DNA of 58,724 nucleotides from a virus, in the IMG/VR virus record IMGVR_UViG_3300046167_000872, positions 1 through 58,724 of that record; one strand, 5' to 3'. The first letter of the stretch is position 1. Every line of letters starts with the position of its first letter. The translations under genes were made by a program, and so were the position numbers. The notes below the pieces were generated by a model. It searched no databases. It was not told the DNA's origin and saw nothing but the letters and a program-made list of their open reading frames with translations. Shown piece by piece: positions 1 to 58,724 of the stretch.

Positions 1-627
1 GTTAACTATGTTTCATTGTCGTGGATCGACGAATTAGGGGTTAAAAGAAAAATATACCCTACAACACTTACCAGTAATCCAACCAGCTTACCTATTCAAG
101 ATGCAGACGGAGTACCTGTACAGGACGACTTCAGCGAGAACATCGAAGCAAGCAGCTCTATAACTGAAGAGCAATGGAAAAATGCTGATACAAAAAGAAT
201 TACCGGAGACTACTTTAGAAACGACTACGATGTAGACTTCGATTACAAAGACAATATTTTAGGACAGCGCTACGGAGCGCAACCAGAAACCAGTCAAACA
301 AACGGGTGGTTTACAATAAACAATAGAGAGGGAAAAATATCTTTTAGCAGTAATTTATCTGGTAACGTTATTATTCTAGAATACCTTTCTGACGGATTAG
401 CATATGATGCAGATACCAAGCTTCCTAAAATGGCAGAAGAGGCTATGTATGCTCATTTAAGCTACTCTATCTTAGCCGGAAGAGCTAACCAACCAGAATA
501 TGTAGTTCAAAGATTAAAACGCGAGAGAAGCGCTAAATTAAGAAATACAAAAATAAGACTGTCTAATATAAAGCTTAGTGAGATTGTTCAGGTAATGAGA
601 AATAAGTCTAAGCAGATTAAACACTAA
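1..627 (+). CDS. Neck/tail stabilisation-type virion protein, C-terminal part (gene wraps around the window ends)
   Basis: The frame is open from base 1 and continues exactly in frame from the incomplete gene at 58227-58724, so the complete product is 374 residues (166 from the right edge, 208 here). The TTG at base 16 is an internal Leu codon, not a start. The joined region around the ends (IPQDYVNYVSLSWIDELGVK) is a stretch I recognise from head-tail connector proteins of Bacteroidota podoviruses. The C-terminus is basic and helical. It lies between the connector gene at 57525 and the muzzle-like gene at 632, as expected for a neck component. The functional name is inference from family memory and position. 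Confidence 0.7.
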   Translation, partial: VNYVSLSWIDELGVKRKIYPTTLTSNPTSLPIQDADGVPVQDDFSENIEASSSITEEQWKNADTKRITGDYFRNDYDVDFDYKDNILGQRYGAQPETSQTNGWFTINNREGKISFSSNLSGNVIILEYLSDGLAYDADTKLPKMAEEAMYAHLSYSILAGRANQPEYVVQRLKRERSAKLRNTKIRLSNIKLSEIVQVMRNKSKQIKH

Positions 628-631
628 TTGA

Positions 632-2851
632 ATGGCAGAAGCAAAGAATAGCTTTTTAGCGTCTAAGATGAATAAAGACTTAGACGATAGGCTTATACCT
701 AGTAATGAATATAAAGATGCTTTAAACGTCGCTGTTTCTAATTCGGAAGATAGCGATGTAGGTGCTTTAGAAAATATACTAGAAAATACCAACGTTTATA
801 ATATTGGAACAACCAGCGCTACTGTTCCGGCTGGAGCAAGCTCTAACGTTATAAGCGTTACCGGAGTTCCGTTAAGTTCTCCTATACTTATTGGTCAAAC
901 AGTTACAGGAACAGGAGTACCTGCTGATACAACTGTTATATCCGTTAATTTGCCAACTGTTGTTTTAAGTAAAACAGTAACTTTAGCTTCCAACGCTGTT
1001 GTAACGTTCACTTCTACTAATGGCAAAATTATAGGACACATAGAAGATAGTTCCAATAATAACGTATATTTACTTTGGACTAATTACACTGATACTTCGT
1101 CTTCTGGTTTAGATCATCATCAAGCTGGAAGTAACGGGGCGGACACTGGGTCTGCTATAATACAATACAACACAATAGATGCCAATGTTACAAAAGTTTT
1201 AACACAAGGCAGGTTTTTAAACTTTTCTACAAATAGCCCTGTATATGGCATTAACTTGCTTGAAGACTTATTGTTTTGGACAGATAACAGAAACCAGCCT
1301 AGAAAAATAAATGTTAGAAAAGCATCAGCTGACAATACTTATTACTCTAGTGAAGATCATATATCCGTAGCTAAATATGCTCCGTATAAACCAATTGATT
1401 TATATAAAGACTACGGCGGCAGTACTTTTAAAACAACAATGAAAGATGTTGTTAGCGCAAACTTGCCGGACGGATCGACTCCAAACCCTGATTACAATGC
1501 TAATTATGCTGGAGACCCTAGCTACTTAGAAGACAAATTTGTAAGGTTTAGCTATAGGTTTAAGTACGACGACGGAGAATACTCTATAATGGCTCCGTTT
1601 ACTCAAATAGCATTTATTCCTAAACAAGACGGAAGCTTTTTAGCCGGAGATGAAGATGCTACATACAAAAGTACCGTAGTAAGCTTCATGGAAAACAAAG
1701 TTAACCAGATAGCATTGGTTATTAATTTGCCAGATACCGGTAACAACTTAGAAAACAACTATAAAATAAAAGAGTTAGATATTTTATATAAAGAATCTGG
1801 TGGAGTTTCTATAAGTATACTAGATACTGTAACTGTAAGCGAAATAAAAACAGCTGCTGCTGCAACTTCCGTTTACGAATACAGCTATCAATCTAGAAAA
1901 CCCGTTAAAACATTGCCTCAAGCTCAAACAACAAGAGTTTATGATAAAACACCCGTAAGGGCTTTTGCTCAAGAAGTAAGTGGCAATAGGGTTATTTACG
2001 GTAACTATATTAATAAGCACACTGCTCCTGAACACTTGAATTATCAAGTAACGGCTACTCAAAAGTTTACTTCAGGCGATAACTGGACTAAAGCTGATAA
2101 GGAGTATCCGGAGCATACTTTAAAGAGAAACAGGAGCTACCAAGTTGGGTTTATTTTATCTGATAGATACGGAAGAGAGTCTGACGTTATTTTATCCAGT
2201 GTTATAAATGACATTGCTGCTGGAGGGCTTTTTGGAGCTTCAACCTTTTATTTGCCGTATAGAGCTTCCGCTACCGACCCAGCGACTGTTCTTGCTGATA
2301 TAGGTAGTTCTATAAAAATACAATTAAACGAGCAAATACAAAGTAATAAAAGTTCTTTAACTCTTGGTAATATATCAGCTACTGGCGAACCTGGGCTATA
2401 TGACGCTACAGAAAACCCAACTGGTTGGTATTCTTATAAAGTTGTAGTAAAGCAAACTCAGCAGGAATATTATAATGTTTACTTGCCTGGGTTTTTAAAT
2501 GGTTATCTTCACAATACTACAGACCAAAATAATATAGCGCACGCGGCTTTAGTAGGAGACAATATAAATAAAGTACCAAGGTCTTTAATAGAAGTTGGAC
2601 CTGATCAAAAATTATACAGTAGTGACGAAATATTATTTCCTGTCGTACAAAACGTACTTATATCTGGAAATGTTAATAATAATGCTAAGTTTTATCCTGC
2701 AAATGAAAAGTATGAAGTTCCTACTATTGGAGCTTTTGATGAATTGGATTTTTTGGGAGCAAGCAGCGGAACTAATGCTCAAATATATAGATCAGAAGAA
2801 AAATCCATTAATAGCAAGGATTTCAACACCAAGTACTTTAGGGGTTATTAA
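632..2851 (+). CDS. Large muzzle-like tail structural protein, N-terminal part (frameshifted)
   Basis: This is the first 739 residues of a protein that continues in the +1 frame to 4007; removing one base from GGGG at 2841-2844 gives a 1124-residue product. Around residues 85-130 there is a beta-rich insert with the phrase TGTGVPADTTV, which recurs in the C-terminal part. The middle is rich in Tyr/Asp blocks (FSYRFKYDDGEYS, FILSDRYGRESDV) typical of beta-structured tail proteins of Bacteroidota podoviruses. It begins 5 bp after the neck gene and is followed by further tail genes. The assignment to a terminal tail (muzzle-like) component comes from context and recall; no enzymatic motif is visible. 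Confidence 0.6.
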   Translation: MAEAKNSFLASKMNKDLDDRLIPSNEYKDALNVAVSNSEDSDVGALENILENTNVYNIGTTSATVPAGASSNVISVTGVPLSSPILIGQTVTGTGVPADTTVISVNLPTVVLSKTVTLASNAVVTFTSTNGKIIGHIEDSSNNNVYLLWTNYTDTSSSGLDHHQAGSNGADTGSAIIQYNTIDANVTKVLTQGRFLNFSTNSPVYGINLLEDLLFWTDNRNQPRKINVRKASADNTYYSSEDHISVAKYAPYKPIDLYKDYGGSTFKTTMKDVVSANLPDGSTPNPDYNANYAGDPSYLEDKFVRFSYRFKYDDGEYSIMAPFTQIAFIPKQDGSFLAGDEDATYKSTVVSFMENKVNQIALVINLPDTGNNLENNYKIKELDILYKESGGVSISILDTVTVSEIKTAAAATSVYEYSYQSRKPVKTLPQAQTTRVYDKTPVRAFAQEVSGNRVIYGNYINKHTAPEHLNYQVTATQKFTSGDNWTKADKEYPEHTLKRNRSYQVGFILSDRYGRESDVILSSVINDIAAGGLFGASTFYLPYRASATDPATVLADIGSSIKIQLNEQIQSNKSSLTLGNISATGEPGLYDATENPTGWYSYKVVVKQTQQEYYNVYLPGFLNGYLHNTTDQNNIAHAALVGDNINKVPRSLIEVGPDQKLYSSDEILFPVVQNVLISGNVNNNAKFYPANEKYEVPTIGAFDELDFLGASSGTNAQIYRSEEKSINSKDFNTKYFRGY

Positions 2852-4007
2852 TACCCATATGGAACCGTTTTTATCTGTTGCAGAAACTTCTCCGTTTGTA
2901 TCAAACATTGATATTTACTACGAAACTTCGACTTCTGGATTAATATCTGATTTAAACAGCGATGTAGTGGCAACCGCGGGAAATCCTGCTGCAAACTTTA
3001 ATCTTTTTGACTACACACACAAAGAAAACCAAAATAATCTAGGATCAGGCACAGGCACAGGAGCCGCTGACTCTGCGTTTATCACAAGCGAATTTCTTCC
3101 AGTAAATAACTTAGGGGCAAATTTAACAACTACAACCGCTACGCTAAATTCAGTTGTAGATGGGTTGGGAACGAATAGGACTTCGGATTTTAATTTAGCT
3201 ACAAGCGGATCAGGTTATAGGCTTAAAATTGCTGATAAATTTTACTACGGCCCTGATGCTTCTTCAAGAGAAAGTTATACTTTTTCTATAGGTGTTACAA
3301 ATACTGCCGACAATACTACTGCAGACGTTAACGGAGCTACCACTAGCTCTATAACAGTAGTTGTTGATGATATTACTTCTTCCAAAGAAATATTTATAGG
3401 TCATATTGTAACAGGAACAGGGGTTCCGGCAAGCACGACCGTTACGGGGGTTTCAGCGATTGATATGGGAGCGCGCACAGCTACAATTGAATTAAGCTCG
3501 GCTGTATCTTTGGATGATGATGTGGCTTTAACTTTTACAGCTCCGTCAACAACTATAACTAAAACAGGAGCGCTTAGCAATATAGCTCCGAGCATAAATA
3601 GTATAGTTTATACTACACCTGCGTATTCAACCATGACAGGTACGTATGCTACTATAACTGCCTACAACGGAACAGCTGACACTACTAAGCGAACAGACGA
3701 CTTAGTTCATGCTTGGAGCCAAACGCAAAGTATCTACGGAGGCACAGTTAGCTATAGTATTAGCTCATACGTGGGTGCTAGTTTAATTACTTTGACACCG
3801 TACGGCGGTGATAGCATAACCTTAGCTCTAGATCAATCAGGAGTGGTAAGTATTTTCTATGGAGACTTTAATTCATTCCCTAGTAGTTTTAGCTTAAATG
3901 CTGTTATTACAGACGCCGGAGGAGAATCCGTAACGCAGGTTGTAACTTTTAACGACGTATCCCCAGGAGCATTTGCTAATTCGTTTAGTACGGCTTTTGA
4001 TATATAA
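2841..4007 (+). CDS. Large muzzle-like tail structural protein, C-terminal part
   Basis: This continues the gene at 632 after the frame change at the GGGG run; the joined junction reads KYFRVINTHMEPFLSVAE and runs into NIDIYYETSTSGLISDLN, a stretch I recognise in tail proteins of environmental Bacteroidota phages. A second copy of the VTGTGVPASTTV beta insert lies at about 3400-3550. The ending is Ser/Thr-rich and beta-predicted. The open frame extends back to 2595 with an ATG, but that upstream part is the shadow of the N-terminal frame. An independent protein starting at the ATG at 2859 is less likely than one interrupted gene. Confidence 0.55.
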   Translation, partial: GVINTHMEPFLSVAETSPFVSNIDIYYETSTSGLISDLNSDVVATAGNPAANFNLFDYTHKENQNNLGSGTGTGAADSAFITSEFLPVNNLGANLTTTTATLNSVVDGLGTNRTSDFNLATSGSGYRLKIADKFYYGPDASSRESYTFSIGVTNTADNTTADVNGATTSSITVVVDDITSSKEIFIGHIVTGTGVPASTTVTGVSAIDMGARTATIELSSAVSLDDDVALTFTAPSTTITKTGALSNIAPSINSIVYTTPAYSTMTGTYATITAYNGTADTTKRTDDLVHAWSQTQSIYGGTVSYSISSYVGASLITLTPYGGDSITLALDQSGVVSIFYGDFNSFPSSFSLNAVITDAGGESVTQVVTFNDVSPGAFANSFSTAFDI

Positions 4008-4035
4008 AATAAATAAATAATTAAAAAACTAATTA

Positions 4036-4767
4036 ATGGCTCAGATTAATAATTTAAGCAGAAAAACAATTCAAAATTTTGCAGATGCCGATTTTGCCGA
4101 CAACACTTCTAAAAATATCAGCGCTGCCGACTTAAGGGATAATTATAATAATTTTTTAAATAGCTCATTTGGACCTGTTTTAATTTACCATGGAAGGCTA
4201 AAGGAAGGAAGCACAGCAGTAAAAGATTATTATTACAATAGCCTATACTTCCAAGAATACAACGGCCCTATTACTAATTCTAGTAATATATACAGTTTTT
4301 CAAGCACAGGAGCTCCTGGGGTTGGAGCGGGTACATATTCAAAATCTCCCACAGGCGGAAGCGGAGCTGGGTTAGAGTTAAGTATAACGGTTGACGGAGC
4401 CGGTACAATAACATCCTATAGCATACTTAAACACGGCACAGGTTATACAATAGGGGATAGTTTAGCTATACCTAGCTTTGGAACAAACCCTCCTACAATT
4501 AGTTACAATGGAGTAATAAGACTGTCTTCAGGCAGTACTTTTATTGTAACGGAAAATGATAACTTAGGGGGCTTGAATGCCTCGCATACGGAAACAAACA
4601 CAATCGTGAACCAAAGAATAAACGCAAATACTTTTTCTCATTATTTGCACTACGCGTACATGTCTTCCTCTACAGCCAACAGACTTCTTGTTAGAAACGA
4701 TAGAGCTAATAGTAGTAACGAAGAAAATTCTTGGATAACTCTTTGGAGAATACAAGAAAGAGCCTAA
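4036..4767 (+). CDS. Tail-associated structural protein with Gly-rich repeat region
   Basis: This 243-residue protein starts after an A-rich leader in the tail operon. It opens with a helical stretch of Asn/Asp/Ala residues, then has a Gly/Ser-rich middle (about residues 95-150) with a phrase of the type GSGAGLELSITVDGAGTIT, seen in beta-structured phage appendage domains. The last third is Asn/Ser/Tyr-rich. No signal peptide or membrane segment is visible. Its place between the muzzle-like gene and another tail protein suggests a fibre, spike or muzzle partner. I do not recognise a named family. Confidence 0.55.
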   Translation: MAQINNLSRKTIQNFADADFADNTSKNISAADLRDNYNNFLNSSFGPVLIYHGRLKEGSTAVKDYYYNSLYFQEYNGPITNSSNIYSFSSTGAPGVGAGTYSKSPTGGSGAGLELSITVDGAGTITSYSILKHGTGYTIGDSLAIPSFGTNPPTISYNGVIRLSSGSTFIVTENDNLGGLNASHTETNTIVNQRINANTFSHYLHYAYMSSSTANRLLVRNDRANSSNEENSWITLWRIQERA

Positions 4768-4804
4768 GAATTAAAAACAACGCAAAACAAGTAATTATAG
4801 ATAC

Positions 4805-6223
4805 ATGGCAGCAGTAATAGAGGTAAAATACTTTAATTCTTTTATGCTACGGAAAACCGTGGACGGCAGCGATAATCCCGTTTGGAAAGGAACATCTGGT
4901 TTGACCAATGTTACTGCGAAAAACTGGATTATTGAAGAAGCTAGAATTAGAGGCGGCTACAATAATACTTCTGTAGATTTCGGAGCAAAAGCATACTTAG
5001 TAGCTGATACTAATAAAGGTTCAATTCGCACTAGCGGACTAATATACTCTGGTATATTTAACTCTAGAACCGGTATTAATAATACTAACCAATTTCCGGT
5101 TGGTGAAGAAATAACCAGAAGCCTTGACCCTTCGAATGGTAGTATTCAAAAGCTATATGCTGAAAATACCAACCTTACTATCCTGCAGGAAAACAAAACA
5201 AGCCAAGCTTTAATAGATAAAGACGCTATTTACTCCGCTGAAGGCACCGCTATAACAACTTCAGGTGCGCAGGTAATCGGACAAGTACAGCCTTATGCAG
5301 GAGAGTATGGTATATCTAAAGACCCGGGCAGCTTTGCTGTTTACGGTTATAGAAAATACTTTACAGATAGAAATAGAAATGCGGTACTAAGGCTTTCTTC
5401 TGACGGTATTACTGAAATATCTGCTTATGGAATGAAAGACTTTTTCAGAGATCAGTTTAATTCGCTTGATCGAAATGAATCTGTTAAAGGGGCTATTGTT
5501 GGAGGATATGATGTTCATACTAAAACTTATGTTGTTTCGCTGCAAAATTATAACGGCGATGATTATGAAACTTTAGCGTTTGACGAATCTTCTAAAGGAT
5601 GGGTTAGTCGATATAGCTATAAGCCAGACCAAATATTTAGTTTAAAAAATAATTTTTATTCTGTTAATTCAGATGGGGTTTGGCAACATTACTCAGGGCC
5701 TGATTATGGCAAACTATACGGAAGCACCGTAGACTCTACTGTAACAGCTGTATTTAATCCTAAGGTTTCTGTTTCTAAAAACTTTTTAACTATAGGTTAT
5801 GAAGGAAGTAATGGATGGGAAATGGATTCGTTTATATCAGATATTGAAGGGAATGACGGTAGCTTAGGTATAAACAATAAAGACCAAGCCGCTTCCGTTA
5901 AAAGTTACAGCACCGGAGAATATGTTATAAACCCTGCTGACGGACAGCCAGTAAGACCTGTAAACTATACCGGAGTATTTGGAACACCTTTTCCTCCTTA
6001 CACTAAATTAAGAGCTGGGTTTGACAGAAAAGAAAACAAGTACGTTGCAAACCTTAAAAATAACAGCACAGCAAGACCGGCTGAAATTGTATACGGACAA
6101 TCTATGTCTGGAATTAAAGGTCAGTTTGTAACAGTTACATTTTCTGTTGACAATGCCGTTGATCCAAACGGGAAAAAAGAATTATTCGCGATTTCATCAA
6201 ATTACGTAGAGTCGTCATATTAA
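4805..6223 (+). CDS. Conserved tail structural protein (beta-propeller-like)
   Basis: This 472-residue protein contains long stretches I recognise as conserved in environmental Bacteroidota podoviruses: RIRGGYNNTSVDFG near residue 50, SGIFNSRTGINNTNQF near 85, LYAENTNLTILQENK near 125, IDKDAIYSAEG and PYAGEYGISK near 140-175. Alternating hydrophobic strands with repeated Gly-Tyr pairs suggest a beta-propeller-like tail or muzzle component. It starts after an A-rich leader 38 bp downstream of the preceding tail gene and ends 10 bp before the acetyltransferase gene. The virion role is inferred from neighbours; no catalytic motif is seen. Confidence 0.6.
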   Translation: MAAVIEVKYFNSFMLRKTVDGSDNPVWKGTSGLTNVTAKNWIIEEARIRGGYNNTSVDFGAKAYLVADTNKGSIRTSGLIYSGIFNSRTGINNTNQFPVGEEITRSLDPSNGSIQKLYAENTNLTILQENKTSQALIDKDAIYSAEGTAITTSGAQVIGQVQPYAGEYGISKDPGSFAVYGYRKYFTDRNRNAVLRLSSDGITEISAYGMKDFFRDQFNSLDRNESVKGAIVGGYDVHTKTYVVSLQNYNGDDYETLAFDESSKGWVSRYSYKPDQIFSLKNNFYSVNSDGVWQHYSGPDYGKLYGSTVDSTVTAVFNPKVSVSKNFLTIGYEGSNGWEMDSFISDIEGNDGSLGINNKDQAASVKSYSTGEYVINPADGQPVRPVNYTGVFGTPFPPYTKLRAGFDRKENKYVANLKNNSTARPAEIVYGQSMSGIKGQFVTVTFSVDNAVDPNGKKELFAISSNYVESSY

Positions 6224-6233
6224 ATTAAATTAA

Positions 6234-6645
6234 ATGGAATTAAATATTAGAATGCTCCAGGAATCTGACTGGGATACACTTGTATCTTGGTGGGATGGTT
6301 GGAAGGAATGGAAAGCTCCCCCAAAAGATATGCTGCCTGATAATGGAAAAGGCGGCTTTATGGTAGAAAGTGATGGTCAGCCTATTGTTGCTGGTTTTGT
6401 TTATACCGCTAACTCTAAAACAGCTTTACTTGAATTTATAGTTTCTGACCCTACTTATAAAAAGAAAAATAGAAAAGAAGCTATAGAGCTTTTAATAAAC
6501 GGAGCAGAAGAAGTTTGTAAGCAGCAAGGGGTATAAGTATATATTTAGCATTGGAAGAAATAAACATTTAATAAATACGCATAAAAAGCTAGGGTATCAT
6601 GTTGATAATAAACCCTCTTACGAAATAATTAAAAAAATTAATTAA
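6234..6645 (+). CDS. GNAT-family acetyltransferase-like protein (one frameshift)
   Basis: The uninterrupted frame stops at 6536 after 100 residues. Removing one G from GGGG at 6528-6531 opens the frame to 6645 and adds a typical GNAT C-terminus (GRNKHLINTHKKLGYHVDN), giving 136 residues. The N-terminus (NIRMLQESDWDTLVSWW) and the strand/loop region near residues 40-75 fit a small N-acetyltransferase fold. The substrate is unknown. Similar small GNAT proteins sit among structural genes in other marine phages. The reconstructed end lies 1 bp before the next ATG, which supports the correction. Confidence 0.65.
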
Positions 6646-6646
6646 T

Positions 6647-7066
6647 ATGGCAGCAGTAACAGCAGTTGTAGCGGCAGGAGCAGCAGTGGTTGGAAATACC
6701 GTGCAGGCTATAGGGGCAAACCAAAAAGCTCAAAAAGCTAAAGGGAAACTAGGCAGAGCCGAGCAAGGTATGCAAGAGCTACTCGATTCTCGACAAGAAA
6801 TAATAAACCCGTATGAAAGCTTTGAAGATTTGTCTGGAATGATTACAGATACTTCTGGCAACTTAAAAAATAGGTTTCAAAATATTGGAGTAGCCACTCA
6901 AGCCGCTGAAATACAAATAGAGGAAGCTAATATAGCTTTAGCTAATACCTTAGACACTTTAGCCGCTACGGGAGCAAGTGCAGGTGGGGCTACAGCTTTA
7001 GCGCAAGCAGCTCTCCAAAGTAAAAAAAGGCGTTGCCGCAGGTATAGAGCAGCAAGAAGTAGCTAA
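6647..7066 (+). CDS. Internal virion protein, Ala-rich coiled coil, N-terminal part (frameshifted)
   Basis: The N-terminus is a 25-residue Ala/Val/Gly-rich hydrophobic segment followed by charged helices, a layout common in podovirus internal or ejection proteins. The frame breaks at a run of seven A residues (7022-7028); with one A removed the protein continues to 7511 for 287 residues in total, reading QSKKGVAAGIEQQEVANQQK across the junction. The gene lies between the acetyltransferase and other coiled-coil proteins, upstream of the giant polyvalent gene. The ejection role is inference. Confidence 0.6.
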   Translation: MAAVTAVVAAGAAVVGNTVQAIGANQKAQKAKGKLGRAEQGMQELLDSRQEIINPYESFEDLSGMITDTSGNLKNRFQNIGVATQAAEIQIEEANIALANTLDTLAATGASAGGATALAQAALQSKKRRCRRYRAARSS

Positions 7067-7511
7067 CCAACAAAAAGCAGCAGCGGCAGAAATGCAGCTA
7101 GATCAGTTAAAAATGGCTGAAGAGCAAAGAGTGCAAGGCGCTTTAGTTGGCGAAGCTGAACGTATGCAAACCACAGAAGCCCAGGGTAAAGACTACGTAT
7201 ATAAAGAAAAAGAAAAAAGAGAACTTGTTGAGCTTGATAGACAACAAGCTAAAATTGACTCTATAAAAGGCGAAGTTGCTGCATACCAGCAAGCGCGAGA
7301 CGGCGCAATAGGAAGTGCTATTAGCGGTCTTAGTAATGTCGCTGGAGCTGTAGGAGGATTACAAGCAGAAAAGCTAGCTGGTGGCAGCGGAGGAAGTATG
7401 TTTGACGGTGCAAAAGAAAAACTAAAAACAAGTGAGGATTTTAAACTCGATACAAAAGTTGACCTTTCAAGTTTAGGGTATCAAGGAAATAAAGGAAAAT
7501 ACAAATACTGA
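7029..7511 (+). CDS. Internal virion protein, coiled-coil C-terminal part
   Basis: This is the second part of the gene beginning at 6647, in the +1 frame after the A7 run; an internal ATG at 7092 would otherwise look like the start. It is dominated by Gln/Glu/Ala helices (KMAEEQRVQGALVGEAERMQ) and a Gly/Ser-rich tail. Continuity of the Ala/Gln composition across the junction supports a single 287-residue protein. No enzymatic motif is visible. Confidence 0.5.
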   Translation, partial: GVAAGIEQQEVANQQKAAAAEMQLDQLKMAEEQRVQGALVGEAERMQTTEAQGKDYVYKEKEKRELVELDRQQAKIDSIKGEVAAYQQARDGAIGSAISGLSNVAGAVGGLQAEKLAGGSGGSMFDGAKEKLKTSEDFKLDTKVDLSSLGYQGNKGKYKY

Positions 7512-7526
7512 AATTAAACCAACCAA

Positions 7527-8015
7527 ATGGGAACATATAGAAATCCTGATCCAACAATAGTAAACACTGGATCAAAAGTTTACGAAGGAATACAAAAGCT
7601 TACCGGTGATGTTTTTCAGTTTGCAACAGAAGAAAGACAGCGTAAGGCCGACTTAATTTCAGAAAGCTTAGCTGCGCAACAGGCAATTGATGACGATATC
7701 AACATGCTCGGCCTTAATGTAGAAGAGGGCGCTACGAACTTTGAAGTCCAAGTGTACGAAGAAGCTCAGCGGGCAAAGCAAGAAATTGCGCAGCAGTACG
7801 ATATAATGAGTAGGACTTTTTCTACTCCAGCCCAAAGAGCAAAAGCTAAAGCAGAAATAAATAGGTTAAATAAATTTCCTGACGGGTTGGTTGCTGACCT
7901 TGGTACTGGTAAATATATTGTAGACGAATACAACAAGGCTCTTTTAAAACAAGGGGGGCAAACTGGAGCTATTAGTCTAACTAACGATGAAAACCTATTG
8001 GCTGTAACCTGGTGA
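7527..8015 (+). CDS. Internal virion protein, N-terminal part (frameshifted)
   Basis: This 162-residue reading frame starts after an A/C-rich leader 15 bp after the previous gene. It contains helical stretches rich in Ala, Gln and Glu (EVQVYEEAQRAKQEIAQQYD) like other internal virion proteins. The frame ends at a TGA at 8013-8015. Skipping one base between about 8009 and 8013 joins it to the open frame downstream for a 515-residue product. No known catalytic motif is seen; function is assigned by position only. Confidence 0.55.
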   Translation: MGTYRNPDPTIVNTGSKVYEGIQKLTGDVFQFATEERQRKADLISESLAAQQAIDDDINMLGLNVEEGATNFEVQVYEEAQRAKQEIAQQYDIMSRTFSTPAQRAKAKAEINRLNKFPDGLVADLGTGKYIVDEYNKALLKQGGQTGAISLTNDENLLAVTW

Positions 8016-8016
8016 T

Positions 8017-9075
8017 ATGCGTAGTGGTGGGAAAAATACCCGTATTCGAACAAACGAAGCAGGAGCAAGAACTTTAGTTACTACAAAAAACGGAAAAGAG
8101 TATAAGCTTAACATTACAAATATAACAAACGGTATTAAAAATAATCCTGATTATGCTTTATTTAGAACCGTTGAGGACGATAAAGAAATTGTAGATAGAT
8201 ATAAAACCGCTCTTGGTATTGACGGGAAGGCTGATATAGACACTTTAATAGGTAATGGTATACTTACTAAAGAAAGAAGATTCGATGTAGCAGGGAAGCC
8301 CGAAATGCTTTATACTTTGAATAAGGATCGAGTAGATAGAGCGGCTTCAAAATTAAGTACTAGTTTGATTGAGGTTCCTGAAAACTACAGCTTTGCTAAT
8401 AGTATTTGGCAAGACAGAATAGGTGAGGCACAAACTTTAAAAGGTGCTTTAGGGGAAATTGACTCAAAAACAGGTAAATATAAAAATGAAGCGGAAGTTT
8501 TATCTAAAATTAGAGGATACTACACTGAAAAGGCTATAGCTGATGCAGGGAAGCAATTTGGCGTAGCGGTAGGTGTTACTTTGCCAAAAACCGAAGAGGT
8601 AGCTGGCGGCAAAAGCGCAGGAAAAACAAAAGGGCCTAGTAATTACGAAATGGCGAGAGTTGCTGCTGATATGCAGCCCGGCGGTCTTTATTCTAAAATA
8701 GAAAACCAAATTGAAAGATGGGGAGATTTGGTGATGAAAATAGATGATATTGAATTGCCTACAGATCCTGCTGCAAGAGAAGCATTGACAAAAAAGCAAA
8801 AAACAAAAGTAGATAATATAATTACCGAAGTTAAAAACGCAATAAAGCCGCTAGTTGGAAAAAGAAAAATTGACTTTCAATACACAACCGAAGGTGATGA
8901 AAAGGGATGGGTTTTTATAAATCAAGATACAGGTAAAAAAAGATTTATTTCTAAAGACTTTAACCCTAATGACGTAAAAAGATCGTTGCTTAGTTTACAA
9001 GGGTTTAGTGAGCAGTACATAGATCAACTATTAAGAGAGGGGCTTTATACAGACCCTTTAAACCCAAATACTTAG
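8017..9075 (+). CDS. Internal virion protein, C-terminal part
   Basis: This 352-residue part continues the gene at 7527; the ATG at 8017 lies 1 bp after the upstream stop but is probably an internal Met. The junction region SGGKNTRIRTNEAGARTLV resembles a stretch in virion proteins of Bacteroidota phages. The rest is charged and helical with a Lys/Gly-rich linker near residues 190-205. It is followed by the giant polyvalent gene. A separate translationally coupled protein is possible but less likely given the other insertions in this window. Confidence 0.55.
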   Translation: MRSGGKNTRIRTNEAGARTLVTTKNGKEYKLNITNITNGIKNNPDYALFRTVEDDKEIVDRYKTALGIDGKADIDTLIGNGILTKERRFDVAGKPEMLYTLNKDRVDRAASKLSTSLIEVPENYSFANSIWQDRIGEAQTLKGALGEIDSKTGKYKNEAEVLSKIRGYYTEKAIADAGKQFGVAVGVTLPKTEEVAGGKSAGKTKGPSNYEMARVAADMQPGGLYSKIENQIERWGDLVMKIDDIELPTDPAAREALTKKQKTKVDNIITEVKNAIKPLVGKRKIDFQYTTEGDEKGWVFINQDTGKKRFISKDFNPNDVKRSLLSLQGFSEQYIDQLLREGLYTDPLNPNT

Positions 9076-9100
9076 TTTTAAACAAAACAAAAATTAAATT

Positions 9101-12100
9101 ATGTTTAAGTTAAACGGCGAACAATACTCTTTAGAAGATTTACAAAAAGCGGCTGAAAAATACAACATGGAATTTGACGCTTATATGGAGGTTATGAAAA
9201 CTAAAGGATTAGAAGAAATAGCTTCTATAGATTCAGTTGATACCTCAAAAAAAGAAGACCTACAGACTGCGGGCGCGACTGTGGGAGAAATGCAAGTGCC
9301 CGATATGGACTTAACATCGGAAGCTGGTTCATTGGAATTTCCAGGAACTGAAGTCGAGCCTGAACCATTACCATCATTTGAAAGCTTTATACCTGAGTCT
9401 GAGTATATAACTACTACAAGATCAGGAAGGCGCCCTACTACTTTAGGCATAGATGAAGCTTCAAAAAAGTACGATGAGTACTACACCAATATTTCCCCTA
9501 TAGCTTTAGATTTAAAAAACGTTAGCTTAGACTCTGCTGTAGAGGCTTATAAAGAAGAATATTCTGATTTAGGTTTTGAATTTCACAAGAAAAGCAGAGG
9601 GATAGCAATAACTGCCCCTAATGGGAGCGAGCAGACTTTTGTTACTTCGCTGGGAGGGGGAAGACAAGGTTATCAAGGGCAGAATTGGAGTAAAGCCCAA
9701 GAGTTCATAGAAAGAAATAAGGGTGACCAAAAGGCTTGGGAAAGTAAAAAGGCAGCGATAAGAGGAATAGAATCTATAATGTCTGATATTATCGAAAAAG
9801 AGGACTATTATGATTTAGATTACGGGACTCTTAACCTCAAACAAGGGAAAGACGTTGCTATCCTAGATTCTAAAGATTTATTTTACAATCATCCTGACCT
9901 TGTACAGGGAATTAAAAACGAAGCTGTTAAAAGGTACAATAGATATAATGTAGAAGACAGAGAAAAAACATTATTTGGAGATACTGCTTTTCAAGTAGCG
10001 GATATTTCTGATTATAGATTAGACGAAATAACTGAGAATGTTTTTGCAAAAGCAATGGCGCAAGATGCTGCTTATAAGGCTGAGCAAACAAAAGAAATAA
10101 TTTTAAAAGAGGCTAAGGAGAAATTTGAAGGCGATTTAAATGCTTTGGCTGACTGGGCTACTAATGCGGGTGCAGCGGAAGTTCAAGATCCTATTGAGAA
10201 AAGAATAGCTAATAGCTGGAGAAATGTTTATAAGTTACAAAACGCTTTAGATTCAGAAAACTTAACGCCTGAGCAGCAAGTTGGATATAATGAAAACTTG
10301 TCAAAAGCAGCAAAAGAAGCGGCTGAACTAACAAAAAAACATTTAAACCCTAATAACGTAATTTTATTTAACCCTTCTGAAGGATTTACTAAAACGCTAA
10401 AACCAGGGTCTAGCGAGGAAGGCGGAATAAATATAGCTCCTCAAGTTCAAGAGGAAACAACCCGGTTGGTTGCTTTAAAAAACGGAAGCTTTAAAGCTTT
10501 ACAAAATAGATATGTAGCGCATAGAATAGACTTAACAGATATGCGCAAAAACTTAAGTAAAGAGCTAGAGGTCACAAGAGGCGACGGATCAAAGTATAAA
10601 GCGACCTTAAGTAACCTTGTCAATCAACACATAATGGGTACCGGGAAGTTTATTCCAGGTTTATCCGAAGATATTGAAGCTAGAGGCCCCAAAGGCGATG
10701 ATTTAGGAACAGGGGCTATACAAGAAGTTTTTGGAAAGCGCGAAATAGAAGGCATTGCTAAAGAGTATATGCGCCTTAAAGCTCGGGATGTAGCTTTTAA
10801 GAACATGTACCTTCTTAACATCAACCCTAAAAGTGTAGAGCGCTCTGGTTTTTGGGCATCAGCGGGAGAAGGGTTTTTAGAATCTTTATCTTCCGGTGAA
10901 GTAGTAGATTTTTATAGCGGGCCAAATGCTTCCGATGTGTTAAGTGAAGTAAAAGAAGTAGGAGACGAAGCGGGAATAGAATGGGATACAGATCAACTAA
11001 ATAATTTTAAAGAAACTGGTAAAGAATTTTTAGGAACTACAGTAGGCGGGTTACCTGTTTTAGCAAGTGAGTTTGCTTTAGCTAATGTTGTGGCCGGGGC
11101 TACTCTTGCTGTTGCAGGCGGAGATGTTTTTATAGCTGGACTTAAGGCCGGAAAATATTATAAGGCAGGAAGAAAAGCAGCAATGTCTACCGACGAAATT
11201 TTATCAGGAGCAGCTGCAGACGGGTATAAAGGTAGTATACTAAGTAAACCTGTTCAAAAATGGGTTAGTATGCAGCCGGGTATTATAAAAGTAGGAGGCG
11301 GTGTAGTAGACAGGTTAACAGCTCTTACTCTTGAGGCTACTATCGAAGGCTTTAAAATGCAAGGAGTTGTAGGGGATAGCGGGTTTGGAATGGGGGCTGC
11401 ATTTACTCCTGCTGCGGCTTTAGTTAATACATTAGCAGGAAGGCTAGGCGTGAGGTTTAAAGCTAAAGGAGCTTTTCATAAACTAAACGATATTGTACTT
11501 AAGCCGTTAAAGGGCGGTATTGTTATGGTGCCTTCCGCAGAGGGAGGGGCTATTATAGAGGCTGCTATTGACGATTACATAGGAGGAAAAGATTTTAATA
11601 CTTATTTAGACGAAAACTTTAGAGATATAGAGTGGCTTGGAGAAGGCGGAATATATAGAAGGTATTTAGGGCATGCTGTAACCGGCGCGGCACTCTCTTA
11701 TTCTCATTTACCGGTTAAAAAAATACTTACAAAAACATTAAATGGTCAAATGGATTTAAGCGCAAAAGCTTTTGAAGAAATTAACCTTATTAATGCTCAA
11801 ATAGAACAAGAACTTAAACTAGAAGGCGGAAAAACTAGAATTTCTAGGGTTTTAAAACCGAAACTTGAAAAGGCACTGGAGATATACGTCGCGGCTGATA
11901 ATTACATAAGTGAGGCCTACGCTTTAAATGAAGCAACCGATCCTCAAGCAAATGCAAGGCAAGCCTCGAGGGATATTGAAAAAACAGTAAAAGACTTTAA
12001 AAAACGCACCGGAAAAGATCTTAACTTGAGCTTAAGCATAGAAATGAAGGGTGAAAACCTAAATGGAAAAGCTGCTGAAGTTACCAAAAGAGAAGACGGA

Positions 12101-15100
12101 GGCTGGAATATTACAGTTGACGCTAGGAAATACCATAAAGGTATATTTGGGCACGAGCTCGGGCATGTTTATGGAGAAATATTTGGTTTAAACAGTCCGG
12201 AAAGCTTAGGCAAAATTGTTGATTTTATAAATAAAACAGTAAAAAAGAATACAGGAGAAGATTTAAAAGCCTTGGTGGAAAAGTCTTACGAGGGCAAGCA
12301 GGCTAAAGAACTTAACTCTGAAGAGTACTTAATGGCCGTTATAGAAATTCTTGGAAAAGGAGGAAGTGGCTTAGTAAGAAACAATGTTTATGGAGAAATT
12401 GTCCAAAATTTAAAAGGATTCTACGAAAGGAGAATGAAAAAAGGTTTTGATGGTAAAGCTCCACAACTTAAAATAGAAAGCCCCCAGGAACTTTTGAATC
12501 TTTTACAAAGACTATCTAAGGGGGTTGGTAAAGACGGCTCTGTAAAGCAATTCCAGCAACTATCTAATCTTTACTTAAACAATACCAAAATATTTGACGG
12601 TACTACAAAAGAAATAAAAGGAACATACGGCTCAGAAAATATTAGTGAACAAATTGCTAATATAATGCTAGAGCAAAGACGTATAGCATCTATACCGGCA
12701 TCGGAAAGGAGTGCCGCGCAAATTCAGAAGCTAAAAGATAATGTCATAAAAATTAAAGAGCTAAAAGCTGAAGAGACTGAAATAATTGACGTTAAAAAAC
12801 CAGCTGTTAAAGCACTAAATAAAAAAGTTATATTTTTAGCAGGTGCGGCTGGCAGCGGTAAAACAACGCTTATAAAAAACTTAGGGTTGCCGAGCAAAGG
12901 TTTTGAAATCATTAATCAAGACCCGCTTCTCGAAAAGTTTTCTAAGGAAGCTGGACTCCCTGCAGATATGAATAAGCTCACGTCGGAACAAAAAGAAGAT
13001 TGGCGAGCAGCTCAGGAAAAAGCCGGCAAAGAAACTAGAGAGCGACTAAACAAGCTCAGAGAAGCCGGAACTGGGCTAGTTTTTGACAGCACTGGAGCTG
13101 GTAAAGCTACAATGGAAAGAGATATTAGAGAATTTAAACAAGCTGGTTACGATGTTAAACTTATATTCGTTGATTCTCCTTTAGAAAAATCACTAGAAAG
13201 AAACCGACAAAGAGAAAGAGTGCTTACTGACACTGCTGTTAGGAATAGCTACGAAGCAGTGCTAGCTAATAAAAAAAGATTTAAGGAAGTACTTGGTACT
13301 GATTTAATAGAAATAAACACAAGCGACGCAGAGGCGGCTCGTAAGGCTACTTCCGATATATCTAGCAAAATAAATGAGTTTATTGGTGAAAAGAAAACCA
13401 TAATAGATGCTGATACAAAGTTTGAAAAGCTAGCTCAGCTTAAAAAAGAAAATATAGAATTAGCCGAAAAATTCGGAAAAGAACCAATTCCGGGTCCTGC
13501 TGAAAAAAGACTTGAAAAAGAAATAATAGAAGACTTAAAAGATCCTATTAATAAGCTTATAACAAATAGGACTAAAGCACTATTTGATCCTATTCCCGAA
13601 GAAGCAAGAGCTGGGGTTACTAGAGAAAAGTTTCAAGATTCTATGCGTTCAGACCTTGTAGCTATGGTACTCAACGAATATAAACCAGGAAAACAGTCTA
13701 TAGAAAAATTCCTTATTAATAGAGGGTACGTAAGAGCTTTTAACCTAGCCGAAAGACTTGGTATTAAAGCAGCAGAAAAAGGAATAGACAAAGGAATTGA
13801 AGCTGCAGAAAAAGTAGCTGCTGAACCCACAAGTGTTGAGCCCACAAAAGGAGTAAAGTTAATTGAACCTGTAGAAAGACTCATTAAAGATCCCGAGCTT
13901 AAAAATAAGTTTAAAAAACAAGTTGAAGAAGCTACAAAGGATTTTGACCCAGGAGAAGTAAACTATAAAACATTGGTAGATGCTGCTCCTGAGCTAACTA
14001 GAAAAGTATTTGGGGAAGTATTAAAAGAAAACGGTAAAGTAGATAAGGCAAAAACAAAAAAGCTTCAACAGCAGTTCATAAGAAATAATGCTGAGGTTAT
14101 CTATGCTTTGCTACCAGAAGGAGCTAGAAAGTTCGCCACGGGTCTTAAAACAGCCACAGGAATACAAGCTAGTCTTTTGAAAAATTTTTATGAAACCGGA
14201 GAACGTACGAAAATGCAGACAGGGACAGAGGCTGGGTTAAAAACTCAGACCAAAAAACCTTTTAATAAAGAAGCGTTCTTAGAAGTTTTCGGAGCAAATA
14301 AAAACCAACCACAAAACCGAAACCAACAAACAGCTATTGACGCTCTCATTAAAGAAGTTGGTAAGGCTATGACAAATAGAGCATACCGTCAGGCATTAGA
14401 GGCGCAGGAGGTTTCTATGAATACTATTCAGAAAATTGCTGATGGCAAGTCTATTAATATGGCTTCACATGGTGTTGCCGAAAAATTTGGTAAAGTATTA
14501 TTAGAAAACCCTTCTGAAAAAAATCAAGCTATTGCGGCACAAGCAATATCAATGATCTCTAGAAACTTACCTAAATTTTATCCTGAAGTTGCATTTGTAA
14601 TGCGAAATTCTGCTAAAAAACGAAATGTTACTTTAGAGTCAATAGTACAGGAAAATATTATGGAGGCCGCGCTTTGGAAAAATAACTATGAAAAAGACGG
14701 GTTAAACTATGTTCCTGCCTCTGAAATAGCTAGTAACGAAGTTATTATTGACAAAGGCAAAAAAACCACTCGTAAACAAAGATATGCGGATAGTGTAGTT
14801 ACATTGCTTGAGTATTTTGGTGACCCTGAAGCAGCAAGTCCTAGCGTTAGAAACGCTTTTTACTCTGCGGTTGGGTATAATAAAATGATAAAATTAGGCG
14901 GTCCTGACGGTTTGCGTATATCTCAGAAAAACTTTAACGCAAATAATAGAACCGAGTTATTAGAAAATGCTTTTAATAAAGGTCAAAAAATCAACTTTAA
15001 TAAGGAAAAAGGGTTTTTTGAGAAAAACCTATCCTCACGCTTTTTTCACAGTCTCTGGAAAAGGGGAGGTTACAAAAAAATACCCTTTTGGAAACGGCTT

Positions 15101-15103
15101 TAA
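9101..15103 (+). CDS. Giant polyvalent virion protein with metalloprotease and P-loop kinase motifs, N-terminal 2000 residues
   Basis: This is the largest frame in the window. With one base removed between about 15014 and 15046 (two runs of six T) it joins the downstream frame for about 2939 residues. Visible parts: an acidic N-terminus; hydrophobic helices near residues 655-700; an HELGH zinc-protease motif at about 1020 followed by the charged helices usual in zincins; and a P-loop GAAGSGKTT at about 1248 with INQDPLLEKF and FDSTGAGK downstream and an Arg-rich lid (ERNRQRER), resembling zeta-toxin or polynucleotide kinases. Such multi-domain giants are typically packaged in the capsid and delivered into the cell. 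The domain calls rest on motifs; substrates are unknown. Confidence 0.65.
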   Translation: MFKLNGEQYSLEDLQKAAEKYNMEFDAYMEVMKTKGLEEIASIDSVDTSKKEDLQTAGATVGEMQVPDMDLTSEAGSLEFPGTEVEPEPLPSFESFIPESEYITTTRSGRRPTTLGIDEASKKYDEYYTNISPIALDLKNVSLDSAVEAYKEEYSDLGFEFHKKSRGIAITAPNGSEQTFVTSLGGGRQGYQGQNWSKAQEFIERNKGDQKAWESKKAAIRGIESIMSDIIEKEDYYDLDYGTLNLKQGKDVAILDSKDLFYNHPDLVQGIKNEAVKRYNRYNVEDREKTLFGDTAFQVADISDYRLDEITENVFAKAMAQDAAYKAEQTKEIILKEAKEKFEGDLNALADWATNAGAAEVQDPIEKRIANSWRNVYKLQNALDSENLTPEQQVGYNENLSKAAKEAAELTKKHLNPNNVILFNPSEGFTKTLKPGSSEEGGINIAPQVQEETTRLVALKNGSFKALQNRYVAHRIDLTDMRKNLSKELEVTRGDGSKYKATLSNLVNQHIMGTGKFIPGLSEDIEARGPKGDDLGTGAIQEVFGKREIEGIAKEYMRLKARDVAFKNMYLLNINPKSVERSGFWASAGEGFLESLSSGEVVDFYSGPNASDVLSEVKEVGDEAGIEWDTDQLNNFKETGKEFLGTTVGGLPVLASEFALANVVAGATLAVAGGDVFIAGLKAGKYYKAGRKAAMSTDEILSGAAADGYKGSILSKPVQKWVSMQPGIIKVGGGVVDRLTALTLEATIEGFKMQGVVGDSGFGMGAAFTPAAALVNTLAGRLGVRFKAKGAFHKLNDIVLKPLKGGIVMVPSAEGGAIIEAAIDDYIGGKDFNTYLDENFRDIEWLGEGGIYRRYLGHAVTGAALSYSHLPVKKILTKTLNGQMDLSAKAFEEINLINAQIEQELKLEGGKTRISRVLKPKLEKALEIYVAADNYISEAYALNEATDPQANARQASRDIEKTVKDFKKRTGKDLNLSLSIEMKGENLNGKAAEVTKREDGGWNITVDARKYHKGIFGHELGHVYGEIFGLNSPESLGKIVDFINKTVKKNTGEDLKALVEKSYEGKQAKELNSEEYLMAVIEILGKGGSGLVRNNVYGEIVQNLKGFYERRMKKGFDGKAPQLKIESPQELLNLLQRLSKGVGKDGSVKQFQQLSNLYLNNTKIFDGTTKEIKGTYGSENISEQIANIMLEQRRIASIPASERSAAQIQKLKDNVIKIKELKAEETEIIDVKKPAVKALNKKVIFLAGAAGSGKTTLIKNLGLPSKGFEIINQDPLLEKFSKEAGLPADMNKLTSEQKEDWRAAQEKAGKETRERLNKLREAGTGLVFDSTGAGKATMERDIREFKQAGYDVKLIFVDSPLEKSLERNRQRERVLTDTAVRNSYEAVLANKKRFKEVLGTDLIEINTSDAEAARKATSDISSKINEFIGEKKTIIDADTKFEKLAQLKKENIELAEKFGKEPIPGPAEKRLEKEIIEDLKDPINKLITNRTKALFDPIPEEARAGVTREKFQDSMRSDLVAMVLNEYKPGKQSIEKFLINRGYVRAFNLAERLGIKAAEKGIDKGIEAAEKVAAEPTSVEPTKGVKLIEPVERLIKDPELKNKFKKQVEEATKDFDPGEVNYKTLVDAAPELTRKVFGEVLKENGKVDKAKTKKLQQQFIRNNAEVIYALLPEGARKFATGLKTATGIQASLLKNFYETGERTKMQTGTEAGLKTQTKKPFNKEAFLEVFGANKNQPQNRNQQTAIDALIKEVGKAMTNRAYRQALEAQEVSMNTIQKIADGKSINMASHGVAEKFGKVLLENPSEKNQAIAAQAISMISRNLPKFYPEVAFVMRNSAKKRNVTLESIVQENIMEAALWKNNYEKDGLNYVPASEIASNEVIIDKGKKTTRKQRYADSVVTLLEYFGDPEAASPSVRNAFYSAVGYNKMIKLGGPDGLRISQKNFNANNRTELLENAFNKGQKINFNKEKGFFEKNLSSRFFHSLWKRGGYKKIPFWKRL

Positions 15104-17921
15104 CGGAAAATTAGAGCAAAAAACTGTCGAGCTAAGAAAGAAATACAATAACGATACTAGCAATCCTAAGTTCAGAAACGAACTAATTGAGTATATAAGA
15201 AACGAACAAACCCATCCTGATCTTAGAGGTACTATTGATGGGTTCGAAAGAACAGTTGAATCTAATATAAAGCTTTTAACAGACACTTATGCCAATATTG
15301 CAGACGCTTATTTTTCTGGCAAAATGTCTTTTGAAGCTGCTTCTGACTTATTGAGAGTACAAAAAGATCACACAGACGGCATATTTAAAGCTTTAATTCC
15401 TTTCGAGAGCGTAAGCATGGGTAGTATAAAAAAATACGCACGCGGAAAAAACAAAAGAAATACTTTTAATGAGCACATGACAGAGCTTATCAATTATAAT
15501 TTAGACTTTATAAGTTTGCTGAAAAAAGAAGGCATAACAAAAGAACAAGTAAATGAGTCTATTAAAGAATTAGTAAGCGGGCTTAAACAAGCTGTTATCG
15601 ATGTTCCTACACAAAAAGTTAAAGACAGTAGAAGATTTGGAGGGCCTTCAAAAAGAAACTTTGCAGATAGAGCGCTCAATACCTTTTTAAGATCTAATAG
15701 TTTAAATAATGACCTTATAATTTCCGGAGAGCACAAAGGCTTTACTAGAGCGGAAGCGCTATTTGACATGCTTGGTGTTGATGGACTTCAAAAGGCTCTT
15801 AATAGAGTACCTGAAAATAGAAGGTTAAAGCAATGGGGCCAAATTAATGAAGCGCTCAAGTCTTTTGAAACCCAAAAAACTAAAGCTTCCGAAGAATTAA
15901 GTAATCAGTTTAATAGAATTATTGAAGAAACCACAGGCATAAAAGCAGGTGAAGATATTAGTGCTGTTAGAGCCAAAATGGAAGCCGGAGCTAAAGGAAA
16001 GTACAAGCTATTTGTTTCCGCATCTGCAGATGATTTCGTAGGTTTAATGAACTATAATGCAGGCAAAGGAAAGCAAGGTGAAGCTCATCAAAAATGGTTT
16101 CAAGAAAATCTTTACGAACCTTACGCTAGAGCGTACACCGAATTCAACTACGACAATGTGCAAATGGCTAAGCAGTTTAAAGACATTAAAAAACTTATAA
16201 AGAAAAACGCTCCTAAATTTAACTTAAGGAAAAAAATTGAAGGAAGTAAGTTTACGTTTGAACAGGCACTTAGAGCAGCCATATGGGACAGTCAAAAAAT
16301 GGAAGTCCCTGGCTTAAATAAAGCCGATTTGAAATTCCTTAAAGAGGCAGTGGCTTCAAATATTAATTTAAGTGTCCTTAAAGAAAACTTAAAAAGAATA
16401 GCCGGAGGCAAATATGCTAAACCCGGTAAAGATTGGTACGCAGGAGATATTTCAAGCGACTTAAGACGAGGCCTTAATACTACCATAAGAGCCAAGCGAC
16501 TAGCAGCATGGAAAGAAAACGTAGACTTAATATTTACACCTGAAACGATGAATAAGCTGGAAGCAGCGCACGGAACCCCTTATAGAAAAGCATTGGAAAA
16601 TATGCTTGATGCAATGTATACCGGTAAAACTCGTAGAGCAGGGAAAGGATCTTTAGAGGGAAGAAGTTTAAATTACCTTAATAATTCAGTAGGTACTATT
16701 ATGTTCTTAAATCAACGGTCAGCAACCCTTCAAATGCTTTCTGCTGGGAACTATATAAATTGGAGCGATAATAATCCTTTAAAAGCCGCTTCTGCTGTGG
16801 CTAATATTCCTCAGTTCGCAAAAGACGTTAAAACACTTTTTAACTCTGACTGGGCAAAATCAAGAAGAGAAGGTTTGCGTATAAATGTAACAGAATCAGA
16901 AATTGCGGATGCCGTTACAGGCTCTAATAATACACCTAAAAGTATTGTATCATTGCTTCTCAAAAAAGGATTTTTACCAACGCAAATTGCTGATGCCGCA
17001 GCTACGGCTTTAGGAGGGGCTTCTTTTTACCGTAATAGAATTAAAACGTATGAAAAGCAAGGATTAGAAACAAAAGAGGCAGAAGCTAAAGCTATGCAGG
17101 ATTGGGTTGAAATTTCTGAAACAAACCAACAGTCGTCAAGGCCTGATAAAATAAGTATGCAGCAGCGCAGTGATCTTGGGAAGATTGTTTTAGCATTTGC
17201 TAATACACCTATGCAGTACACCCGAGAAACTAAAAAAGCTATTTTAGACCTTAAAAACGGTCGCGGGGATGCAAAAACAAACTTAAGCAAAATAGCCTAC
17301 TATACTTTTCTGCAAAACGCAATATTTGCAGGTTTACAAAGCGCGATATTTAAAATGGCGTGGTCTGATGACGAAGAGGATCAAAAGTTTTTAGAAAACA
17401 AAGCGCCTAGAATAATTAACAGTATGGCTGATTCTTTTTTAAGAGGAATGGGTTATGGTGGAGGTATTGTATCGATGCTTAAAAATACAGGGTTAAAACT
17501 TGCCAAGGAGTATAAAAAAGGGTATAAAGGGGATTTAGAAAGCGCCGCATGGGAGTTACTAAAAATTTCACCGCCGGTATCTTCTAAAGTGGATAAAATA
17601 AGATATTCATTTAAAGAAATAGATAGAGCAGGAGGATTTGAAAAAGCAATAAAAGAACCTATAGCGCTAGATAACCCGTTAGTAAAATCTAGCTCTTTGC
17701 TAACAGAGGCTGTGCTTAATGTTCCAGCTTCAAGAGCCTTGACTAAAATTCAAAACTTAACCGAGGTTGCTAATTCTCAAAGAGAGTGGTACGAAAAGCT
17801 TGCGCTGCTAAGTGGGTGGAAAGCATGGGAAATTGACCCCGAAATATCAAAAACAAAAAAGCAAAAATCCTCAAAAATAGACAAACAAAGAAGACTACAA
17901 AAAAGAAAAATGAGCAGATAG
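14967..17921 (+). CDS. Giant polyvalent virion protein, C-terminal part
   Basis: The real coding part begins in the 15014-15046 region, where the upstream frame and this one should join; the ATG at 14967 lies inside the overlap. The sequence is mostly helical and charged. A conserved C-terminal block (QQSSRPDKISMQQRSDLGKI followed by LAFANTPMQY and LSKIAYYTFLQNAIFAGLQ, near 17120-17340) is one I recognise from very large virion proteins of Bacteroidota phages. It ends in a Lys/Arg-rich tail (KQKSSKIDKQRRLQKRKMS). The terminator at 17963 follows. No catalytic motif is seen in this half. Confidence 0.6.
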   Translation: MLLIKVKKSTLIRKKGFLRKTYPHAFFTVSGKGEVTKKYPFGNGFNGKLEQKTVELRKKYNNDTSNPKFRNELIEYIRNEQTHPDLRGTIDGFERTVESNIKLLTDTYANIADAYFSGKMSFEAASDLLRVQKDHTDGIFKALIPFESVSMGSIKKYARGKNKRNTFNEHMTELINYNLDFISLLKKEGITKEQVNESIKELVSGLKQAVIDVPTQKVKDSRRFGGPSKRNFADRALNTFLRSNSLNNDLIISGEHKGFTRAEALFDMLGVDGLQKALNRVPENRRLKQWGQINEALKSFETQKTKASEELSNQFNRIIEETTGIKAGEDISAVRAKMEAGAKGKYKLFVSASADDFVGLMNYNAGKGKQGEAHQKWFQENLYEPYARAYTEFNYDNVQMAKQFKDIKKLIKKNAPKFNLRKKIEGSKFTFEQALRAAIWDSQKMEVPGLNKADLKFLKEAVASNINLSVLKENLKRIAGGKYAKPGKDWYAGDISSDLRRGLNTTIRAKRLAAWKENVDLIFTPETMNKLEAAHGTPYRKALENMLDAMYTGKTRRAGKGSLEGRSLNYLNNSVGTIMFLNQRSATLQMLSAGNYINWSDNNPLKAASAVANIPQFAKDVKTLFNSDWAKSRREGLRINVTESEIADAVTGSNNTPKSIVSLLLKKGFLPTQIADAAATALGGASFYRNRIKTYEKQGLETKEAEAKAMQDWVEISETNQQSSRPDKISMQQRSDLGKIVLAFANTPMQYTRETKKAILDLKNGRGDAKTNLSKIAYYTFLQNAIFAGLQSAIFKMAWSDDEEDQKFLENKAPRIINSMADSFLRGMGYGGGIVSMLKNTGLKLAKEYKKGYKGDLESAAWELLKISPPVSSKVDKIRYSFKEIDRAGGFEKAIKEPIALDNPLVKSSSLLTEAVLNVPASRALTKIQNLTEVANSQREWYEKLALLSGWKAWEIDPEISKTKKQKSSKIDKQRRLQKRKMSR

Positions 17922-17962
17922 GAAAACAAAAAAATGGGCGCTAACCCCAACATTCCTATAAT

Positions 17963-17997
17963 AAAAAAGGGCCCTCATAACCGAGAGCCCTTTTTTT
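17963..17997. terminator. Bidirectional terminator between the converging operons
   Basis: A run of A, the arm GGGCCCTC, a short loop, the arm GAGAGCCC and a run of T form a hairpin that works on both strands. The stem has one mismatch. It lies exactly where the rightward late operon meets the leftward ribonucleotide reductase gene, which ends at 18016. Confidence 0.85.
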
Positions 17998-18015
17998 ATT
18001 TACCTTGACAGGGAT

Positions 18016-19181
18016 TTAACCATCACATGCTATACACGAGTCATCCATTGCTTTAGCTGCAATATCTCCTCGTAACACGCTTTCTGTTCTCATATAATAT
18101 AAAGTCTTAATTCCGTTTTTCCAAGCCGCTAAATGTACTTTATTTATCCATTTAGGACTAGCTTCAGAAGGAAACGCTAAGTTAAGACTCACTGCTTGAT
18201 CAATATACTGTTGACGCAAACCTGCTTGCTCAACAAGCTCTAGTTGATTAATCTCTTTAAAGGTTTTAAAAACCTCTTTGATAGGTATTTCATGCTCGCC
18301 AACCGTGACTTCATCTAACTTACTAATACCTTGTATAGACCCTCCATCTTCTAGAATTTGATTCCAAACCTCAGAAGTATTCATTCCGATCAGCCTTAAA
18401 TGTTCTTCTAGTGCAGGATTTTTTCTAATAAAAGTCCCTTTAGCAGATTGCTCGGTAAATACATTAGCAGCCCAGGGCTCTATCCCCGGAGATACATTAC
18501 CACTAAGCTTACTATTACTAACAGTGGGAGCGACAGCGCGTAAGTGAGTATTGCGCATACCAGTACCAACACACCATAAGGGCTCGCCATAAACTTCCGC
18601 AAGGTCTCTACTCGCTCTTTCACTTTCAATTTTGATTTGACTAAAAATCTTCCTAGTAGCGAATTGCGCAAGTAATCCTTCAAACGGAATTCCGTTGGAT
18701 TGTAAATAACTGTGCCATCCAAGGACCCCGAGACCAAGCGCTCTTCCTTTCTGGGCTGATCTAACTGAGTTTTCAAATCCTCGTAAGCCTTTTGCCTTTT
18801 GTATGAACTCTTCGAGGACTCCGTCCAGAAACCACGTAGCATCATATATAAGGTTTGTATCTTTCCATTCGTCATATTTAGCTATATTTAAAGATGATAA
18901 ACAACATACAAAGCTATGTGTTTCATCTGTGTGCAGTGTAATTTCACTACAAATGTTTGTCATGTGAACCTTAAGCCCGTTTTCTTTATATGCTTTTGGA
19001 TTCGCTTTGTTAACGTTTCCTTTAAACATAATATACGGCTCTCCAGTTGCTTTTCGTTTTCTAAGTAATTTACTCCATCTATCTCTAGCTTCCGCATCCC
19101 CTTGCTCAAGTTTGCGCATAAACTTATCGCCAACAACTGCGCACTGATGTAAATTAAGCGATTGTCTGTTAACATCGCCCT
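18016..19181 (-). CDS. nrdA: Class I ribonucleotide reductase alpha subunit, C-terminal part
   Basis: This carries the catalytic core: the N-x-C-x-E active-site motif (NICSEI), the second active-site cysteine region (SFVCCLSSLN), the LYYMR double tyrosine of the radical-transfer path and a C-terminal C-x-x-C (SCIACDG) that is re-reduced by thioredoxin or glutaredoxin. The open frame extends back to 19335, but the part beyond about 19181 is a shadow of the N-terminal frame. Together with 19169-19738 it makes a 573-residue enzyme, shorter than E. coli NrdA (761) because the ATP cone is absent. It makes dNDPs for phage replication together with the NrdB gene at 21176. Confidence 0.9.
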
Positions 19182-19738
19182 TTAGGCTCTCGTATTTCCA
19201 ACCATTCTTCGAAATCGTCGTGCTCAATATTGATATTAACGGAAGCAGCTCCTCTTCTGACGGATCCTTGATTGGTAGCGAGGATTGTGCTATCATAGAT
19301 TTTGCAAAAAGGTACGACTCCATCTGATGTTCCATTTCCTGTAATTTTAGCGCCAGCGGGTCTGATTTGATTTATGCCAATGCCAACTCCACCGCCGTGC
19401 TTAGCGAGTAACATCATCTCTAAGTTTTTAGTTCCGATATCTTGTATGCTATCAGCAACATCGATGCCAAAGCAGCTAATAGGCAAGCCTCTATCGGTAC
19501 CTGTATTTGATAACACCGGAGAAGCTAAGCATAGCCAACCTTTCCAAATATAGTCAAAGAAATTACCGGCTAACTCAGGTTTGTCTAATCTTCTACTAAC
19601 TGCCGTACATACTCGCTCGTATGCCATTCTAGGGGTTTCACCTTTAAGCAAATATCCTCCACTAATTGTTTTTTTGTATACTTCTGTATCGCCCCATTCT
19701 GGGTAGTCGATTCCTTTGATCCATTCATTATTCCACAT
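19169..19738 (-). CDS. nrdA: Class I ribonucleotide reductase alpha subunit, N-terminal part (frameshifted)
   Basis: This begins directly in the catalytic domain with the redox cysteine segment PISCFGIDV, the GGGVGIGINQIRPAGAKI loop and SVRRGAASVNINIEHDDFEE, all hallmarks of class I alpha subunits. There is no N-terminal ATP-cone domain, so dATP overall inhibition is probably lost, as in several phage enzymes. The frame breaks at the AAAGGG run (plus-strand 19178-19183); removing one base gives EIREPKGDVNRQSLNLHQ and rejoins the C-terminal part. A sequencing insertion is more likely than a real split enzyme, since both parts are otherwise intact. Confidence 0.88.
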   Translation of the reverse strand: MWNNEWIKGIDYPEWGDTEVYKKTISGGYLLKGETPRMAYERVCTAVSRRLDKPELAGNFFDYIWKGWLCLASPVLSNTGTDRGLPISCFGIDVADSIQDIGTKNLEMMLLAKHGGGVGIGINQIRPAGAKITGNGTSDGVVPFCKIYDSTILATNQGSVRRGAASVNINIEHDDFEEWLEIREPKGRC

Positions 19739-19741
19739 ATG

Positions 19742-19918
19742 TTATTTAAAAAATAGCATGGCATAAGCCATCATTACGTTAACATTAACTAATACTAAGT
19801 TCCATTGCTTAGCTACAAATACTTGAGGTACTGAAAATAACCCTGCTAAAAAGTATATTACAATTCCTGGTGTTTCGGGCAACATATGAGGAGCGGTTAT
19901 AAAAAAACCGGTCCCCAT
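19742..19918 (-). CDS. Small membrane protein
   Basis: This is a 58-residue protein from the ATG at 19918, mostly hydrophobic (PETPGIVIYFLAGLFSVPQV then a second helix NLVLVNVNVMMAYAMLFF), so probably two membrane segments. The frame is open further upstream to an ATG at 20020 (92 residues), but that would overlap the preceding gene by about 90 bp. The residues just before 19918 (RIANRLGY) look plausible as coding sequence, so the start is unsettled. It lies between nrdA and a coiled-coil gene. Function unknown. Confidence 0.5.
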   Translation of the reverse strand: MGTGFFITAPHMLPETPGIVIYFLAGLFSVPQVFVAKQWNLVLVNVNVMMAYAMLFFK

Positions 19919-19928
19919 ATACCCTAAT

Positions 19929-20159
19929 CTATTCGCTATCCTTTCCAGAGGGCTTAGCTTCCTCTGCTTTACTAGATTCTGAAGCAGCCTTCTCTTGAAG
20001 GTCTTTGATTGCTTTTGCATAATCAGGCATTAATTTAATTGTTTCTAATGTGCCTACTGCTAAATTAGTAAGCTGTTGTGTTTCCATCATAAGTTTTTGA
20101 GCCACTTTACCAAGTGTTTCAATCTTATTTTGCATTTCTATTAACTTGCTTTCTTTCAT
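19929..20159 (-). CDS. Small helical protein
   Basis: This is a 76-residue, probably all-helical protein beginning MKESKLIEMQNKIETLG, with a Lys/Glu/Ser-rich tail (ASESSKAEEAKPSGKDSE). It starts 1 bp after the stop of the membrane protein at 20161, which suggests translational coupling in the leftward operon. No family is recognised. It may pair with the neighbouring membrane proteins as part of a small membrane-associated unit; that is only positional inference. Confidence 0.6.
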   Translation of the reverse strand: MKESKLIEMQNKIETLGKVAQKLMMETQQLTNLAVGTLETIKLMPDYAKAIKDLQEKAASESSKAEEAKPSGKDSE

Positions 20160-20160
20160 A

Positions 20161-20610
20161 TTATAAATTTGATATAATTCCTATTAGTACGATTAGCGCT
20201 CCACTTATATAAGCTGCTTTGTATGTCATGTCTCTATCAAACATAATATCGGGTTTTCTTCGGTGACATTTAAAGTAGCTTGTAAACGGATACTTTTTTT
20301 TGTCAATTATAGATAGCCCTCCTTTTTTGTCGATTAAATCCATTGCATTTCCGCCAACCCATCCGACAGCAAATAGCTCCCAAAACCCGCTTATAATAGC
20401 GGAAAATACAAAAAGAGTTAACAACGTAAACTCCATTTTTAAAAACTGTTTAAAAGTTCCATAGCTAGTTTCTCCTAGTCTATCTACGACATCGTGAGAA
20501 GCAAAAGCCAGAACACCTCCTACAGTACCTGCTACTAATTCATTTTTTGTTAATCCGTAGGTAGCCATAACTATAGCTGTACCTACTGTTGCGTGAACGT
20601 TTGTATACAT
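20161..20610 (-). CDS. Multi-pass membrane protein of unknown function
   Basis: This 149-residue protein has hydrophobic segments near residues 8-38, 62-90 and 130-148. A His near the N-terminus (TNVHATVG) and the cluster SHDVVDRLGE at about 38-47 could be metal ligands, as in membrane-bound metal-dependent hydrolases, but I cannot assign it to that family with confidence. It sits between small membrane-protein genes and the oxygenase gene, with short spacing on both sides, inside the ribonucleotide reductase operon. Confidence 0.6.
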   Translation of the reverse strand: MYTNVHATVGTAIVMATYGLTKNELVAGTVGGVLAFASHDVVDRLGETSYGTFKQFLKMEFTLLTLFVFSAIISGFWELFAVGWVGGNAMDLIDKKGGLSIIDKKKYPFTSYFKCHRRKPDIMFDRDMTYKAAYISGALIVLIGIISNL

Positions 20611-20612
20611 AC

Positions 20613-21176
20613 TTATTTAATTATTTTATAAAACATTACAAATACTACTCTACTACTATTAAATTCTTTTGGGTATTTACTATGAAAATAATTGCATGGG
20701 TACGTTAATATTCTATTTGGCATATGGCCTACTACCGAATTTAATTTCCATTTAGATACGTCATTAGAATCTTCTTTTAGTAATTTATCAAAACTTTCAG
20801 GTGTCGCGTTATTTAAGCTATACCCTTTAGTTTTGTGAATCCAAAAAGCCGTGCCGTTTAAAGCCGACTCTTTGTTTTCACTCATATAAATAACAGCGGC
20901 TCTATCTGGCTGCTGACCATCTATTATTGAATCATTATGTATTCTCCAGTCGTTGTCCTGATTTGGCTTAGCTTCCCTGAAAAAACATAAAATATTTTCT
21001 ATTTTTTTGTTTTCTAATAAGCTTATTTTTATAGTAATATATTCAATAAATTCTTTACTAGGTTGCATTACCCAAAAAGATTTACCTGGAGTTTTAACTT
21101 CTTTAAAGTCCGTTAGTGTTTTGTTAAGCTCTTTAAATAAAGTTCTATCTATAAAATTATCTTCTATTTTTATCAT
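20613..21176 (-). CDS. 2OG-Fe(II) oxygenase-like protein
   Basis: A 187-residue double-stranded beta-helix oxygenase is suggested by an H-x-D iron-binding pair (WRIHNDS, about residue 80), a distal His (NYFHSKYP) and a following Arg (SSRVVFVMFY) that would bind 2-oxoglutarate. Small 2OG-Fe(II) oxygenases of this kind are common in marine phages; the substrate is unknown. An alternative ATG two codons upstream (21182) exists. The gene lies between nrdB and the membrane proteins and overlaps the end of nrdB. The class call is from motifs; a nucleic-acid or protein target is speculation. Confidence 0.65.
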   Translation of the reverse strand: MIKIEDNFIDRTLFKELNKTLTDFKEVKTPGKSFWVMQPSKEFIEYITIKISLLENKKIENILCFFREAKPNQDNDWRIHNDSIIDGQQPDRAAVIYMSENKESALNGTAFWIHKTKGYSLNNATPESFDKLLKEDSNDVSKWKLNSVVGHMPNRILTYPCNYFHSKYPKEFNSSRVVFVMFYKIIK

Positions 21177-22144
21177 TACCAAATATCTTCAAAATCTTCG
21201 CCTTCATTTGCCTTACTATAATCGGTAGGTCTAATAGCAAAGAAATCGGTATGAGTATGCCCACCAGTAAGATGGTAAAACCAATCAAGATTTGCTGCTG
21301 CTTTTTCGTTGAAAGGGAAATACCCGCCAAGATCAACATACCCAAGTTCCACAAGTTTTTCATTTGCTCTTTTCTTTATAAAGTGTTTTAAGTCGTTAGC
21401 AGAAATACCTTCTATATCACCCATTTCAAACATCTTATCGATGTAATTCATTTCTAGCGATATCATAGTTTCAGCTGCTTTGATAACATCTTCTCTGCAT
21501 AAATTTAAAAGTTGATCGTCTTCTTCGCACATATGCCTAAATAACTGACATCCCATTTTGCTATGAAGCGATTCGTCTCTAACAGACCACTTCATTTGTT
21601 GACCAATTCCCTTAAGCCTGTTGCGCATTTGGAAGGAGTACAAGACAGCAAAAGCGGAGTAAAGGCTAACACCTTCAGCAAAACCACTGAAAATAGCCAA
21701 AGAAGTACCAATACCACGCGTATTCTGCCCTTCGTACGCCACCAAGTTCTCAAAGCGCTCAGCCGTCGCAGGTTCGTGTAAGAAAGCTTCATAATCTTCT
21801 AGTCCTAATGTTTCGTTTAAATAACTATAAGCGACTGCATGAATTGTTTCTTGAGAGCCAAACATCATTGCCATTTGCTGTATTTCGTGTTTAGGAAACC
21901 AGCTAACAACTTTTTGTGTCCAATAATCTGACACCGCGCATTCTGTTTGAGCAAAGCCTAGTAAAATATTGCCTACTAAGTTTTTTTCTTTCTCGTCTAA
22001 ATTTTCATTCCAGTCTTTGATATCACCTTGCATTGATATTTCAGTGTGTAACCAAAAAGCTTGTGCTTGCTTTAGCCAACCTTCGGTATAGTACTCTGGA
22101 TATTCAAAAGGTTTGTATTCTACTCTTGGATCAAATAATCCCAT
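21176..22144 (-). CDS. nrdB: Class I ribonucleotide reductase beta subunit
   Basis: The 322-residue protein supplies the di-metal radical cofactor for NrdA. Visible ligands are E in FAQTECAVSDYW, E and H in GSQETIHAVAYSYL with the radical Tyr four residues after the His, E in SGFAEGVSLY, and E/H in RDESLHSKMG. The first ligand region aligns with Glu rather than the Asp of E. coli R2, while the radical Tyr is kept. The C-terminus is acidic (GEDFEDIW), as expected for the peptide that docks on the alpha subunit. It is encoded upstream of nrdA with three small genes and the oxygenase between them. Confidence 0.93.
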   Translation of the reverse strand: MGLFDPRVEYKPFEYPEYYTEGWLKQAQAFWLHTEISMQGDIKDWNENLDEKEKNLVGNILLGFAQTECAVSDYWTQKVVSWFPKHEIQQMAMMFGSQETIHAVAYSYLNETLGLEDYEAFLHEPATAERFENLVAYEGQNTRGIGTSLAIFSGFAEGVSLYSAFAVLYSFQMRNRLKGIGQQMKWSVRDESLHSKMGCQLFRHMCEEDDQLLNLCREDVIKAAETMISLEMNYIDKMFEMGDIEGISANDLKHFIKKRANEKLVELGYVDLGGYFPFNEKAAANLDWFYHLTGGHTHTDFFAIRPTDYSKANEGEDFEDIW

Positions 22145-22161
22145 ACTTTGTTTAAGTTTAA

Positions 22162-22368
22162 TTATCTACAATCTATTACTCTATTCCCCCATTCAAAAGT
22201 TTGCGTTGTAACAAACGGACCACCACAATTGTTCCACCAGTACTCTTTTGTAACAACTTCGCCGTTGCTAAAATAAGTAGTTGTTTCTACACAGTAGCAG
22301 TCATCGTTTGAACATCCCAGTGTAAGAATTGCTAGACAAAAAAACTTTAATATATATATTTTAACCAT
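22162..22368 (-). CDS. Small secreted lipoprotein with flavobacterial-type SNDD signal
   Basis: This 68-residue protein has a short basic start, a hydrophobic core and a lipobox (ILTLGC) at about residues 15-19, followed by SNDD. Cys followed by Ser-Asn-Asp-Asp is typical of flavobacterial lipoproteins and similar to surface-export signals of Bacteroidota. The mature part is about 50 residues, Cys- and Trp-rich (C-Y-C, WWNNCGG, a final Cys-Arg), probably disulphide-bonded. Its ATG overlaps the end of the upstream small gene. A superinfection-exclusion lipoprotein is an attractive but unproved role. Confidence 0.65.
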   Translation of the reverse strand: MVKIYILKFFCLAILTLGCSNDDCYCVETTTYFSNGEVVTKEYWWNNCGGPFVTTQTFEWGNRVIDCR

Positions 22369-22537
22369 GATCTATTATACCTTTTATGTTTTCAATTGTG
22401 TTTAACCACTGGTCTAAGTTTTCTAACACTTCTTTTTTAGTGGGTTTATTTTTACGTATGTATTCCATTTCGGCTTCTATAGCTTCTATAAAATACTTTA
22501 CGCCTTCTAGTTGTAGATTTTCATTCGTCTTGCTCAT
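22361..22537 (-). CDS. Small helical protein (58 aa)
   Basis: This frame starts MSKTNENLQLEGVKYFIEAI and is Glu/Lys-rich and helical throughout. It overlaps the lipoprotein start by 8 bp at one end and the small gene at 22521 by 17 bp at the other. This tight tiling is the same as elsewhere in the operon and supports it as real. No family is recognised. Confidence 0.5.
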   Translation of the reverse strand: MSKTNENLQLEGVKYFIEAIEAEMEYIRKNKPTKKEVLENLDQWLNTIENIKGIIDHG

Positions 22538-22676
22538 AGTAAACAGTCAAGCATAAATCAATAAAAGGCAAGTACAATACATGATCTGTCCTATTATCTG
22601 ATGGATAGCTTCTAATTCCTAAGCAAATACCTTGATATAATCCTAAACTTAATTCCCAGCCAGTTTCTTTATTCAT
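22521..22676 (-). CDS. Conserved phage hypothetical protein (51 aa)
   Basis: The sequence NKETGWELSLGLYQGICLG and the later HVLYLPFIDLCL belong to a small protein that I recognise as recurrent in environmental phages, without a known function. It starts inside the last codons of the endonuclease I gene, so it is probably translated by coupling. No membrane anchor is evident; the alternation of hydrophobic and aromatic residues suggests a small beta fold. Confidence 0.6.
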   Translation of the reverse strand: MNKETGWELSLGLYQGICLGIRSYPSDNRTDHVLYLPFIDLCLTVYYEQDE

Positions 22677-23133
22677 TGTTTTTCTTTTCTAAAATTATTC
22701 TAATTGTTTCATCTACCTCTTTTTGATTTTGAGGTTTGTACAGCGTTATATGAGGAAATTGATTAACAACAAGTTGCTTGAATAGCTTCCATCGCATCGG
22801 GAAAGATTCGTTAGCTCTACCTTTTGTTTCTATTATAAAGTCATCTCCGATAAAGTCAGGAGTATACTTTATAGGTAGTATTCTTTTGCAACCTCTGTTT
22901 TTATATTCGCCTTTACCGTTGGATTGTCTTTCATATACTTCGTTTTGGAAGTGGAATCCTGGAACTAAGACAAACGTTTCACCCTCGTATTTAGCTTTGA
23001 TTTTGTTTTTTTTCAAAGCCATGTACATATATTTCTCTAAGCCCGAAGCAAAGTCGATACCATCATATGACACCTTCTTTGCCTGCACTGGGCCTTTTTT
23101 TCTACTTCTTTTATTATAACGTGGTCTTTTCAT
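22669..23133 (-). CDS. T7 gp3-type endonuclease I (Holliday junction resolvase)
   Basis: The 154-residue length matches T7 endonuclease I (149). All catalytic positions of that family are visible: Glu in FASGLEKYMY, Asp in YTPDFIGDD, and Glu/Lys in IIETKG. The N-terminus is strongly basic, suited to DNA binding. The enzyme cuts branched DNA made during recombination and replication, and clears it before packaging. It sits among nucleotide-metabolism genes, downstream of the MazG-like gene at 23134, with 1-bp spacing. Confidence 0.88.
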   Translation of the reverse strand: MKRPRYNKRSRKKGPVQAKKVSYDGIDFASGLEKYMYMALKKNKIKAKYEGETFVLVPGFHFQNEVYERQSNGKGEYKNRGCKRILPIKYTPDFIGDDFIIETKGRANESFPMRWKLFKQLVVNQFPHITLYKPQNQKEVDETIRIILEKKNNE

Positions 23134-23463
23134 TTACTTTAGTATTTCTTTGTACTCTTCAGTAGCATCCGCTAAAGCTTTAACAGGATCACTCGGGTTT
23201 TTGTTTTTTTCTACAATAACTTCAATATCTTTTTCTGTCATTTCACCCCGGGTGTTATCTGTATAGGTTTCTTTGGCTTTTTGTAAATACAATACAGCAT
23301 CCATTAACTCTTCTTGCAAATGATTAAGCCATTCAACAACAGCTGAAGGATCATCATTTAAAGTAACCCCGTATTTTGCAAAGCCAACATCCGAGCGGCT
23401 AACGAACTTGTCTACAACCCGCTCAACAACTGGATCTCTGAATTTTATTTCTTTTTTATTCAT
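23134..23463 (-). CDS. MazG-like NTP pyrophosphohydrolase family protein
   Basis: From the ATG at 23463, which overlaps the upstream stop as TAATG, the protein has 109 residues; a longer start at 23490 would run into the upstream gene. The stretch FAKYGVTLNDDPSAVVEWLN followed by HLQEELMDAVLYLQKA has the E-E-x-x-D spacing of all-alpha NTP pyrophosphohydrolases, as in small phage dUTPase/dCTPase-like proteins. It would hydrolyse a dNTP to dNMP. With the adjacent MazG-domain protein and ThyA homologue it forms a nucleotide-modifying block. Which nucleotide it uses cannot be read from sequence. Confidence 0.65.
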   Translation of the reverse strand: MNKKEIKFRDPVVERVVDKFVSRSDVGFAKYGVTLNDDPSAVVEWLNHLQEELMDAVLYLQKAKETYTDNTRGEMTEKDIEVIVEKNKNPSDPVKALADATEEYKEILK

Positions 23464-24263
23464 TATAGTTTTACTGATTGATGAGTCCAAGGGCGTTTCT
23501 TTGTCTCTTGTTTTACAAATGTTCCATTACTCATTGTGCCTTTGCGGTTTTTAATTTCAGCATAAGCGCTTTCAACACAATCCTCTATTTTCATTTGCTC
23601 CAAATGTGCTAGGTTAGTCAGCACAACTATAACGTCACCTATTGCGTCTTTGATTTCAGCATCGTTTTTTTTAAGAATGCCTTGCGCTAATTCGCCTACT
23701 TCTTCAACTAATTTAGCAAACTGAGTTTTTGAATCTCCACTAGTATATATTCCTCTTATTCTAGCCCACTCTCTAATATTGTCAAATACATTTGATTCAG
23801 TATTTGCTTCTGTTGCCGCTGAAGAACTCAAAGAAACTAGCTTTTTATTGTAAATAAAGCAGCGGTTAATGTTATACATAGAAGTAACCGCGTTTTTAAA
23901 AACTTCTCTGTAGTTATCTCTAGTAAGCTTGAAAGAACCGTGGGGAGTTTCCCAAGCCATTCCAATAGCATCTTCTAACCTATCTTTTAGCTTAGTTAAT
24001 GGCATTGGAAATGTTGTTGTTTGTTCTGTTATATTTAGTTTCATTTTATTCGATTTTATTAAATTTTCATAAGTTTGGCGATCAACTTTATAGCCTAAAG
24101 ACTTTTGAAGTTCTATCTCGCGTTTTGATATGTAACTTATATCTTCACTACGATCAAGAACTTCGTATTCATCGGGTTGGTAACCTTGTTGCTCTGTAAC
24201 TCTCTTATTAAGATTACGTGTTACGCCTATTTTTTTTCCTGGAATATGATATAAATAGTACAT
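23463..24263 (-). CDS. GIY-YIG-like domain fused to a MazG pyrophosphohydrolase
   Basis: Residues 1-60 (YYLYHIPGKKIGVTRNLNKR and SYISKREIELQKSLG) look like a GIY-YIG nuclease domain: the Y-L-Y strand, K-I-G, a catalytic-type Arg and a downstream Glu. Residues 165-250 carry MazG motifs (FAKLVEEVGELAQGIL, then IKDAIGDVIVVLTNLA) with the E-E-x-x-E and E/K-x-x-D metal ligands. The linker is about 80 residues. MazG hydrolyses (d)NTPs to monophosphates. It lies directly downstream of the ThyA homologue. The nuclease activity of the N-domain is uncertain, and it may act only in binding. Confidence 0.72.
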   Translation of the reverse strand: MYYLYHIPGKKIGVTRNLNKRVTEQQGYQPDEYEVLDRSEDISYISKREIELQKSLGYKVDRQTYENLIKSNKMKLNITEQTTTFPMPLTKLKDRLEDAIGMAWETPHGSFKLTRDNYREVFKNAVTSMYNINRCFIYNKKLVSLSSSAATEANTESNVFDNIREWARIRGIYTSGDSKTQFAKLVEEVGELAQGILKKNDAEIKDAIGDVIVVLTNLAHLEQMKIEDCVESAYAEIKNRKGTMSNGTFVKQETKKRPWTHQSVKL

Positions 24264-24274
24264 TCTTATTCAGT

Positions 24275-25069
24275 TTAAACAGCAACTGGCGCTGTGATTA
24301 CAGGACCGTACATATAATCTTTTATAGTTAATTGTCCATTTGAGTAACTATATGATGGCTGAGGCAAAATTGGCTGCTTTAAATATTCGTCTACTGCTTC
24401 AATTTGGTTTTCATAAACGTGAGCATCGATTATCTGCATTTCCATTTTACCAGGCTTTATATTTACTTTTTCGGATATGTATAGCAAAATTTGTGAGAAT
24501 AAAGCCACATCATATGGTATTCCTAAAAATACGTCGCCTGATCTTTGCAAAGCAAACATATTTAAAGTGTCGCCATTAATCGGATCCCAATTAACAAAAA
24601 ACTGAAAGTATAAATAACAAGGCGGTAAAGCCATTTCATTTAACTGAGCTGGATTCCATAATGAAACAACGTGCCTGCGACTATCCGGATTGAGTTTTAA
24701 GCTATCTATAACGTCTTCTAATTGATCAATAGATTGATCATTAAAGTTTCGTAATTGATGCCCATAAACGGGTCCTAAATCGCCATTTGAATCTGCCCAT
24801 TCATTCCATATCGTTACCTTATTATCTTTGAAACGTTTTATATTAGTTTCGCCATTAATAAACCATTCAAATTCTGTTTTAAAAATTTTAGGGTACATGC
24901 GTCTACCTGTTATTAATGGGAACGCTTCTGATAAATCTACTTTAATTGACTTATTAAATACAGAATAACACCCTACTTTTGTCCTATCGTTACGCCATGT
25001 TCCTTCTTGCATACACTCCTTAAGTATCTTTCGATACTGAGCTTCATATTTCTCTGTGATGTTTGTCAT
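24275..25069 (-). CDS. thyA: ThyA-family deoxynucleotide methylase; Asp at the Asn177 position suggests dCMP preference
   Basis: The fold markers are clear: FEWFINGETNIKRF, TIWNEWADSNGDLGPVYG, the nucleophile Cys in ALPPCYLYFQ, phosphate-binding QRSGDVFLG, and the His/Tyr of DAHVYENQ. The residue that selects uracil over cytosine in thymidylate synthase (Asn177 in E. coli, motif GLPFN) is Asp here (GIPYD; GAT codon at plus-strand 24509-24511). Asp at this site is found in T4 dCMP hydroxymethylase and turns thymidylate synthase toward dCMP in mutants. The enzyme may therefore make 5-methyl- or 5-hydroxymethyl-dCMP. The start at 25069 is preferred over 25090 because it begins the conserved region and reduces overlap. 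Confidence 0.88.
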   Translation of the reverse strand: MTNITEKYEAQYRKILKECMQEGTWRNDRTKVGCYSVFNKSIKVDLSEAFPLITGRRMYPKIFKTEFEWFINGETNIKRFKDNKVTIWNEWADSNGDLGPVYGHQLRNFNDQSIDQLEDVIDSLKLNPDSRRHVVSLWNPAQLNEMALPPCYLYFQFFVNWDPINGDTLNMFALQRSGDVFLGIPYDVALFSQILLYISEKVNIKPGKMEMQIIDAHVYENQIEAVDEYLKQPILPQPSYSYSNGQLTIKDYMYGPVITAPVAV

Positions 25070-25304
25070 AATAAAATTTATATAATTCAAAAATTTTTGG
25101 CCAAATTTCTTTGCTGCCGTACTTTATTGGGCTTCTTTTCTTTCTATCTTTAAATTCAACATCAATCCACCACTCTGTTGCACTATGTGCGAACGGGGAT
25201 ATCTTTAACCCATTACGTACTCCCCACAAATAAGCCTTGTCTTCTTCTGTTGTCCGAAGATAAGACTTCATTTGCTTTTTACCTTTTTTTAAACCGCTTC
25301 CCAT
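25044..25304 (-). CDS. Hypothetical protein (86 aa)
   Basis: This frame lies between the primase-helicase and the ThyA homologue, overlapping the start of the latter. It begins GSGLKKGKKQMKSYLRTTEE, and an internal Met at residue 12 (25271) may be the true start. It contains Trp- and aromatic-rich text (AYLWGVRNGLKISPF, ATEWWIDVEF) and a basic C-terminus, compatible with a small globular nucleic-acid-associated protein. No family is recognised. Confidence 0.55.
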   Translation of the reverse strand: MGSGLKKGKKQMKSYLRTTEEDKAYLWGVRNGLKISPFAHSATEWWIDVEFKDRKKRSPIKYGSKEIWPKIFELYKFYYDKHHREI

Positions 25305-25315
25305 TTTATGTTAAG

Positions 25316-27031
25316 TTACAAGTTTTCCCAAGGCATTGGCTCGTCAAGCATTTCCGGCTGCAAGTGCGGAATAAAGCATCCTGATCTTGGTTCCCATTTG
25401 AAATGAGCTTCCGCTCCGTTTTCTCCAAGGTTCTGAAACTTAACTTTAAGAACTTTAGCTTTAACAGTTTTGTTCTCGTAGTCTCTGTGAACCAATAAAC
25501 CATGATAAGAAGCATCATACCACTCGCCGCCACCTTTAATGTTGTACATAGTAGGCTCTTCAATTTTGCCATCTTTATCCTTATACATTTTAGTTGGATG
25601 AGCAACAATAAATACTAACACGTCGTACTTTTTAGCAAAGATTTCTATCTTTTGCAAGTACTCCATAGTATACCTGTTGACATCTTCTGTTTTACAATCT
25701 GTATCGCGAACTTTATTAAAAGGGTCTATAACTAGACACTTAATACCTTTGCGCTTTACTAGTTCAGCTCCTTTTTTTAATACAGACTCTAACGTGTATC
25801 GTTCCATGTCTATATGAAAAAAGTTACTGTTACAGTGATCAGCGACTTGGTTCCATCTGTCACCACCAATATCATCCTTAGTAGGCATATCTTGCCATAC
25901 TTTACGCATTAGCTTATGCGCATGTAGATATGTTGGGACGTTTTCTGGCGAAGCGAAAGCTGTTTTCCAACCATAGTTAGTGTTGTAGCCAACAACCATT
26001 TGGTCGACAAAATCACTTTTACCGGAACTAGGTATACCAGTAACAGTAATAAATTGACCAGTGTAAGTTGAAAATATCTTGTCAAAGTTTTCCAACCCGA
26101 CTTGAAAGCCAGGCTTAAAACCGTTTTCAACAAAGTCAGTGATCTCGCCTTCGATATCTCTGAAAGTAGTAACGTTCTCCAAAGGTACCGGCTTAGCTCC
26201 TGATATACGAGCTGAAAGCTTTTCTTCTCCATACTTAAGTAAATATTCGTTCGCGTCTTTGCAGTCTTCAAATGAAGCTAAATAACAAACTTCAGATCCT
26301 AGCCTTCTAATAAGTTCTGCTTGCAAGGCTTGACCTGCTTCATCAGAATCTACAGCTAATATGATCTTTTCTTTGTCTTCAAAGTAATCTATACAACTAT
26401 CTAAATATTCTAAGTTATTTGTATTAAGCGTTGCTCCGTTAGGTACAGAAATGGCATTTGTAATACCAGCTTCATGTAAAGCTAATACGTCCATTTCGCC
26501 CTCTACAATAACACAATACTCGTAACCTACAATACTATCTATATTATAGAATACTTTCTCAGCGCCCTTAAATAATTTAAAGTTCTTTCTTCCATCGCGG
26601 TATTTAACATTCGTTAATTCACCACCCATGAAATAATTGAACTTTATTACATTCTCGGTCTTACCAGTCTGTGGCATCCATTCAGGACCCTCAGTAACCC
26701 GTAAGTCACCGAGAGTCTGTTTGGAAATACCTCTTGCTTTAAACCATTCTTCTACTTTAGAGCCAGGCTCTTCAAACTTATAAGGCTCAGGTTTGATATA
26801 CACTTTTTCAGCATTACCCTTACGCTTGTAAGTATGTAGTTGAAATGATTTGTGGCAGTTATGACAAGTTCCGAGACCCCGTTCCCAATCGTAAGAAGCA
26901 CATTTAGCTTTCTGATTTTTGGGTTTCCTTTTGTGAGAGCAAAGTGGGCACGTACCCTGCTTTTTACCCTCCTCAAGGCCATGCACATTGAAATCTTCAA
27001 TTGCAAATCCATTGATCTCTGTTTCTTGCAT
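25316..27031 (-). CDS. T7 gp4-like primase-helicase
   Basis: The 571-residue protein has the three-part T7 gp4 layout. Residues 25-65 carry a zinc-binding domain (CPLCSHKR and CHNCHKS). The TOPRIM primase core shows VIVEGEMDVLALHEAG near 175 and LAVDSDEAG near 225. The C-terminal RecA-like helicase has Walker A GIPSSGKSD near 335 and Walker B CLVIDPFNK near 430. It would unwind the fork and prime lagging-strand synthesis. It is encoded just downstream of the SSB gene. No phage DNA polymerase is evident, so it presumably works with the host polymerase. Confidence 0.93.
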   Translation of the reverse strand: MQETEINGFAIEDFNVHGLEEGKKQGTCPLCSHKRKPKNQKAKCASYDWERGLGTCHNCHKSFQLHTYKRKGNAEKVYIKPEPYKFEEPGSKVEEWFKARGISKQTLGDLRVTEGPEWMPQTGKTENVIKFNYFMGGELTNVKYRDGRKNFKLFKGAEKVFYNIDSIVGYEYCVIVEGEMDVLALHEAGITNAISVPNGATLNTNNLEYLDSCIDYFEDKEKIILAVDSDEAGQALQAELIRRLGSEVCYLASFEDCKDANEYLLKYGEEKLSARISGAKPVPLENVTTFRDIEGEITDFVENGFKPGFQVGLENFDKIFSTYTGQFITVTGIPSSGKSDFVDQMVVGYNTNYGWKTAFASPENVPTYLHAHKLMRKVWQDMPTKDDIGGDRWNQVADHCNSNFFHIDMERYTLESVLKKGAELVKRKGIKCLVIDPFNKVRDTDCKTEDVNRYTMEYLQKIEIFAKKYDVLVFIVAHPTKMYKDKDGKIEEPTMYNIKGGGEWYDASYHGLLVHRDYENKTVKAKVLKVKFQNLGENGAEAHFKWEPRSGCFIPHLQPEMLDEPMPWENL

Positions 27032-27046
27032 TTAATTTAATTTAAT

Positions 27047-27163
27047 TTAATATTCCATATCCTCTAAACAGTCTGGACATATGTCGCAGTAGTCGTGATC
27101 TTTTTTAGACATACTTGCTCCACATATTTCGCATATAAACTCCTTGCTAGAATGGAAGGTCAT
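27047..27163 (-). CDS. Tiny zinc-ribbon protein (38 aa)
   Basis: The frame encodes two Cys pairs (FICEICGAS and YCDICPDC), a compact zinc ribbon. Its ATG lies inside the last codons of the SSB gene (GAAGATGACC), so translation is probably coupled. The C-terminus is acidic (LEDMEY). It is followed after 15 bp by the primase-helicase. It could be a small replication or transcription accessory protein; no family is recognised. Confidence 0.5.
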   Translation of the reverse strand: MTFHSSKEFICEICGASMSKKDHDYCDICPDCLEDMEY

Positions 27164-27458
27164 CTTCAACTTTTGCTGCTGGAGTTACTGGTTGGCTTTG
27201 CTGATCATCTCGAGGCGCAGCCGCTACATTATCTCCATTAGTCCATACAACTTTAACATTACCTAGATAAGTTTTCGCAGCTTTAGATTCTCTTTCCTCT
27301 TTTGTTTGATCAACAATAACAGGACCTTGATTTCCAAACTGATCTACCTCATCATTCAAAGTGATAGTGATAGGAAGATACTTACCTTTCTTTCCAACAA
27401 TGACTTTGTCTTTAGGAATTTCACTTAGATTGATACTTGCTTTAATAATACTTGCCAT
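27147..27458 (-). CDS. ssb: Single-stranded DNA-binding protein (SSB-like)
   Basis: The 103-residue protein has an N-terminal beta-rich body (IIKASINLSEIPKDKVIVGK, LPITITLNDEVDQFGN) followed by a Gln/Pro-rich linker and the acidic tip VEDDLPF, the SSB C-terminal tail that recruits replication and repair partners. It is shorter than E. coli SSB (178). It lies between a small gene and the primase-helicase, in the replication operon. The OB-fold is inferred from strand pattern and tail. Confidence 0.75.
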   Translation of the reverse strand: MASIIKASINLSEIPKDKVIVGKKGKYLPITITLNDEVDQFGNQGPVIVDQTKEERESKAAKTYLGNVKVVWTNGDNVAAAPRDDQQSQPVTPAAKVEDDLPF

Positions 27459-27459
27459 A

Positions 27460-27627
27460 TTAATATGTAGTTAATTGATTAAACATTCTTGCTAGTTGTT
27501 GCTTGTTTGCTCCTGTAGCTCGCCGTAGGTTATCTACTGCTTTAACATGTGTTTGGTTTGGGTAAAAGTTTGTTTCTTTTGTTTTGATACCCGTTACTGT
27601 GCATACTTTTCTTTTTACTCTTGCCAT
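27460..27627 (-). CDS. Small basic phage protein (55 aa)
   Basis: This frame begins MARVKRKVCTVTGIKTKETN and continues NFYPNQTHVKAVDNLRRATG, a pattern I recognise in small proteins encoded next to phage recombination genes. It is strongly basic with one Cys. It lies between the exonuclease and SSB genes with short spacings. A DNA-binding accessory role is plausible but not shown. Confidence 0.5.
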   Translation of the reverse strand: MARVKRKVCTVTGIKTKETNFYPNQTHVKAVDNLRRATGANKQQLARMFNQLTTY

Positions 27628-27647
27628 TTGATTAAATTTAATTTAGA

Positions 27648-28388
27648 CTATAAAGTCTTGTTAATAAAATATTGTTGAGGATCAAAGTCTTCTGAGTTGT
27701 AGAATAAATTCCACGCATCAGTAGCTCTCTCGACTTTATCACCTCCTGATTCATAAAATTCCGGAGAGCAATCAAATATACCAATTTGGTGATTTGATTT
27801 ATCGATAACAATGTATAGCATCTCATAGCCAAACAGTTTGTTATAGATGTAAGCTTGACTATCGTAGTTATAACGGAAAGCCGAACTTCTGAACTTGGTT
27901 ATATCGGATGTGGTTTTTAGGTCAACTATTAATTTTTCTGTATGATTTAGTATATCTGCTTTACCTTTCCACCATAATCCGTTTAACTCTGTTATACCAG
28001 GCACTTCATACTCAACGTCTATATCTCTAATTAAGTCTTTACAAACATTGTTTTCCATTAGTTTGTCTGTCATTAACTCTATTTGATCGACTTCTTTTTG
28101 TAATAGACAAAGTTCTCCGCCTGATGCTTCCTTATAAGCTTTTGCATTTCTAGTGGTACTTTCTATAACTTTATACTTGTTTAATTTGTCTGGCTCAAGT
28201 ATTGCAGTATGAAAGTATCCGCCTATCAATAGCGCCGGGGACTTTTTAAAGTCTTTGCCCAAAGCTAAAGGATTAGTTAATAATGTTGAAATATCAGAAT
28301 TACTCCTAAATTGCTTCCCGAAATCTCCGTAATAATCGTCGTCATTTTTGAGCCTTTCTAATACTTCTTCTTTGTTAAACTCTTTCAT
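27648..28388 (-). CDS. PD-(D/E)XK exonuclease (RecE/DUF3799-like)
   Basis: The 246-residue protein has the RecB-type nuclease core: a His in GYFHTAILEPDKL near residue 58, the Asp of KGKADILNHTE near 143, and DLKTTSDI near 153 giving the D-x-K pair, followed by Gln and Tyr in YDSQAYIYNK. This is the layout of phage exonucleases of the RecE/DUF3799 type. It is encoded 1 bp downstream of an ERF annealing protein, so the two probably form a recombination pair: resection by this enzyme and annealing by ERF. Confidence 0.82.
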   Translation of the reverse strand: MKEFNKEEVLERLKNDDDYYGDFGKQFRSNSDISTLLTNPLALGKDFKKSPALLIGGYFHTAILEPDKLNKYKVIESTTRNAKAYKEASGGELCLLQKEVDQIELMTDKLMENNVCKDLIRDIDVEYEVPGITELNGLWWKGKADILNHTEKLIVDLKTTSDITKFRSSAFRYNYDSQAYIYNKLFGYEMLYIVIDKSNHQIGIFDCSPEFYESGGDKVERATDAWNLFYNSEDFDPQQYFINKTL

Positions 28389-28937
28389 TTATAGGGTTTT
28401 TAATTCAGCTTCTATTTCTTTAGATAAAGAATACTTAGCTTTTATAGCTTCTACTTTGCCACCTGCTTTAATATATTCGACCGCTTTCTTATAAGCTGGG
28501 TCGCTTGTTGAGGTTAACGTGCTTTTAGTTTTAGCTGCGGCAGCTCTACCGTGATTGTTTGTTGCGTCACTGTCTGCAGTGTCGTCAATTAAAAATAAAT
28601 TTCCTAGTGCGTATTTTTTACCATAACTAGAAGCGCTACCAAACTTCTGAGGCATATGCATCTTTTTTTGTTCTAGATCAACACCCACTACAGCTGTTGC
28701 TTCAACAGACTCTTTACCGTCTGTAATTTTAGCAGTAGACTGCAGAACAGGGAAAGCGCCGTTATCAATTAGCTCTTCGCTAACTATTACCGATACTTTG
28801 TGATCTAATAAAAATGGTTTGATTGCTTCTAGGATATCTTCAGCGGATCTGTAGTTGTATTTGCCGAAGGAGTTAAATCTACTTTTCTTCGTTTTAAGCT
28901 CTGTTTGGATGGTAGCCAATTTTTCGTTTATGTTCAT
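28389..28937 (-). CDS. erf: ERF-family single-strand annealing protein
   Basis: The 182-residue protein carries ERF signatures in its first 130 residues: KLATIQTELKTKKSRFNSFG, the NYRSAEDILEAIKPFL helix, VSVIVSEEL, and the QKFGSASSYGKKYALGNLF block near residue 100 followed by DDTADSDAT. The C-terminus is a short basic/Ala-rich tail with a second small helical domain. It anneals complementary single strands and is paired with the adjacent PD-(D/E)XK exonuclease. The gene starts after an AT-rich 75-bp gap downstream of the sigma factor gene. Confidence 0.88.
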   Translation of the reverse strand: MNINEKLATIQTELKTKKSRFNSFGKYNYRSAEDILEAIKPFLLDHKVSVIVSEELIDNGAFPVLQSTAKITDGKESVEATAVVGVDLEQKKMHMPQKFGSASSYGKKYALGNLFLIDDTADSDATNNHGRAAAAKTKSTLTSTSDPAYKKAVEYIKAGGKVEAIKAKYSLSKEIEAELKTL

Positions 28938-29011
28938 TCGTTCTTAATTAAATTGTCTATATTAATAATTACATATACTACTTTCGTTTTACGACTTTTT
29001 AGTCACCTAAA

Positions 29012-29773
29012 TTAAAGATAATCAAGCACTTGAGCTGGGTCAACAGAGTCGATTAGCTTCTGTACTGCTTGCTTTTTTAACTCAGAAACTCTTACGTAAT
29101 TGCTAGGCCCAGTTATGCCAATTTTATCGGCAATTTCTTTTGCAGGCAATTTATCGCAATCAAGACCGTAGCTTAGTCTTAGTACTTCATATTCTTTTTC
29201 ATCTAAATATTTTTTCAACAAACTTGTCAAGTAAACATTTAGTAATTGAATGTTATAAGGCTCAGAATTATCAGGAATTTGTAAAGCAAAATGCTCTTCG
29301 CTTTCTGACATAGGAATATCAATACTTAAAAACATAGAGTTAAAAAACATTGCAACCATTTTTTTATCCTTACCGTGGTCTTTTCTTATTTCATTTAACT
29401 TATATTCAGGAATCCTCATGTTGCCTCTATTGATGTCTATAGCGCGTCGAATTGTTCCTTTAATACGTTTTGCTAGAAATGATTTTAAAGTCTTTTCTGG
29501 GTCTTCAGATTCGATTACACGCTGCATATCTAGTCTGCTAATAGCTTTAACCAATCCAAAGTTACCTTCTTGAATTAAATCGTTAATGCTCATTACCCCG
29601 GAAGCTTGATCAGAAGTTGAAAACTTTCTAGCTATATTTTCTACTAAAGGCAAAAACTTAATTGTAAGCTCATCCTTTGTATACTCATCCCAAAATTTAC
29701 CCTCTACTCTTGCTACTGATTTTTTTACATCTTCTTTATATCTGATGTAGTTCTGTACATTATATTTCTTCAT
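29012..29773 (-). CDS. Phage RNA polymerase sigma-70-type factor
   Basis: The 253-residue protein has a region 2 core (FLPLVENIARKFSTS, INDLIQEGNFGLVKAISRLD, and a 2.4-like stretch FLAKRIKGTIRRAIDINRGN), then a 3.0-like segment (RIPEYKLNEI) and a C-terminal region 4 helix-turn-helix (EKEYEVLRLSYGLDC and AKEIADKIGITGPSNYVRVS). It would redirect host RNA polymerase to phage promoters. The repeated 37-bp promoter-like motif in the early region and the unassigned late promoter are both candidate targets. Confidence 0.88.
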   Translation of the reverse strand: MKKYNVQNYIRYKEDVKKSVARVEGKFWDEYTKDELTIKFLPLVENIARKFSTSDQASGVMSINDLIQEGNFGLVKAISRLDMQRVIESEDPEKTLKSFLAKRIKGTIRRAIDINRGNMRIPEYKLNEIRKDHGKDKKMVAMFFNSMFLSIDIPMSESEEHFALQIPDNSEPYNIQLLNVYLTSLLKKYLDEKEYEVLRLSYGLDCDKLPAKEIADKIGITGPSNYVRVSELKKQAVQKLIDSVDPAQVLDYL

Positions 29774-29900
29774 GTTTAGTTTCTATGTTGTTAATAAGTT
29801 CTGTCTCAATTTCTTCAAGCTTTGTAAAAAAGAAATCGTCGTGTCCGTTTACTGCTCCAAAATAATCTTTTATTAATTGTACTTTTTCTATTGTCGTCAT
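29760..29900 (-). CDS. Small acidic protein (46 aa)
   Basis: This frame begins MTTIEKVQLIKDYFGAVNGH and ends in an acidic helix rich in Glu. Its start overlaps the end of the HTH regulator gene by 4 bp and its stop overlaps the start of the sigma factor gene by 14 bp, a tight arrangement typical of real coupled genes here. It might modulate the sigma factor, judging only by position. Confidence 0.5.
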   Translation of the reverse strand: MTTIEKVQLIKDYFGAVNGHDDFFFTKLEEIETELINNIETKHEEI

Positions 29901-30517
29901 AGTTGTTGATTAAGTAATTCTTTTTCTTTTTTCAACTCGTTACTCATGTTCCTATATATAGTCCGCGTTGAGCAGCCTAGTAAATCCGCTAGCTTAGCTA
30001 TAGTTATGATTTCTTTATCATGGTTAAGCAATAACATTGCATCATATATTTCACTGTCTGAAATCTTGCTTCTACCAACTATTTTGCCTACTATAGTAAG
30101 CTTTTGTCGCATAGTGAGTCCAGTTGAATCTTTAAATATAACTTTCCTCAATTTATTTGGAGGAGGTTGCTCAAGATCCATTAAAGAAACATCGTAAACC
30201 ATGCTCTGTAATAATTGTTCTGAAACTTTAAAAGTTACAAACCCTGATTTTTTATTACAAATGTATTTAGCAAGCGATTCAAAGCCTTCTTGGTCCAATT
30301 GTGGGTTTAGATACCATAATACATACAAATGCCATTTAAGGCTCCTATACGTCGTTATTTTAGCCCGAGACGTAAACAATGAATAACATTCATGCGTGCC
30401 TTCCTCATAGTGCCAACCCCAGTCAAATACCCCGGTTGGTTTATCGTTTATAGGATCACGACGGTATATTATTCTATGTCTAATTAAATACGATGTGTTT
30501 CTCTCAAAGTGCGACAT
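29897..30517 (-). CDS. HTH regulator or replication-initiator-like protein
   Basis: From the ATG at 30517 the protein has 206 residues. The frame is open to 30580, but that stretch overlaps a small upstream gene and the inverted repeat at 30510-30560. The C-terminal 50 residues contain a clear helix-turn-helix (TIAKLADLLGCSTRTIYRNM) after a helical bundle. The N-terminal half is Trp/Tyr-rich (WGWHYEEGTHECYSLF), reminiscent of small initiator or regulator proteins. The same inverted repeat occurs upstream of the late operon, so this protein is a candidate for binding it and for autoregulation. Confidence 0.65.
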   Translation of the reverse strand: MSHFERNTSYLIRHRIIYRRDPINDKPTGVFDWGWHYEEGTHECYSLFTSRAKITTYRSLKWHLYVLWYLNPQLDQEGFESLAKYICNKKSGFVTFKVSEQLLQSMVYDVSLMDLEQPPPNKLRKVIFKDSTGLTMRQKLTIVGKIVGRSKISDSEIYDAMLLLNHDKEIITIAKLADLLGCSTRTIYRNMSNELKKEKELLNQQL

Positions 30518-30560
30518 TAGCCTCTTACTATTTAGATAATAACAAGCTATCGTCACACTG
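30510..30560. repeat. Inverted-repeat element, copy 1
   Basis: This 51-bp imperfect palindrome has outer arms TGCGACATTAG and CTATCGTCACACTG, with further complementarity inward. It spans the start codon of the HTH gene (30515-30517) and the stop codon of the small gene at 30528-30530. Related copies are at 37364-37412 and 38901-38949. It could be an operator or an RNA hairpin between two genes. Confidence 0.75.
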
Positions 30561-30662
30561 TTCCGATTTGCTTGGTTCAAGTGTCAGGAAATATATATGA
30601 TTATTTAAAAAATAATCTTCTTTTTCCCGGATAGCCATAAATAATTCTTTTGTTTTACCCAT
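30528..30662 (-). CDS. Small phage protein (44 aa)
   Basis: The frame begins MGKTKELFMAIREKEDYFLN, similar to small N-terminal sequences seen in several environmental phages (recall, not search). Its 3' end reads through the right part of the inverted repeat and stops 11 bp before the HTH gene start. It lies 1 bp after the preceding small gene. No function is recognised. Confidence 0.5.
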   Translation of the reverse strand: MGKTKELFMAIREKEDYFLNNHIYFLTLEPSKSEQCDDSLLLSK

Positions 30663-30663
30663 T

Positions 30664-30828
30664 TTAAAATTTCAATAATTTTAAGTATTTGTTATATTTA
30701 TGAAGTAAATCAACTTTAGTATTGTTTACTGTTTTAAATAACAATGCTTCATTAAGTATTTCATACTTTAAAGTCCATATTTTTGTTGTTACAAAAAAGA
30801 TATGTTTTTGTTTTCTTCTTGTTCTCAT
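30664..30828 (-). CDS. Small basic protein (54 aa)
   Basis: This frame begins MRTRRKQKHIFFVTTKIWTL and is Lys/Arg-rich at the start, then helical and Leu/Asn-rich. Its ATG overlaps the end of the upstream gene at 30825 and its stop is 1 bp from the next start, so it fits the compact tiling of this operon. No homologue is recognised. Confidence 0.45.
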   Translation of the reverse strand: MRTRRKQKHIFFVTTKIWTLKYEILNEALLFKTVNNTKVDLLHKYNKYLKLLKF

Positions 30829-31331
30829 AATAATAGTTTTTCAACCTCTGTGGGTATATGTTTATGTTTAGCTTCGCCATTATTCGTGACTGTATGCTTT
30901 TCTTTAATATAGTAATTCCAATAACCGTGTATAGCATCACCTTGTTTGTATTCATCTGGCATACATTGAGGAGGCTGTTTGAATAAGCCATCAGGCATAC
31001 CAGGAGGAGGTACAGATAAAAACGTTTTACACTTTTCGATAGACATATGATGTTTGCCGTATCGCTTAGTGTACTCGTTACCTATTGCAAGCATGTGATC
31101 ATACAACCAAAAGTATTGTGACTTGTTTTGTCTACACCATATAGTTGAAGGATGATTCAAATGCGCTTTTTTGTAAGGCACATGTTCATTAGATATACCC
31201 ATGCGTTCGTTCCAATAGTGATGAGCAGTGCATAACATCTGAGCTGATTCAAGAATCATTTTAACCTTATGCTTGTCGTAAAAATAACTTGCAGCTTTCG
31301 CTGGATCCTTATGTAAATAAAATATATTCAT
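30825..31331 (-). CDS. Conserved phage protein of the NIFYLDKDP-type family
   Basis: The 168-residue protein opens MNIFYLHKDPAKAASYFYDK and continues HKVKMILESAQMLCTAHHYW, a pattern I recognise as a widespread marine-phage protein whose members are sometimes annotated as DNA glycosylase-like. Conserved His and Trp residues (AHHYW, HPSTIWCRQN) could form a catalytic or metal site. It heads the block of genes that runs into the replication module. The function is not established. Confidence 0.6.
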   Translation of the reverse strand: MNIFYLHKDPAKAASYFYDKHKVKMILESAQMLCTAHHYWNERMGISNEHVPYKKAHLNHPSTIWCRQNKSQYFWLYDHMLAIGNEYTKRYGKHHMSIEKCKTFLSVPPPGMPDGLFKQPPQCMPDEYKQGDAIHGYWNYYIKEKHTVTNNGEAKHKHIPTEVEKLLL

Positions 31332-31367
31332 TTGTATTTTTTTAACTAATTAAATTTATTGCACTCA

Positions 31368-31628
31368 CTAAGCTTCGCTATTAAGCCAATCAATAACTCT
31401 GCGTAAAAATATAACTTTGTCACTTCTGTAGGGCGTCATAGTTTTGCCAGGTTTTGCGTTTGTTTCCTGTTTTAATTCGCTTTTTGCCCAGTTAAGTATG
31501 TCAAGCCTATTTTTTTGGAACGATGACACCTCAGTATTGTATAAAGCTAATAGCTTATCTGTTGCCTCGTCTTTACTTGTATTTTCCTTAATTAAGTTCG
31601 TTAATATGTTAGATATTTTAGTTTTCAT
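31368..31628 (-). CDS. Hypothetical early protein (86 aa)
   Basis: This is a helical, charged protein (KISNILTNLIKENTSKDEAT, then LDILNWAKSELK) with a short C-terminal basic segment (SDKVIFLRRVIDWLNSEA). It lies between two small genes in the leftward early region. The residue pattern resembles small phage proteins with paired helices, but no family is recognised. Confidence 0.55.
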   Translation of the reverse strand: MKTKISNILTNLIKENTSKDEATDKLLALYNTEVSSFQKNRLDILNWAKSELKQETNAKPGKTMTPYRSDKVIFLRRVIDWLNSEA

Positions 31629-31641
31629 GATTAGTTCGGTT

Positions 31642-31794
31642 TTAGCTTACATTCCACCAGTTTTTTACTGTTTCTGGATTATATATTGCAAATGCAATAC
31701 GCTTTGTTTGTTCCATGAATTCATTAAAACTAAGGTCATCCCGTTCAGTTTCAATACTAACTTTTTCGTCGTAATGCTCTATTGTTATTTTCAT
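31642..31794 (-). CDS. Hypothetical early protein (50 aa)
   Basis: From the ATG at 31794 the product is MKITIEHYDEKVSIETERDD onward, with an amphipathic N-terminal strand pair and a helix ending in VKNWWNVS. The frame is open upstream to 31872 but that part lies inside the next gene. The start overlaps the upstream stop by 4 bp, which supports this choice. Small beta-alpha proteins of this shape are common in phage early regions. Confidence 0.5.
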   Translation of the reverse strand: MKITIEHYDEKVSIETERDDLSFNEFMEQTKRIAFAIYNPETVKNWWNVS

Positions 31795-31985
31795 AATCCT
31801 GATTTGTTTAAGAAATATTGATATACTTCTGGTATATGTTTTTTGTAATAAGGCTGCTCCTGCATTACCCATCGCTTAAGGTGTTGCTTAGAAGTAAATG
31901 GCGCACACATTTCAAATGTAACTTCTACGTCATCAATAAAGTCACCAACTGTCCAGCCTTCCCATATGTGTTTGTCTCTATCCAT
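31791..31985 (-). CDS. Hypothetical early protein (64 aa)
   Basis: The protein begins MDRDKHIWEGWTVGDFIDDV and contains further aromatic and basic residues (RWVMQEQPYYKKHIPEVYQY). The opening Trp-Glu-Gly-Trp-Thr-Val-Gly-Asp-Phe-Ile pattern is conserved in small phage proteins as far as I recall. It is separated by 2 bp from the KTSC gene and overlaps the following gene. Confidence 0.55.
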   Translation of the reverse strand: MDRDKHIWEGWTVGDFIDDVEVTFEMCAPFTSKQHLKRWVMQEQPYYKKHIPEVYQYFLNKSGL

Positions 31986-31987
31986 TG

Positions 31988-32212
31988 TTACAACTTTTTA
32001 AAGTTATCGGTTTTGAAAACATACTTATGCATTGCTTTACCAATAGACTTTGCTTTTTTTATTTTATTAATAACTTTAGGAGCTACGTCACTGTACTCAT
32101 ATATACTATTGCTTTTATAGAATACTTGTAGCTTTTGTGAATCACGAGTATATCGTAATGAGCTTACAAATTTTGACTCTACTAATAAATACTCTTCTTT
32201 AATTTTGCTCAT
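31988..32212 (-). CDS. KTSC-domain protein
   Basis: The 74-residue protein matches the KTSC pattern: S-S-L-x-Y near residue 17, LQVFYKSNSIYEYSDVAPKV in the middle and a K-A-K-S-I-G-K segment before the end. KTSC domains are short, found alone or next to nucleic-acid-related proteins, and their biochemical role is not settled. It overlaps the following small gene by 4 bp. Confidence 0.7.
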   Translation of the reverse strand: MSKIKEEYLLVESKFVSSLRYTRDSQKLQVFYKSNSIYEYSDVAPKVINKIKKAKSIGKAMHKYVFKTDNFKKL

Positions 32213-32508
32213 TTGCCTTTAGATTTTAGTTGTTTGATTAATTTTTCAATTTCATTTGCATCTTCATACCGTTCATCAGCGATTGCCAACTCAAGATCAG
32301 CTTTAAGTAGCTCAAGCTCTTCTTCAGTAGTAGGATAAGTCATAGTAGATGTTTTAAGCTCTACAGTGTATCCATACTTTTCTTCTAGTTGCTTTTGCAA
32401 TTCAGCATCGTACTCAGCTTGCTGCTCGATCATTCTTTTTACTGTAGCTTCTGCAATGTCATTTACAAACTTTTTATATTGTTCGTCATTCATATTATCA
32501 AAGTTCAT
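32209..32508 (-). CDS. Coiled-coil early protein with UVR-like C-terminus
   Basis: The 99-residue protein is strongly helical and acidic. Its C-terminal part (LELAIADERYEDANEIEKLI) resembles the UVR helix pair seen in UvrB/UvrC and related proteins. Two in-frame ATGs compete: 32508 and 32493. The repeated promoter motif at 32492-32526 covers both, so transcription from that motif would begin at or after the second ATG. The protein is therefore either made from upstream read-through or starts later. Confidence 0.6.
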   Translation of the reverse strand: MNFDNMNDEQYKKFVNDIAEATVKRMIEQQAEYDAELQKQLEEKYGYTVELKTSTMTYPTTEEELELLKADLELAIADERYEDANEIEKLIKQLKSKGK

Positions 32509-32526
32509 TCGTATTTGTTTTGTAAA
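32492..32526 (-). promoter_or_regulatory. Early promoter-like motif, copy A
   Basis: Read on the minus strand it has TTTACAAA, 3 bp, AATACGA, 9 bp, GATAATAT. It is a full match in block order and spacing to eight other copies. It is the only copy lying inside a predicted gene start. Confidence 0.7.
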
Positions 32527-33132
32527 TTAGTGAAATATTAATCCTACTTTGTGAGTATTACTAAACCATTTTGTAGCGTACAAATCTACGCTAGAAGCAT
32601 CCACAAACCCAGCAGATAAAAGATCGCTAGAAGTAGAAAAAATTTTGGTATGCCTGTGTTTTCTTTCATTTATTAAATGTTTTTGTTTTCCTGAATCGCT
32701 AAATATAATATCGTAATTATCTGGTAATGAAGTATCTAGCATCATCTTTACCATATTAGTGTAACTGTAAAACCTTACGTTAGGGTTGTGTATAGCAATC
32801 TGAATCCACTTATCTAAATAAGCTTTTGAATAATAATCCCCGCTATCGTGTACCCTAACATAATCAGGTTTTTTCTTAATAACCTCAGCGTTCATAGCTT
32901 CGATAAAATCATCTGTCTTCGTTAACTCATAACGCTTCTCAAACGCCGGTTTCACATTCGACCAAATATAAGCTCCTTTTTTAGCATAACAAAATTTTAC
33001 GCAAGTATCAGCCATAGGGCAGGTTAACTTACCGCTTGCTGACTTATAAGCTGGTATACCGAAGTTGAATACCCTTAAGCCTAGCTCTTTGCTGGTCTTT
33101 TTAAGTTTAGAGTTTTGAGTTAATAAGTTCAT
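32527..33132 (-). CDS. Gp88-family protein
   Basis: The 201-residue protein matches the phage 'gene product 88' family pattern as I know it: TCPMADTCVKFCYAKKGAYI near residue 37 with closely spaced cysteines, then VRVHDSGDYYSKAYLDKW near 93 and RFYSYTNM near 120. The cysteine cluster suggests metal or iron-sulphur binding; function is unknown. Copy B of the promoter-like motif lies 22 bp upstream of the start. Confidence 0.75.
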   Translation of the reverse strand: MNLLTQNSKLKKTSKELGLRVFNFGIPAYKSASGKLTCPMADTCVKFCYAKKGAYIWSNVKPAFEKRYELTKTDDFIEAMNAEVIKKKPDYVRVHDSGDYYSKAYLDKWIQIAIHNPNVRFYSYTNMVKMMLDTSLPDNYDIIFSDSGKQKHLINERKHRHTKIFSTSSDLLSAGFVDASSVDLYATKWFSNTHKVGLIFH

Positions 33133-33154
33133 AATGTTTGTTTTTTGTACTTTA

Positions 33155-33191
33155 TTATATTATCTTGAATCGCTCGTATTAGCTTTGTAAA
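33155..33191 (-). promoter_or_regulatory. Early promoter-like motif, copy B
   Basis: Blocks TTTACAAA, AATACGA and GATAATATAA with 3-bp and 9-bp spacers, 22 bp upstream of the gp88-like ATG at 33132. The leader after the motif is A-rich (ACAAAAAACAAACATT). Confidence 0.75.
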
Positions 33192-33287
33192 TTATTTCCA
33201 ATCTTCAGGCCATAGTTTTTTGGCTACGGCTTTACCTACTTTAGTAACTACTACTACGAATATAATCCATAAAATTGCTGTTCCCAT
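33192..33287 (-). CDS. Tiny membrane peptide (31 aa)
   Basis: The frame encodes MGTAILWIIFVVVVTKVGKA plus a short basic tail ending in WPEDWK. It has one membrane span with a positively charged C-terminal side. It stops exactly next to promoter motif copy B and follows the gene at 33290 by 2 bp. Its role is unknown; host-membrane targeting early in infection is possible. Confidence 0.45.
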   Translation of the reverse strand: MGTAILWIIFVVVVTKVGKAVAKKLWPEDWK

Positions 33288-33289
33288 AA

Positions 33290-33556
33290 TTAATCTAATA
33301 AATCCATGTATGCGTTAATATTATTTTTTTGAAACCAACGTAGTGCTTTGTGGAAGTCGTCGATTTGTTTACTCGTTACTGTTTTAGGGGCCACTTCGAA
33401 AACCCACTGCATTCCCATGATAAAGTCATAAAGTGATAATTCTACGGCGTTAAGTTCAACCTCAACATTTGTAAATTTATTTACCACAGTTTCGCCCTCA
33501 TCATAAACAATACCTTTAAACCATTTAGGTAATTTCTGTATAGTCTTGTTACTCAT
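33290..33556 (-). CDS. Conserved early phage protein (88 aa)
   Basis: The opening KLPKWFKGIVYDEGETVVNK and the middle segment VELSLYDFIMGMQWVFE resemble a small protein I have seen repeatedly in environmental Bacteroidota phages. The C-terminus is helical with a conserved-looking FHKALRWFQKNN. No catalytic residues are obvious. It is cotranscribed with the gene at 33561 across a 4-bp gap. Confidence 0.6.
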   Translation of the reverse strand: MSNKTIQKLPKWFKGIVYDEGETVVNKFTNVEVELNAVELSLYDFIMGMQWVFEVAPKTVTSKQIDDFHKALRWFQKNNINAYMDLLD

Positions 33557-33560
33557 AACT

Positions 33561-34070
33561 TTAGCTTAATATATTATTTACTTTATTTATAAATTCAACT
33601 TCACTTTTGACATCTTCATGCTTATACCCTTCATCTTCTAACTCTGTAATAATTTCTTCCTCGAATCTTTCGGATAAGTATGCAAACAACTCTTGGATTG
33701 CGCCATCGATAAAGTCTTGGTAAAGGTCATCTACGTATATTTTTTCCGGGTAATTTTCATCTCCGTTGCCATATCTGATAGCTTCTTGAAGCGCTTCGCT
33801 TAAATCGTAGTCATAATAGTATATGTTTTCATTTACACTTATATTTTTTGTATCGCATGTTGCTACAAAAACTGAATGACCATCAACTGTAGGCTCTTCA
33901 TAAATGTAGAAGACGGCATCTTCACTCCAGTCGTCAATGAGTTCTACGTGAAAGTGGTTTAGTACTGATTCTTTAGCTAAATCGCTGTCAGAAATTTGTT
34001 TATCGCCAAAACCTTTAGCTTCTAAACGCTCATTAATTAATTCGTCGGTAATTATTTTTTTATTTTCCAT
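33561..34070 (-). CDS. Acidic early protein (169 aa)
   Basis: This protein is unusually acidic (Asp/Glu in most turns) and has repeated Tyr residues (NIYYYDYDLSEALQEAIRYG). Acidic composition could indicate DNA mimicry or interaction with a basic host protein, but that is conjecture. It overlaps the following gene at 34060 by 11 bp. No family is recognised. Confidence 0.55.
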   Translation of the reverse strand: MENKKIITDELINERLEAKGFGDKQISDSDLAKESVLNHFHVELIDDWSEDAVFYIYEEPTVDGHSVFVATCDTKNISVNENIYYYDYDLSEALQEAIRYGNGDENYPEKIYVDDLYQDFIDGAIQELFAYLSERFEEEIITELEDEGYKHEDVKSEVEFINKVNNILS

Positions 34071-34284
34071 TGTTATTTGATTTTTCGATTAATTCTGCTA
34101 TAAAATTCCAAACTTTAAGCTCCGTTTTGTGGAGGTTAAGCATACTTTCCATTTGATCTACTGTTAATGCACCTAATTCGTTGCGTTTGATTTCGTCTTT
34201 TATTCTATTGACGTCAATGGTATTCATTGTAATTTGCGAAAACGCTTTGTCGCTTGCTCGTTCTAGTAATTCTGTTTTGTTCAT
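34060..34284 (-). CDS. Small helical early protein (74 aa)
   Basis: Encoded between two small genes, this protein is helical and charged (NRIKDEIKRNELGALTVDQM then LHKTELKVWNFIAELIEK). It starts 3 bp after the stop of the gene at 34288 and overlaps the next gene. No known domain is visible. Confidence 0.5.
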   Translation of the reverse strand: MNKTELLERASDKAFSQITMNTIDVNRIKDEIKRNELGALTVDQMESMLNLHKTELKVWNFIAELIEKSNNNGK

Positions 34285-34287
34285 TTC

Positions 34288-34524
34288 TTAATCGTTAAAA
34301 AGATTATCACCATATTTAAGATCCCAGTTAGACGCTTCAAACCAATCCATATTAGCAAAGGTATATATGTCGCGAATAGTGTCTAATGTTAAATCTTTAT
34401 ACAAAACCGTGTCGTCAAGTTTACCGAGAATATAGTTTACTGTAAAAGAATAATCTTTTTTGCTTGCTTCAAGCGCTGTTTTTACTTCAGGCTTTAGTCG
34501 TTGTAGTAAAGTTAATCTGCTCAT
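34288..34524 (-). CDS. Small early protein (78 aa)
   Basis: The protein begins SRLTLLQRLKPEVKTALEAS and later reads LDTIRDIYTFANMDWFEASN. It is the first gene after promoter motif copy C, with 20 bp between the motif and the ATG, an A-rich leader and no Shine-Dalgarno sequence. Function unknown. Confidence 0.55.
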   Translation of the reverse strand: MSRLTLLQRLKPEVKTALEASKKDYSFTVNYILGKLDDTVLYKDLTLDTIRDIYTFANMDWFEASNWDLKYGDNLFND

Positions 34525-34544
34525 AATGTTTGTTTTTGTTACGT

Positions 34545-34581
34545 TTATATTATCAAATAAGGTTCGTATTTGTTTTGTAAA
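34545..34581 (-). promoter_or_regulatory. Early promoter-like motif, copy C
   Basis: Perfect match to all three blocks with 3-bp and 9-bp spacers, 20 bp upstream of the ATG at 34524. Its upstream edge abuts the stop codon of the small coiled-coil gene at 34582. Confidence 0.75.
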
Positions 34582-34719
34582 TTATTTCGAATCACTTATC
34601 ATTCCGCGTATAGCACTGCGTTTGAAATAATCTAACTCCAGTTGCATTTGTTTAATTTTTTGGTTAAGGTTAAAAACCTCGGCTTCCAGAGCCTTAACCC
34701 TTGCTTCATTATATTCCAT
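34582..34719 (-). CDS. Small coiled-coil protein (45 aa)
   Basis: The frame encodes MEYNEARVKALEAEVFNLNQ followed by KIKQMQLELDYFKRSA, a continuous heptad-like helix. It starts 3 bp after the gene at 34723 and ends at the border of promoter motif copy C. Short coiled coils of this type can act as adaptors. No homologue is recognised. Confidence 0.45.
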   Translation of the reverse strand: MEYNEARVKALEAEVFNLNQKIKQMQLELDYFKRSAIRGMISDSK

Positions 34720-34722
34720 AAC

Positions 34723-34989
34723 TTAGGCTTCAACTTTTAAATCACTGTTTATGGTTTCCGCGATCTCAGCGAAGTCTACTTCAGATATGAAAGATCTAGC
34801 GAAGTCTTCGACAAGGTGGCTACCCGTACTCATTTCATATTGACCAAAAACCGCTTGTTCTACAATGTTTTTGATATCTTCTTCAGAGGCAAGGTTGTCA
34901 CTTGTAAACTGGTCAAAGTCAACCGCTTCTAATGCAACTCTCCATGTGTTGTAGTTGCTCCATCCGTTGTGTTTAGATTTGTTTTCCAT
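34723..34989 (-). CDS. Conserved early protein of the NGWSNYNTWRV family
   Basis: The segment HNGWSNYNTWRVALEAVDF near the N-terminus is a signature I recognise from a small phage protein family annotated as a domain of unknown function. The remainder is helical and acidic. It lies upstream of the small coiled-coil gene. The role is not known. Confidence 0.65.
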   Translation of the reverse strand: MENKSKHNGWSNYNTWRVALEAVDFDQFTSDNLASEEDIKNIVEQAVFGQYEMSTGSHLVEDFARSFISEVDFAEIAETINSDLKVEA

Positions 34990-35015
34990 TACTTTTAGTT
35001 TTAGTTATTACTTAA

Positions 35016-35206
35016 TTATTTTGACGATAAAGTACCTGCTATAGTTTCGTTAAAGATATGTTCACATGCATGGTAAAAATCGTCACCTGATAGTTCTTCA
35101 ATACTTGTTCCTGAAATCGCCCAACCTATAGAGTCTTGTAACGACTCGGTTACTGTCTTCCGCTAATGATTCGGCAATTTCTTGTATTTCTTTAGCTTCT
35201 ACTCAT
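35016..35206 (-). pseudogene. Small early gene interrupted by two frame changes
   Basis: No single frame is open, but two one-base removals restore a 62-residue-scale protein: one directly after the ATG at 35206 (giving VEAKEIQEIAESLAE) and one near plus-strand 35150-35158 (giving TVTESLQDSIGWAISGTSIE and then ELSGDDFYHACEHIFNETIA). The codons read sensibly through to the TAA at 35016-35018. Two insertion errors are more likely than a decaying gene because the rest is well preserved. Confidence 0.5.
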
Positions 35207-35331
35207 AATAGTTTTTGTTATTTTATTAAATCACTTAGCTTGGTACCTTTTTTGGTCCAGCTTGGTACCAAATTCAACAGATGATCGTACTTGTTTAAGT
35301 GAATAGCTTCATAATATTATTTTTTTTGATT

Positions 35332-35550
35332 TTAGGTTATATCGACATCATAGTGACGCCATAATCCGTTGAAACTGTGTTTCTTTGCTTTTGCACCGTA
35401 ACTAGATTTCATTTTAGTTACAACTTGGGTCCACTCTTTATCCGTTAGTGGTTTACACAATCCGTCGTGTTGGTGCTTGCGACGGTGCGCTTCTGCTTTT
35501 GCTTTTTGTACTTGCTTGAAGTGATGTATAGCATCTTTGATTTCGCTCAT
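35332..35550 (-). CDS. Basic early protein (72 aa)
   Basis: This protein is rich in Lys and His (KAKAEAHRRKHQHDGLCKPL) with a Trp-containing segment KEWTQVVTKMKSSYG and an aromatic C-terminus (FNGLWRHYDVDIT). It starts 2 bp downstream of the small gene at 35553. The basic composition would suit nucleic-acid binding. No family is recognised. Confidence 0.55.
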   Translation of the reverse strand: MSEIKDAIHHFKQVQKAKAEAHRRKHQHDGLCKPLTDKEWTQVVTKMKSSYGAKAKKHSFNGLWRHYDVDIT

Positions 35551-35552
35551 AA

Positions 35553-35726
35553 CTATCTTATGTAAGTTAAACCTTTGTAATTAAACCATTCTGTAATTCC
35601 GTCTTGTTCTTTGTCTTCGTCGTATATAAACGCGAACTTTTCAGGTAGATCTCCGATTAAGTACGGTTTGTATACTTTACCATTTAGTGAAATCTTTTTA
35701 CTTTTTAGGAACTTGATACTTTGCAT
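35553..35726 (-). CDS. Small early protein (57 aa)
   Basis: The frame begins MQSIKFLKSKKISLNGKVYK and continues PYLIGDLPEKFAFIYDEDKE, a short beta-sheet pattern. Its ATG is 21 bp downstream of promoter motif copy D, with the same leader style as the other motif-driven genes. This makes it a real gene despite its small size. Function unknown. Confidence 0.55.
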   Translation of the reverse strand: MQSIKFLKSKKISLNGKVYKPYLIGDLPEKFAFIYDEDKEQDGITEWFNYKGLTYIR

Positions 35727-35747
35727 AGTTATTTGTTTTAGTTACAT

Positions 35748-35784
35748 TAATATTATCAATCGGTGGTCGTATTTGTTTCGCAAT
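35748..35784 (-). promoter_or_regulatory. Early promoter-like motif, copy D
   Basis: AATACGA and GATAATAT are kept with the 9-bp spacer; the upstream block is slightly changed (TTGCGAAA). It is 21 bp upstream of the ATG at 35726. Confidence 0.7.
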
Positions 35785-35793
35785 TTTATTTTA

Positions 35794-35862
35794 CTACATT
35801 ATCAATATTAGACCGAGTGATAGGTATACGATTAGTATTAGTACTTCTTTTGGTGTGAACAT
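35794..35862 (-). CDS. Tiny membrane peptide (22 aa)
   Basis: The frame encodes MFTPKEVLILIVYLSLGLIL plus IM, a single membrane span. It overlaps no other gene and begins 4 bp after the stop of the 36-residue membrane peptide. It lies directly upstream of promoter copy D. It could be a chance frame; the run of similar peptides in the region favours it being real. Confidence 0.35.
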   Translation of the reverse strand: MFTPKEVLILIVYLSLGLILIM

Positions 35863-35866
35863 AGTG

Positions 35867-35977
35867 TTATAGTATTATTGTTTTTATTAGGTGTATTGTA
35901 AATCCCGCGATACCTAGTAAGGTTATAAATTGCATAGGGTATATGACTAGTATTTTTAGTATTTTTATATAGTGCAT
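35867..35977 (-). CDS. Tiny membrane peptide (36 aa)
   Basis: The product begins MHYIKILKILVIYPMQFITL and continues with a second hydrophobic stretch ending in KTIIL. It follows the gene at 35994 by 16 bp. It may be a membrane-active early peptide. No homologue is recognised. Confidence 0.4.
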   Translation of the reverse strand: MHYIKILKILVIYPMQFITLLGIAGFTIHLIKTIIL

Positions 35978-35993
35978 TTTCTTTGGGTTTTAG

Positions 35994-36176
35994 TTATCTT
36001 AATCTTTTAGGGTGGTATTCACGATAGAGTGCTAGTACTTCTTCCGTCTTGCCTAGTTCTTCCATCTTATCGATAATCTTTCGGTGGTGATCATTCCCCG
36101 CTCTCCAATAGTTCATATCATCGGAGTATTGGTAGAACCAATCGTGTTGTTTTAATAGTGTTTCTAATTCTTCCAT
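35994..36176 (-). CDS. Conserved small early protein (60 aa)
   Basis: The sequence HDWFYQYSDDMNYWRAGNDH resembles a small phage protein pattern (D-W-x-Y-x-x-S-D-D) that I recognise from other phages. The C-terminus is helical and basic (YREYHPKRLR). It starts 1 bp after the upstream stop at 36178. Function unknown. Confidence 0.55.
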   Translation of the reverse strand: MEELETLLKQHDWFYQYSDDMNYWRAGNDHHRKIIDKMEELGKTEEVLALYREYHPKRLR

Positions 36177-36177
36177 A

Positions 36178-36315
36178 TTATTTAAATTTTGCCGCTAATT
36201 CGCGAATTTCACTTTTATCTTGTTGATCTAATCCTTCGGTTTGTGACGCATATTGACGCAGTGTATAGTAAACAAAGGTTGCATCGCTTTCACTTAATTC
36301 AATTACTTTACTCAT
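36178..36315 (-). CDS. Small early protein (45 aa)
   Basis: The frame encodes MSKVIELSESDATFVYYTLR and then a charged helix (KSEIRELAAKFK). It is separated by 1 bp from the gene downstream and 11 bp from the one upstream, fitting the compact leftward operon. Confidence 0.5.
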   Translation of the reverse strand: MSKVIELSESDATFVYYTLRQYASQTEGLDQQDKSEIRELAAKFK

Positions 36316-36326
36316 AGTATTCCGGT

Positions 36327-36460
36327 TTATTTTAGGTTATTGTACTTTGTTTTATCTTCAATTCCAGCGATTACTGCGAACTCTTCACGTGTTATTTTAC
36401 CTTCTAGTAGTTTTAGGTAATCTACGGTAACATCTCTCCGCGTTTTCTTGTTTAGTTCAT
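36327..36460 (-). CDS. Probable small early gene with unresolved start (44 aa)
   Basis: A clean coding stretch (ELNKKTRRDVTVDYLKLLEG, then ITREEFAVIAGIEDKTKYNN) ends at the TAA at 36327-36329, but the only nearby ATG (36460) is one base out of frame. One missing base just after the ATG (for example GG read as G) would give a 44-residue protein. A non-ATG start cannot be excluded. It lies 6 bp downstream of the paralogous gene at 36467. Confidence 0.35.
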
Positions 36461-36466
36461 AGTATA

Positions 36467-36787
36467 TTATTTTTCGGTTGTTGAAATGATTTCACCTAAG
36501 TGTCTTACATTGGTAGGTAGGTTTGTACTTTGACTCCAATACCCGCGTTTAACCCAATTCGGTAAGATGTTTAGTTTAGGTAACATTACTTTTAATACTT
36601 CATCGTGGTTGTACCGAATAGTTTGCCCTTTGTTATTGGTGAAGGTAATAATTTGATTCCTACCTTGCCAAGATTTCCGCACTACAAAGTTTTTCCGCAC
36701 GATCGGTGGAAACACCGCTTTTAGTTGTTCCGGGGTTAATTCTTTTAACATTTCCTCTTTAGTTTTGATAGTTTCTTTAGTAGACAT
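36467..36787 (-). CDS. Early protein, paralogue 1 of a tandem pair
   Basis: The 106-residue protein is closely similar to the product at 37636: both share RKNFVVRKSW, GRNQIITF, NNKGQ, HDEVLK, MLPKL and KRGYWSQSTN in the same order, differing mainly at the ends. The conserved core is basic and aromatic, suggesting nucleic-acid or nucleotide interaction. Promoter motif copy E lies 55 bp upstream of the ATG, the longest leader in the set. The pair indicates a local duplication. Confidence 0.65.
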   Translation of the reverse strand: MSTKETIKTKEEMLKELTPEQLKAVFPPIVRKNFVVRKSWQGRNQIITFTNNKGQTIRYNHDEVLKVMLPKLNILPNWVKRGYWSQSTNLPTNVRHLGEIISTTEK

Positions 36788-36842
36788 AGTAATAAAGTTT
36801 TAATGGTTATTGTTTTATATTTGCTAATTGCTTAATTTTCAT

Positions 36843-36879
36843 ATATATTATCGAATTAACTTCGTATTTGTTTTGTAAG
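36843..36879 (-). promoter_or_regulatory. Early promoter-like motif, copy E
   Basis: CTTACAAA, AATACGA and GATAATATAT with the standard 3-bp and 9-bp spacers, 55 bp upstream of the ATG at 36787. Confidence 0.7.
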
Positions 36880-36933
36880 TTTCAAAGGGTATACTTTATT
36901 TGTTAGATAATTTAGTGTTGGTGGTGTAACTCC

Positions 36934-37125
36934 CTATCTCTCTATATACACTTGAGCTACTAAATCTTCTACAAGGTCTTTTTCTACCTCATTTTCCTTC
37001 AAAGTGCAGTTATTTTCTACAAATTCTTCGATTTCGGAGTATACTTCTTCTTTTGATGCGTAGGAAGACATGAATTTGAAGTGATCTACTGTGTCTTCGT
37101 TAAAGGTGTACTTAAATGTTTTCAT
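36934..37125 (-). CDS. Small acidic early protein (63 aa)
   Basis: The protein begins MKTFKYTFNEDTVDHFKFMS and continues with acidic helices (SKEEVYSEIEEFVENNCTL). It is the first gene after promoter motif copy F (22 bp). Acidic small proteins in early operons often target host factors, but no target is evident. Confidence 0.55.
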   Translation of the reverse strand: MKTFKYTFNEDTVDHFKFMSSYASKEEVYSEIEEFVENNCTLKENEVEKDLVEDLVAQVYIER

Positions 37126-37147
37126 ATTTTCTTTGTTTTTGTTACAT

Positions 37148-37184
37148 TTATATTATCGAAATACCCTCGTATTCGGTTTGCAAA
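37148..37184 (-). promoter_or_regulatory. Early promoter-like motif, copy F
   Basis: TTTGCAAA, AATACGA and GATAATATAA with 3-bp and 9-bp spacers, 22 bp upstream of the ATG at 37125. It is immediately preceded on the minus strand by repeated TGTATAGCA-type sites. Confidence 0.75.
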
Positions 37185-37185
37185 A

Positions 37186-37269
37186 TGCTATACGCGGTGC
37201 TATACACGAAAAAGCGGTAAAATTACTTTTTTTTGAGAAAGTTCAGTATACTTTCGGTGTGCTATACAC
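37186..37269. repeat. Iteron-like sites upstream of promoter copy F
   Basis: TGCTATAC occurs at about 37186, 37198 and 37260, the first two 12 bp apart, close to a helical turn. The palindrome GTATAC also recurs at about 37247 and 37286. The same sites are found next to promoter copy I. They resemble activator or operator binding sites placed upstream of selected promoters. Confidence 0.5.
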
Positions 37270-37363
37270 AATATTGTACGGTGGAGTATACTCTTCCGAT
37301 CTTATTTCAGGATCAGGCCCTTTTTACTTCGCTATATTTGGAAACGGCTAGAGAATTTTAGAG

Positions 37364-37412
37364 AGTGTGACGTTAGCCTGTTATATATATATAATAGCAG
37401 GCTATTGTCGCA
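37364..37412. repeat. Inverted-repeat element, copy 2
   Basis: The arms AGTGTGACGTTAGCCTG and CAGGCTATTGTCGCA flank an AT-only centre. This is the best-paired of the three copies and lies in opposite orientation to copy 1. It is between the small gene at 37422 and the iteron-like sites. Confidence 0.75.
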
Positions 37413-37421
37413 CTGTTAAGC

Positions 37422-37588
37422 TTAAGAAATTCGCTTTGCTACGTGCTTGTCGATCTCTCTTTTTAGCTTCTCCAGATCTCGATCACAGATGTAGTCTATA
37501 AACTCTGGTGGGTCTGTTGACATGTCCTGTATTTCAAGATCGAACGTTTTCCATTGTGATGATAAGTAAGTTGAAATTGTAAAGTCAT
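37422..37588 (-). CDS. Probable small early gene with unresolved start (about 55 aa)
   Basis: The coding stretch DFTISTYLSSQWKTFDLEIQ followed by DMSTDPPEFIDYICDRDLEK ends at 37422 and is clearly protein-like, but the ATG at 37588 is one base out of frame, as at 36460. The frame is open further upstream without a canonical start. A one-base deletion after the ATG is the simplest reading. It lies 9 bp from inverted-repeat copy 2. Confidence 0.4.
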
Positions 37589-37635
37589 AATATCTGTTTT
37601 TATATTTAGTTAATCCCCGAGGGGGGAGGAGGAGC

Positions 37636-37944
37636 TTATTCAGCCCCTTCCTCGATTGTTGCTAGGCTTCGTACATTCGCAGGCATATTGGTTGATTGTG
37701 ACCAGTATCCTCGCTTGATCCAGCATGGCATGATGCTTAGCTTAGGTAACATTGCTTTGAGAACCTCATCGTGGTCGTAGGTCATTACTTGTCCTTTATT
37801 GTTTTTGAAGGTGATGATTTGGTTACGACCCATCCATGATTTTCTTACCACGAAGTTCTTACGTTCGATTGGTGGGAAGATTGCTTTCAATTCTTCTTTG
37901 CTTAATTTAGCGATTGCTTGTTGTACTGTTTCTTGCTTGTTCAT
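37636..37944 (-). CDS. Early protein, paralogue 2 of a tandem pair
   Basis: From the ATG at 37944 the product has 102 residues and matches the protein at 36467 along its whole length (shared blocks RKNFVVRKSW, GRNQIITF, NNKGQ, KRGYWSQSTN). The frame is open to 37998, but the paralogue comparison favours 37944. The two copies flank the iterons and inverted-repeat copy 2. The function is unknown; the invariant Arg/Lys/Trp/Tyr positions suggest a nucleic-acid-binding surface. Confidence 0.65.
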   Translation of the reverse strand: MNKQETVQQAIAKLSKEELKAIFPPIERKNFVVRKSWMGRNQIITFKNNKGQVMTYDHDEVLKAMLPKLSIMPCWIKRGYWSQSTNMPANVRSLATIEEGAE

Positions 37945-37981
37945 AATATTAAATTTTATAGTTATTAATTTGTTGTTTAGT

Positions 37982-38053
37982 TTATCCCAAGATTGCAATT
38001 AGTAAGTAGATGTGTATTGCTAATCCGATTAGTTTGATTGTATTTGAGTTCAT
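37982..38053 (-). CDS. Tiny membrane peptide (23 aa)
   Basis: The frame MNSNTIKLIGLAIHIYLLIA plus ILG is a single hydrophobic span. It begins 20 bp after promoter motif copy G, at the same spacing as other motif-driven genes, which makes it likely to be expressed. Confidence 0.45.
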   Translation of the reverse strand: MNSNTIKLIGLAIHIYLLIAILG

Positions 38054-38073
38054 AATTGTTATTTTAAATTCAC

Positions 38074-38110
38074 TTATATTATCGTTTGTACTTCGTATTC
38101 ACTTTGTAAA
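38074..38110 (-). promoter_or_regulatory. Early promoter-like motif, copy G
   Basis: Perfect three-block match (TTTACAAA, AATACGA, GATAATATAA) with standard spacers, 20 bp upstream of the ATG at 38053. A 14-bp sequence at 38131-38144 recurs near copy I. Confidence 0.75.
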
Positions 38111-38143
38111 AATTCCATGATCGATAGACTCGGATGGGTGAGG

Positions 38144-38305
38144 TTACACGAGCTCGCAATAAGGATCAATTGCATCTAGTAGCTCCCCTAAGTATTCGTC
38201 TAGCTGGTCCTGGCTCATTCTGTCCAGCTCTCTTGGATTCGCCCAGTCATGCATTCTTATTAGGCTGATCGTTGCGCTTCGTTCGTTGTGTCTTGTATTC
38301 ATCAT
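38144..38305 (-). CDS. Small early protein (53 aa)
   Basis: The product reads NTRHNERSATISLIRMHDWA followed by an acidic helix (RELDRMSQDQLDEYLGELLD). Two ATGs in a row (38305 and 38302) offer the start. It is 20 bp downstream of promoter motif copy H. No family is recognised. Confidence 0.5.
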   Translation of the reverse strand: MMNTRHNERSATISLIRMHDWANPRELDRMSQDQLDEYLGELLDAIDPYCELV

Positions 38306-38325
38306 AATCTTTATTCTTTATTCAC

Positions 38326-38362
38326 TTATATTATCGAATATACCTCGTATTTAGTTTGTAAT
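38326..38362 (-). promoter_or_regulatory. Early promoter-like motif, copy H
   Basis: ATTACAAA, AATACGA and GATAATATAA with standard spacers, 20 bp upstream of the double ATG at 38305. It touches the stop codon of the next gene upstream. Confidence 0.75.
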
Positions 38363-38484
38363 TAATTTTCTAAAATATCTTTTATTGAATCATTTGTATA
38401 AGGTAATATTTTGTTTATATAAAAAGTTTCAATTTCATTTTGATTTGGATTTTTACTTAAAAATTCTAATATTAATTTTTTCAT
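38362..38484 (-). CDS. Small early protein (40 aa), first gene of the leftward region
   Basis: The frame MKKLILEFLSKNPNQNEIET continues FYINKILPYTNDSIKDILEN. It is a helical, Asn-rich peptide, the outermost gene of the early region, 43 bp downstream of promoter motif copy I. Confidence 0.45.
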   Translation of the reverse strand: MKKLILEFLSKNPNQNEIETFYINKILPYTNDSIKDILEN

Positions 38485-38527
38485 TTTTATTATTTAATTT
38501 GTTATTATTATTAATTTTTTTATTCAT

Positions 38528-38564
38528 TTATATTATCAAATGTACTTCGTATTCCGTTCGTAAA
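38528..38564 (-). promoter_or_regulatory. Early promoter-like motif, copy I
   Basis: TTTACGAA, AATACGA and GATAATATAA with standard spacers, 43 bp upstream of the ATG at 38484. Three iteron-like sites abut its upstream edge. Confidence 0.75.
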
Positions 38565-38565
38565 A

Positions 38566-38594
38566 TGCTGTACATGCTGTACACGTGCTATACA
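38566..38594. repeat. Three tandem iteron-like sites upstream of promoter copy I
   Basis: TGCTGTACA at 38566 and 38575 and TGCTATACA at 38586 are 9 and 11 bp apart. They are the same as the sites next to promoter copy F. They may bind an activator, a repressor or a replication initiator. Confidence 0.55.
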
Positions 38595-39027
38595 CCCTGC
38601 GGGTTATCACAACCGTCGGTCCGGATGGGTGAGGTCTGTAACGCTACTGCTACGCAAGCAGGATCAGCGCAGAAAACCAGATCCACATCAGGCAAGATCA
38701 AGCAACACTCACGGCAGTACTCCCCGGAAAAGTTCATAATATCCCAGGGAAACCAGGCAAAAGGCCAAAGCATATCCCGAAAACGTACAAAAAAAGGGGG
38801 ACTGGGTGAAAACAAAACGATTTTCCATATCAACCGGTAAGCGTAAAAATAGTATGTAACCCCATAGTTCCATATATCTAACATCAAAAAAAACTACGAA
38901 TGCGACATTAGGTAGCTATATTAAATAGTAAGAGGCTATCGTCACACTGGGGGCTAATGTAAATTTTAGAACGCGCGCGTAAGTATATAAGGTATAATAA
39001 ACAAACTAATAACTAAATATATACAAA
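38595..39027. other. 433-bp GC-richer intergenic region between the divergent early and late operons
   Basis: I see no convincing gene here. The reading frames on either strand lack start context and have odd composition. Base composition (about half G+C at 38600-38840) differs from the AT-rich surroundings. It holds a CACCC/GGGTG potential stem, a 14-bp repeat (38622-38635), inverted-repeat copy 3, and near 38990 an AT-rich TATAATAA box before the late operon. An origin of replication, a structured RNA or the late control region are the plausible contents. Confidence 0.55.
38901..38949. repeat. Inverted-repeat element, copy 3
   Basis: Outer arms TGCGACATTAG and CTATCGTCACACTG are identical to copy 1; the inner arms differ. 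It lies about 78 bp upstream of the first late gene, as a candidate control site for rightward transcription. Confidence 0.75.
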
Positions 39028-39405
39028 ATGGCTTACAAACAACAACAAGGGAGAAGCGAGTTCTCCAAAACAGGTAGAGGAATTACAAGCAAACTAGCTG
39101 GGCCAGAAAATCCGCCAAAAGACATAACTACCAACGAAGGAGTTTCTGCTCGAATAAAAAATATAGCAAAGGGCGTTCAAACAGGAAAAGCAACTATTGG
39201 TAGAGCAATGAGTGCGTTGTACAATCTGCAAGGAGCTTCTACAGGAGACAAAATTGATTATAGGCGATACCAAAAAGATTCTACAAATATAGCTAATACA
39301 GAAACAAACCTAATAAGTGGAGGAACGTATAATTATGGAAAAATGGTTCGCGGTCTTTCTGGAAAAGATGCTATAAAAAAATTAAAAAAATACAACGATC
39401 AATAA
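39028..39405 (+). CDS. First gene of the late operon; hypothetical basic protein
   Basis: The 125-residue protein is Lys/Gly/Thr-rich, begins MAYKQQQGRSEFSKTGRGIT, and contains a helical segment near residues 40-75. Its basic composition and position with other lysine-rich genes suggest a small virion or DNA-associated protein. It follows the putative late control region. No family is recognised. Confidence 0.55.
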   Translation: MAYKQQQGRSEFSKTGRGITSKLAGPENPPKDITTNEGVSARIKNIAKGVQTGKATIGRAMSALYNLQGASTGDKIDYRRYQKDSTNIANTETNLISGGTYNYGKMVRGLSGKDAIKKLKKYNDQ

Positions 39406-39414
39406 TAATAATAT

Positions 39415-39684
39415 ATGCCAAAACAAAAGCTATCACCCAAGGCAGCAGCGGCTAAAAAGAAAAGAGATTTAGCTTATGCTAAAACGTCTGAAAGGAAAAA
39501 GAAAAAAGCGCACGCGCAGAGAATGCGCCGTAAAGCGGGGAGTAAAGCTAATGGTAAAGATTGGGATCACAAAGATGGTAAGTTTAAGCCTGTAAAAGCG
39601 AATCGCGGAAACGGCGGAAAGGAACGAAGTGTGAAGGCGGGAAAAAATATAAGTTCAAAGCGTACGCGAAGAAATAAGGATTAG
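39415..39684 (+). CDS. Very basic protein, possible virion DNA-binding protein
   Basis: The 89-residue protein is about one-third Lys/Arg and starts with a Lys/Ala helix (KLSPKAAAAKKKRDLAYAKT). The middle (GKDWDHKDGKFKPVKANRGN) resembles an N-G-K-D-x-D-H motif seen in small phage proteins. Ser/Lys/Arg repeats fill the C-terminus. It is likely packaged with DNA or binds nucleic acid; a degenerate HNH-like fold is a weaker alternative. Confidence 0.6.
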   Translation: MPKQKLSPKAAAAKKKRDLAYAKTSERKKKKAHAQRMRRKAGSKANGKDWDHKDGKFKPVKANRGNGGKERSVKAGKNISSKRTRRNKD

Positions 39685-39727
39685 TACAATTAATATAAAC
39701 ATGTAATAACAATCAACATCAACAGTT

Positions 39728-40648
39728 ATGGCAATTATTTATAGTTATCCTTCAGCGGCTCCTACTGGAACGGATAAAATTTTAGGAGTAGACACAAGTG
39801 ATAATAACAAAACGGTTGTATATACCGTAGACAGCCTTCGTTTCGGAGAAGGAAGCGATGCAAATATTGGAGCATTGGTAACAACCGGCAATGCAACCAT
39901 TGGAGGCGATTTTAATGCTAAAGCAGGTACTAGCTCGCTTAGGAGAATAGTACTAGACAACCTACAGGATGCGCCTTCTTCTCCTACTTACAGTAACTAC
40001 CGGCCTTCGCAATATATAACATTCCCAGCGGTAACTAACACAGATGTAGCCGGGTCAACTGGTATTGGGGCATATGCATTGCAAAGCGAACAAGGAAACA
40101 CAAGTTGGTGGACGCGGGGGCACAATACAGCTATTGGCACTCAGGCGGGTGAAAAAATTACTACCGGGAGCGCAAACGTAGCAATAGGCCATGTGGCAAT
40201 GGGAGTTCTTGATATAGGTAGTAATAATGTAGCGATAGGTAATAACGCTTTAGCAGTGTTAGACGGTGACGAAGACGGAAACGTAGCTATTGGCTATACT
40301 GCTATGTGGCACCATACTTCTGGAAACGCTAATGTTGCTATAGGCTCTTCAGCTGGAGTTTCGAACGCTTCAGGAAGTAGAACCGACGGTAATACTTGTA
40401 TTTTTCTAGGTGGCTCTACAAAGGGATCAGCAGATGGGACTACAAACGAAACTGTAATAGGATTCGGAGCAACAGGAGCAGGGACTAATACTGTGCGCTT
40501 AGGAGCTAGTAACGTAACAAAAGTAGAAACTAGCGGTGACTTTGAAACAGACGCAGTAGGCAAAGGGTTTATTTTGAAGTCGCCCGATGGAACACGCTAT
40601 AGAATAACTGTTGCCAACGGAGGTGCTTTAAGTGCGTCTGCAGTATAA
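39728..40648 (+). CDS. Fibre-like protein with trimeric adhesin-type repeats
   Basis: The 306-residue protein has a central series of N-V-A-I-G repeats (HNTAIGTQAG, ANVAIGHVAM, NNVAIGNNAL, GNVAIGYTAM, ANVAIGSSAG) like the left-handed beta-roll of trimeric YadA-type head domains. The C-terminus (GKGFILKSPDGTRYRITVAN) is a beta-hairpin cap that I recognise from head-fibre or appendage proteins of marine phages. A role in host adsorption or as a capsid decoration fibre is inferred. It precedes the chaperonin genes. Confidence 0.7.
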   Translation: MAIIYSYPSAAPTGTDKILGVDTSDNNKTVVYTVDSLRFGEGSDANIGALVTTGNATIGGDFNAKAGTSSLRRIVLDNLQDAPSSPTYSNYRPSQYITFPAVTNTDVAGSTGIGAYALQSEQGNTSWWTRGHNTAIGTQAGEKITTGSANVAIGHVAMGVLDIGSNNVAIGNNALAVLDGDEDGNVAIGYTAMWHHTSGNANVAIGSSAGVSNASGSRTDGNTCIFLGGSTKGSADGTTNETVIGFGATGAGTNTVRLGASNVTKVETSGDFETDAVGKGFILKSPDGTRYRITVANGGALSASAV

Positions 40649-40720
40649 TAGTAAAAAGCCCGAATAATTGGTAATATTAACTATAACCGATTATAATGTA
40701 ATTAAATCAAATTAAATATA

Positions 40721-42274
40721 ATGAGTAATGCAATTGTAAAAAACCTCAGCTTCGGCGATGAGGCTAGAAATAACGTATTTAACGGCATCGAAAAACTCAC
40801 CAAAGCCGTTAGCTCTACATTAGGTGCTAGCGGTAAGTGTGTGATGCTAGAAGACGAGACTGGTCGACCTGTTATTACCAAGGATGGTGTTTCGGTCGCC
40901 AACTCAATAATCTTAAGAGACCCGATTGAAAATATGGGTGCTACGCTTCTAAAGGAAGCTGCTAGGCAAACCGTCAAAGAAGCTGGAGATGGGACAACAA
41001 CAGCTACGGTGCTAGCGCACTCTATTCTTTCCAAGGCTTATGAGCATGGGAATAGCGGGTCACGAGAAATGAAAGAGGGGATTGAATCAGCTACTAAAAA
41101 AGTAGTTAAGTATCTAGAAACTCTTTCTGTTCCGGTTGAAGGCGATATGATCAACAATGTCGCTACTATTTCAGCTAACAACGACAAAGAGCTAGGCGAT
41201 ATCATCGCTGGCGCTTTCAAAGAGGTTGGACAAAGCGGAGTAGTTACAATGGAAACATCGAACGACAGTTCTACGAGTTACGAGGTAATTAACGGAGCAT
41301 CGATTGACAGACCTTTGAAGAACTTTCACTTTGTTACGGACGAAGCTAAAAAAGAAGCTGTCCTTGAAAACCCACTGGTACTTATTGTAGAAAACCAGAT
41401 CGAAAACGTACGTAAGGTCCAAAGCATCTTAGAGTATGTAATTAAAAATAATAAGCCGCTACTTATTATTGGAGAAGCAGACGAGCAAGTTATCCAGGCT
41501 CTCGCGATGAACAAGATCAAAGGTAACATCAAGGTTAATATCATTGATACACCTGATTTTGGGATTTACAGAAAAGAAAAGCTACAAGATTTAGCATTGT
41601 TAACCAACGCTACTGTTATTAACGAGGATTTAGGCGATGACCTAGATATTATCGATGTAGAGCACCTTGGAACGTGTTTAAAGAGCGTTACAAACAGCGA
41701 AGAAACAATTATCCAAGTAGAAAGCATTTCCGACGAGGTTCAAGCAGTAATCGATACTGTTAAAAAAGAAATCGAAGCAGAAAATCGCGAAGGAGCAATT
41801 AACAGGCTCGAAAAAAGACTTGGGTTGCTATCGTGTAAAGTTGGTGTTGTAAAAGTAGGTGCAAGCTCTGAAGTAGAGCTAAAAGAAAAACTAGATAGAG
41901 TTGAAGACGCTATTTGCGCAACTAAAGCCGCAATAAAAGAAGGTATTGTACCTGGCGGCGGAATTGCACTGCTTAATGCTTCCGCACATATAACTTCAAA
42001 GAGTAAGAGCGAAAAAGTACTACTAGAAGCTATTAAAGCGCCTTTCTTAACTATTTTGAAAAACGCTGGTTTAAACGAAGTCTACCCGCAAACAAAAGGG
42101 AAAGGTATTGACGTAGTAACTGGTAAAGACGTTAATATGATTAAGTCGGGGATTATCGATCCTTTACTTGTTACAAAAAGCGCGCTAAGAAACGCGGCAT
42201 CAGTAGCAACTACGATTTTATCAACCGATTGTGTAATCAACAACTTAAGAGTCGAAGATGAAAGCAATAGGTAG
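40721..42274 (+). CDS. groEL: Phage-encoded GroEL chaperonin
   Basis: This 517-residue protein is full-length but for the GGM tail of bacterial GroEL (548). It keeps VITKDGVSVANSI, AGDGTTTATVLAHSI with the catalytic Asp, and VEDAICATKAAIKEGIVPGG. The nucleotide-contact loop usually LGPKG is LGASGK here. The apical domain (about residues 190-370) is diverged, consistent with a narrowed client range. It would form a folding chamber for phage proteins such as capsid components. The gene overlaps the GroES gene, which follows it; bacterial operons have groES first. Confidence 0.93.
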   Translation: MSNAIVKNLSFGDEARNNVFNGIEKLTKAVSSTLGASGKCVMLEDETGRPVITKDGVSVANSIILRDPIENMGATLLKEAARQTVKEAGDGTTTATVLAHSILSKAYEHGNSGSREMKEGIESATKKVVKYLETLSVPVEGDMINNVATISANNDKELGDIIAGAFKEVGQSGVVTMETSNDSSTSYEVINGASIDRPLKNFHFVTDEAKKEAVLENPLVLIVENQIENVRKVQSILEYVIKNNKPLLIIGEADEQVIQALAMNKIKGNIKVNIIDTPDFGIYRKEKLQDLALLTNATVINEDLGDDLDIIDVEHLGTCLKSVTNSEETIIQVESISDEVQAVIDTVKKEIEAENREGAINRLEKRLGLLSCKVGVVKVGASSEVELKEKLDRVEDAICATKAAIKEGIVPGGGIALLNASAHITSKSKSEKVLLEAIKAPFLTILKNAGLNEVYPQTKGKGIDVVTGKDVNMIKSGIIDPLLVTKSALRNAASVATTILSTDCVINNLRVEDESNR

Positions 42275-42518
42275 AAACTTAATCATAAAAATCATTAAGG
42301 AAACAACCACTAAGACAAAAGGTGGTTTAATTCTTAATGAGAAAAGTAGAGAGGATATAAGATATCGCAAAGCTACTATCGTATCAGTCGGAGATGAAGT
42401 AGTTGGTGTTACTAAAGACGATACGATCTATTTCGACCGACATGCTGGACACGGAATAGAAATAGAGGACGAAAAACTACACGTTATTAAAAACCAAGAT
42501 GTAGTTGTAGTATTATGA
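42258..42518 (+). CDS. groES: Phage-encoded GroES co-chaperonin
   Basis: The 86-residue protein has the Cpn10 pattern: an N-terminal strand (GRNLIIKIIKE), a mobile loop with the hydrophobic tripeptide context GGLILNE, VSVGDEVVGV, and the terminal LHVIKNQDVVVVL strand. It is a little shorter than E. coli GroES (97), mainly in the roof. The start codon lies inside the end of groEL (17-bp overlap), so the two are translated together and probably work as a pair. Confidence 0.88.
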   Translation: MKAIGRNLIIKIIKETTTKTKGGLILNEKSREDIRYRKATIVSVGDEVVGVTKDDTIYFDRHAGHGIEIEDEKLHVIKNQDVVVVL

Positions 42519-42961
42519 GACGGCTGGACGCAAGAGACATAAAAGATATGAACTTGCTAAAGCACTATCGCATAATAAGACGATGGGCATGTAGAAATAA
42601 CGAACTCACAGATGCAGACTTAGAGTTACTCATTTACTTTGACTGCATGGAGCTTTTTACAAAGCAAGATTTTAAAATTGGTACATATGCTTATAGCTGG
42701 GATAATAAGCGCTGGAATAGGTTGTTAAAAGAAGGATGGATTGTAGTATGGCGCAACCGCAACAGAACTACCCAAAAGTACAACATATATAAAGTTTCGT
42801 TTAAGTGCAAACAGCTTATAAGCAGGATGTATCGAATAATGCTAGGGGAAGAGGATTTACCCACTAGCGAAAAAAGAAATAGTATAATGCGAGGTAAAAC
42901 ATATACAGATAAAGTTTTACAAGTAGCAATAGATAATGTTAACAGAGATAAAAACAGATAA
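42515..42961 (+). CDS. Conserved winged-helix-like phage protein
   Basis: The 148-residue protein is basic and has conserved blocks I recognise in Bacteroidota phages: LLKHYRIIRRWACRNNELTD, LELLIYFDCM, YSWDNKRWNRLLKEGWIVVW and YNIYKVSFKCKQLISRMYRI. The spacing fits a winged helix. It overlaps groES by 4 bp. It is encoded with structural genes and might be virion-associated or regulate late genes. The function is not known. Confidence 0.65.
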   Translation: MRRLDARDIKDMNLLKHYRIIRRWACRNNELTDADLELLIYFDCMELFTKQDFKIGTYAYSWDNKRWNRLLKEGWIVVWRNRNRTTQKYNIYKVSFKCKQLISRMYRIMLGEEDLPTSEKRNSIMRGKTYTDKVLQVAIDNVNRDKNR

Positions 42962-42964
42962 ACT

Positions 42965-43426
42965 ATGTTTAATGTACTAGGTAGCGTATTTGGAGGAAGC
43001 TCCTCTGGCAGTTCAATAAACAACTTAGGCTCTATAGCTACGCGAGGGCTTAAGGGTATACCTTCTGCTATTAGAAGCGTAAGAGAGCGGTTGCAAATGC
43101 AGCAAGAAAATGCAGCGTCTGCTGTCAGCACTCCTGCAGCAATTACACCAGGGGTGGGGCAAGTATCTTCTGTTCAAGGAATTATGCCGCAAGTCCCTTT
43201 AGCGAGCTCCCAAGCAACCGCGGAAGTTTCGGCTATCGACGGAATAGCTCCCCAGTACCCTATGGCTACGCCTGCTAACTCTGCAGCATCATCACCAGTT
43301 TTCCCTCCTGCTACTCAAGAAAAAGCGGCTGCGGTATTTGGCACAGCTGACGAAAGACAGGGTGCAGTTGGGGGCTTTAAACAAGAAGTAAAAGAAAGAA
43401 TTATAAAAGATATAAATAGTTTGTAG
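42965..43426 (+). CDS. Ala/Ser/Pro-rich structural protein
   Basis: The 153-residue protein opens with a Gly/Ser-rich stretch (GSVFGGSSSGSSINNLGSI), has a short helix near residues 35-50, then a low-complexity Ala/Pro/Ser region containing two phrases of the type SSVQGIMPQVPLAS and SAIDGIAPQYPMAT. Such repeats suggest a flexible virion or tail linker protein. It is followed 1 bp later by the putative small membrane protein. Confidence 0.5.
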   Translation: MFNVLGSVFGGSSSGSSINNLGSIATRGLKGIPSAIRSVRERLQMQQENAASAVSTPAAITPGVGQVSSVQGIMPQVPLASSQATAEVSAIDGIAPQYPMATPANSAASSPVFPPATQEKAAAVFGTADERQGAVGGFKQEVKERIIKDINSL

Positions 43427-43427
43427 A

Positions 43428-43598
43428 ATGTCAATTCAAGACCTGAAATTGTATGCTGTTAATGGAGCAGCTTTCACAATAAGCCTAACGAATATAGAAG
43501 TTCAATTGAAGATAATGTTGCTAGTTATAACGATAGGCTACACGGTCCACAAATGGCACTCACTAATTGTTAAGAACCAAAAAAAGAATGATAAGTAA
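43428..43598 (+). CDS. Small single-span membrane protein, possible holin-associated
   Basis: This 56-residue frame carries one hydrophobic segment (KIMLLVITIGYTVHKW, about residues 31-46) and a basic tail (KNQKKNDK). It ends inside the start region of the endolysin gene, so it probably belongs to the lysis cassette. A second holin or a spanin-like role is possible; the three-helix holin at 45165 is the better holin candidate. Confidence 0.5.
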   Translation: MSIQDLKLYAVNGAAFTISLTNIEVQLKIMLLVITIGYTVHKWHSLIVKNQKKNDK

Positions 43599-44043
43599 GC
43601 ATATATCTTACAGAGAAGGAACACGAAGCACAACAGCCACGAGGCTAGGGATTGATAATACACCAAGCGACTACCACAGAACTAACATGGAAGTGTTAGC
43701 AGAAAATATATTCGAACCACTTAGAAAGTGGGTTGGCGGTCCAATAAGAATAAACTCTTTCTTTCGATGCGAAGATTTAAACAAAGCTATCGGAGGAAGC
43801 TCGAAATCTCAACACTGCGAAGGTAGAGCAATGGATATAGATGATACATACGGCCACAAAACAAATGCTGAAATGTATGAGTATATTAAAAACAACTTAG
43901 ACTTCGATCAAATAATATGGGAGTTTGGCACAGACGAAAACCCAGCTTGGGTTCACGTATCTTATATATCCGAAGACTTCAATAGAAACCGTTGCTTGAA
44001 AGCTTATAAAGAAGACGGCAAAACTAAATACAAGGTAATATGA
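43588..44043 (+). CDS. M15-family peptidase endolysin
   Basis: From the ATG at 43588 the protein has 151 residues; the frame extends back to 43567. Peptidase M15 markers are visible: RINSFFRCEDLNKAIGG, the zinc-binding SQHCEGRAMDID (His and Asp) and the catalytic/second His in NPAWVHVSY. The N-terminal SYREGTRSTTATRLGIDNTP is the block usual in Bacteroidota phage endolysins. It would cut peptide cross-links in peptidoglycan at lysis. It overlaps the membrane-protein gene at its start and the next gene at its end. Confidence 0.85.
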   Translation: MISKHISYREGTRSTTATRLGIDNTPSDYHRTNMEVLAENIFEPLRKWVGGPIRINSFFRCEDLNKAIGGSSKSQHCEGRAMDIDDTYGHKTNAEMYEYIKNNLDFDQIIWEFGTDENPAWVHVSYISEDFNRNRCLKAYKEDGKTKYKVI

Positions 44044-44168
44044 AATCTAAATCTAAAAAAGACTCTTGTTACTATAAAGTAAAAAAAGCATACAAAGTAT
44101 TTCCTTCTGCGTATGCCAGTGGGGCCATTGCTAAGTGCAGAAAAGCTAAAGCTAAAAAGAAAAAGTAA
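44040..44168 (+). CDS. Tiny lysine-rich virion-type protein (42 aa)
   Basis: The frame contains SCYYKVKKAYKVFPSAYASG, ending in a Lys/Ala tail. The V-F-P-S-A-Y-A-S-G-A pattern is a marker I recognise from small basic proteins of phages and large DNA viruses, likely DNA-condensing. The ATG overlaps the endolysin stop (ATGA) and its own stop overlaps the next ATG. Confidence 0.6.
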   Translation: MKSKSKKDSCYYKVKKAYKVFPSAYASGAIAKCRKAKAKKKK

Positions 44169-44422
44169 TGGCGGTACGTAAAACTAAAAAAGGGGCAGCG
44201 CTTAAGCGATGGTTTAAAGAAAAGTGGACAGACGAAAAAGGTAACCCGTGCGGTTCTGCTAAAAACAAGAAAACAAAAAAGTGTAGACCAAGTAAAAGGA
44301 TAAGTAGCAAGACTCCGAAAACTTGGAAGGAAATGTCACCAGCTGAAAAAAAGAAGGCGGTAGCCGAAAAGAAAAGGGCAGGCATGGGCAAAAAAACATC
44401 ATCATTAAAACGTAAAAAATAA
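44168..44422 (+). CDS. Lysine-rich small protein of the DUF5872 type
   Basis: The 84-residue protein contains LKRWFKEKWTDEKGNPCGSA and CRPSKRISSKTPKTWKEMSP, blocks I associate with a small basic domain shared by phages and large viruses. It is rich in Lys and has two Cys. It sits in a run of four similar tiny genes (44040-44863). A role in DNA compaction or internal virion packing is inferred. Confidence 0.65.
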   Translation: MAVRKTKKGAALKRWFKEKWTDEKGNPCGSAKNKKTKKCRPSKRISSKTPKTWKEMSPAEKKKAVAEKKRAGMGKKTSSLKRKK

Positions 44423-44426
44423 TATT

Positions 44427-44567
44427 ATGCCAACAGTAGGAGGAAAAAAATTTGGATACAGCAAAAAGGGACGTGAAGCAGCAAAAGCTTATGCTAAAAA
44501 AGTAGCTGCTAAGAAAAAAACGTCAGCTAAGAAAAAATCAAAAAAATCCTGCGGTTGTAAACATTAA
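44427..44567 (+). CDS. Tiny lysine-rich protein (46 aa)
   Basis: The frame begins MPTVGGKKFGYSKKGREAAK, followed by Lys/Ala repeats and a C-G-C-K-H ending. M-P-x-V-G-G-K-K-F starts are typical of small, highly basic proteins in marine phages (recall). It resembles a histone-like tail and fits the DNA-binding cluster around it. Confidence 0.55.
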   Translation: MPTVGGKKFGYSKKGREAAKAYAKKVAAKKKTSAKKKSKKSCGCKH

Positions 44568-44572
44568 ATAGC

Positions 44573-44863
44573 ATGGCAGACAAAAGTAAAATGGCTTGCA
44601 ATAAGCCTATGAAATCAGATCGCAAAGGTAAAAAGAAAATGGTTAAGGCTTGCCAGGGCGGTGTAGAGAAACTTATTCACTTTGGAGCTACTGGGTATGG
44701 TCACAACTACTCTGCTGCTGCGCGTAAGTCTTTTAAAGCTCGTCACAAATGCGGCACGGCTAAAAACAAACTAACGGCTCGTTATTGGGCGTGTAAAAAC
44801 TTATGGGCCGGAAAAGGAGGCTCCACTAAGTCTAACCCTAAAGGAGTTAGAGGAAAATACTAA
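44573..44863 (+). CDS. Basic conserved virion-type protein with Cys/His pattern
   Basis: The 96-residue protein carries KLIHFGATGYGHNYSAAARK followed by SFKARHKCGTAKNKLTARYW, a pattern of small basic phage and virus proteins. Conserved Cys and His (ACQGG, HKC, WACKNLW) could bind metal. It is the last of the four tiny basic genes. Nucleic-acid binding in the virion is plausible. Confidence 0.62.
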   Translation: MADKSKMACNKPMKSDRKGKKKMVKACQGGVEKLIHFGATGYGHNYSAAARKSFKARHKCGTAKNKLTARYWACKNLWAGKGGSTKSNPKGVRGKY

Positions 44864-44880
44864 TACTTAAAATAAAAAGC

Positions 44881-45153
44881 ATGTACAAAGGATACGACCC
44901 TCTTAACGGTAACGGAATTAACCCAGGCATCCCTGACCCGGCAAAAGAAGCTAGAAAAAAAGAAATAAAAGCAGAGCTCAAGGCATTGCAAAAGAAAAAA
45001 GAAAAAAGAAAATACCTAGAAGGTGTAAAAAGCAAAGTTGCTACTTTGAAAAAGGCTAAAGCAGATGAAGAATTGCGTCAGCGCTATATAACAAGCGCAA
45101 AAGAAGAAGCTTACCACAGAGCTTGGGAAGAAAGAAAATACGGAAATAAATAA
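44881..45153 (+). CDS. Charged helical protein (90 aa)
   Basis: It begins YKGYDPLNGNGINPGIPDPA and then is a continuous Lys/Glu helix (KKEIKAELKALQKKKEKRKY), suitable for a coiled coil. It starts 17 bp after the previous gene and precedes the holin. No family is recognised. Confidence 0.55.
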   Translation: MYKGYDPLNGNGINPGIPDPAKEARKKEIKAELKALQKKKEKRKYLEGVKSKVATLKKAKADEELRQRYITSAKEEAYHRAWEERKYGNK

Positions 45154-45164
45154 AAATAGTAAGT

Positions 45165-45563
45165 ATGAGCTGGCTATCTAAACTACTAGGCTCAGGGACC
45201 AAAGGAATTGGTGAACTAGCTAAAGACATAAGAGAGGCTATAAAAGGCAAAGAACTAGATCCTAATAAGCAATTAGAGATAGCTTCTAAGCTAGCTGAAG
45301 TACAAACAAAAATTAACGAGGCCGAAGCATCTCACAGGTCTGTGTTCGTAGCAGGTTGGCGCCCATTTATCGGATGGATATGTGGGATTGGCTTAGGCTA
45401 CGCTGTATTTGTTGAACCTTTACTTAGATTCATATTTACAGCAAAAGGATGGGTGATAACTTTTCCTGAAATTGATACAAATATAACAATGCAAGTTTTG
45501 CTTGGTATGTTAGGTTTAGCAGGAGCTAGATCATACGAAAAGAAAAATAATTTAACAAAGTAA
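45165..45563 (+). CDS. Three-transmembrane holin (GTA holin type)
   Basis: The 132-residue protein has an amphipathic N-terminal helix, then membrane segments around WRPFIGWICGIGLGYAVFVE, the F-I-F-T-A-K region and MQVLLGMLGLAGARSYEK. The G-W-R-P-F-I-G-W start of the first span and the short charged C-terminus match three-helix holins of gene-transfer agents and phages. It would permeabilise the inner membrane so that the M15 peptidase reaches the wall. Confidence 0.82.
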   Translation: MSWLSKLLGSGTKGIGELAKDIREAIKGKELDPNKQLEIASKLAEVQTKINEAEASHRSVFVAGWRPFIGWICGIGLGYAVFVEPLLRFIFTAKGWVITFPEIDTNITMQVLLGMLGLAGARSYEKKNNLTK

Positions 45564-45575
45564 TAAACGAAAAAA

Positions 45576-45854
45576 ATGGGAAAGTACTTTAACTTAGAAC
45601 AAGAAACAAAAGCTATTTCTAGAGACGCAAAAGCCGTAACTAAAAGTGACACTAACTTTACTGAAAGTTTTGTTCCTCGCGGAGAAGCTGCTTTGTACGT
45701 AGGTACAGGCGGTGATGTAGCCGTGAGAATGGCTGGCGACAACAGTGATGCAACTGTAGTATTTAAAAACGTAGCCGATGGTTCTTTTCTACCTATCGTT
45801 GTAAAAGCTGTACTAGTAGCTACAACCGCAAGTGATATTTTAGCAATAAACTAA
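45576..45854 (+). CDS. Small structural protein (92 aa)
   Basis: The protein opens GKYFNLEQETKAISRDAKAV and continues with a beta-rich part (FVPRGEAALYVGTGGDVAVR, then DGSFLPIVVKAVLVATTASD). This shape fits small capsid-decoration or fibre-base proteins, and I associate V-P-x-G-E-A-x-L-Y-V-G-T-G-G-D with phage structural genes. It is encoded directly before the fibre gene. Confidence 0.6.
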   Translation: MGKYFNLEQETKAISRDAKAVTKSDTNFTESFVPRGEAALYVGTGGDVAVRMAGDNSDATVVFKNVADGSFLPIVVKAVLVATTASDILAIN

Positions 45855-45863
45855 AAAAAATAT

Positions 45864-47645
45864 ATGTTAAGTTTATTAAACACGACATTTACAACAGCCG
45901 TAAGGAGAGGAGTCACCGTTATTGGTACTTTACTTAGTAAGCTGAAGGCAAGGTCAACGTACTTTGAAAACAAAAGTGGCACCAAAACTATTTTGCAAGA
46001 ACTGGAAGATGATGGTCTTTTAAGTAAAGCTAGTATTGTCCTTACCCCGACAGCTTATGAAGTTGGAAGCCTTAACTCTGTAAAGCCTATTCAAACATTC
46101 GGAAGCGAAGAGGTTACCAATGGAGATTTTAGCACTGATAGTGATTGGACTAAAAGTAACGCAGTAATAAGCGGCGGAAAAGCTACAGTAACAATAACGG
46201 CGGGCGGATTATCTTACCTACTACAAAGTATTTCTTTTACTGACGGTAAAAAATATGTAGTAACAGCTGATTTACAGGGAACCGCAGGCAAAGCCGCTAG
46301 GTTAATGGATAATGGAAACAATACAGGGGGATTAGGCACATCTAATGGAGAAATTTTGCTGGATGGGTCTTCGCAAAGCGTGGAAATTGAATGGAAAGCA
46401 AATAGTAATTCTCAAGAAATAGCGTTTATTAGAGCCACCAATTCCGGGGATTGGAGTTTTACAGTGGACAATGTAAGCATTAAAGAAGTTATAGATGGAG
46501 ATTTTGACTTTGTCAGAAGTTCAACCGCTACGAGGGTTAATGCAAGCGGTCAAATTGAATCTGTTGCGTCTAATGTACCAAGAATTGACTACTCAGATGG
46601 AGTTGGCAAAATATTGCTTGAATTTACAGGGACAAATGTAATTCCTTACAGTGAGGATTTTAGCCAATGGTTCAACTCAGAAACAAGTGATGCTGCTAAC
46701 CAAACTACTTCTCCCGACGGAACAACGAATGCTGCAAGACTAACTGACACTACAGCTACTTCAAACCATATTATAACAAGCCAAGGTTTTACTTTGTCTT
46801 CAGGTGCTGCCACTATGAGTATATTTGCCAAGGCTGACACCTTAAGCTATTTAAGGCTTCGTACAAACGGCACAACAACAGGGGTTCGGATTTGGTTCGA
46901 TTTAAGCAATGGAACAGTTACACACGAAGATGTAACGGGAGCGGGTAAAATTGAAGACTACGGAAATGGTTGGTATAGATGTAGTGTAACGGATTCTTCT
47001 AACACAAATACGGGGGGTGGAAGTCTACAAGTTTTCCTACAAAACGCCTCAGGTTTCCAAACAACTTATACAGGCGACGGAAGTGGAAGTATTTATTTAT
47101 GGGGCGGGCAGTACGAGCAACAATCTTATATGACCTCATACATCCCAACAGGCTCTACAACGGTAACGCGGGTCGTGGATAGAGCAAATAGCTCGGGTAA
47201 TTCCACTTTAATAAATTCCGTTCAAGGAACGATATACTTTGAACTCTCTATGTTTGACACCGGAACTAACGACTTTATGTTTCTTTCTCAGCCCGGAACT
47301 ACAGGTAACACAAATTCTATTGGGGTTTACGGAAATTTTGGAGGTGGAATTACAGGTCAAATAAAACACGCGGGAGGAACGACATATATGCCTATTGGTA
47401 GCGGCAGTGGCCCAAAACTCATTAATACAAAGTTCGCTTTAAGATGGGGCGGCGGTACTATTGAAAGTTACTTTGAAGGCACCGAAACAGCAACCAGGTC
47501 AATACCTAACGGTGATTATTCAGCAGGAGATTTAACAGCGTTTAATTTTTCGGCAGGGTCATCGCCTATTAAAGGCAAGATAAAATGTATGGCTATATTT
47601 CCCGAAGCGTTAACCGATACAGAACTCCAAAACCTAACGTCATAA
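45864..47645 (+). CDS. Tail fibre / receptor-binding protein with lectin-like domains
   Basis: The 593-residue protein has an N-terminal attachment region (to about residue 70). A carbohydrate-binding-like domain follows (VTNGDFSTDSDWTKSNAVIS to VDNVSIKEV, about 75-210), then a linker with FVRSSTATRVNASGQIESVA, a sequence common in marine phage fibres, and a second domain beginning VIPYSEDFSQWFNS. The C-terminal LamG/concanavalin-like part includes SYIPTGSTTVTRVVDRAN and ends in a lectin-like strand pattern. It is the best candidate for host glycan recognition. Confidence 0.75.
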   Translation: MLSLLNTTFTTAVRRGVTVIGTLLSKLKARSTYFENKSGTKTILQELEDDGLLSKASIVLTPTAYEVGSLNSVKPIQTFGSEEVTNGDFSTDSDWTKSNAVISGGKATVTITAGGLSYLLQSISFTDGKKYVVTADLQGTAGKAARLMDNGNNTGGLGTSNGEILLDGSSQSVEIEWKANSNSQEIAFIRATNSGDWSFTVDNVSIKEVIDGDFDFVRSSTATRVNASGQIESVASNVPRIDYSDGVGKILLEFTGTNVIPYSEDFSQWFNSETSDAANQTTSPDGTTNAARLTDTTATSNHIITSQGFTLSSGAATMSIFAKADTLSYLRLRTNGTTTGVRIWFDLSNGTVTHEDVTGAGKIEDYGNGWYRCSVTDSSNTNTGGGSLQVFLQNASGFQTTYTGDGSGSIYLWGGQYEQQSYMTSYIPTGSTTVTRVVDRANSSGNSTLINSVQGTIYFELSMFDTGTNDFMFLSQPGTTGNTNSIGVYGNFGGGITGQIKHAGGTTYMPIGSGSGPKLINTKFALRWGGGTIESYFEGTETATRSIPNGDYSAGDLTAFNFSAGSSPIKGKIKCMAIFPEALTDTELQNLTS

Positions 47646-47998
47646 TGAAAATAGGAAAATACGAATTCAACAGCAAAGAGCAAGCTGACGACAAAATAGC
47701 AGCTCTTGGAATAGAAAAATGGGAAGACGGAAAATACTACCCTACTCACAACCACACTATTGTTCACTTGGGTTATAATGTTTTAGAACAACCTACTTTC
47801 GACGTAGAAGGCAATATATTAACAGAAGCAGTATTCGGAAACAAGTATATGGTTGATGTTTTATGGGTAGATCTTGAAGCTGATGAAAATGGAGAAATAG
47901 ATCATCCGTACGGCTGGAAGTCATATTCTATTAATATTGACAGCGAAGGATGCCATTCTTTTTACGGCCAAAGCTACCAGGAATTAAAATTCCAATAA
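47645..47998 (+). CDS. Hypothetical protein (117 aa) coupled to the fibre gene
   Basis: The ATG overlaps the fibre stop (TAATG). The protein begins MKIGKYEFNSKEQADDKIAA with a conserved-looking ALGIEKWEDGKYYPTHNHTI and continues with beta strands and many aromatic residues. It could be a fibre chaperone or fibre partner by analogy of position. No family is recognised. Confidence 0.6.
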   Translation: MKIGKYEFNSKEQADDKIAALGIEKWEDGKYYPTHNHTIVHLGYNVLEQPTFDVEGNILTEAVFGNKYMVDVLWVDLEADENGEIDHPYGWKSYSINIDSEGCHSFYGQSYQELKFQ

Positions 47999-48045
47999 AG
48001 TAGGTGATTATAAAGCCTAGTATATAATTAAAATTTAATCAAATC

Positions 48046-48285
48046 ATGACAAAAATTAAACAAGAGGAATTAGATACAATTATTTCTCAACAACAGCAAG
48101 CTGACAGTATTATTAAAAACCTCGGGCTACTAGAAGCAAAAAAACACGAGCTACTTCACTCATTTGCGCAAGTTAATGCTCAAATTGAAGATACAAAAAA
48201 AGATTTAGAAGCTAATTACGGTCAAATTAATATTAACCTAGAGACCGGCGAATATACAGAAGTAAAAGATGAGCAAGATAGTTAG
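48046..48285 (+). CDS. Coiled-coil protein (79 aa)
   Basis: The protein is one long helix with heptad pattern (SQQQQADSIIKNLGLLEAKK, HELLHSFAQVNAQIEDTKKD) and a short beta ending (GQININLETGEYTEVKDE). I recognise this ending from small proteins near fibre genes in Bacteroidota phages. It overlaps the next gene by 17 bp. Confidence 0.6.
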   Translation: MTKIKQEELDTIISQQQQADSIIKNLGLLEAKKHELLHSFAQVNAQIEDTKKDLEANYGQININLETGEYTEVKDEQDS

Positions 48286-48496
48286 AAAAATAAGTATAGG
48301 CTCTGATTACAAAAATGACGCAATGCACTACTCTATAGGGCAGTCTGTATACGGAGGGCACGAGATAACAGCGATATTATTAGACCACAGTGATTTGTCT
48401 TATAATATTTATATAAAAAAGAACGGAGAAGTAATGCCTTGGAAAAAGTTTAATTCTAATATGGCTATCTCTGTAGAGTATGACCTAGAGTACTAA
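48269..48496 (+). CDS. Hypothetical protein (75 aa)
   Basis: It begins SKIVRKISIGSDYKNDAMHY, followed by strands (SVYGGHEITAILLDHSDLSY). Its stop overlaps the next ATG by one base (TAATG), showing translational coupling with the GroES-like gene downstream. The product is probably a small beta protein. Function unknown. Confidence 0.58.
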   Translation: MSKIVRKISIGSDYKNDAMHYSIGQSVYGGHEITAILLDHSDLSYNIYIKKNGEVMPWKKFNSNMAISVEYDLEY

Positions 48497-49101
48497 TGAA
48501 TAGCCTTGGTCAGTTTATTGTTAAGCCGCTAAACGATCGCTATAACAATAAAGTAAAAATAGGTGATAAAAGCCTTATCACAAACACAAGTGTCGAAGAC
48601 TGGAGATCTGTAAGCAAAGAAGCAAAAGTGGTATCTGTTCCTTTAGCTGTAAAAACAGACATAAAGCCAGGCGACAAAGTAATAGTGCACCATAACGTAT
48701 TTAGACGGTGGTACGATATTAGAGGCGTAGAAAAAAATAGTTCTATGTTTTTTAAAGACAATATGTATTTTACCGACGTTTCGCAAATATATATGTACCA
48801 ACAAAACGACGTTTGGCATACTAATATGGATTACTGCTTTGTAGCGCCAATTGAAGAAACAAGCCCTCTATCGATTCAAAAAGAAAAAAAGCTTGTTGGT
48901 ATACTAAAGTACGGCAATAAGGCTTTAAAAGCGCTTAAAATACTTCCTGGTGACTTAGTCGGGTTTACGCCCAAGTCAGAGTTTGAGTTTGTATTTGATA
49001 ACAGGCGTTTATATTGTATGAAATCAAATGATATTGTAATTAAATATGAATACCAAGGAAACGAAAAAGAATATAATCCAAGCTGGGCAAAAAGCCGTTG
49101 A
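48496..49101 (+). CDS. GroES-like protein with two Cpn10-type repeats
   Basis: The 201-residue protein appears to have two repeats of the GroES fold. Repeat one runs FIVKPLNDRYNN, a loop, VVSVPLAVKTDIKPGDKVIV to MYFTDVSQIYM. Repeat two runs YCFVAPIEE, LVGILKYGNK, KILPGDLVGFTPKSEFEFVF to LYCMKSNDIVIKYE. The P-L-x-D-R, V-x-x-G-D-x-V and x-x-S-D-I-x-x motifs are those of Cpn10. It lies next to the terminase rather than with groEL. It may cap the phage or host chaperonin or serve as a structural chaperone. Confidence 0.65.
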   Translation: MNSLGQFIVKPLNDRYNNKVKIGDKSLITNTSVEDWRSVSKEAKVVSVPLAVKTDIKPGDKVIVHHNVFRRWYDIRGVEKNSSMFFKDNMYFTDVSQIYMYQQNDVWHTNMDYCFVAPIEETSPLSIQKEKKLVGILKYGNKALKALKILPGDLVGFTPKSEFEFVFDNRRLYCMKSNDIVIKYEYQGNEKEYNPSWAKSR

Positions 49102-49321
49102 AGAACTAATTAAAGTAGCTAAAGAAGCTATTGTAGATTCGGACGACGACATTTCAGCAGACAGATTAAAAAATGCCGCAGCTACGAAAAAGCTAGCCAT
49201 ATTTGATGCGTTTGAAATTCTGCAAAGAATACAAGAAGAAGAGGACAAGCTTAATGAGAAACCTAAAGAAGAAAAGGAAGAAAAAGCTTTTAAAGGTTTT
49301 GCAGAACGTAGATCGAGGTAA
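49046..49321 (+). CDS. Small helical protein, possible terminase small subunit
   Basis: The 91-residue protein (NIIQAGQKAVEELIKVAKEA, then DRLKNAAATKKLAIFDAFEI) is a helical bundle ending in an acidic/basic tail. It is directly upstream of the large terminase (2-bp gap) and overlaps the GroES-like gene. Size and place suit a small terminase subunit, but there is no recognisable helix-turn-helix, so the call is tentative. Confidence 0.5.
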   Translation: MNTKETKKNIIQAGQKAVEELIKVAKEAIVDSDDDISADRLKNAAATKKLAIFDAFEILQRIQEEEDKLNEKPKEEKEEKAFKGFAERRSR

Positions 49322-49323
49322 CC

Positions 49324-51549
49324 ATGTACGAACAAACTTTATATAAAATAGACACCGATCATATAAAGCCTCAGGTTATAAAGCGTATGAACCGGTACAA
49401 AAAATGGGAATATGGTTACAATCCTGAGTATGATATCGTGGTTATTAGCAAAACTGGAGAGATTGGAGAGATATATGATATCCAGAATCTTAAGATCGCT
49501 TTACCTAAGGCAGAAAAAAACGTATATAGACGCTCAGATAAAAAAGATGAACAGTTCTGGAAAGTTAAGGAATATCCGAAAGAACTAAGCAAAATAAAAA
49601 GTGTATTTGACTGGGAGAAATACCCGGCCGATTTTAAAGAAAAGTGGTACGATTATATCGACCAAGAGTTTACATATAGAGAAAACGGGTTTTGGTTTTA
49701 TAATAACGGCAAACCTACATATGTTACAGGTACTCATTATATGTACCTTCAATGGACCAAAATTGATGTTGGTCACCCGGACTTTAGGGAATCGAATAGA
49801 TTATTCTTTATTTTTTGGGAAGCCTGTAAAGCAGACAAACGGAGTTATGGAATGTGCTACTTAAAAAATAGACGTTCCGGATTTTCTTTTATGTCTTCCG
49901 CGGAAACGGTGCATCAAGCAACAATGTCCAGCGACTCGAGGTATGGTATACTTTCTAAATCAGGTTCAGACGCAAAGAAAATGTTTACAGACAAGGTTGT
50001 GCCTATATCTATAAACTACCCTTTTTTCTTTAAGCCTATACAAGATGGTATGGACCGCCCTAAAACAGAATTAGCATATAGGGTTCCCGCTAGTAAGCTT
50101 ACCCGTAAAAAGCTAGACGCTAATGAGCAGCTTGAAGAGTTAGTAGGTCTTGATACTACGATTGACTGGAAAAATACTGGAGATAACAGCTACGATGGAG
50201 AAAAGCTAAGGCTATTAGTGCACGACGAATCTGGCAAGTGGGAAAAACCAGATAATATATTAAATAACTGGCGAGTTACTAAAACGTGTTTAAGGCTAGG
50301 TAGTAAAGTGATCGGGAAGTGTATGATGGGTTCGACATCAAACGCGCTAGAAAAAGGAGGTAATAACTTTAAAAAACTTTACAATGACTCAGATGTTTCC
50401 AAGAGAAACCGCAACGGACAGACTAGCTCAGGACTATATTCTTTGTTCATACCTATGGAATGGAATTACGAAGGATACATCGATACTTATGGTTTACCTG
50501 TCTTCGATACGCCAAAAGAACCCGTTAAAGGAGTTGACGGAGAGTTAATTGATTTAGGGGTTATAGAGCACTGGGAAAACGAAGTAGAAGGCTTAAAAAA
50601 TGATCAAGACGGATTAAATGAATTTTACCGTCAATTTCCTAGAACAGAAAAGCACGCATTTAGAGATGAGGCTAAAGAATCTATTTTTAATCTCACTAAG
50701 ATATACGAGCAAGTAGATTATAACGAAGATTTAAAAAACACAGCTGTAGTCACTACGGGAAGTTTTGGTTGGGAGAATGGAGTGAAAGATACTAGAGTTA
50801 TATTTTATCCTAATAAAGACGGAAGATTTAAAATATCTTGGGTTCCTCCGAATAATCTTCAAAACCGAGTGATAATAAAGAATGGTACCAAATACCCAGG
50901 TAACGAACACATGGGTGCATTTGGATGTGATAGCTACGATATATCAGGAACAGTAGATAAGCGAGGATCAAATGGGGCGCTGCACGGACTAACTAAGTTT
51001 AGCATGGAAGATGCTCCTCCGAATTGTTTCTTTTTAGAATATATAGCTAGACCCCAAACGGCAGAAATGTTTTTCGAAGATGTACTAATGGCGTGCGTAT
51101 TTTACGGCATGCCAATACTAGCTGAAAATAACAAACCTAGGTTGTTGTACCATTTTAAAAGAAGAGGCTATAGAGGGTTTAGTATGAATAGGCCTGATAA
51201 AGTTTGGAACAAATTATCTATAACAGAAAGAGAAATAGGTGGTATACCAAACTCTAGTGAAGATATGAAGCAAGCTCACGCTGCTGCAATAGAATCGTAT
51301 ATAGAAGACCACGTTGGGTTTTTGGGAGAACACTACGGTAATATGTATATGCAGCGAACTTTGGAAGACTGGGCTAAGTTCAATATAAACAACAGAACAA
51401 AGCACGATGCTTCTATTAGTTCTGGCTTAGCTATAATGGCGTGTAACAAAAATAGATATACTCCGGTTGCTAAAAAAGAAAGAAAAGCTATAAGCTTGCC
51501 TTTTAAAAGGTATGATAATAAAGGATTTATTTCGAAAATAATAAAGTAA
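49324..51549 (+). CDS. terL: Terminase large subunit
   Basis: This 741-residue motor has a deviant Walker A (KNRRSGFSFM, about residue 181), Walker B with catalytic Glu (LRLLVHDESG, about 295), and a C-terminal RNase-H-like nuclease in which FGCDSYDISGTVDKRGSNGA (about 534) carries the acidic metal ligands. It translocates DNA into the procapsid and cuts it. The sequence style (YFYNNG and GNNFKKLYNDSD stretches) is like terminases of Bacteroidota podoviruses. It is followed at once by the portal. Confidence 0.92.
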   Translation: MYEQTLYKIDTDHIKPQVIKRMNRYKKWEYGYNPEYDIVVISKTGEIGEIYDIQNLKIALPKAEKNVYRRSDKKDEQFWKVKEYPKELSKIKSVFDWEKYPADFKEKWYDYIDQEFTYRENGFWFYNNGKPTYVTGTHYMYLQWTKIDVGHPDFRESNRLFFIFWEACKADKRSYGMCYLKNRRSGFSFMSSAETVHQATMSSDSRYGILSKSGSDAKKMFTDKVVPISINYPFFFKPIQDGMDRPKTELAYRVPASKLTRKKLDANEQLEELVGLDTTIDWKNTGDNSYDGEKLRLLVHDESGKWEKPDNILNNWRVTKTCLRLGSKVIGKCMMGSTSNALEKGGNNFKKLYNDSDVSKRNRNGQTSSGLYSLFIPMEWNYEGYIDTYGLPVFDTPKEPVKGVDGELIDLGVIEHWENEVEGLKNDQDGLNEFYRQFPRTEKHAFRDEAKESIFNLTKIYEQVDYNEDLKNTAVVTTGSFGWENGVKDTRVIFYPNKDGRFKISWVPPNNLQNRVIIKNGTKYPGNEHMGAFGCDSYDISGTVDKRGSNGALHGLTKFSMEDAPPNCFFLEYIARPQTAEMFFEDVLMACVFYGMPILAENNKPRLLYHFKRRGYRGFSMNRPDKVWNKLSITEREIGGIPNSSEDMKQAHAAAIESYIEDHVGFLGEHYGNMYMQRTLEDWAKFNINNRTKHDASISSGLAIMACNKNRYTPVAKKERKAISLPFKRYDNKGFISKIIK

Positions 51550-52215
51550 ATGATAGGAATTAATTATAATAGCTCTTTTCCCAGTCAAACTGTTAGCGAC
51601 GAAGAAAAAGCAAGTTTAGAATACGGTTTAAAAGTAGCTAGAGCTATTGAGCATGAATGGTTTGGCAGTGCTAGGTCTTCAAATAATAGGTTTTCATCTA
51701 ACTATAATAGTTTTCACCAATTAAGGCTATATGCAAGAGGAGAGCAGTCTGTTCAAAAATATAAAGACGAGCTATCTGTAAATGGAGACTTGTCATATCT
51801 TAATTTGGACTGGAAGCCTGTACCGGTTATTCCTAAGTTTGTAGATATTGTTGTTAACGGTATTTCTCAAAAAACATACGACATAAAAGCCTACGCTCAA
51901 GACCCTGAGTCAAGTAAAAAAAGAACGGAGTATGTTTCCGCTATTGTAGCGGATATGAACACTAGGGGGTTCAATGAAAAAATGATGGCTGATTTGGGAA
52001 TGGACACTTATAATGTTGAAGACCCCTCTATGCTACCTGAAAACGAGGCACAGCTTTCTTTACATATGCAGCTCGATTATAAGCAAAATATAGAAATAGC
52101 TCAAGAAGAAATAATTAATAATGTTTTAGATAGTAACAAGTATACTTTGACAAGACGTAGACTAAACTACGATTTGGCTACTATAGGCATTGCAGGCTAC
52201 GAAGACTCAGTTTAA
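51550..52215 (+). CDS. Portal protein, N-terminal part (frameshifted)
   Basis: This 221-residue part starts at the base after the terminase stop. It contains ARGEQSVQKYKDELSVNGDL and WKPVPVIPKFVDIVVNGISQ near residues 58-105, typical of the portal family in Bacteroidota podoviruses. The frame ends at 52215. One base removed between 52198 and 52213 joins it to the frame starting near 52190, for an 801-residue portal. The portal is the dodecameric DNA channel at the capsid vertex. Confidence 0.85.
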   Translation: MIGINYNSSFPSQTVSDEEKASLEYGLKVARAIEHEWFGSARSSNNRFSSNYNSFHQLRLYARGEQSVQKYKDELSVNGDLSYLNLDWKPVPVIPKFVDIVVNGISQKTYDIKAYAQDPESSKKRTEYVSAIVADMNTRGFNEKMMADLGMDTYNVEDPSMLPENEAQLSLHMQLDYKQNIEIAQEEIINNVLDSNKYTLTRRRLNYDLATIGIAGYEDSV

Positions 52216-53956
52216 TAAAGCTGAAGGAATTGTAGTAGACTATGTGGACCCGGCAAATTTAGTTTACTCTTACACGGAAGATCCTAATTTTGAGGACGTA
52301 TATTACGTTGGCGAAATTAAAGACGTTACTATCCCCGAGTTAAAAAAACGGTTTCCTTTACTTCCTAACAGCGAAGTAGAAGAAATTGAAAAGCTAGCTA
52401 GCTCTCATAATTATGCTACAGGATACAACAACCATGACGATAATAAAGTAGCTTTGGTGTATTTTGAGTATAAAACTTATATGAACCAGGTGTTCAAGAT
52501 TAAGCAAACCGAACAAGGTTTAGAAAAGGCTATTGAAAAAACAGATAGTTTTAATCCGCCAGAAGCAGACACGTTTAAAAAAGTGTCTAGAACTATTGAG
52601 GTTTTGTATACAGGAGTAAAAGTTTTAGGCCACGACAAAATCTTAGAGTGGAAGCTCGCGGAAAATATGAGCCGACCTTTTGCTGATACTACTAAAGTAG
52701 CAATGAATTATTCTATTTGTGCTCCTAGAATATACAAAGGAAGAATTGAATCTTTAGTTAGCCGCATTACGGGCTTTGCTGATATGATTCAATTAACTCA
52801 TTTAAAGCTACAGCAAGTTATGTCTAGAATTGTACCTGACGGTGTATTCTTGGATATGGACGGCTTAGCTGAAGTTGACTTAGGGAACGGCACAAGCTAC
52901 AACCCTGCGGAAGCGCTAAATATGTATTTCCAAACCGGTAGTGTTGTTGGCCGCTCTTTAACACAAGAAGGTGATTTGAATAGAGGCAAAGTACCTGTGC
53001 AGGAATTAGCTTCTTCTTCAGGTCAAGGAAAAATATCTTCTTTAATTAATACATACCAGTATTACTTACAGATGATTCGCGACGTAACAGGGCTTAATGA
53101 AGCAAGAGACGGAAGCACCCCGGATAAAAATGCACTAGTAGGCTTACAAAAAATAGCCGCTGCTCAGTCTAATACTGCTACTAGGCACATACTACAATCT
53201 AGTTTGTATTTGACTCTTAAAACCTGCGAAAACATATCTTTAAAAGTAGCTGATCTTCTGTCTTTTCCTTTAACAAGGGAATCTATGAATAACAGCATAT
53301 CTGTATATAATACTCAAGTTTTAGAAGAGGTTAGTTTTTTAAACTTGCATGACTTTGGTATATTTTTAGAACTAGAGCCAGACGAGGAAGAAAAAGCAAC
53401 TCTTGAGCAAAATATACAAGTAGCACTGCAATCCGGTAGTATTGATTTAGAAGACGCTATTGATATTCGGCAAATTAAAAATATTAAACTAGCGAACGAA
53501 TCTATTAAGTTTAGACGTAAGAAAAAAGAAGAAGCCGATAGAGCAGCCCAGCAAGCTAACATTCAAGCTCAGGCACAGGCGAATGCGCAGGCTTCCGAGG
53601 CAGCAGCTTTAGCTGAAGTGCAGAAACAACAAGCATTAGCTCAGACTAAAATTCAAATAGAGCAATCTAAGTCGCAGTTTGATATTCAAAAACTTCAGCA
53701 AGAAGCAGATATTAAAAAGCAATTAATGGAGCTAGAATTCCAATACAACATAAAACTTGCCGGGGCGCAAGGAGCTTCAAAAAAAGGTGCTGAAGAGTAT
53801 AAAGAAGACCGTAAGGACGAAAGAACAAAAATACAAGCAACACAACAAAGCGAGTTGATAAATCAAAGAAAAAACAACACGCTGCCAAAAAACTTTGAAT
53901 CTGCCGGGTTTGACACCCTCGGTGGATTTGGCTTAGAACAATTTGAGCCTAGATAA
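52190..53956 (+). CDS. Portal protein, C-terminal part
   Basis: This part reads TQFNKAEGIVVDYVDPANLV onward. Markers include YTEDPNFEDVYYVGEIKDVT, the stem region LINTYQYYLQMIRDVTGLNE, and a long C-terminal Gln/Ala coiled coil (QANIQAQAQANAQASEAAAL) characteristic of portals in this group. The ATG at 52190 lies in the overlap of the two frames, so the true protein probably does not start there. It is followed by the scaffold-like gene. Confidence 0.85.
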   Translation: MQATKTQFNKAEGIVVDYVDPANLVYSYTEDPNFEDVYYVGEIKDVTIPELKKRFPLLPNSEVEEIEKLASSHNYATGYNNHDDNKVALVYFEYKTYMNQVFKIKQTEQGLEKAIEKTDSFNPPEADTFKKVSRTIEVLYTGVKVLGHDKILEWKLAENMSRPFADTTKVAMNYSICAPRIYKGRIESLVSRITGFADMIQLTHLKLQQVMSRIVPDGVFLDMDGLAEVDLGNGTSYNPAEALNMYFQTGSVVGRSLTQEGDLNRGKVPVQELASSSGQGKISSLINTYQYYLQMIRDVTGLNEARDGSTPDKNALVGLQKIAAAQSNTATRHILQSSLYLTLKTCENISLKVADLLSFPLTRESMNNSISVYNTQVLEEVSFLNLHDFGIFLELEPDEEEKATLEQNIQVALQSGSIDLEDAIDIRQIKNIKLANESIKFRRKKKEEADRAAQQANIQAQAQANAQASEAAALAEVQKQQALAQTKIQIEQSKSQFDIQKLQQEADIKKQLMELEFQYNIKLAGAQGASKKGAEEYKEDRKDERTKIQATQQSELINQRKNNTLPKNFESAGFDTLGGFGLEQFEPR

Positions 53957-53987
53957 TATCTTTTTATTAATTTTATAATATTTTATC

Positions 53988-55130
53988 ATGTCAGAACCAA
54001 TTAAAGTAGACCTTAGCAAACCCGCTAATGGTCCAGAAAAAACAGATAATGTCATTCGAGTTGACATGTCTAAACCAAAAACAGAAGAGCAAGATGCCAT
54101 TCAAGAGCAAGCAACAGATGAAGCTGTGCTTCCAGATGAAAACCCCGAAGTGGGATTGCAAGAAGTGGTTGAAGGAAACAAAGAATCCGGAAAAGCTTCC
54201 GAAGAAAACACAGAAGAAAAAGAAGAAGTAATCACCATTGGGGAAGTAACAGAAGAAGAAAACGAAACTCAGCCTAAAGAAGAGCTCGCTCCCGTAGAGT
54301 CTGCTCCTGTATCTGATCTACCTGAAAATGTAGAAAAGCTAGTTGAGTTTATGAAAGAAACTGGCGGAACTTTGCAAGATTACGTTAGATTAAATGCTGA
54401 CTATAGCAATGTTGACGCAGACGTATTATTAAAAGAATACTACAAGCAAACTAAAACACATTTAGACTCTAATGAAATTGATTTCTTAATGGAAGACAAT
54501 TTTGAGTTTGATGAAGAAATAGACGACGAGCGAGACGTTAGAAAAAAGAAACTCGCAAAAAAAGAAGAGGTAGCGAAAGCTAAGAAGTTCTTGGAAGGGC
54601 TAAAGGATAAATACTACTCGGATATCAAGTTGAGACCCGGGCTTACTCCTGAGCAACAAAAGGCTTCTGAGTTTTTTAACCGATATAATGAAGAGCAACA
54701 GTTAGTAGAGCAAAAACACTCTATGTTTAAGGAAGAAACTAAAAAAATGTTCTCGCAAGATTTCAAAGGTTTTGATTTCAAACTAGGCGAAAAAACATTT
54801 AGATATGGTATCCAAAGCGTAGACAAAGTTGCAGATCGCCAATCAAACATTAATAACCTAATTGGGAAGTTCCTAAATGACAAAGGTGAAGTAGTGGATA
54901 CGAAAGGCTATCACAAAGCTATTTATGCTGCTGATAATGCAGATACTATTGCGAAACACTTTTATGAGCAAGGCAAAGCTGATGCCGTGAAAGATGTAAT
55001 AGCAAAATCTAAAAACGTTAGCACAGAGGCAAGGTCGACAGCGCCTACTGATGTTACCGTTGGAGGACTTAAGGTAAGAGCTATTAGCGGTGTTGATTCT
55101 TCAAAACTAAGAATAAAAAAAAACATTTAA
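53988..55130 (+). CDS. Scaffolding-like acidic protein
   Basis: The 380-residue protein has a very acidic N-terminal third (repeated Glu/Asp with V-D-L-S-K-P and V-D-M-S-K-P motifs), then a Lys/Glu helical middle (KKLAKKEEVAKAKKFLEGLK), and a C-terminal region rich in Asp/Lys ending near KVRAISGVDSSKLRIKKN. Position between portal and major capsid protein, acidity and predicted helices fit a scaffold that helps procapsid assembly. It starts 31 bp after the portal. Confidence 0.65.
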   Translation: MSEPIKVDLSKPANGPEKTDNVIRVDMSKPKTEEQDAIQEQATDEAVLPDENPEVGLQEVVEGNKESGKASEENTEEKEEVITIGEVTEEENETQPKEELAPVESAPVSDLPENVEKLVEFMKETGGTLQDYVRLNADYSNVDADVLLKEYYKQTKTHLDSNEIDFLMEDNFEFDEEIDDERDVRKKKLAKKEEVAKAKKFLEGLKDKYYSDIKLRPGLTPEQQKASEFFNRYNEEQQLVEQKHSMFKEETKKMFSQDFKGFDFKLGEKTFRYGIQSVDKVADRQSNINNLIGKFLNDKGEVVDTKGYHKAIYAADNADTIAKHFYEQGKADAVKDVIAKSKNVSTEARSTAPTDVTVGGLKVRAISGVDSSKLRIKKNI

Positions 55131-55156
55131 AAATTAAACATTAAAAAAACAAAATT

Positions 55157-56527
55157 ATGGCATTAACAGGTGGAACAGGCTTACAGCCTTTCGCGAAAAA
55201 ATCAGTATTGTCGACTAACTATATCGACTTTACAAGTGGTGCAGGAAACGATTTCTCTCAGCAGTATCTTCCTGAAATTTATGAAAAAGAAGTTGAAAGA
55301 TTCGGTAACCGTACTATCGGTGGATTTTTGAAAATGGTAGGAGCTGAAATTCCTATGACTTCTGATCAAGTTGTTTGGTCCGAGCAAAACAGATTGCATA
55401 TCTCTTATGAAGGCCTTACTCTTACTAATGCGGGTGCATTGGGTGGACTACCTACTGACAACGCTTTAGCTGTAGGGCAAACTATTTTGGTTATTAAATC
55501 AGATGGAACTGCTTCTGCAAAAGCTTACATCTCAGCAACTCCAACTACTTCAACTGCTACAATTCACGGTTACTCTTTGAGCGATTCTGAAATTCACGCT
55601 TTGGTAGGAGCTACTGGTGTAAAAGTATTTGTTTACGGATCTGAGTACAAAAAAGGTACTGATACAACTGCTGTGTCTGTTGAGCCTTCTTTCACTCAAT
55701 TCTCAAATAAGCCAATCATTATCAAAGACAAGTATGAAGTTAGTGGATCTGACGCGTCTCAAATTGGATGGGTTGAGGTTATTACTGAAGGTGGAGACAC
55801 TGGATACTTGTGGTACTTGAAAGGCGAAGGCGAAACTCGCTTGCGTTTTGAAGATTACTTAGAAATGGCCGTAGTTGAAGGTGAGAAAAAGTCTGGTAAC
55901 GGTGATGTTCCTACTGGAATTGAAGGTACAGAAGGTCTTTTCTCTGCGGTAAGCTCTAGAGGTCAAGTTGATAACGCTTATGCTGGTGCTTTAACTGACT
56001 TTGACAATATCCTTAAAGGTCTTGACAAAGAAGGAGCTATCGAGGAAAACATGCTTTTCTTGAACAGAACTACTGCATTGGCTGTTGATGATATGCTTGC
56101 TGGTCTTGACGGTGGTAACACTGGCGCTGGATCTGCTTACGGTGTATTTAACAATGACCAACAAATGGCTTTGAACCTAGGCTTTTCTGGATTCAGACGA
56201 GGATCTTACGATTTCTACAAAACTGACTGGAAATATTTGAATGACGCTTCTACTCGTGGAATCGCCGCTGATTCAACTATTAACGGTATTCTTGTACCTG
56301 CTGGAACTTCAACTGTTTACGATCAACTTCTTGGTCAAAACATTCGTCGTCCTTTCTTGCACGTACGTTACCGAGCTTCAGAAGCTGATGACCGAAGAAT
56401 GAAATCTTGGTTGACTGGTTCTGTTGGTGGTGCTGCAACATCTTCTTTGGATGCAATGGAAGTTCACTTCTTGTCTGAAAGATGTTTGTGTGTACAAGGT
56501 GCTAACAACTTTGTATTGTTCACATAA
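55157..56527 (+). CDS. Major capsid protein (HK97-like fold expected)
   Basis: This 456-residue protein begins ALTGGTGLQPFAKKSVLSTN, then FSQQYLPEIYEKEVERFGNR, and ends SSLDAMEVHFLSERCLCVQG, all in the style of capsid proteins of Bacteroidota podoviruses. Its codon use is visibly more uniform (many GCT, TTG, AAC) than its neighbours, as expected for the most abundant virion protein. It follows the scaffold-like gene and is closed by a hairpin terminator at 56550. Confidence 0.87.
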   Translation: MALTGGTGLQPFAKKSVLSTNYIDFTSGAGNDFSQQYLPEIYEKEVERFGNRTIGGFLKMVGAEIPMTSDQVVWSEQNRLHISYEGLTLTNAGALGGLPTDNALAVGQTILVIKSDGTASAKAYISATPTTSTATIHGYSLSDSEIHALVGATGVKVFVYGSEYKKGTDTTAVSVEPSFTQFSNKPIIIKDKYEVSGSDASQIGWVEVITEGGDTGYLWYLKGEGETRLRFEDYLEMAVVEGEKKSGNGDVPTGIEGTEGLFSAVSSRGQVDNAYAGALTDFDNILKGLDKEGAIEENMLFLNRTTALAVDDMLAGLDGGNTGAGSAYGVFNNDQQMALNLGFSGFRRGSYDFYKTDWKYLNDASTRGIAADSTINGILVPAGTSTVYDQLLGQNIRRPFLHVRYRASEADDRRMKSWLTGSVGGAATSSLDAMEVHFLSERCLCVQGANNFVLFT

Positions 56528-56549
56528 TAAGTGACAAACTATATTTGGT

Positions 56550-56582
56550 ACGCAAAAGAGGGTCTATACGGCCCTCTCGCGT
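56550..56582 (+). terminator. Hairpin terminator after the capsid gene
   Basis: AGAGGG, a 9-base loop and CCCTCT form a stem that ACGC/GCGT extends outward; a T-rich stretch follows at 56584-56591. It may lower read-through so that the capsid transcript is the most abundant. Confidence 0.72.
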
Positions 56583-56618
56583 ATCATTTTTAATAAAACT
56601 ATTTAATTATATTATATC

Positions 56619-57461
56619 ATGGCAAAACAACAAGCCGCTGCAAAAGCAGCAAAGCAAACTGTTGAACAAACAGTAGAAACAACTAGTGTTAAATCTGCAC
56701 CAGTTAAAAAAGAACCCAAAAAACCAACTTGGCAAATTAAAGATAGAACCTACTACTTAGCAGGTAATAAAGAGCCTTTAACATTTAGACTAAAAGGCAG
56801 ACACTCTGAGCGTAAACCTTTACTTTATTTTGACGAAAATGAAGGCGTACAAAAAGAGTTAAGATATGCCACTAATCAGCCCTCTCCTTTTGTTGGAAAA
56901 CAAAGCGGACAAGCGACACTAGGGCAAATCGTATTCGAAAAAGGCGTGCTAAATGTTCCGAAAGAAAAGCAAAACTTACAAAAACTATTGTCTTTGTATC
57001 ACCCTGATTTGAATAAAAAATATTTTGAATTTGATCCTCTTATCGAGGCAGAAGACGACCTCGATGACTTAGAACTTGAGTTTACTGCAATGGCAGCCGC
57101 TAGAGAAATGGATGTGGATTCAGGAGAAGCAATTCTTAGAGTTGAAAAAGGATCAGAGGTAACTTCTATGAGCTCAAAAGAAATCAAGCGCGATTTACTT
57201 TTGTTTGCTAGAAATAACCCAGCTCTTTTCATAGAACTAGCTAATGATGACAACGTGCAACTACGCAACATCGCTATTAGAGCTACCGAGCAAGGAATTA
57301 TTTCACTTAGCGGTGATAATAGAACTTTCAACTGGGCTAGCAATAATAGAAAGCTAATGACAGTTCCTTTTGATGAAAACCCATACTCGGCCATGGCTGC
57401 TTTCTTCAAAACAGACGAAGGAATTGATGTTCTCAAATCAATAGAGAAAAAACTAAATTAA
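56619..57461 (+). CDS. Hypothetical virion protein downstream of the capsid gene
   Basis: The 280-residue protein starts with a Lys/Ala/Val-rich low-complexity arm (about 40 residues), then carries a globular part (WQIKDRTYYLAGNKEPLTFR, LYFDENEGVQKELRYATNQP), an acidic cluster (EAEDDLDDLELEF) and a helical C-terminus. The layout fits a head decoration, connector or internal head protein encoded between capsid and connector genes. No named family is recognised. Confidence 0.6.
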   Translation: MAKQQAAAKAAKQTVEQTVETTSVKSAPVKKEPKKPTWQIKDRTYYLAGNKEPLTFRLKGRHSERKPLLYFDENEGVQKELRYATNQPSPFVGKQSGQATLGQIVFEKGVLNVPKEKQNLQKLLSLYHPDLNKKYFEFDPLIEAEDDLDDLELEFTAMAAAREMDVDSGEAILRVEKGSEVTSMSSKEIKRDLLLFARNNPALFIELANDDNVQLRNIAIRATEQGIISLSGDNRTFNWASNNRKLMTVPFDENPYSAMAAFFKTDEGIDVLKSIEKKLN

Positions 57462-57464
57462 CAC

Positions 57465-57509
57465 GTAATATAAATATAGGGGGTAGTTTACTCTATCCCC
57501 TTATATTAC
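57465..57509 (+). terminator. Long hairpin between virion genes
   Basis: GTAATATAA-GGGGGTAG pairs with CTATCCCC-TTATATTAC around a 6-base loop, with an AT-rich flank and a run of A before the next ATG. It is probably an attenuating or processing hairpin rather than a full stop, because virion genes continue beyond it. Confidence 0.65.
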
Positions 57510-57524
57510 ATTAAAAAAAAATAA

Positions 57525-58223
57525 ATGGCAATAAGTGTAGATACTGTATATAAAACAGTTTTATTAATACTCAATAAAGAACAGCGAGGCTATATGACTC
57601 CTGACGAGTTTAATAAAATAGCTGCTCAAGTACAGCTTGAAATATTTGAAAAGTATTTTGAAGATCTAAACCAAACGGTTAGAAGTCCGCAAACAGATGC
57701 TGACTACGCTGATCGTGTTGCCTATCTCGAAGAAAAAATATCTGTATTTAAAAAAATTGCAACCCAATCTGTATCTAACGGAGTAGGTGGTTTACCTGAT
57801 AATCTTCACAGGCTAAATACAATAACCTATAATGATATAGAGTGCCAACGGCTTGGTAGAAATGAGTATTACAATATTATAAAGTCTCCTTTAACGAAGC
57901 CTACAGCGTCGTTTCCTATTTATTTACAAGAAGGAGCGAGTATAAAAATAGAGCCTACTTCTATAAGCTCTGTTCAGGTCTCTTACGTTTCTACACCTAC
58001 TTCTCCAAACTGGGATTTTCAACTTGGAACGGTTGGTCAATATATATTTAAAAGTGTAGGAAGCGCTGAGTCTTCTTCTGTAAATTTTGATTTACACGCT
58101 TCAGAACAAACAGAAGTAATTTTACGAATACTCGCTTATGCTGGCATCATTATAAGAGACTCTCAAATAGTACAAGCTGCAGCCGCTCAGGTTCAGCAAC
58201 AAAATATAAACGAAAAAAGTTAA
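57525..58223 (+). CDS. Head-tail connector / ring protein
   Basis: The 232-residue protein begins AISVDTVYKTVLLILNKEQR, has GYMTPDEFNKIAAQVQLEIF near residue 23, and a beta-barrel-like middle (FPIYLQEGASIKIEPTSISS). This matches a connector family I recognise in crAss-like and related phages, where it forms a ring below the portal. It is located between the capsid block and the neck protein. The ring role is inferred. Confidence 0.65.
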   Translation: MAISVDTVYKTVLLILNKEQRGYMTPDEFNKIAAQVQLEIFEKYFEDLNQTVRSPQTDADYADRVAYLEEKISVFKKIATQSVSNGVGGLPDNLHRLNTITYNDIECQRLGRNEYYNIIKSPLTKPTASFPIYLQEGASIKIEPTSISSVQVSYVSTPTSPNWDFQLGTVGQYIFKSVGSAESSSVNFDLHASEQTEVILRILAYAGIIIRDSQIVQAAAAQVQQQNINEKS

Positions 58224-58226
58224 TAA

Positions 58227-58724
58227 ATGGGGCTGATAACAGAAAATAACGCACAATACTATTCAGGGCAACAAGTATATACGCACACCGCAGGCGGGTC
58301 AGGGACAATAAGCTGGAGCGGAGACGTTATTTTAGTTGGCTCTTCTGCTTTATCTAATGCTAACTACGAGGTACTTATAAACGGCGTTAAAAAAACAGAA
58401 ACAACAGACTACGAGCTATCAGGAAATACCGTAACTATTTTAGCCACCTTAACGGAAGGGGATATTGTGGTTGTACAGTTATTAGAAAACGTAATAGAAA
58501 ATAACTACGGAGGCTATGCTTATATTACTTTAGATGAAGTTATAAACAACTTTTTAGTTGCTTATGTAGGAGAAGGAAAGCTTATACCTAGCGTTAAAAG
58601 AACTGATGTTATGTTTCATGCTAAACGTGGACTACAAGAGTTTTCTTACGATACACTAAAAAGCATAAAATCTCAAGAATTAACTATCCCCCCTAGTCTC
58701 AGTGTTATAATTCCTCAAGACTAT
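58227..58724 (+). CDS. Neck/tail stabilisation-type virion protein, N-terminal part (continues at base 1)
   Basis: The frame begins with ATG 3 bp after the connector stop, encodes 166 residues (GLITENNAQYYSGQQVYTHT near the N-terminus, YAYITLDEVINNFLVAYVGE near residue 95) and runs to the last base without a stop. It resumes in frame at base 1 for another 208 residues. This in-frame continuation across the window ends is direct evidence that the sequence is circular or circularly permuted. Confidence 0.8.
   Translation, partial: MGLITENNAQYYSGQQVYTHTAGGSGTISWSGDVILVGSSALSNANYEVLINGVKKTETTDYELSGNTVTILATLTEGDIVVVQLLENVIENNYGGYAYITLDEVINNFLVAYVGEGKLIPSVKRTDVMFHAKRGLQEFSYDTLKSIKSQELTIPPSLSVIIPQDY

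Follow-up and report, generated by a model that had tools for sequence, protein, structure and literature searches.

The minus strand of a 58.7-kb virus record, analysed here over its full length (the window), carries a three-block element that recurs nine times in a region of small early-type genes, raising the question of whether these repeats are promoters and, if so, what would read them. The late genes of the window resemble those of podovirus-type flavophages (elemo, Cellulophaga phages, Maribacter phage Panino and the uncultured MW202828), and the minus strand between 18 and 38.9 kb encodes nucleotide, replication, recombination and small early-type genes together with a 253-aa sigma factor; "early" here refers to gene content and layout, not to RNA timing. 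The sigma factor has weak matches to FliA and SigA, and tblastn against phage records returned remote matches only, with no relevant isolate. The window also encodes a paralogue-like pair of unassigned function (37636–37944 and 36467–36787; 102 and 106 aa), present in 14 of 15 motif-bearing genomes and absent from controls, the second with a repeat copy 53 nt ahead of its ATG, and, on the late strand, a 2000-aa protein (9101–15103) with an AAA/zeta-toxin-like kinase domain (PF13671, PF06414).

A first-pass annotation had described nine minus-strand copies with constant spacers and minor changes in the outer blocks. All nine were recovered at the annotated positions (Table 1), save that the copy placed at 32492–32526 had been cut 2 nt short and truly extends over 32490–32526 (GATAATATGA); the spacers of 3 and 9 bp are indeed constant throughout. 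The variation ascribed to the outer blocks is real for block 1 (TTTACAAA, ATTGCGAA, TTTACGAA and others) and does not extend to AATACGA-N9-GATAATAT, which has nine exact matches in the window, on the minus strand only. Allowing two mismatches adds one poor match, the chance expectation being 0.25, and no shuffle reaches 10. A matrix built from sites in relatives gives the nine copies 33–43.5 bits; the runner-up elsewhere in the window gets −12, and the top score among 40 shuffles is −1.0. The annotated ATG distances also hold, provided that small ORFs are counted: the ATG lies 18–20 nt from the inferred start in six copies (2–4 and 6–8) and 41 and 53 nt from it in two (1 and 5).

Table 1. Motif copies and putative regulators in the window.
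Feature	Position	Strand	Details
Copy 1	38528–38564	−	−10 hexamer 38532–38537; predicted +1 38525; ATG 41 nt downstream
Copy 2	38326–38362	−	−10 hexamer 38330–38335; predicted +1 38323; ATG 18 nt downstream, 53-aa ORF
Copy 3	38074–38110	−	−10 hexamer 38078–38083; predicted +1 38071; ATG 18 nt downstream, 23-aa ORF
Copy 4	37148–37184	−	−10 hexamer 37152–37157; predicted +1 37145; ATG 20 nt downstream, 63-aa ORF
Copy 5	36843–36879	−	−10 hexamer 36847–36852; predicted +1 36840; ATG 53 nt downstream, 106-aa ORF
Copy 6 (block 1 most diverged)	35748–35784	−	−10 hexamer 35752–35757; predicted +1 35745; ATG 19 nt downstream
Copy 7	34545–34581	−	−10 hexamer 34549–34554; predicted +1 34542; ATG 18 nt downstream, 78-aa ORF
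Copy 8	33155–33191	−	−10 hexamer 33159–33164; predicted +1 33152; ATG 20 nt downstream, 201-aa GP88-like protein (PF17338)
Copy 9	32490–32526	−	−10 hexamer 32494–32499; predicted +1 32487; overlaps 5' end of ORF 32209–32508
HTH_11 (PF08279) DNA-binding protein	29897–30517	−	directly upstream of sigma; in 86/87 relatives
Phage sigma factor, 253 aa	29012–29773	−	regions 2–4; phrog_351, PF04542; top fold matches: RNA polymerase sigma factors

The motif is common among related viruses. Used as bait, AATACGA-N9-GATAATAT retrieved at least 120 IMG/VR stretches and a 22-letter version at least 119; the number of IMG/VR contigs with the three blocks exceeds 100, and all 15 near-complete relatives carry the motif, on the early strand without exception. 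A scan of 257 Gb of cellular genomes yielded the strict motif in five contigs, mostly small or phage-like. Motif contigs binned as an Ilumatobacteraceae MAG, a Prochlorococcus single-cell genome and a Rhodobacteraceae MAG (L164, L165 and L167) are probably explained by phage DNA carried along. Scans of elemo, Panino and MW202828 gave zero sites, and a consensus blastn search found no relevant isolate, that is, no cultured phage with the motif; every motif-bearing relative is metagenomic, its host being predicted from relatives. In the open-licence literature we found no mention of the motif and no account of such a regulon from phages of Bacteroidota. The repeats are almost certainly start signals of early genes, of a type common to a large set of uncultured phages of Flavobacteria-like hosts.

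The anatomy of the sites is that of a promoter. In 192 sites fetched with AATACGA-N9-GATAATAT as sole bait, conservation extends to positions independent of the bait, namely TACAAA in block 1 and T and A at positions 10 and 11 (−30/−29); position 40 is a purine in 192 of 192, and G never occurs at position 39 (−1). A purine at position 40 was also seen in 807 of 812 distinct sites, in which A-11 and T-7 of the −10 are invariant. When GATAAT is read as −12 to −7, position 40 falls exactly on +1, and the comparative data fix a geometry in which GATAAT would be the −10 element and the nearly constant purine 7 nt downstream the start site. The invariant A-11 and T-7, the purine start 7 nt past T-7 and a peak of ATGs at that start place the sites in the sigma-70 family. 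The conserved TACAAAcTA sits where region 4 would read a −35 element, about 17 bp upstream, its covariation with sigma being at the lineage level and sigma column 231 losing significance when the null is built on the sigma tree.

An ATG lies exactly at +1 in 121 sites, 117 of them opening at least 40 codons, compared with a single ATG at one adjacent base and 5 at the other, and the leaderless genes have 83 different N-termini. A second ATG hump, 17–24 nt past the start, matches the A-rich leaders of the window. By this reckoning about one site in seven (~14%) is predicted to yield a leaderless mRNA; the leaderless share of mRNAs in F. psychrophilum is 5.5% (PMC9723704). Separately, an ATG occurs at −2 in 248 of the 812 pooled sites and opens a gene in 9, the start often being the G of ATG with TAA directly next to it (ATGTAAC).

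Block 2 has, to our knowledge, no counterpart among sigma-70 promoters, and we know of no standard sigma region that makes sequence-specific contact with the part of the spacer where AATACGA lies (−28 to −22). TACAA (positions 3–7) and TACGA (positions 14–18) form a direct repeat (TACRA) with an 11-bp period, the clearest self-similarity offset of the element. We tentatively raise three-block recognition as a possibility, in which the 7-bp block at −28 to −22 in the −35/−10 spacer, one helical turn (11 bp) past the similar sequence of block 1, might be recognised by another domain of the sigma, by an additional sigma molecule or by a partner protein; such recognition is not known to us in any sigma-70-family promoter.

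The distribution of the sites ties them to the sigma gene. In the 15 near-complete genomes, all 132 sites are on the sigma strand and zero on the late strand, and a looser scan of 180 sigma loci gave 758 sites on the sigma strand versus 3 on the other. This restriction to the early strand, together with the promoter anatomy, supports the earlier view of the nine copies as promoters of the early region. In a set of loci selected by primase, and so blind to both motif and sigma, 30 of 30 loci having 10 kb upstream contained sigma and at least two sites, compared with motif or sigma in 0 of 19 elemo-group loci. A second motif-blind set, chosen by a virion protein, included one record seemingly with sigma and no motif, which proved to have the AACACGA dialect, and one with diverged sites and no sigma, which also lacks primase and ends inside the early region. 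The promoters and the sigma gene occur together or are missing together, the pattern of a phage sigma regulon, and the case that the first-pass annotation had named as refuting, relatives with the same genes and no motif, did not arise. Two records each contain two differing sigma copies (L130 and L157 in G005; L129 and L158 in G013). A motif copy directly ahead of the sigma ATG was seen in only 4 of 87 relatives, and sigma autoregulation was dropped as a general rule.

That the motif is unlike the Bacteroidota promoter (−33 TTTG/−7 TAnnTTTG) was confirmed by sequence. It has neither TAnnTTTG at −12 to −5 nor TTTG near −33, the marks of Bacteroidota sigma-A promoters, and GATAAT has only A-11 and T-7 in common with TAnnTTTG, although the host core enzyme is likely the same at both. 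The host −7 box is also depleted: by counts that are approximate, as upstream regions came from a simple ORF caller, TAHHTTTG occurs in 11 of 20 elemo upstream regions; in motif phages, 7 of 241 early regions and 12 of 156 late ones have it, and GATAATA occurs in 86 of the 241 early regions. The motif phages therefore appear to have given up promoters of the host type. In agreement with F. johnsoniae (PMC6847099), the leaders here are without a Shine-Dalgarno sequence and A-rich before the ATG. A search for a host-type promoter for the first transcripts found none, though an imperfect minus-strand candidate lies near 38774; the first sigma could come from a weak host-type promoter missed here or be a virion-carried protein. 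As for late genes, a possible promoter (GTAAGTATATAAGGTATAAT, 38979–38998) precedes the gene at 39028 and is matched exactly in only two relatives (G014, G039), and a candidate late promoter, GTAAGTAT..GGTATAAT, was rejected, being ahead of late genes in few genomes only.

The element exists in natural dialects. Block 2 varies by genome (AATAATA, AATACAA, AATACGT, AACACGA), block 1 less so and GATAAT hardly. The state of position 10 fits the sigma tree with lnL −30.6, versus −43.0 for the HTH protein, −45.0 for Erf and −47.5 for primase, with separate bootstrap ranges; position 17 gives the same order of trees more weakly, and the remaining positions do not discriminate. The HTH gene, located between the promoters and sigma, nonetheless fits position 10 worse than sigma does. 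When traits are simulated on the joint (concatenated) tree, sigma alone covaries clearly, the best column being 231 (familywise p 0.002), at which E goes with A and Q with T at position 10 (−30). Column 231 is inside the predicted recognition helix (225–243), and alignment by eye pairs it with Q589 of E. coli sigma70, which we take to be a −35 contact. With the sigma tree alone as null, zero single sigma residues are significant, and column 111, which belongs to region 2, comes close to 231 in score for a position on the −35 side, a point in favour of lineage effects. A residue-level sigma–promoter contact, significant on the concatenated tree only, was not retained, and the null result limits our claim to one of co-inheritance of promoter dialect and sigma gene at the lineage level; part of this link could be due to exchange of linked DNA.

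Several other readings bear weighing. Blocks 1 and 2 can be viewed as a single 18-bp stretch centred near −30, like MotA boxes, in which case the copies would be activator-dependent promoters of the T4 middle type, with a phage DNA-binding protein on both blocks and a polymerase (with phage or host sigma) reading GATAAT only. The 11-bp direct repeat would suit such a protein, and the HTH protein adjoining sigma, missing from controls, offers a candidate. We consider this arrangement unlikely. T4 middle promoters share a conserved box near −30 plus a −10, but here no MotA homologue was seen, the −10 is not of host type and the position-10 dialect tracks sigma. The HTH protein probably has a site of its own: an inverted repeat (GTGTGACATTAGCC/GGCTAATGTCACAC, loop ~20 bp), common to many relatives, lies at 38900–38947, before the first late gene, at 37365–37413, inside the early region, and at 30508–30558, across the HTH gene start; it is likely the operator of this protein. 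Its placement there and before late genes points to the HTH protein as a likely independent early/late regulator, one that probably acts at this palindrome and not at the motif. This separate site, and the lack of significant covariation between HTH sequence and dialect, weaken the protein as a reader of the motif.

A reading by a T7-like single-subunit phage RNA polymerase draws on AATACGA, which we take to be −16 to −10 of the T7 promoter; to this exact 7-mer match is added a T7-like spacing, with the 9-bp gap placing +1 on the G of GATAAT. We rejected this very improbable reading, since the leaderless peak and the purine lie 12 nt downstream of that G and the 7-mer drifts between dialects while GATAAT is constant; in addition, no such polymerase was found among the large window proteins scanned, and PF00940 was not matched in 17 motif-bearing records, a search of little weight as the control was silent too. 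It is scarcely credible that the copies are repeated operators, replication or recombination sites: they are dispersed, as phage operators can be, but keep a constant strand and orientation, a −10-like element, a purine start and a set spacing to the ATG. The first-pass annotation had left the choice of reader between a phage-directed polymerase, naming the phage sigma, and a host alternative sigma. Co-occurrence and dialect co-inheritance favour the phage sigma. A host sigma at the motif, with the phage sigma serving late genes, is quite improbable: late promoters are without assignment, so the sigma targets are not all mapped, but the strict motif is nearly absent from cellular genomes, relatives' late strands have zero copies, the dialect follows the phage sigma gene, and the six F. 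psychrophilum sigma motifs (sigma-A TAnnTTTG variants, sigma-54, TAnnTTGY, ECF CGT) do not fit (PMC9723704).

Host core RNA polymerase with the phage sigma is likely the correct, and is the simplest, mechanistic reading, and the copies are probably sigma-70-family promoters of early/middle operons used by this pair. It draws on features shown by comparative sequence, namely the blocks and their spacers, the restriction to one strand, the −10/+1 geometry, the leaderless starts and the tie to sigma. The phage sigma would re-aim the host core enzyme to the motif promoters, region 2 opening GATAAT (−12 to −7), (T)TACAAAcTA (−39 to −29) lying at the place where region 4 reads a −35 element, and transcription beginning at the purine 7 nt past the last T of GATAAT. 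As the sigma gene is downstream on the same strand, such a system could feed itself.

Among known systems, FliA/sigma-28-type promoters (TAAA...GCCGATAA) share a GATAA-type −10, and the phage sigma is of similar size to FliA-type factors, whereas the motif is without GCC ahead of GATAA and has another upstream element and an extra spacer block. The promoter sequences of the SPO1 and T4 phage sigmas differ from the motif, and these belong to other phage groups; the present phages have three blocks, leaders rich in A and a large number of leaderless starts. Phage sigmas with dedicated promoters are already known (SPO1 gp28, T4 gp55), and at SPO1 middle genes (gp28), as at T4 late genes (gp55), they redirect the host core polymerase to promoters outside the range of the host sigma (PMC9429907 for gp28, gp34 and gp55).

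Our analyses thus define, from sequence alone, a candidate programme of transcription in a large group of uncultured Bacteroidota phages, naming a protein and predicting starts at single-base resolution. They suggest that many early mRNAs are leaderless and, if these phages depart from the unusual Bacteroidota promoter, that their promoters may be useful for Flavobacteria expression tools. The natural dialects paired with sigma variants would be ready-made material for specificity swaps.
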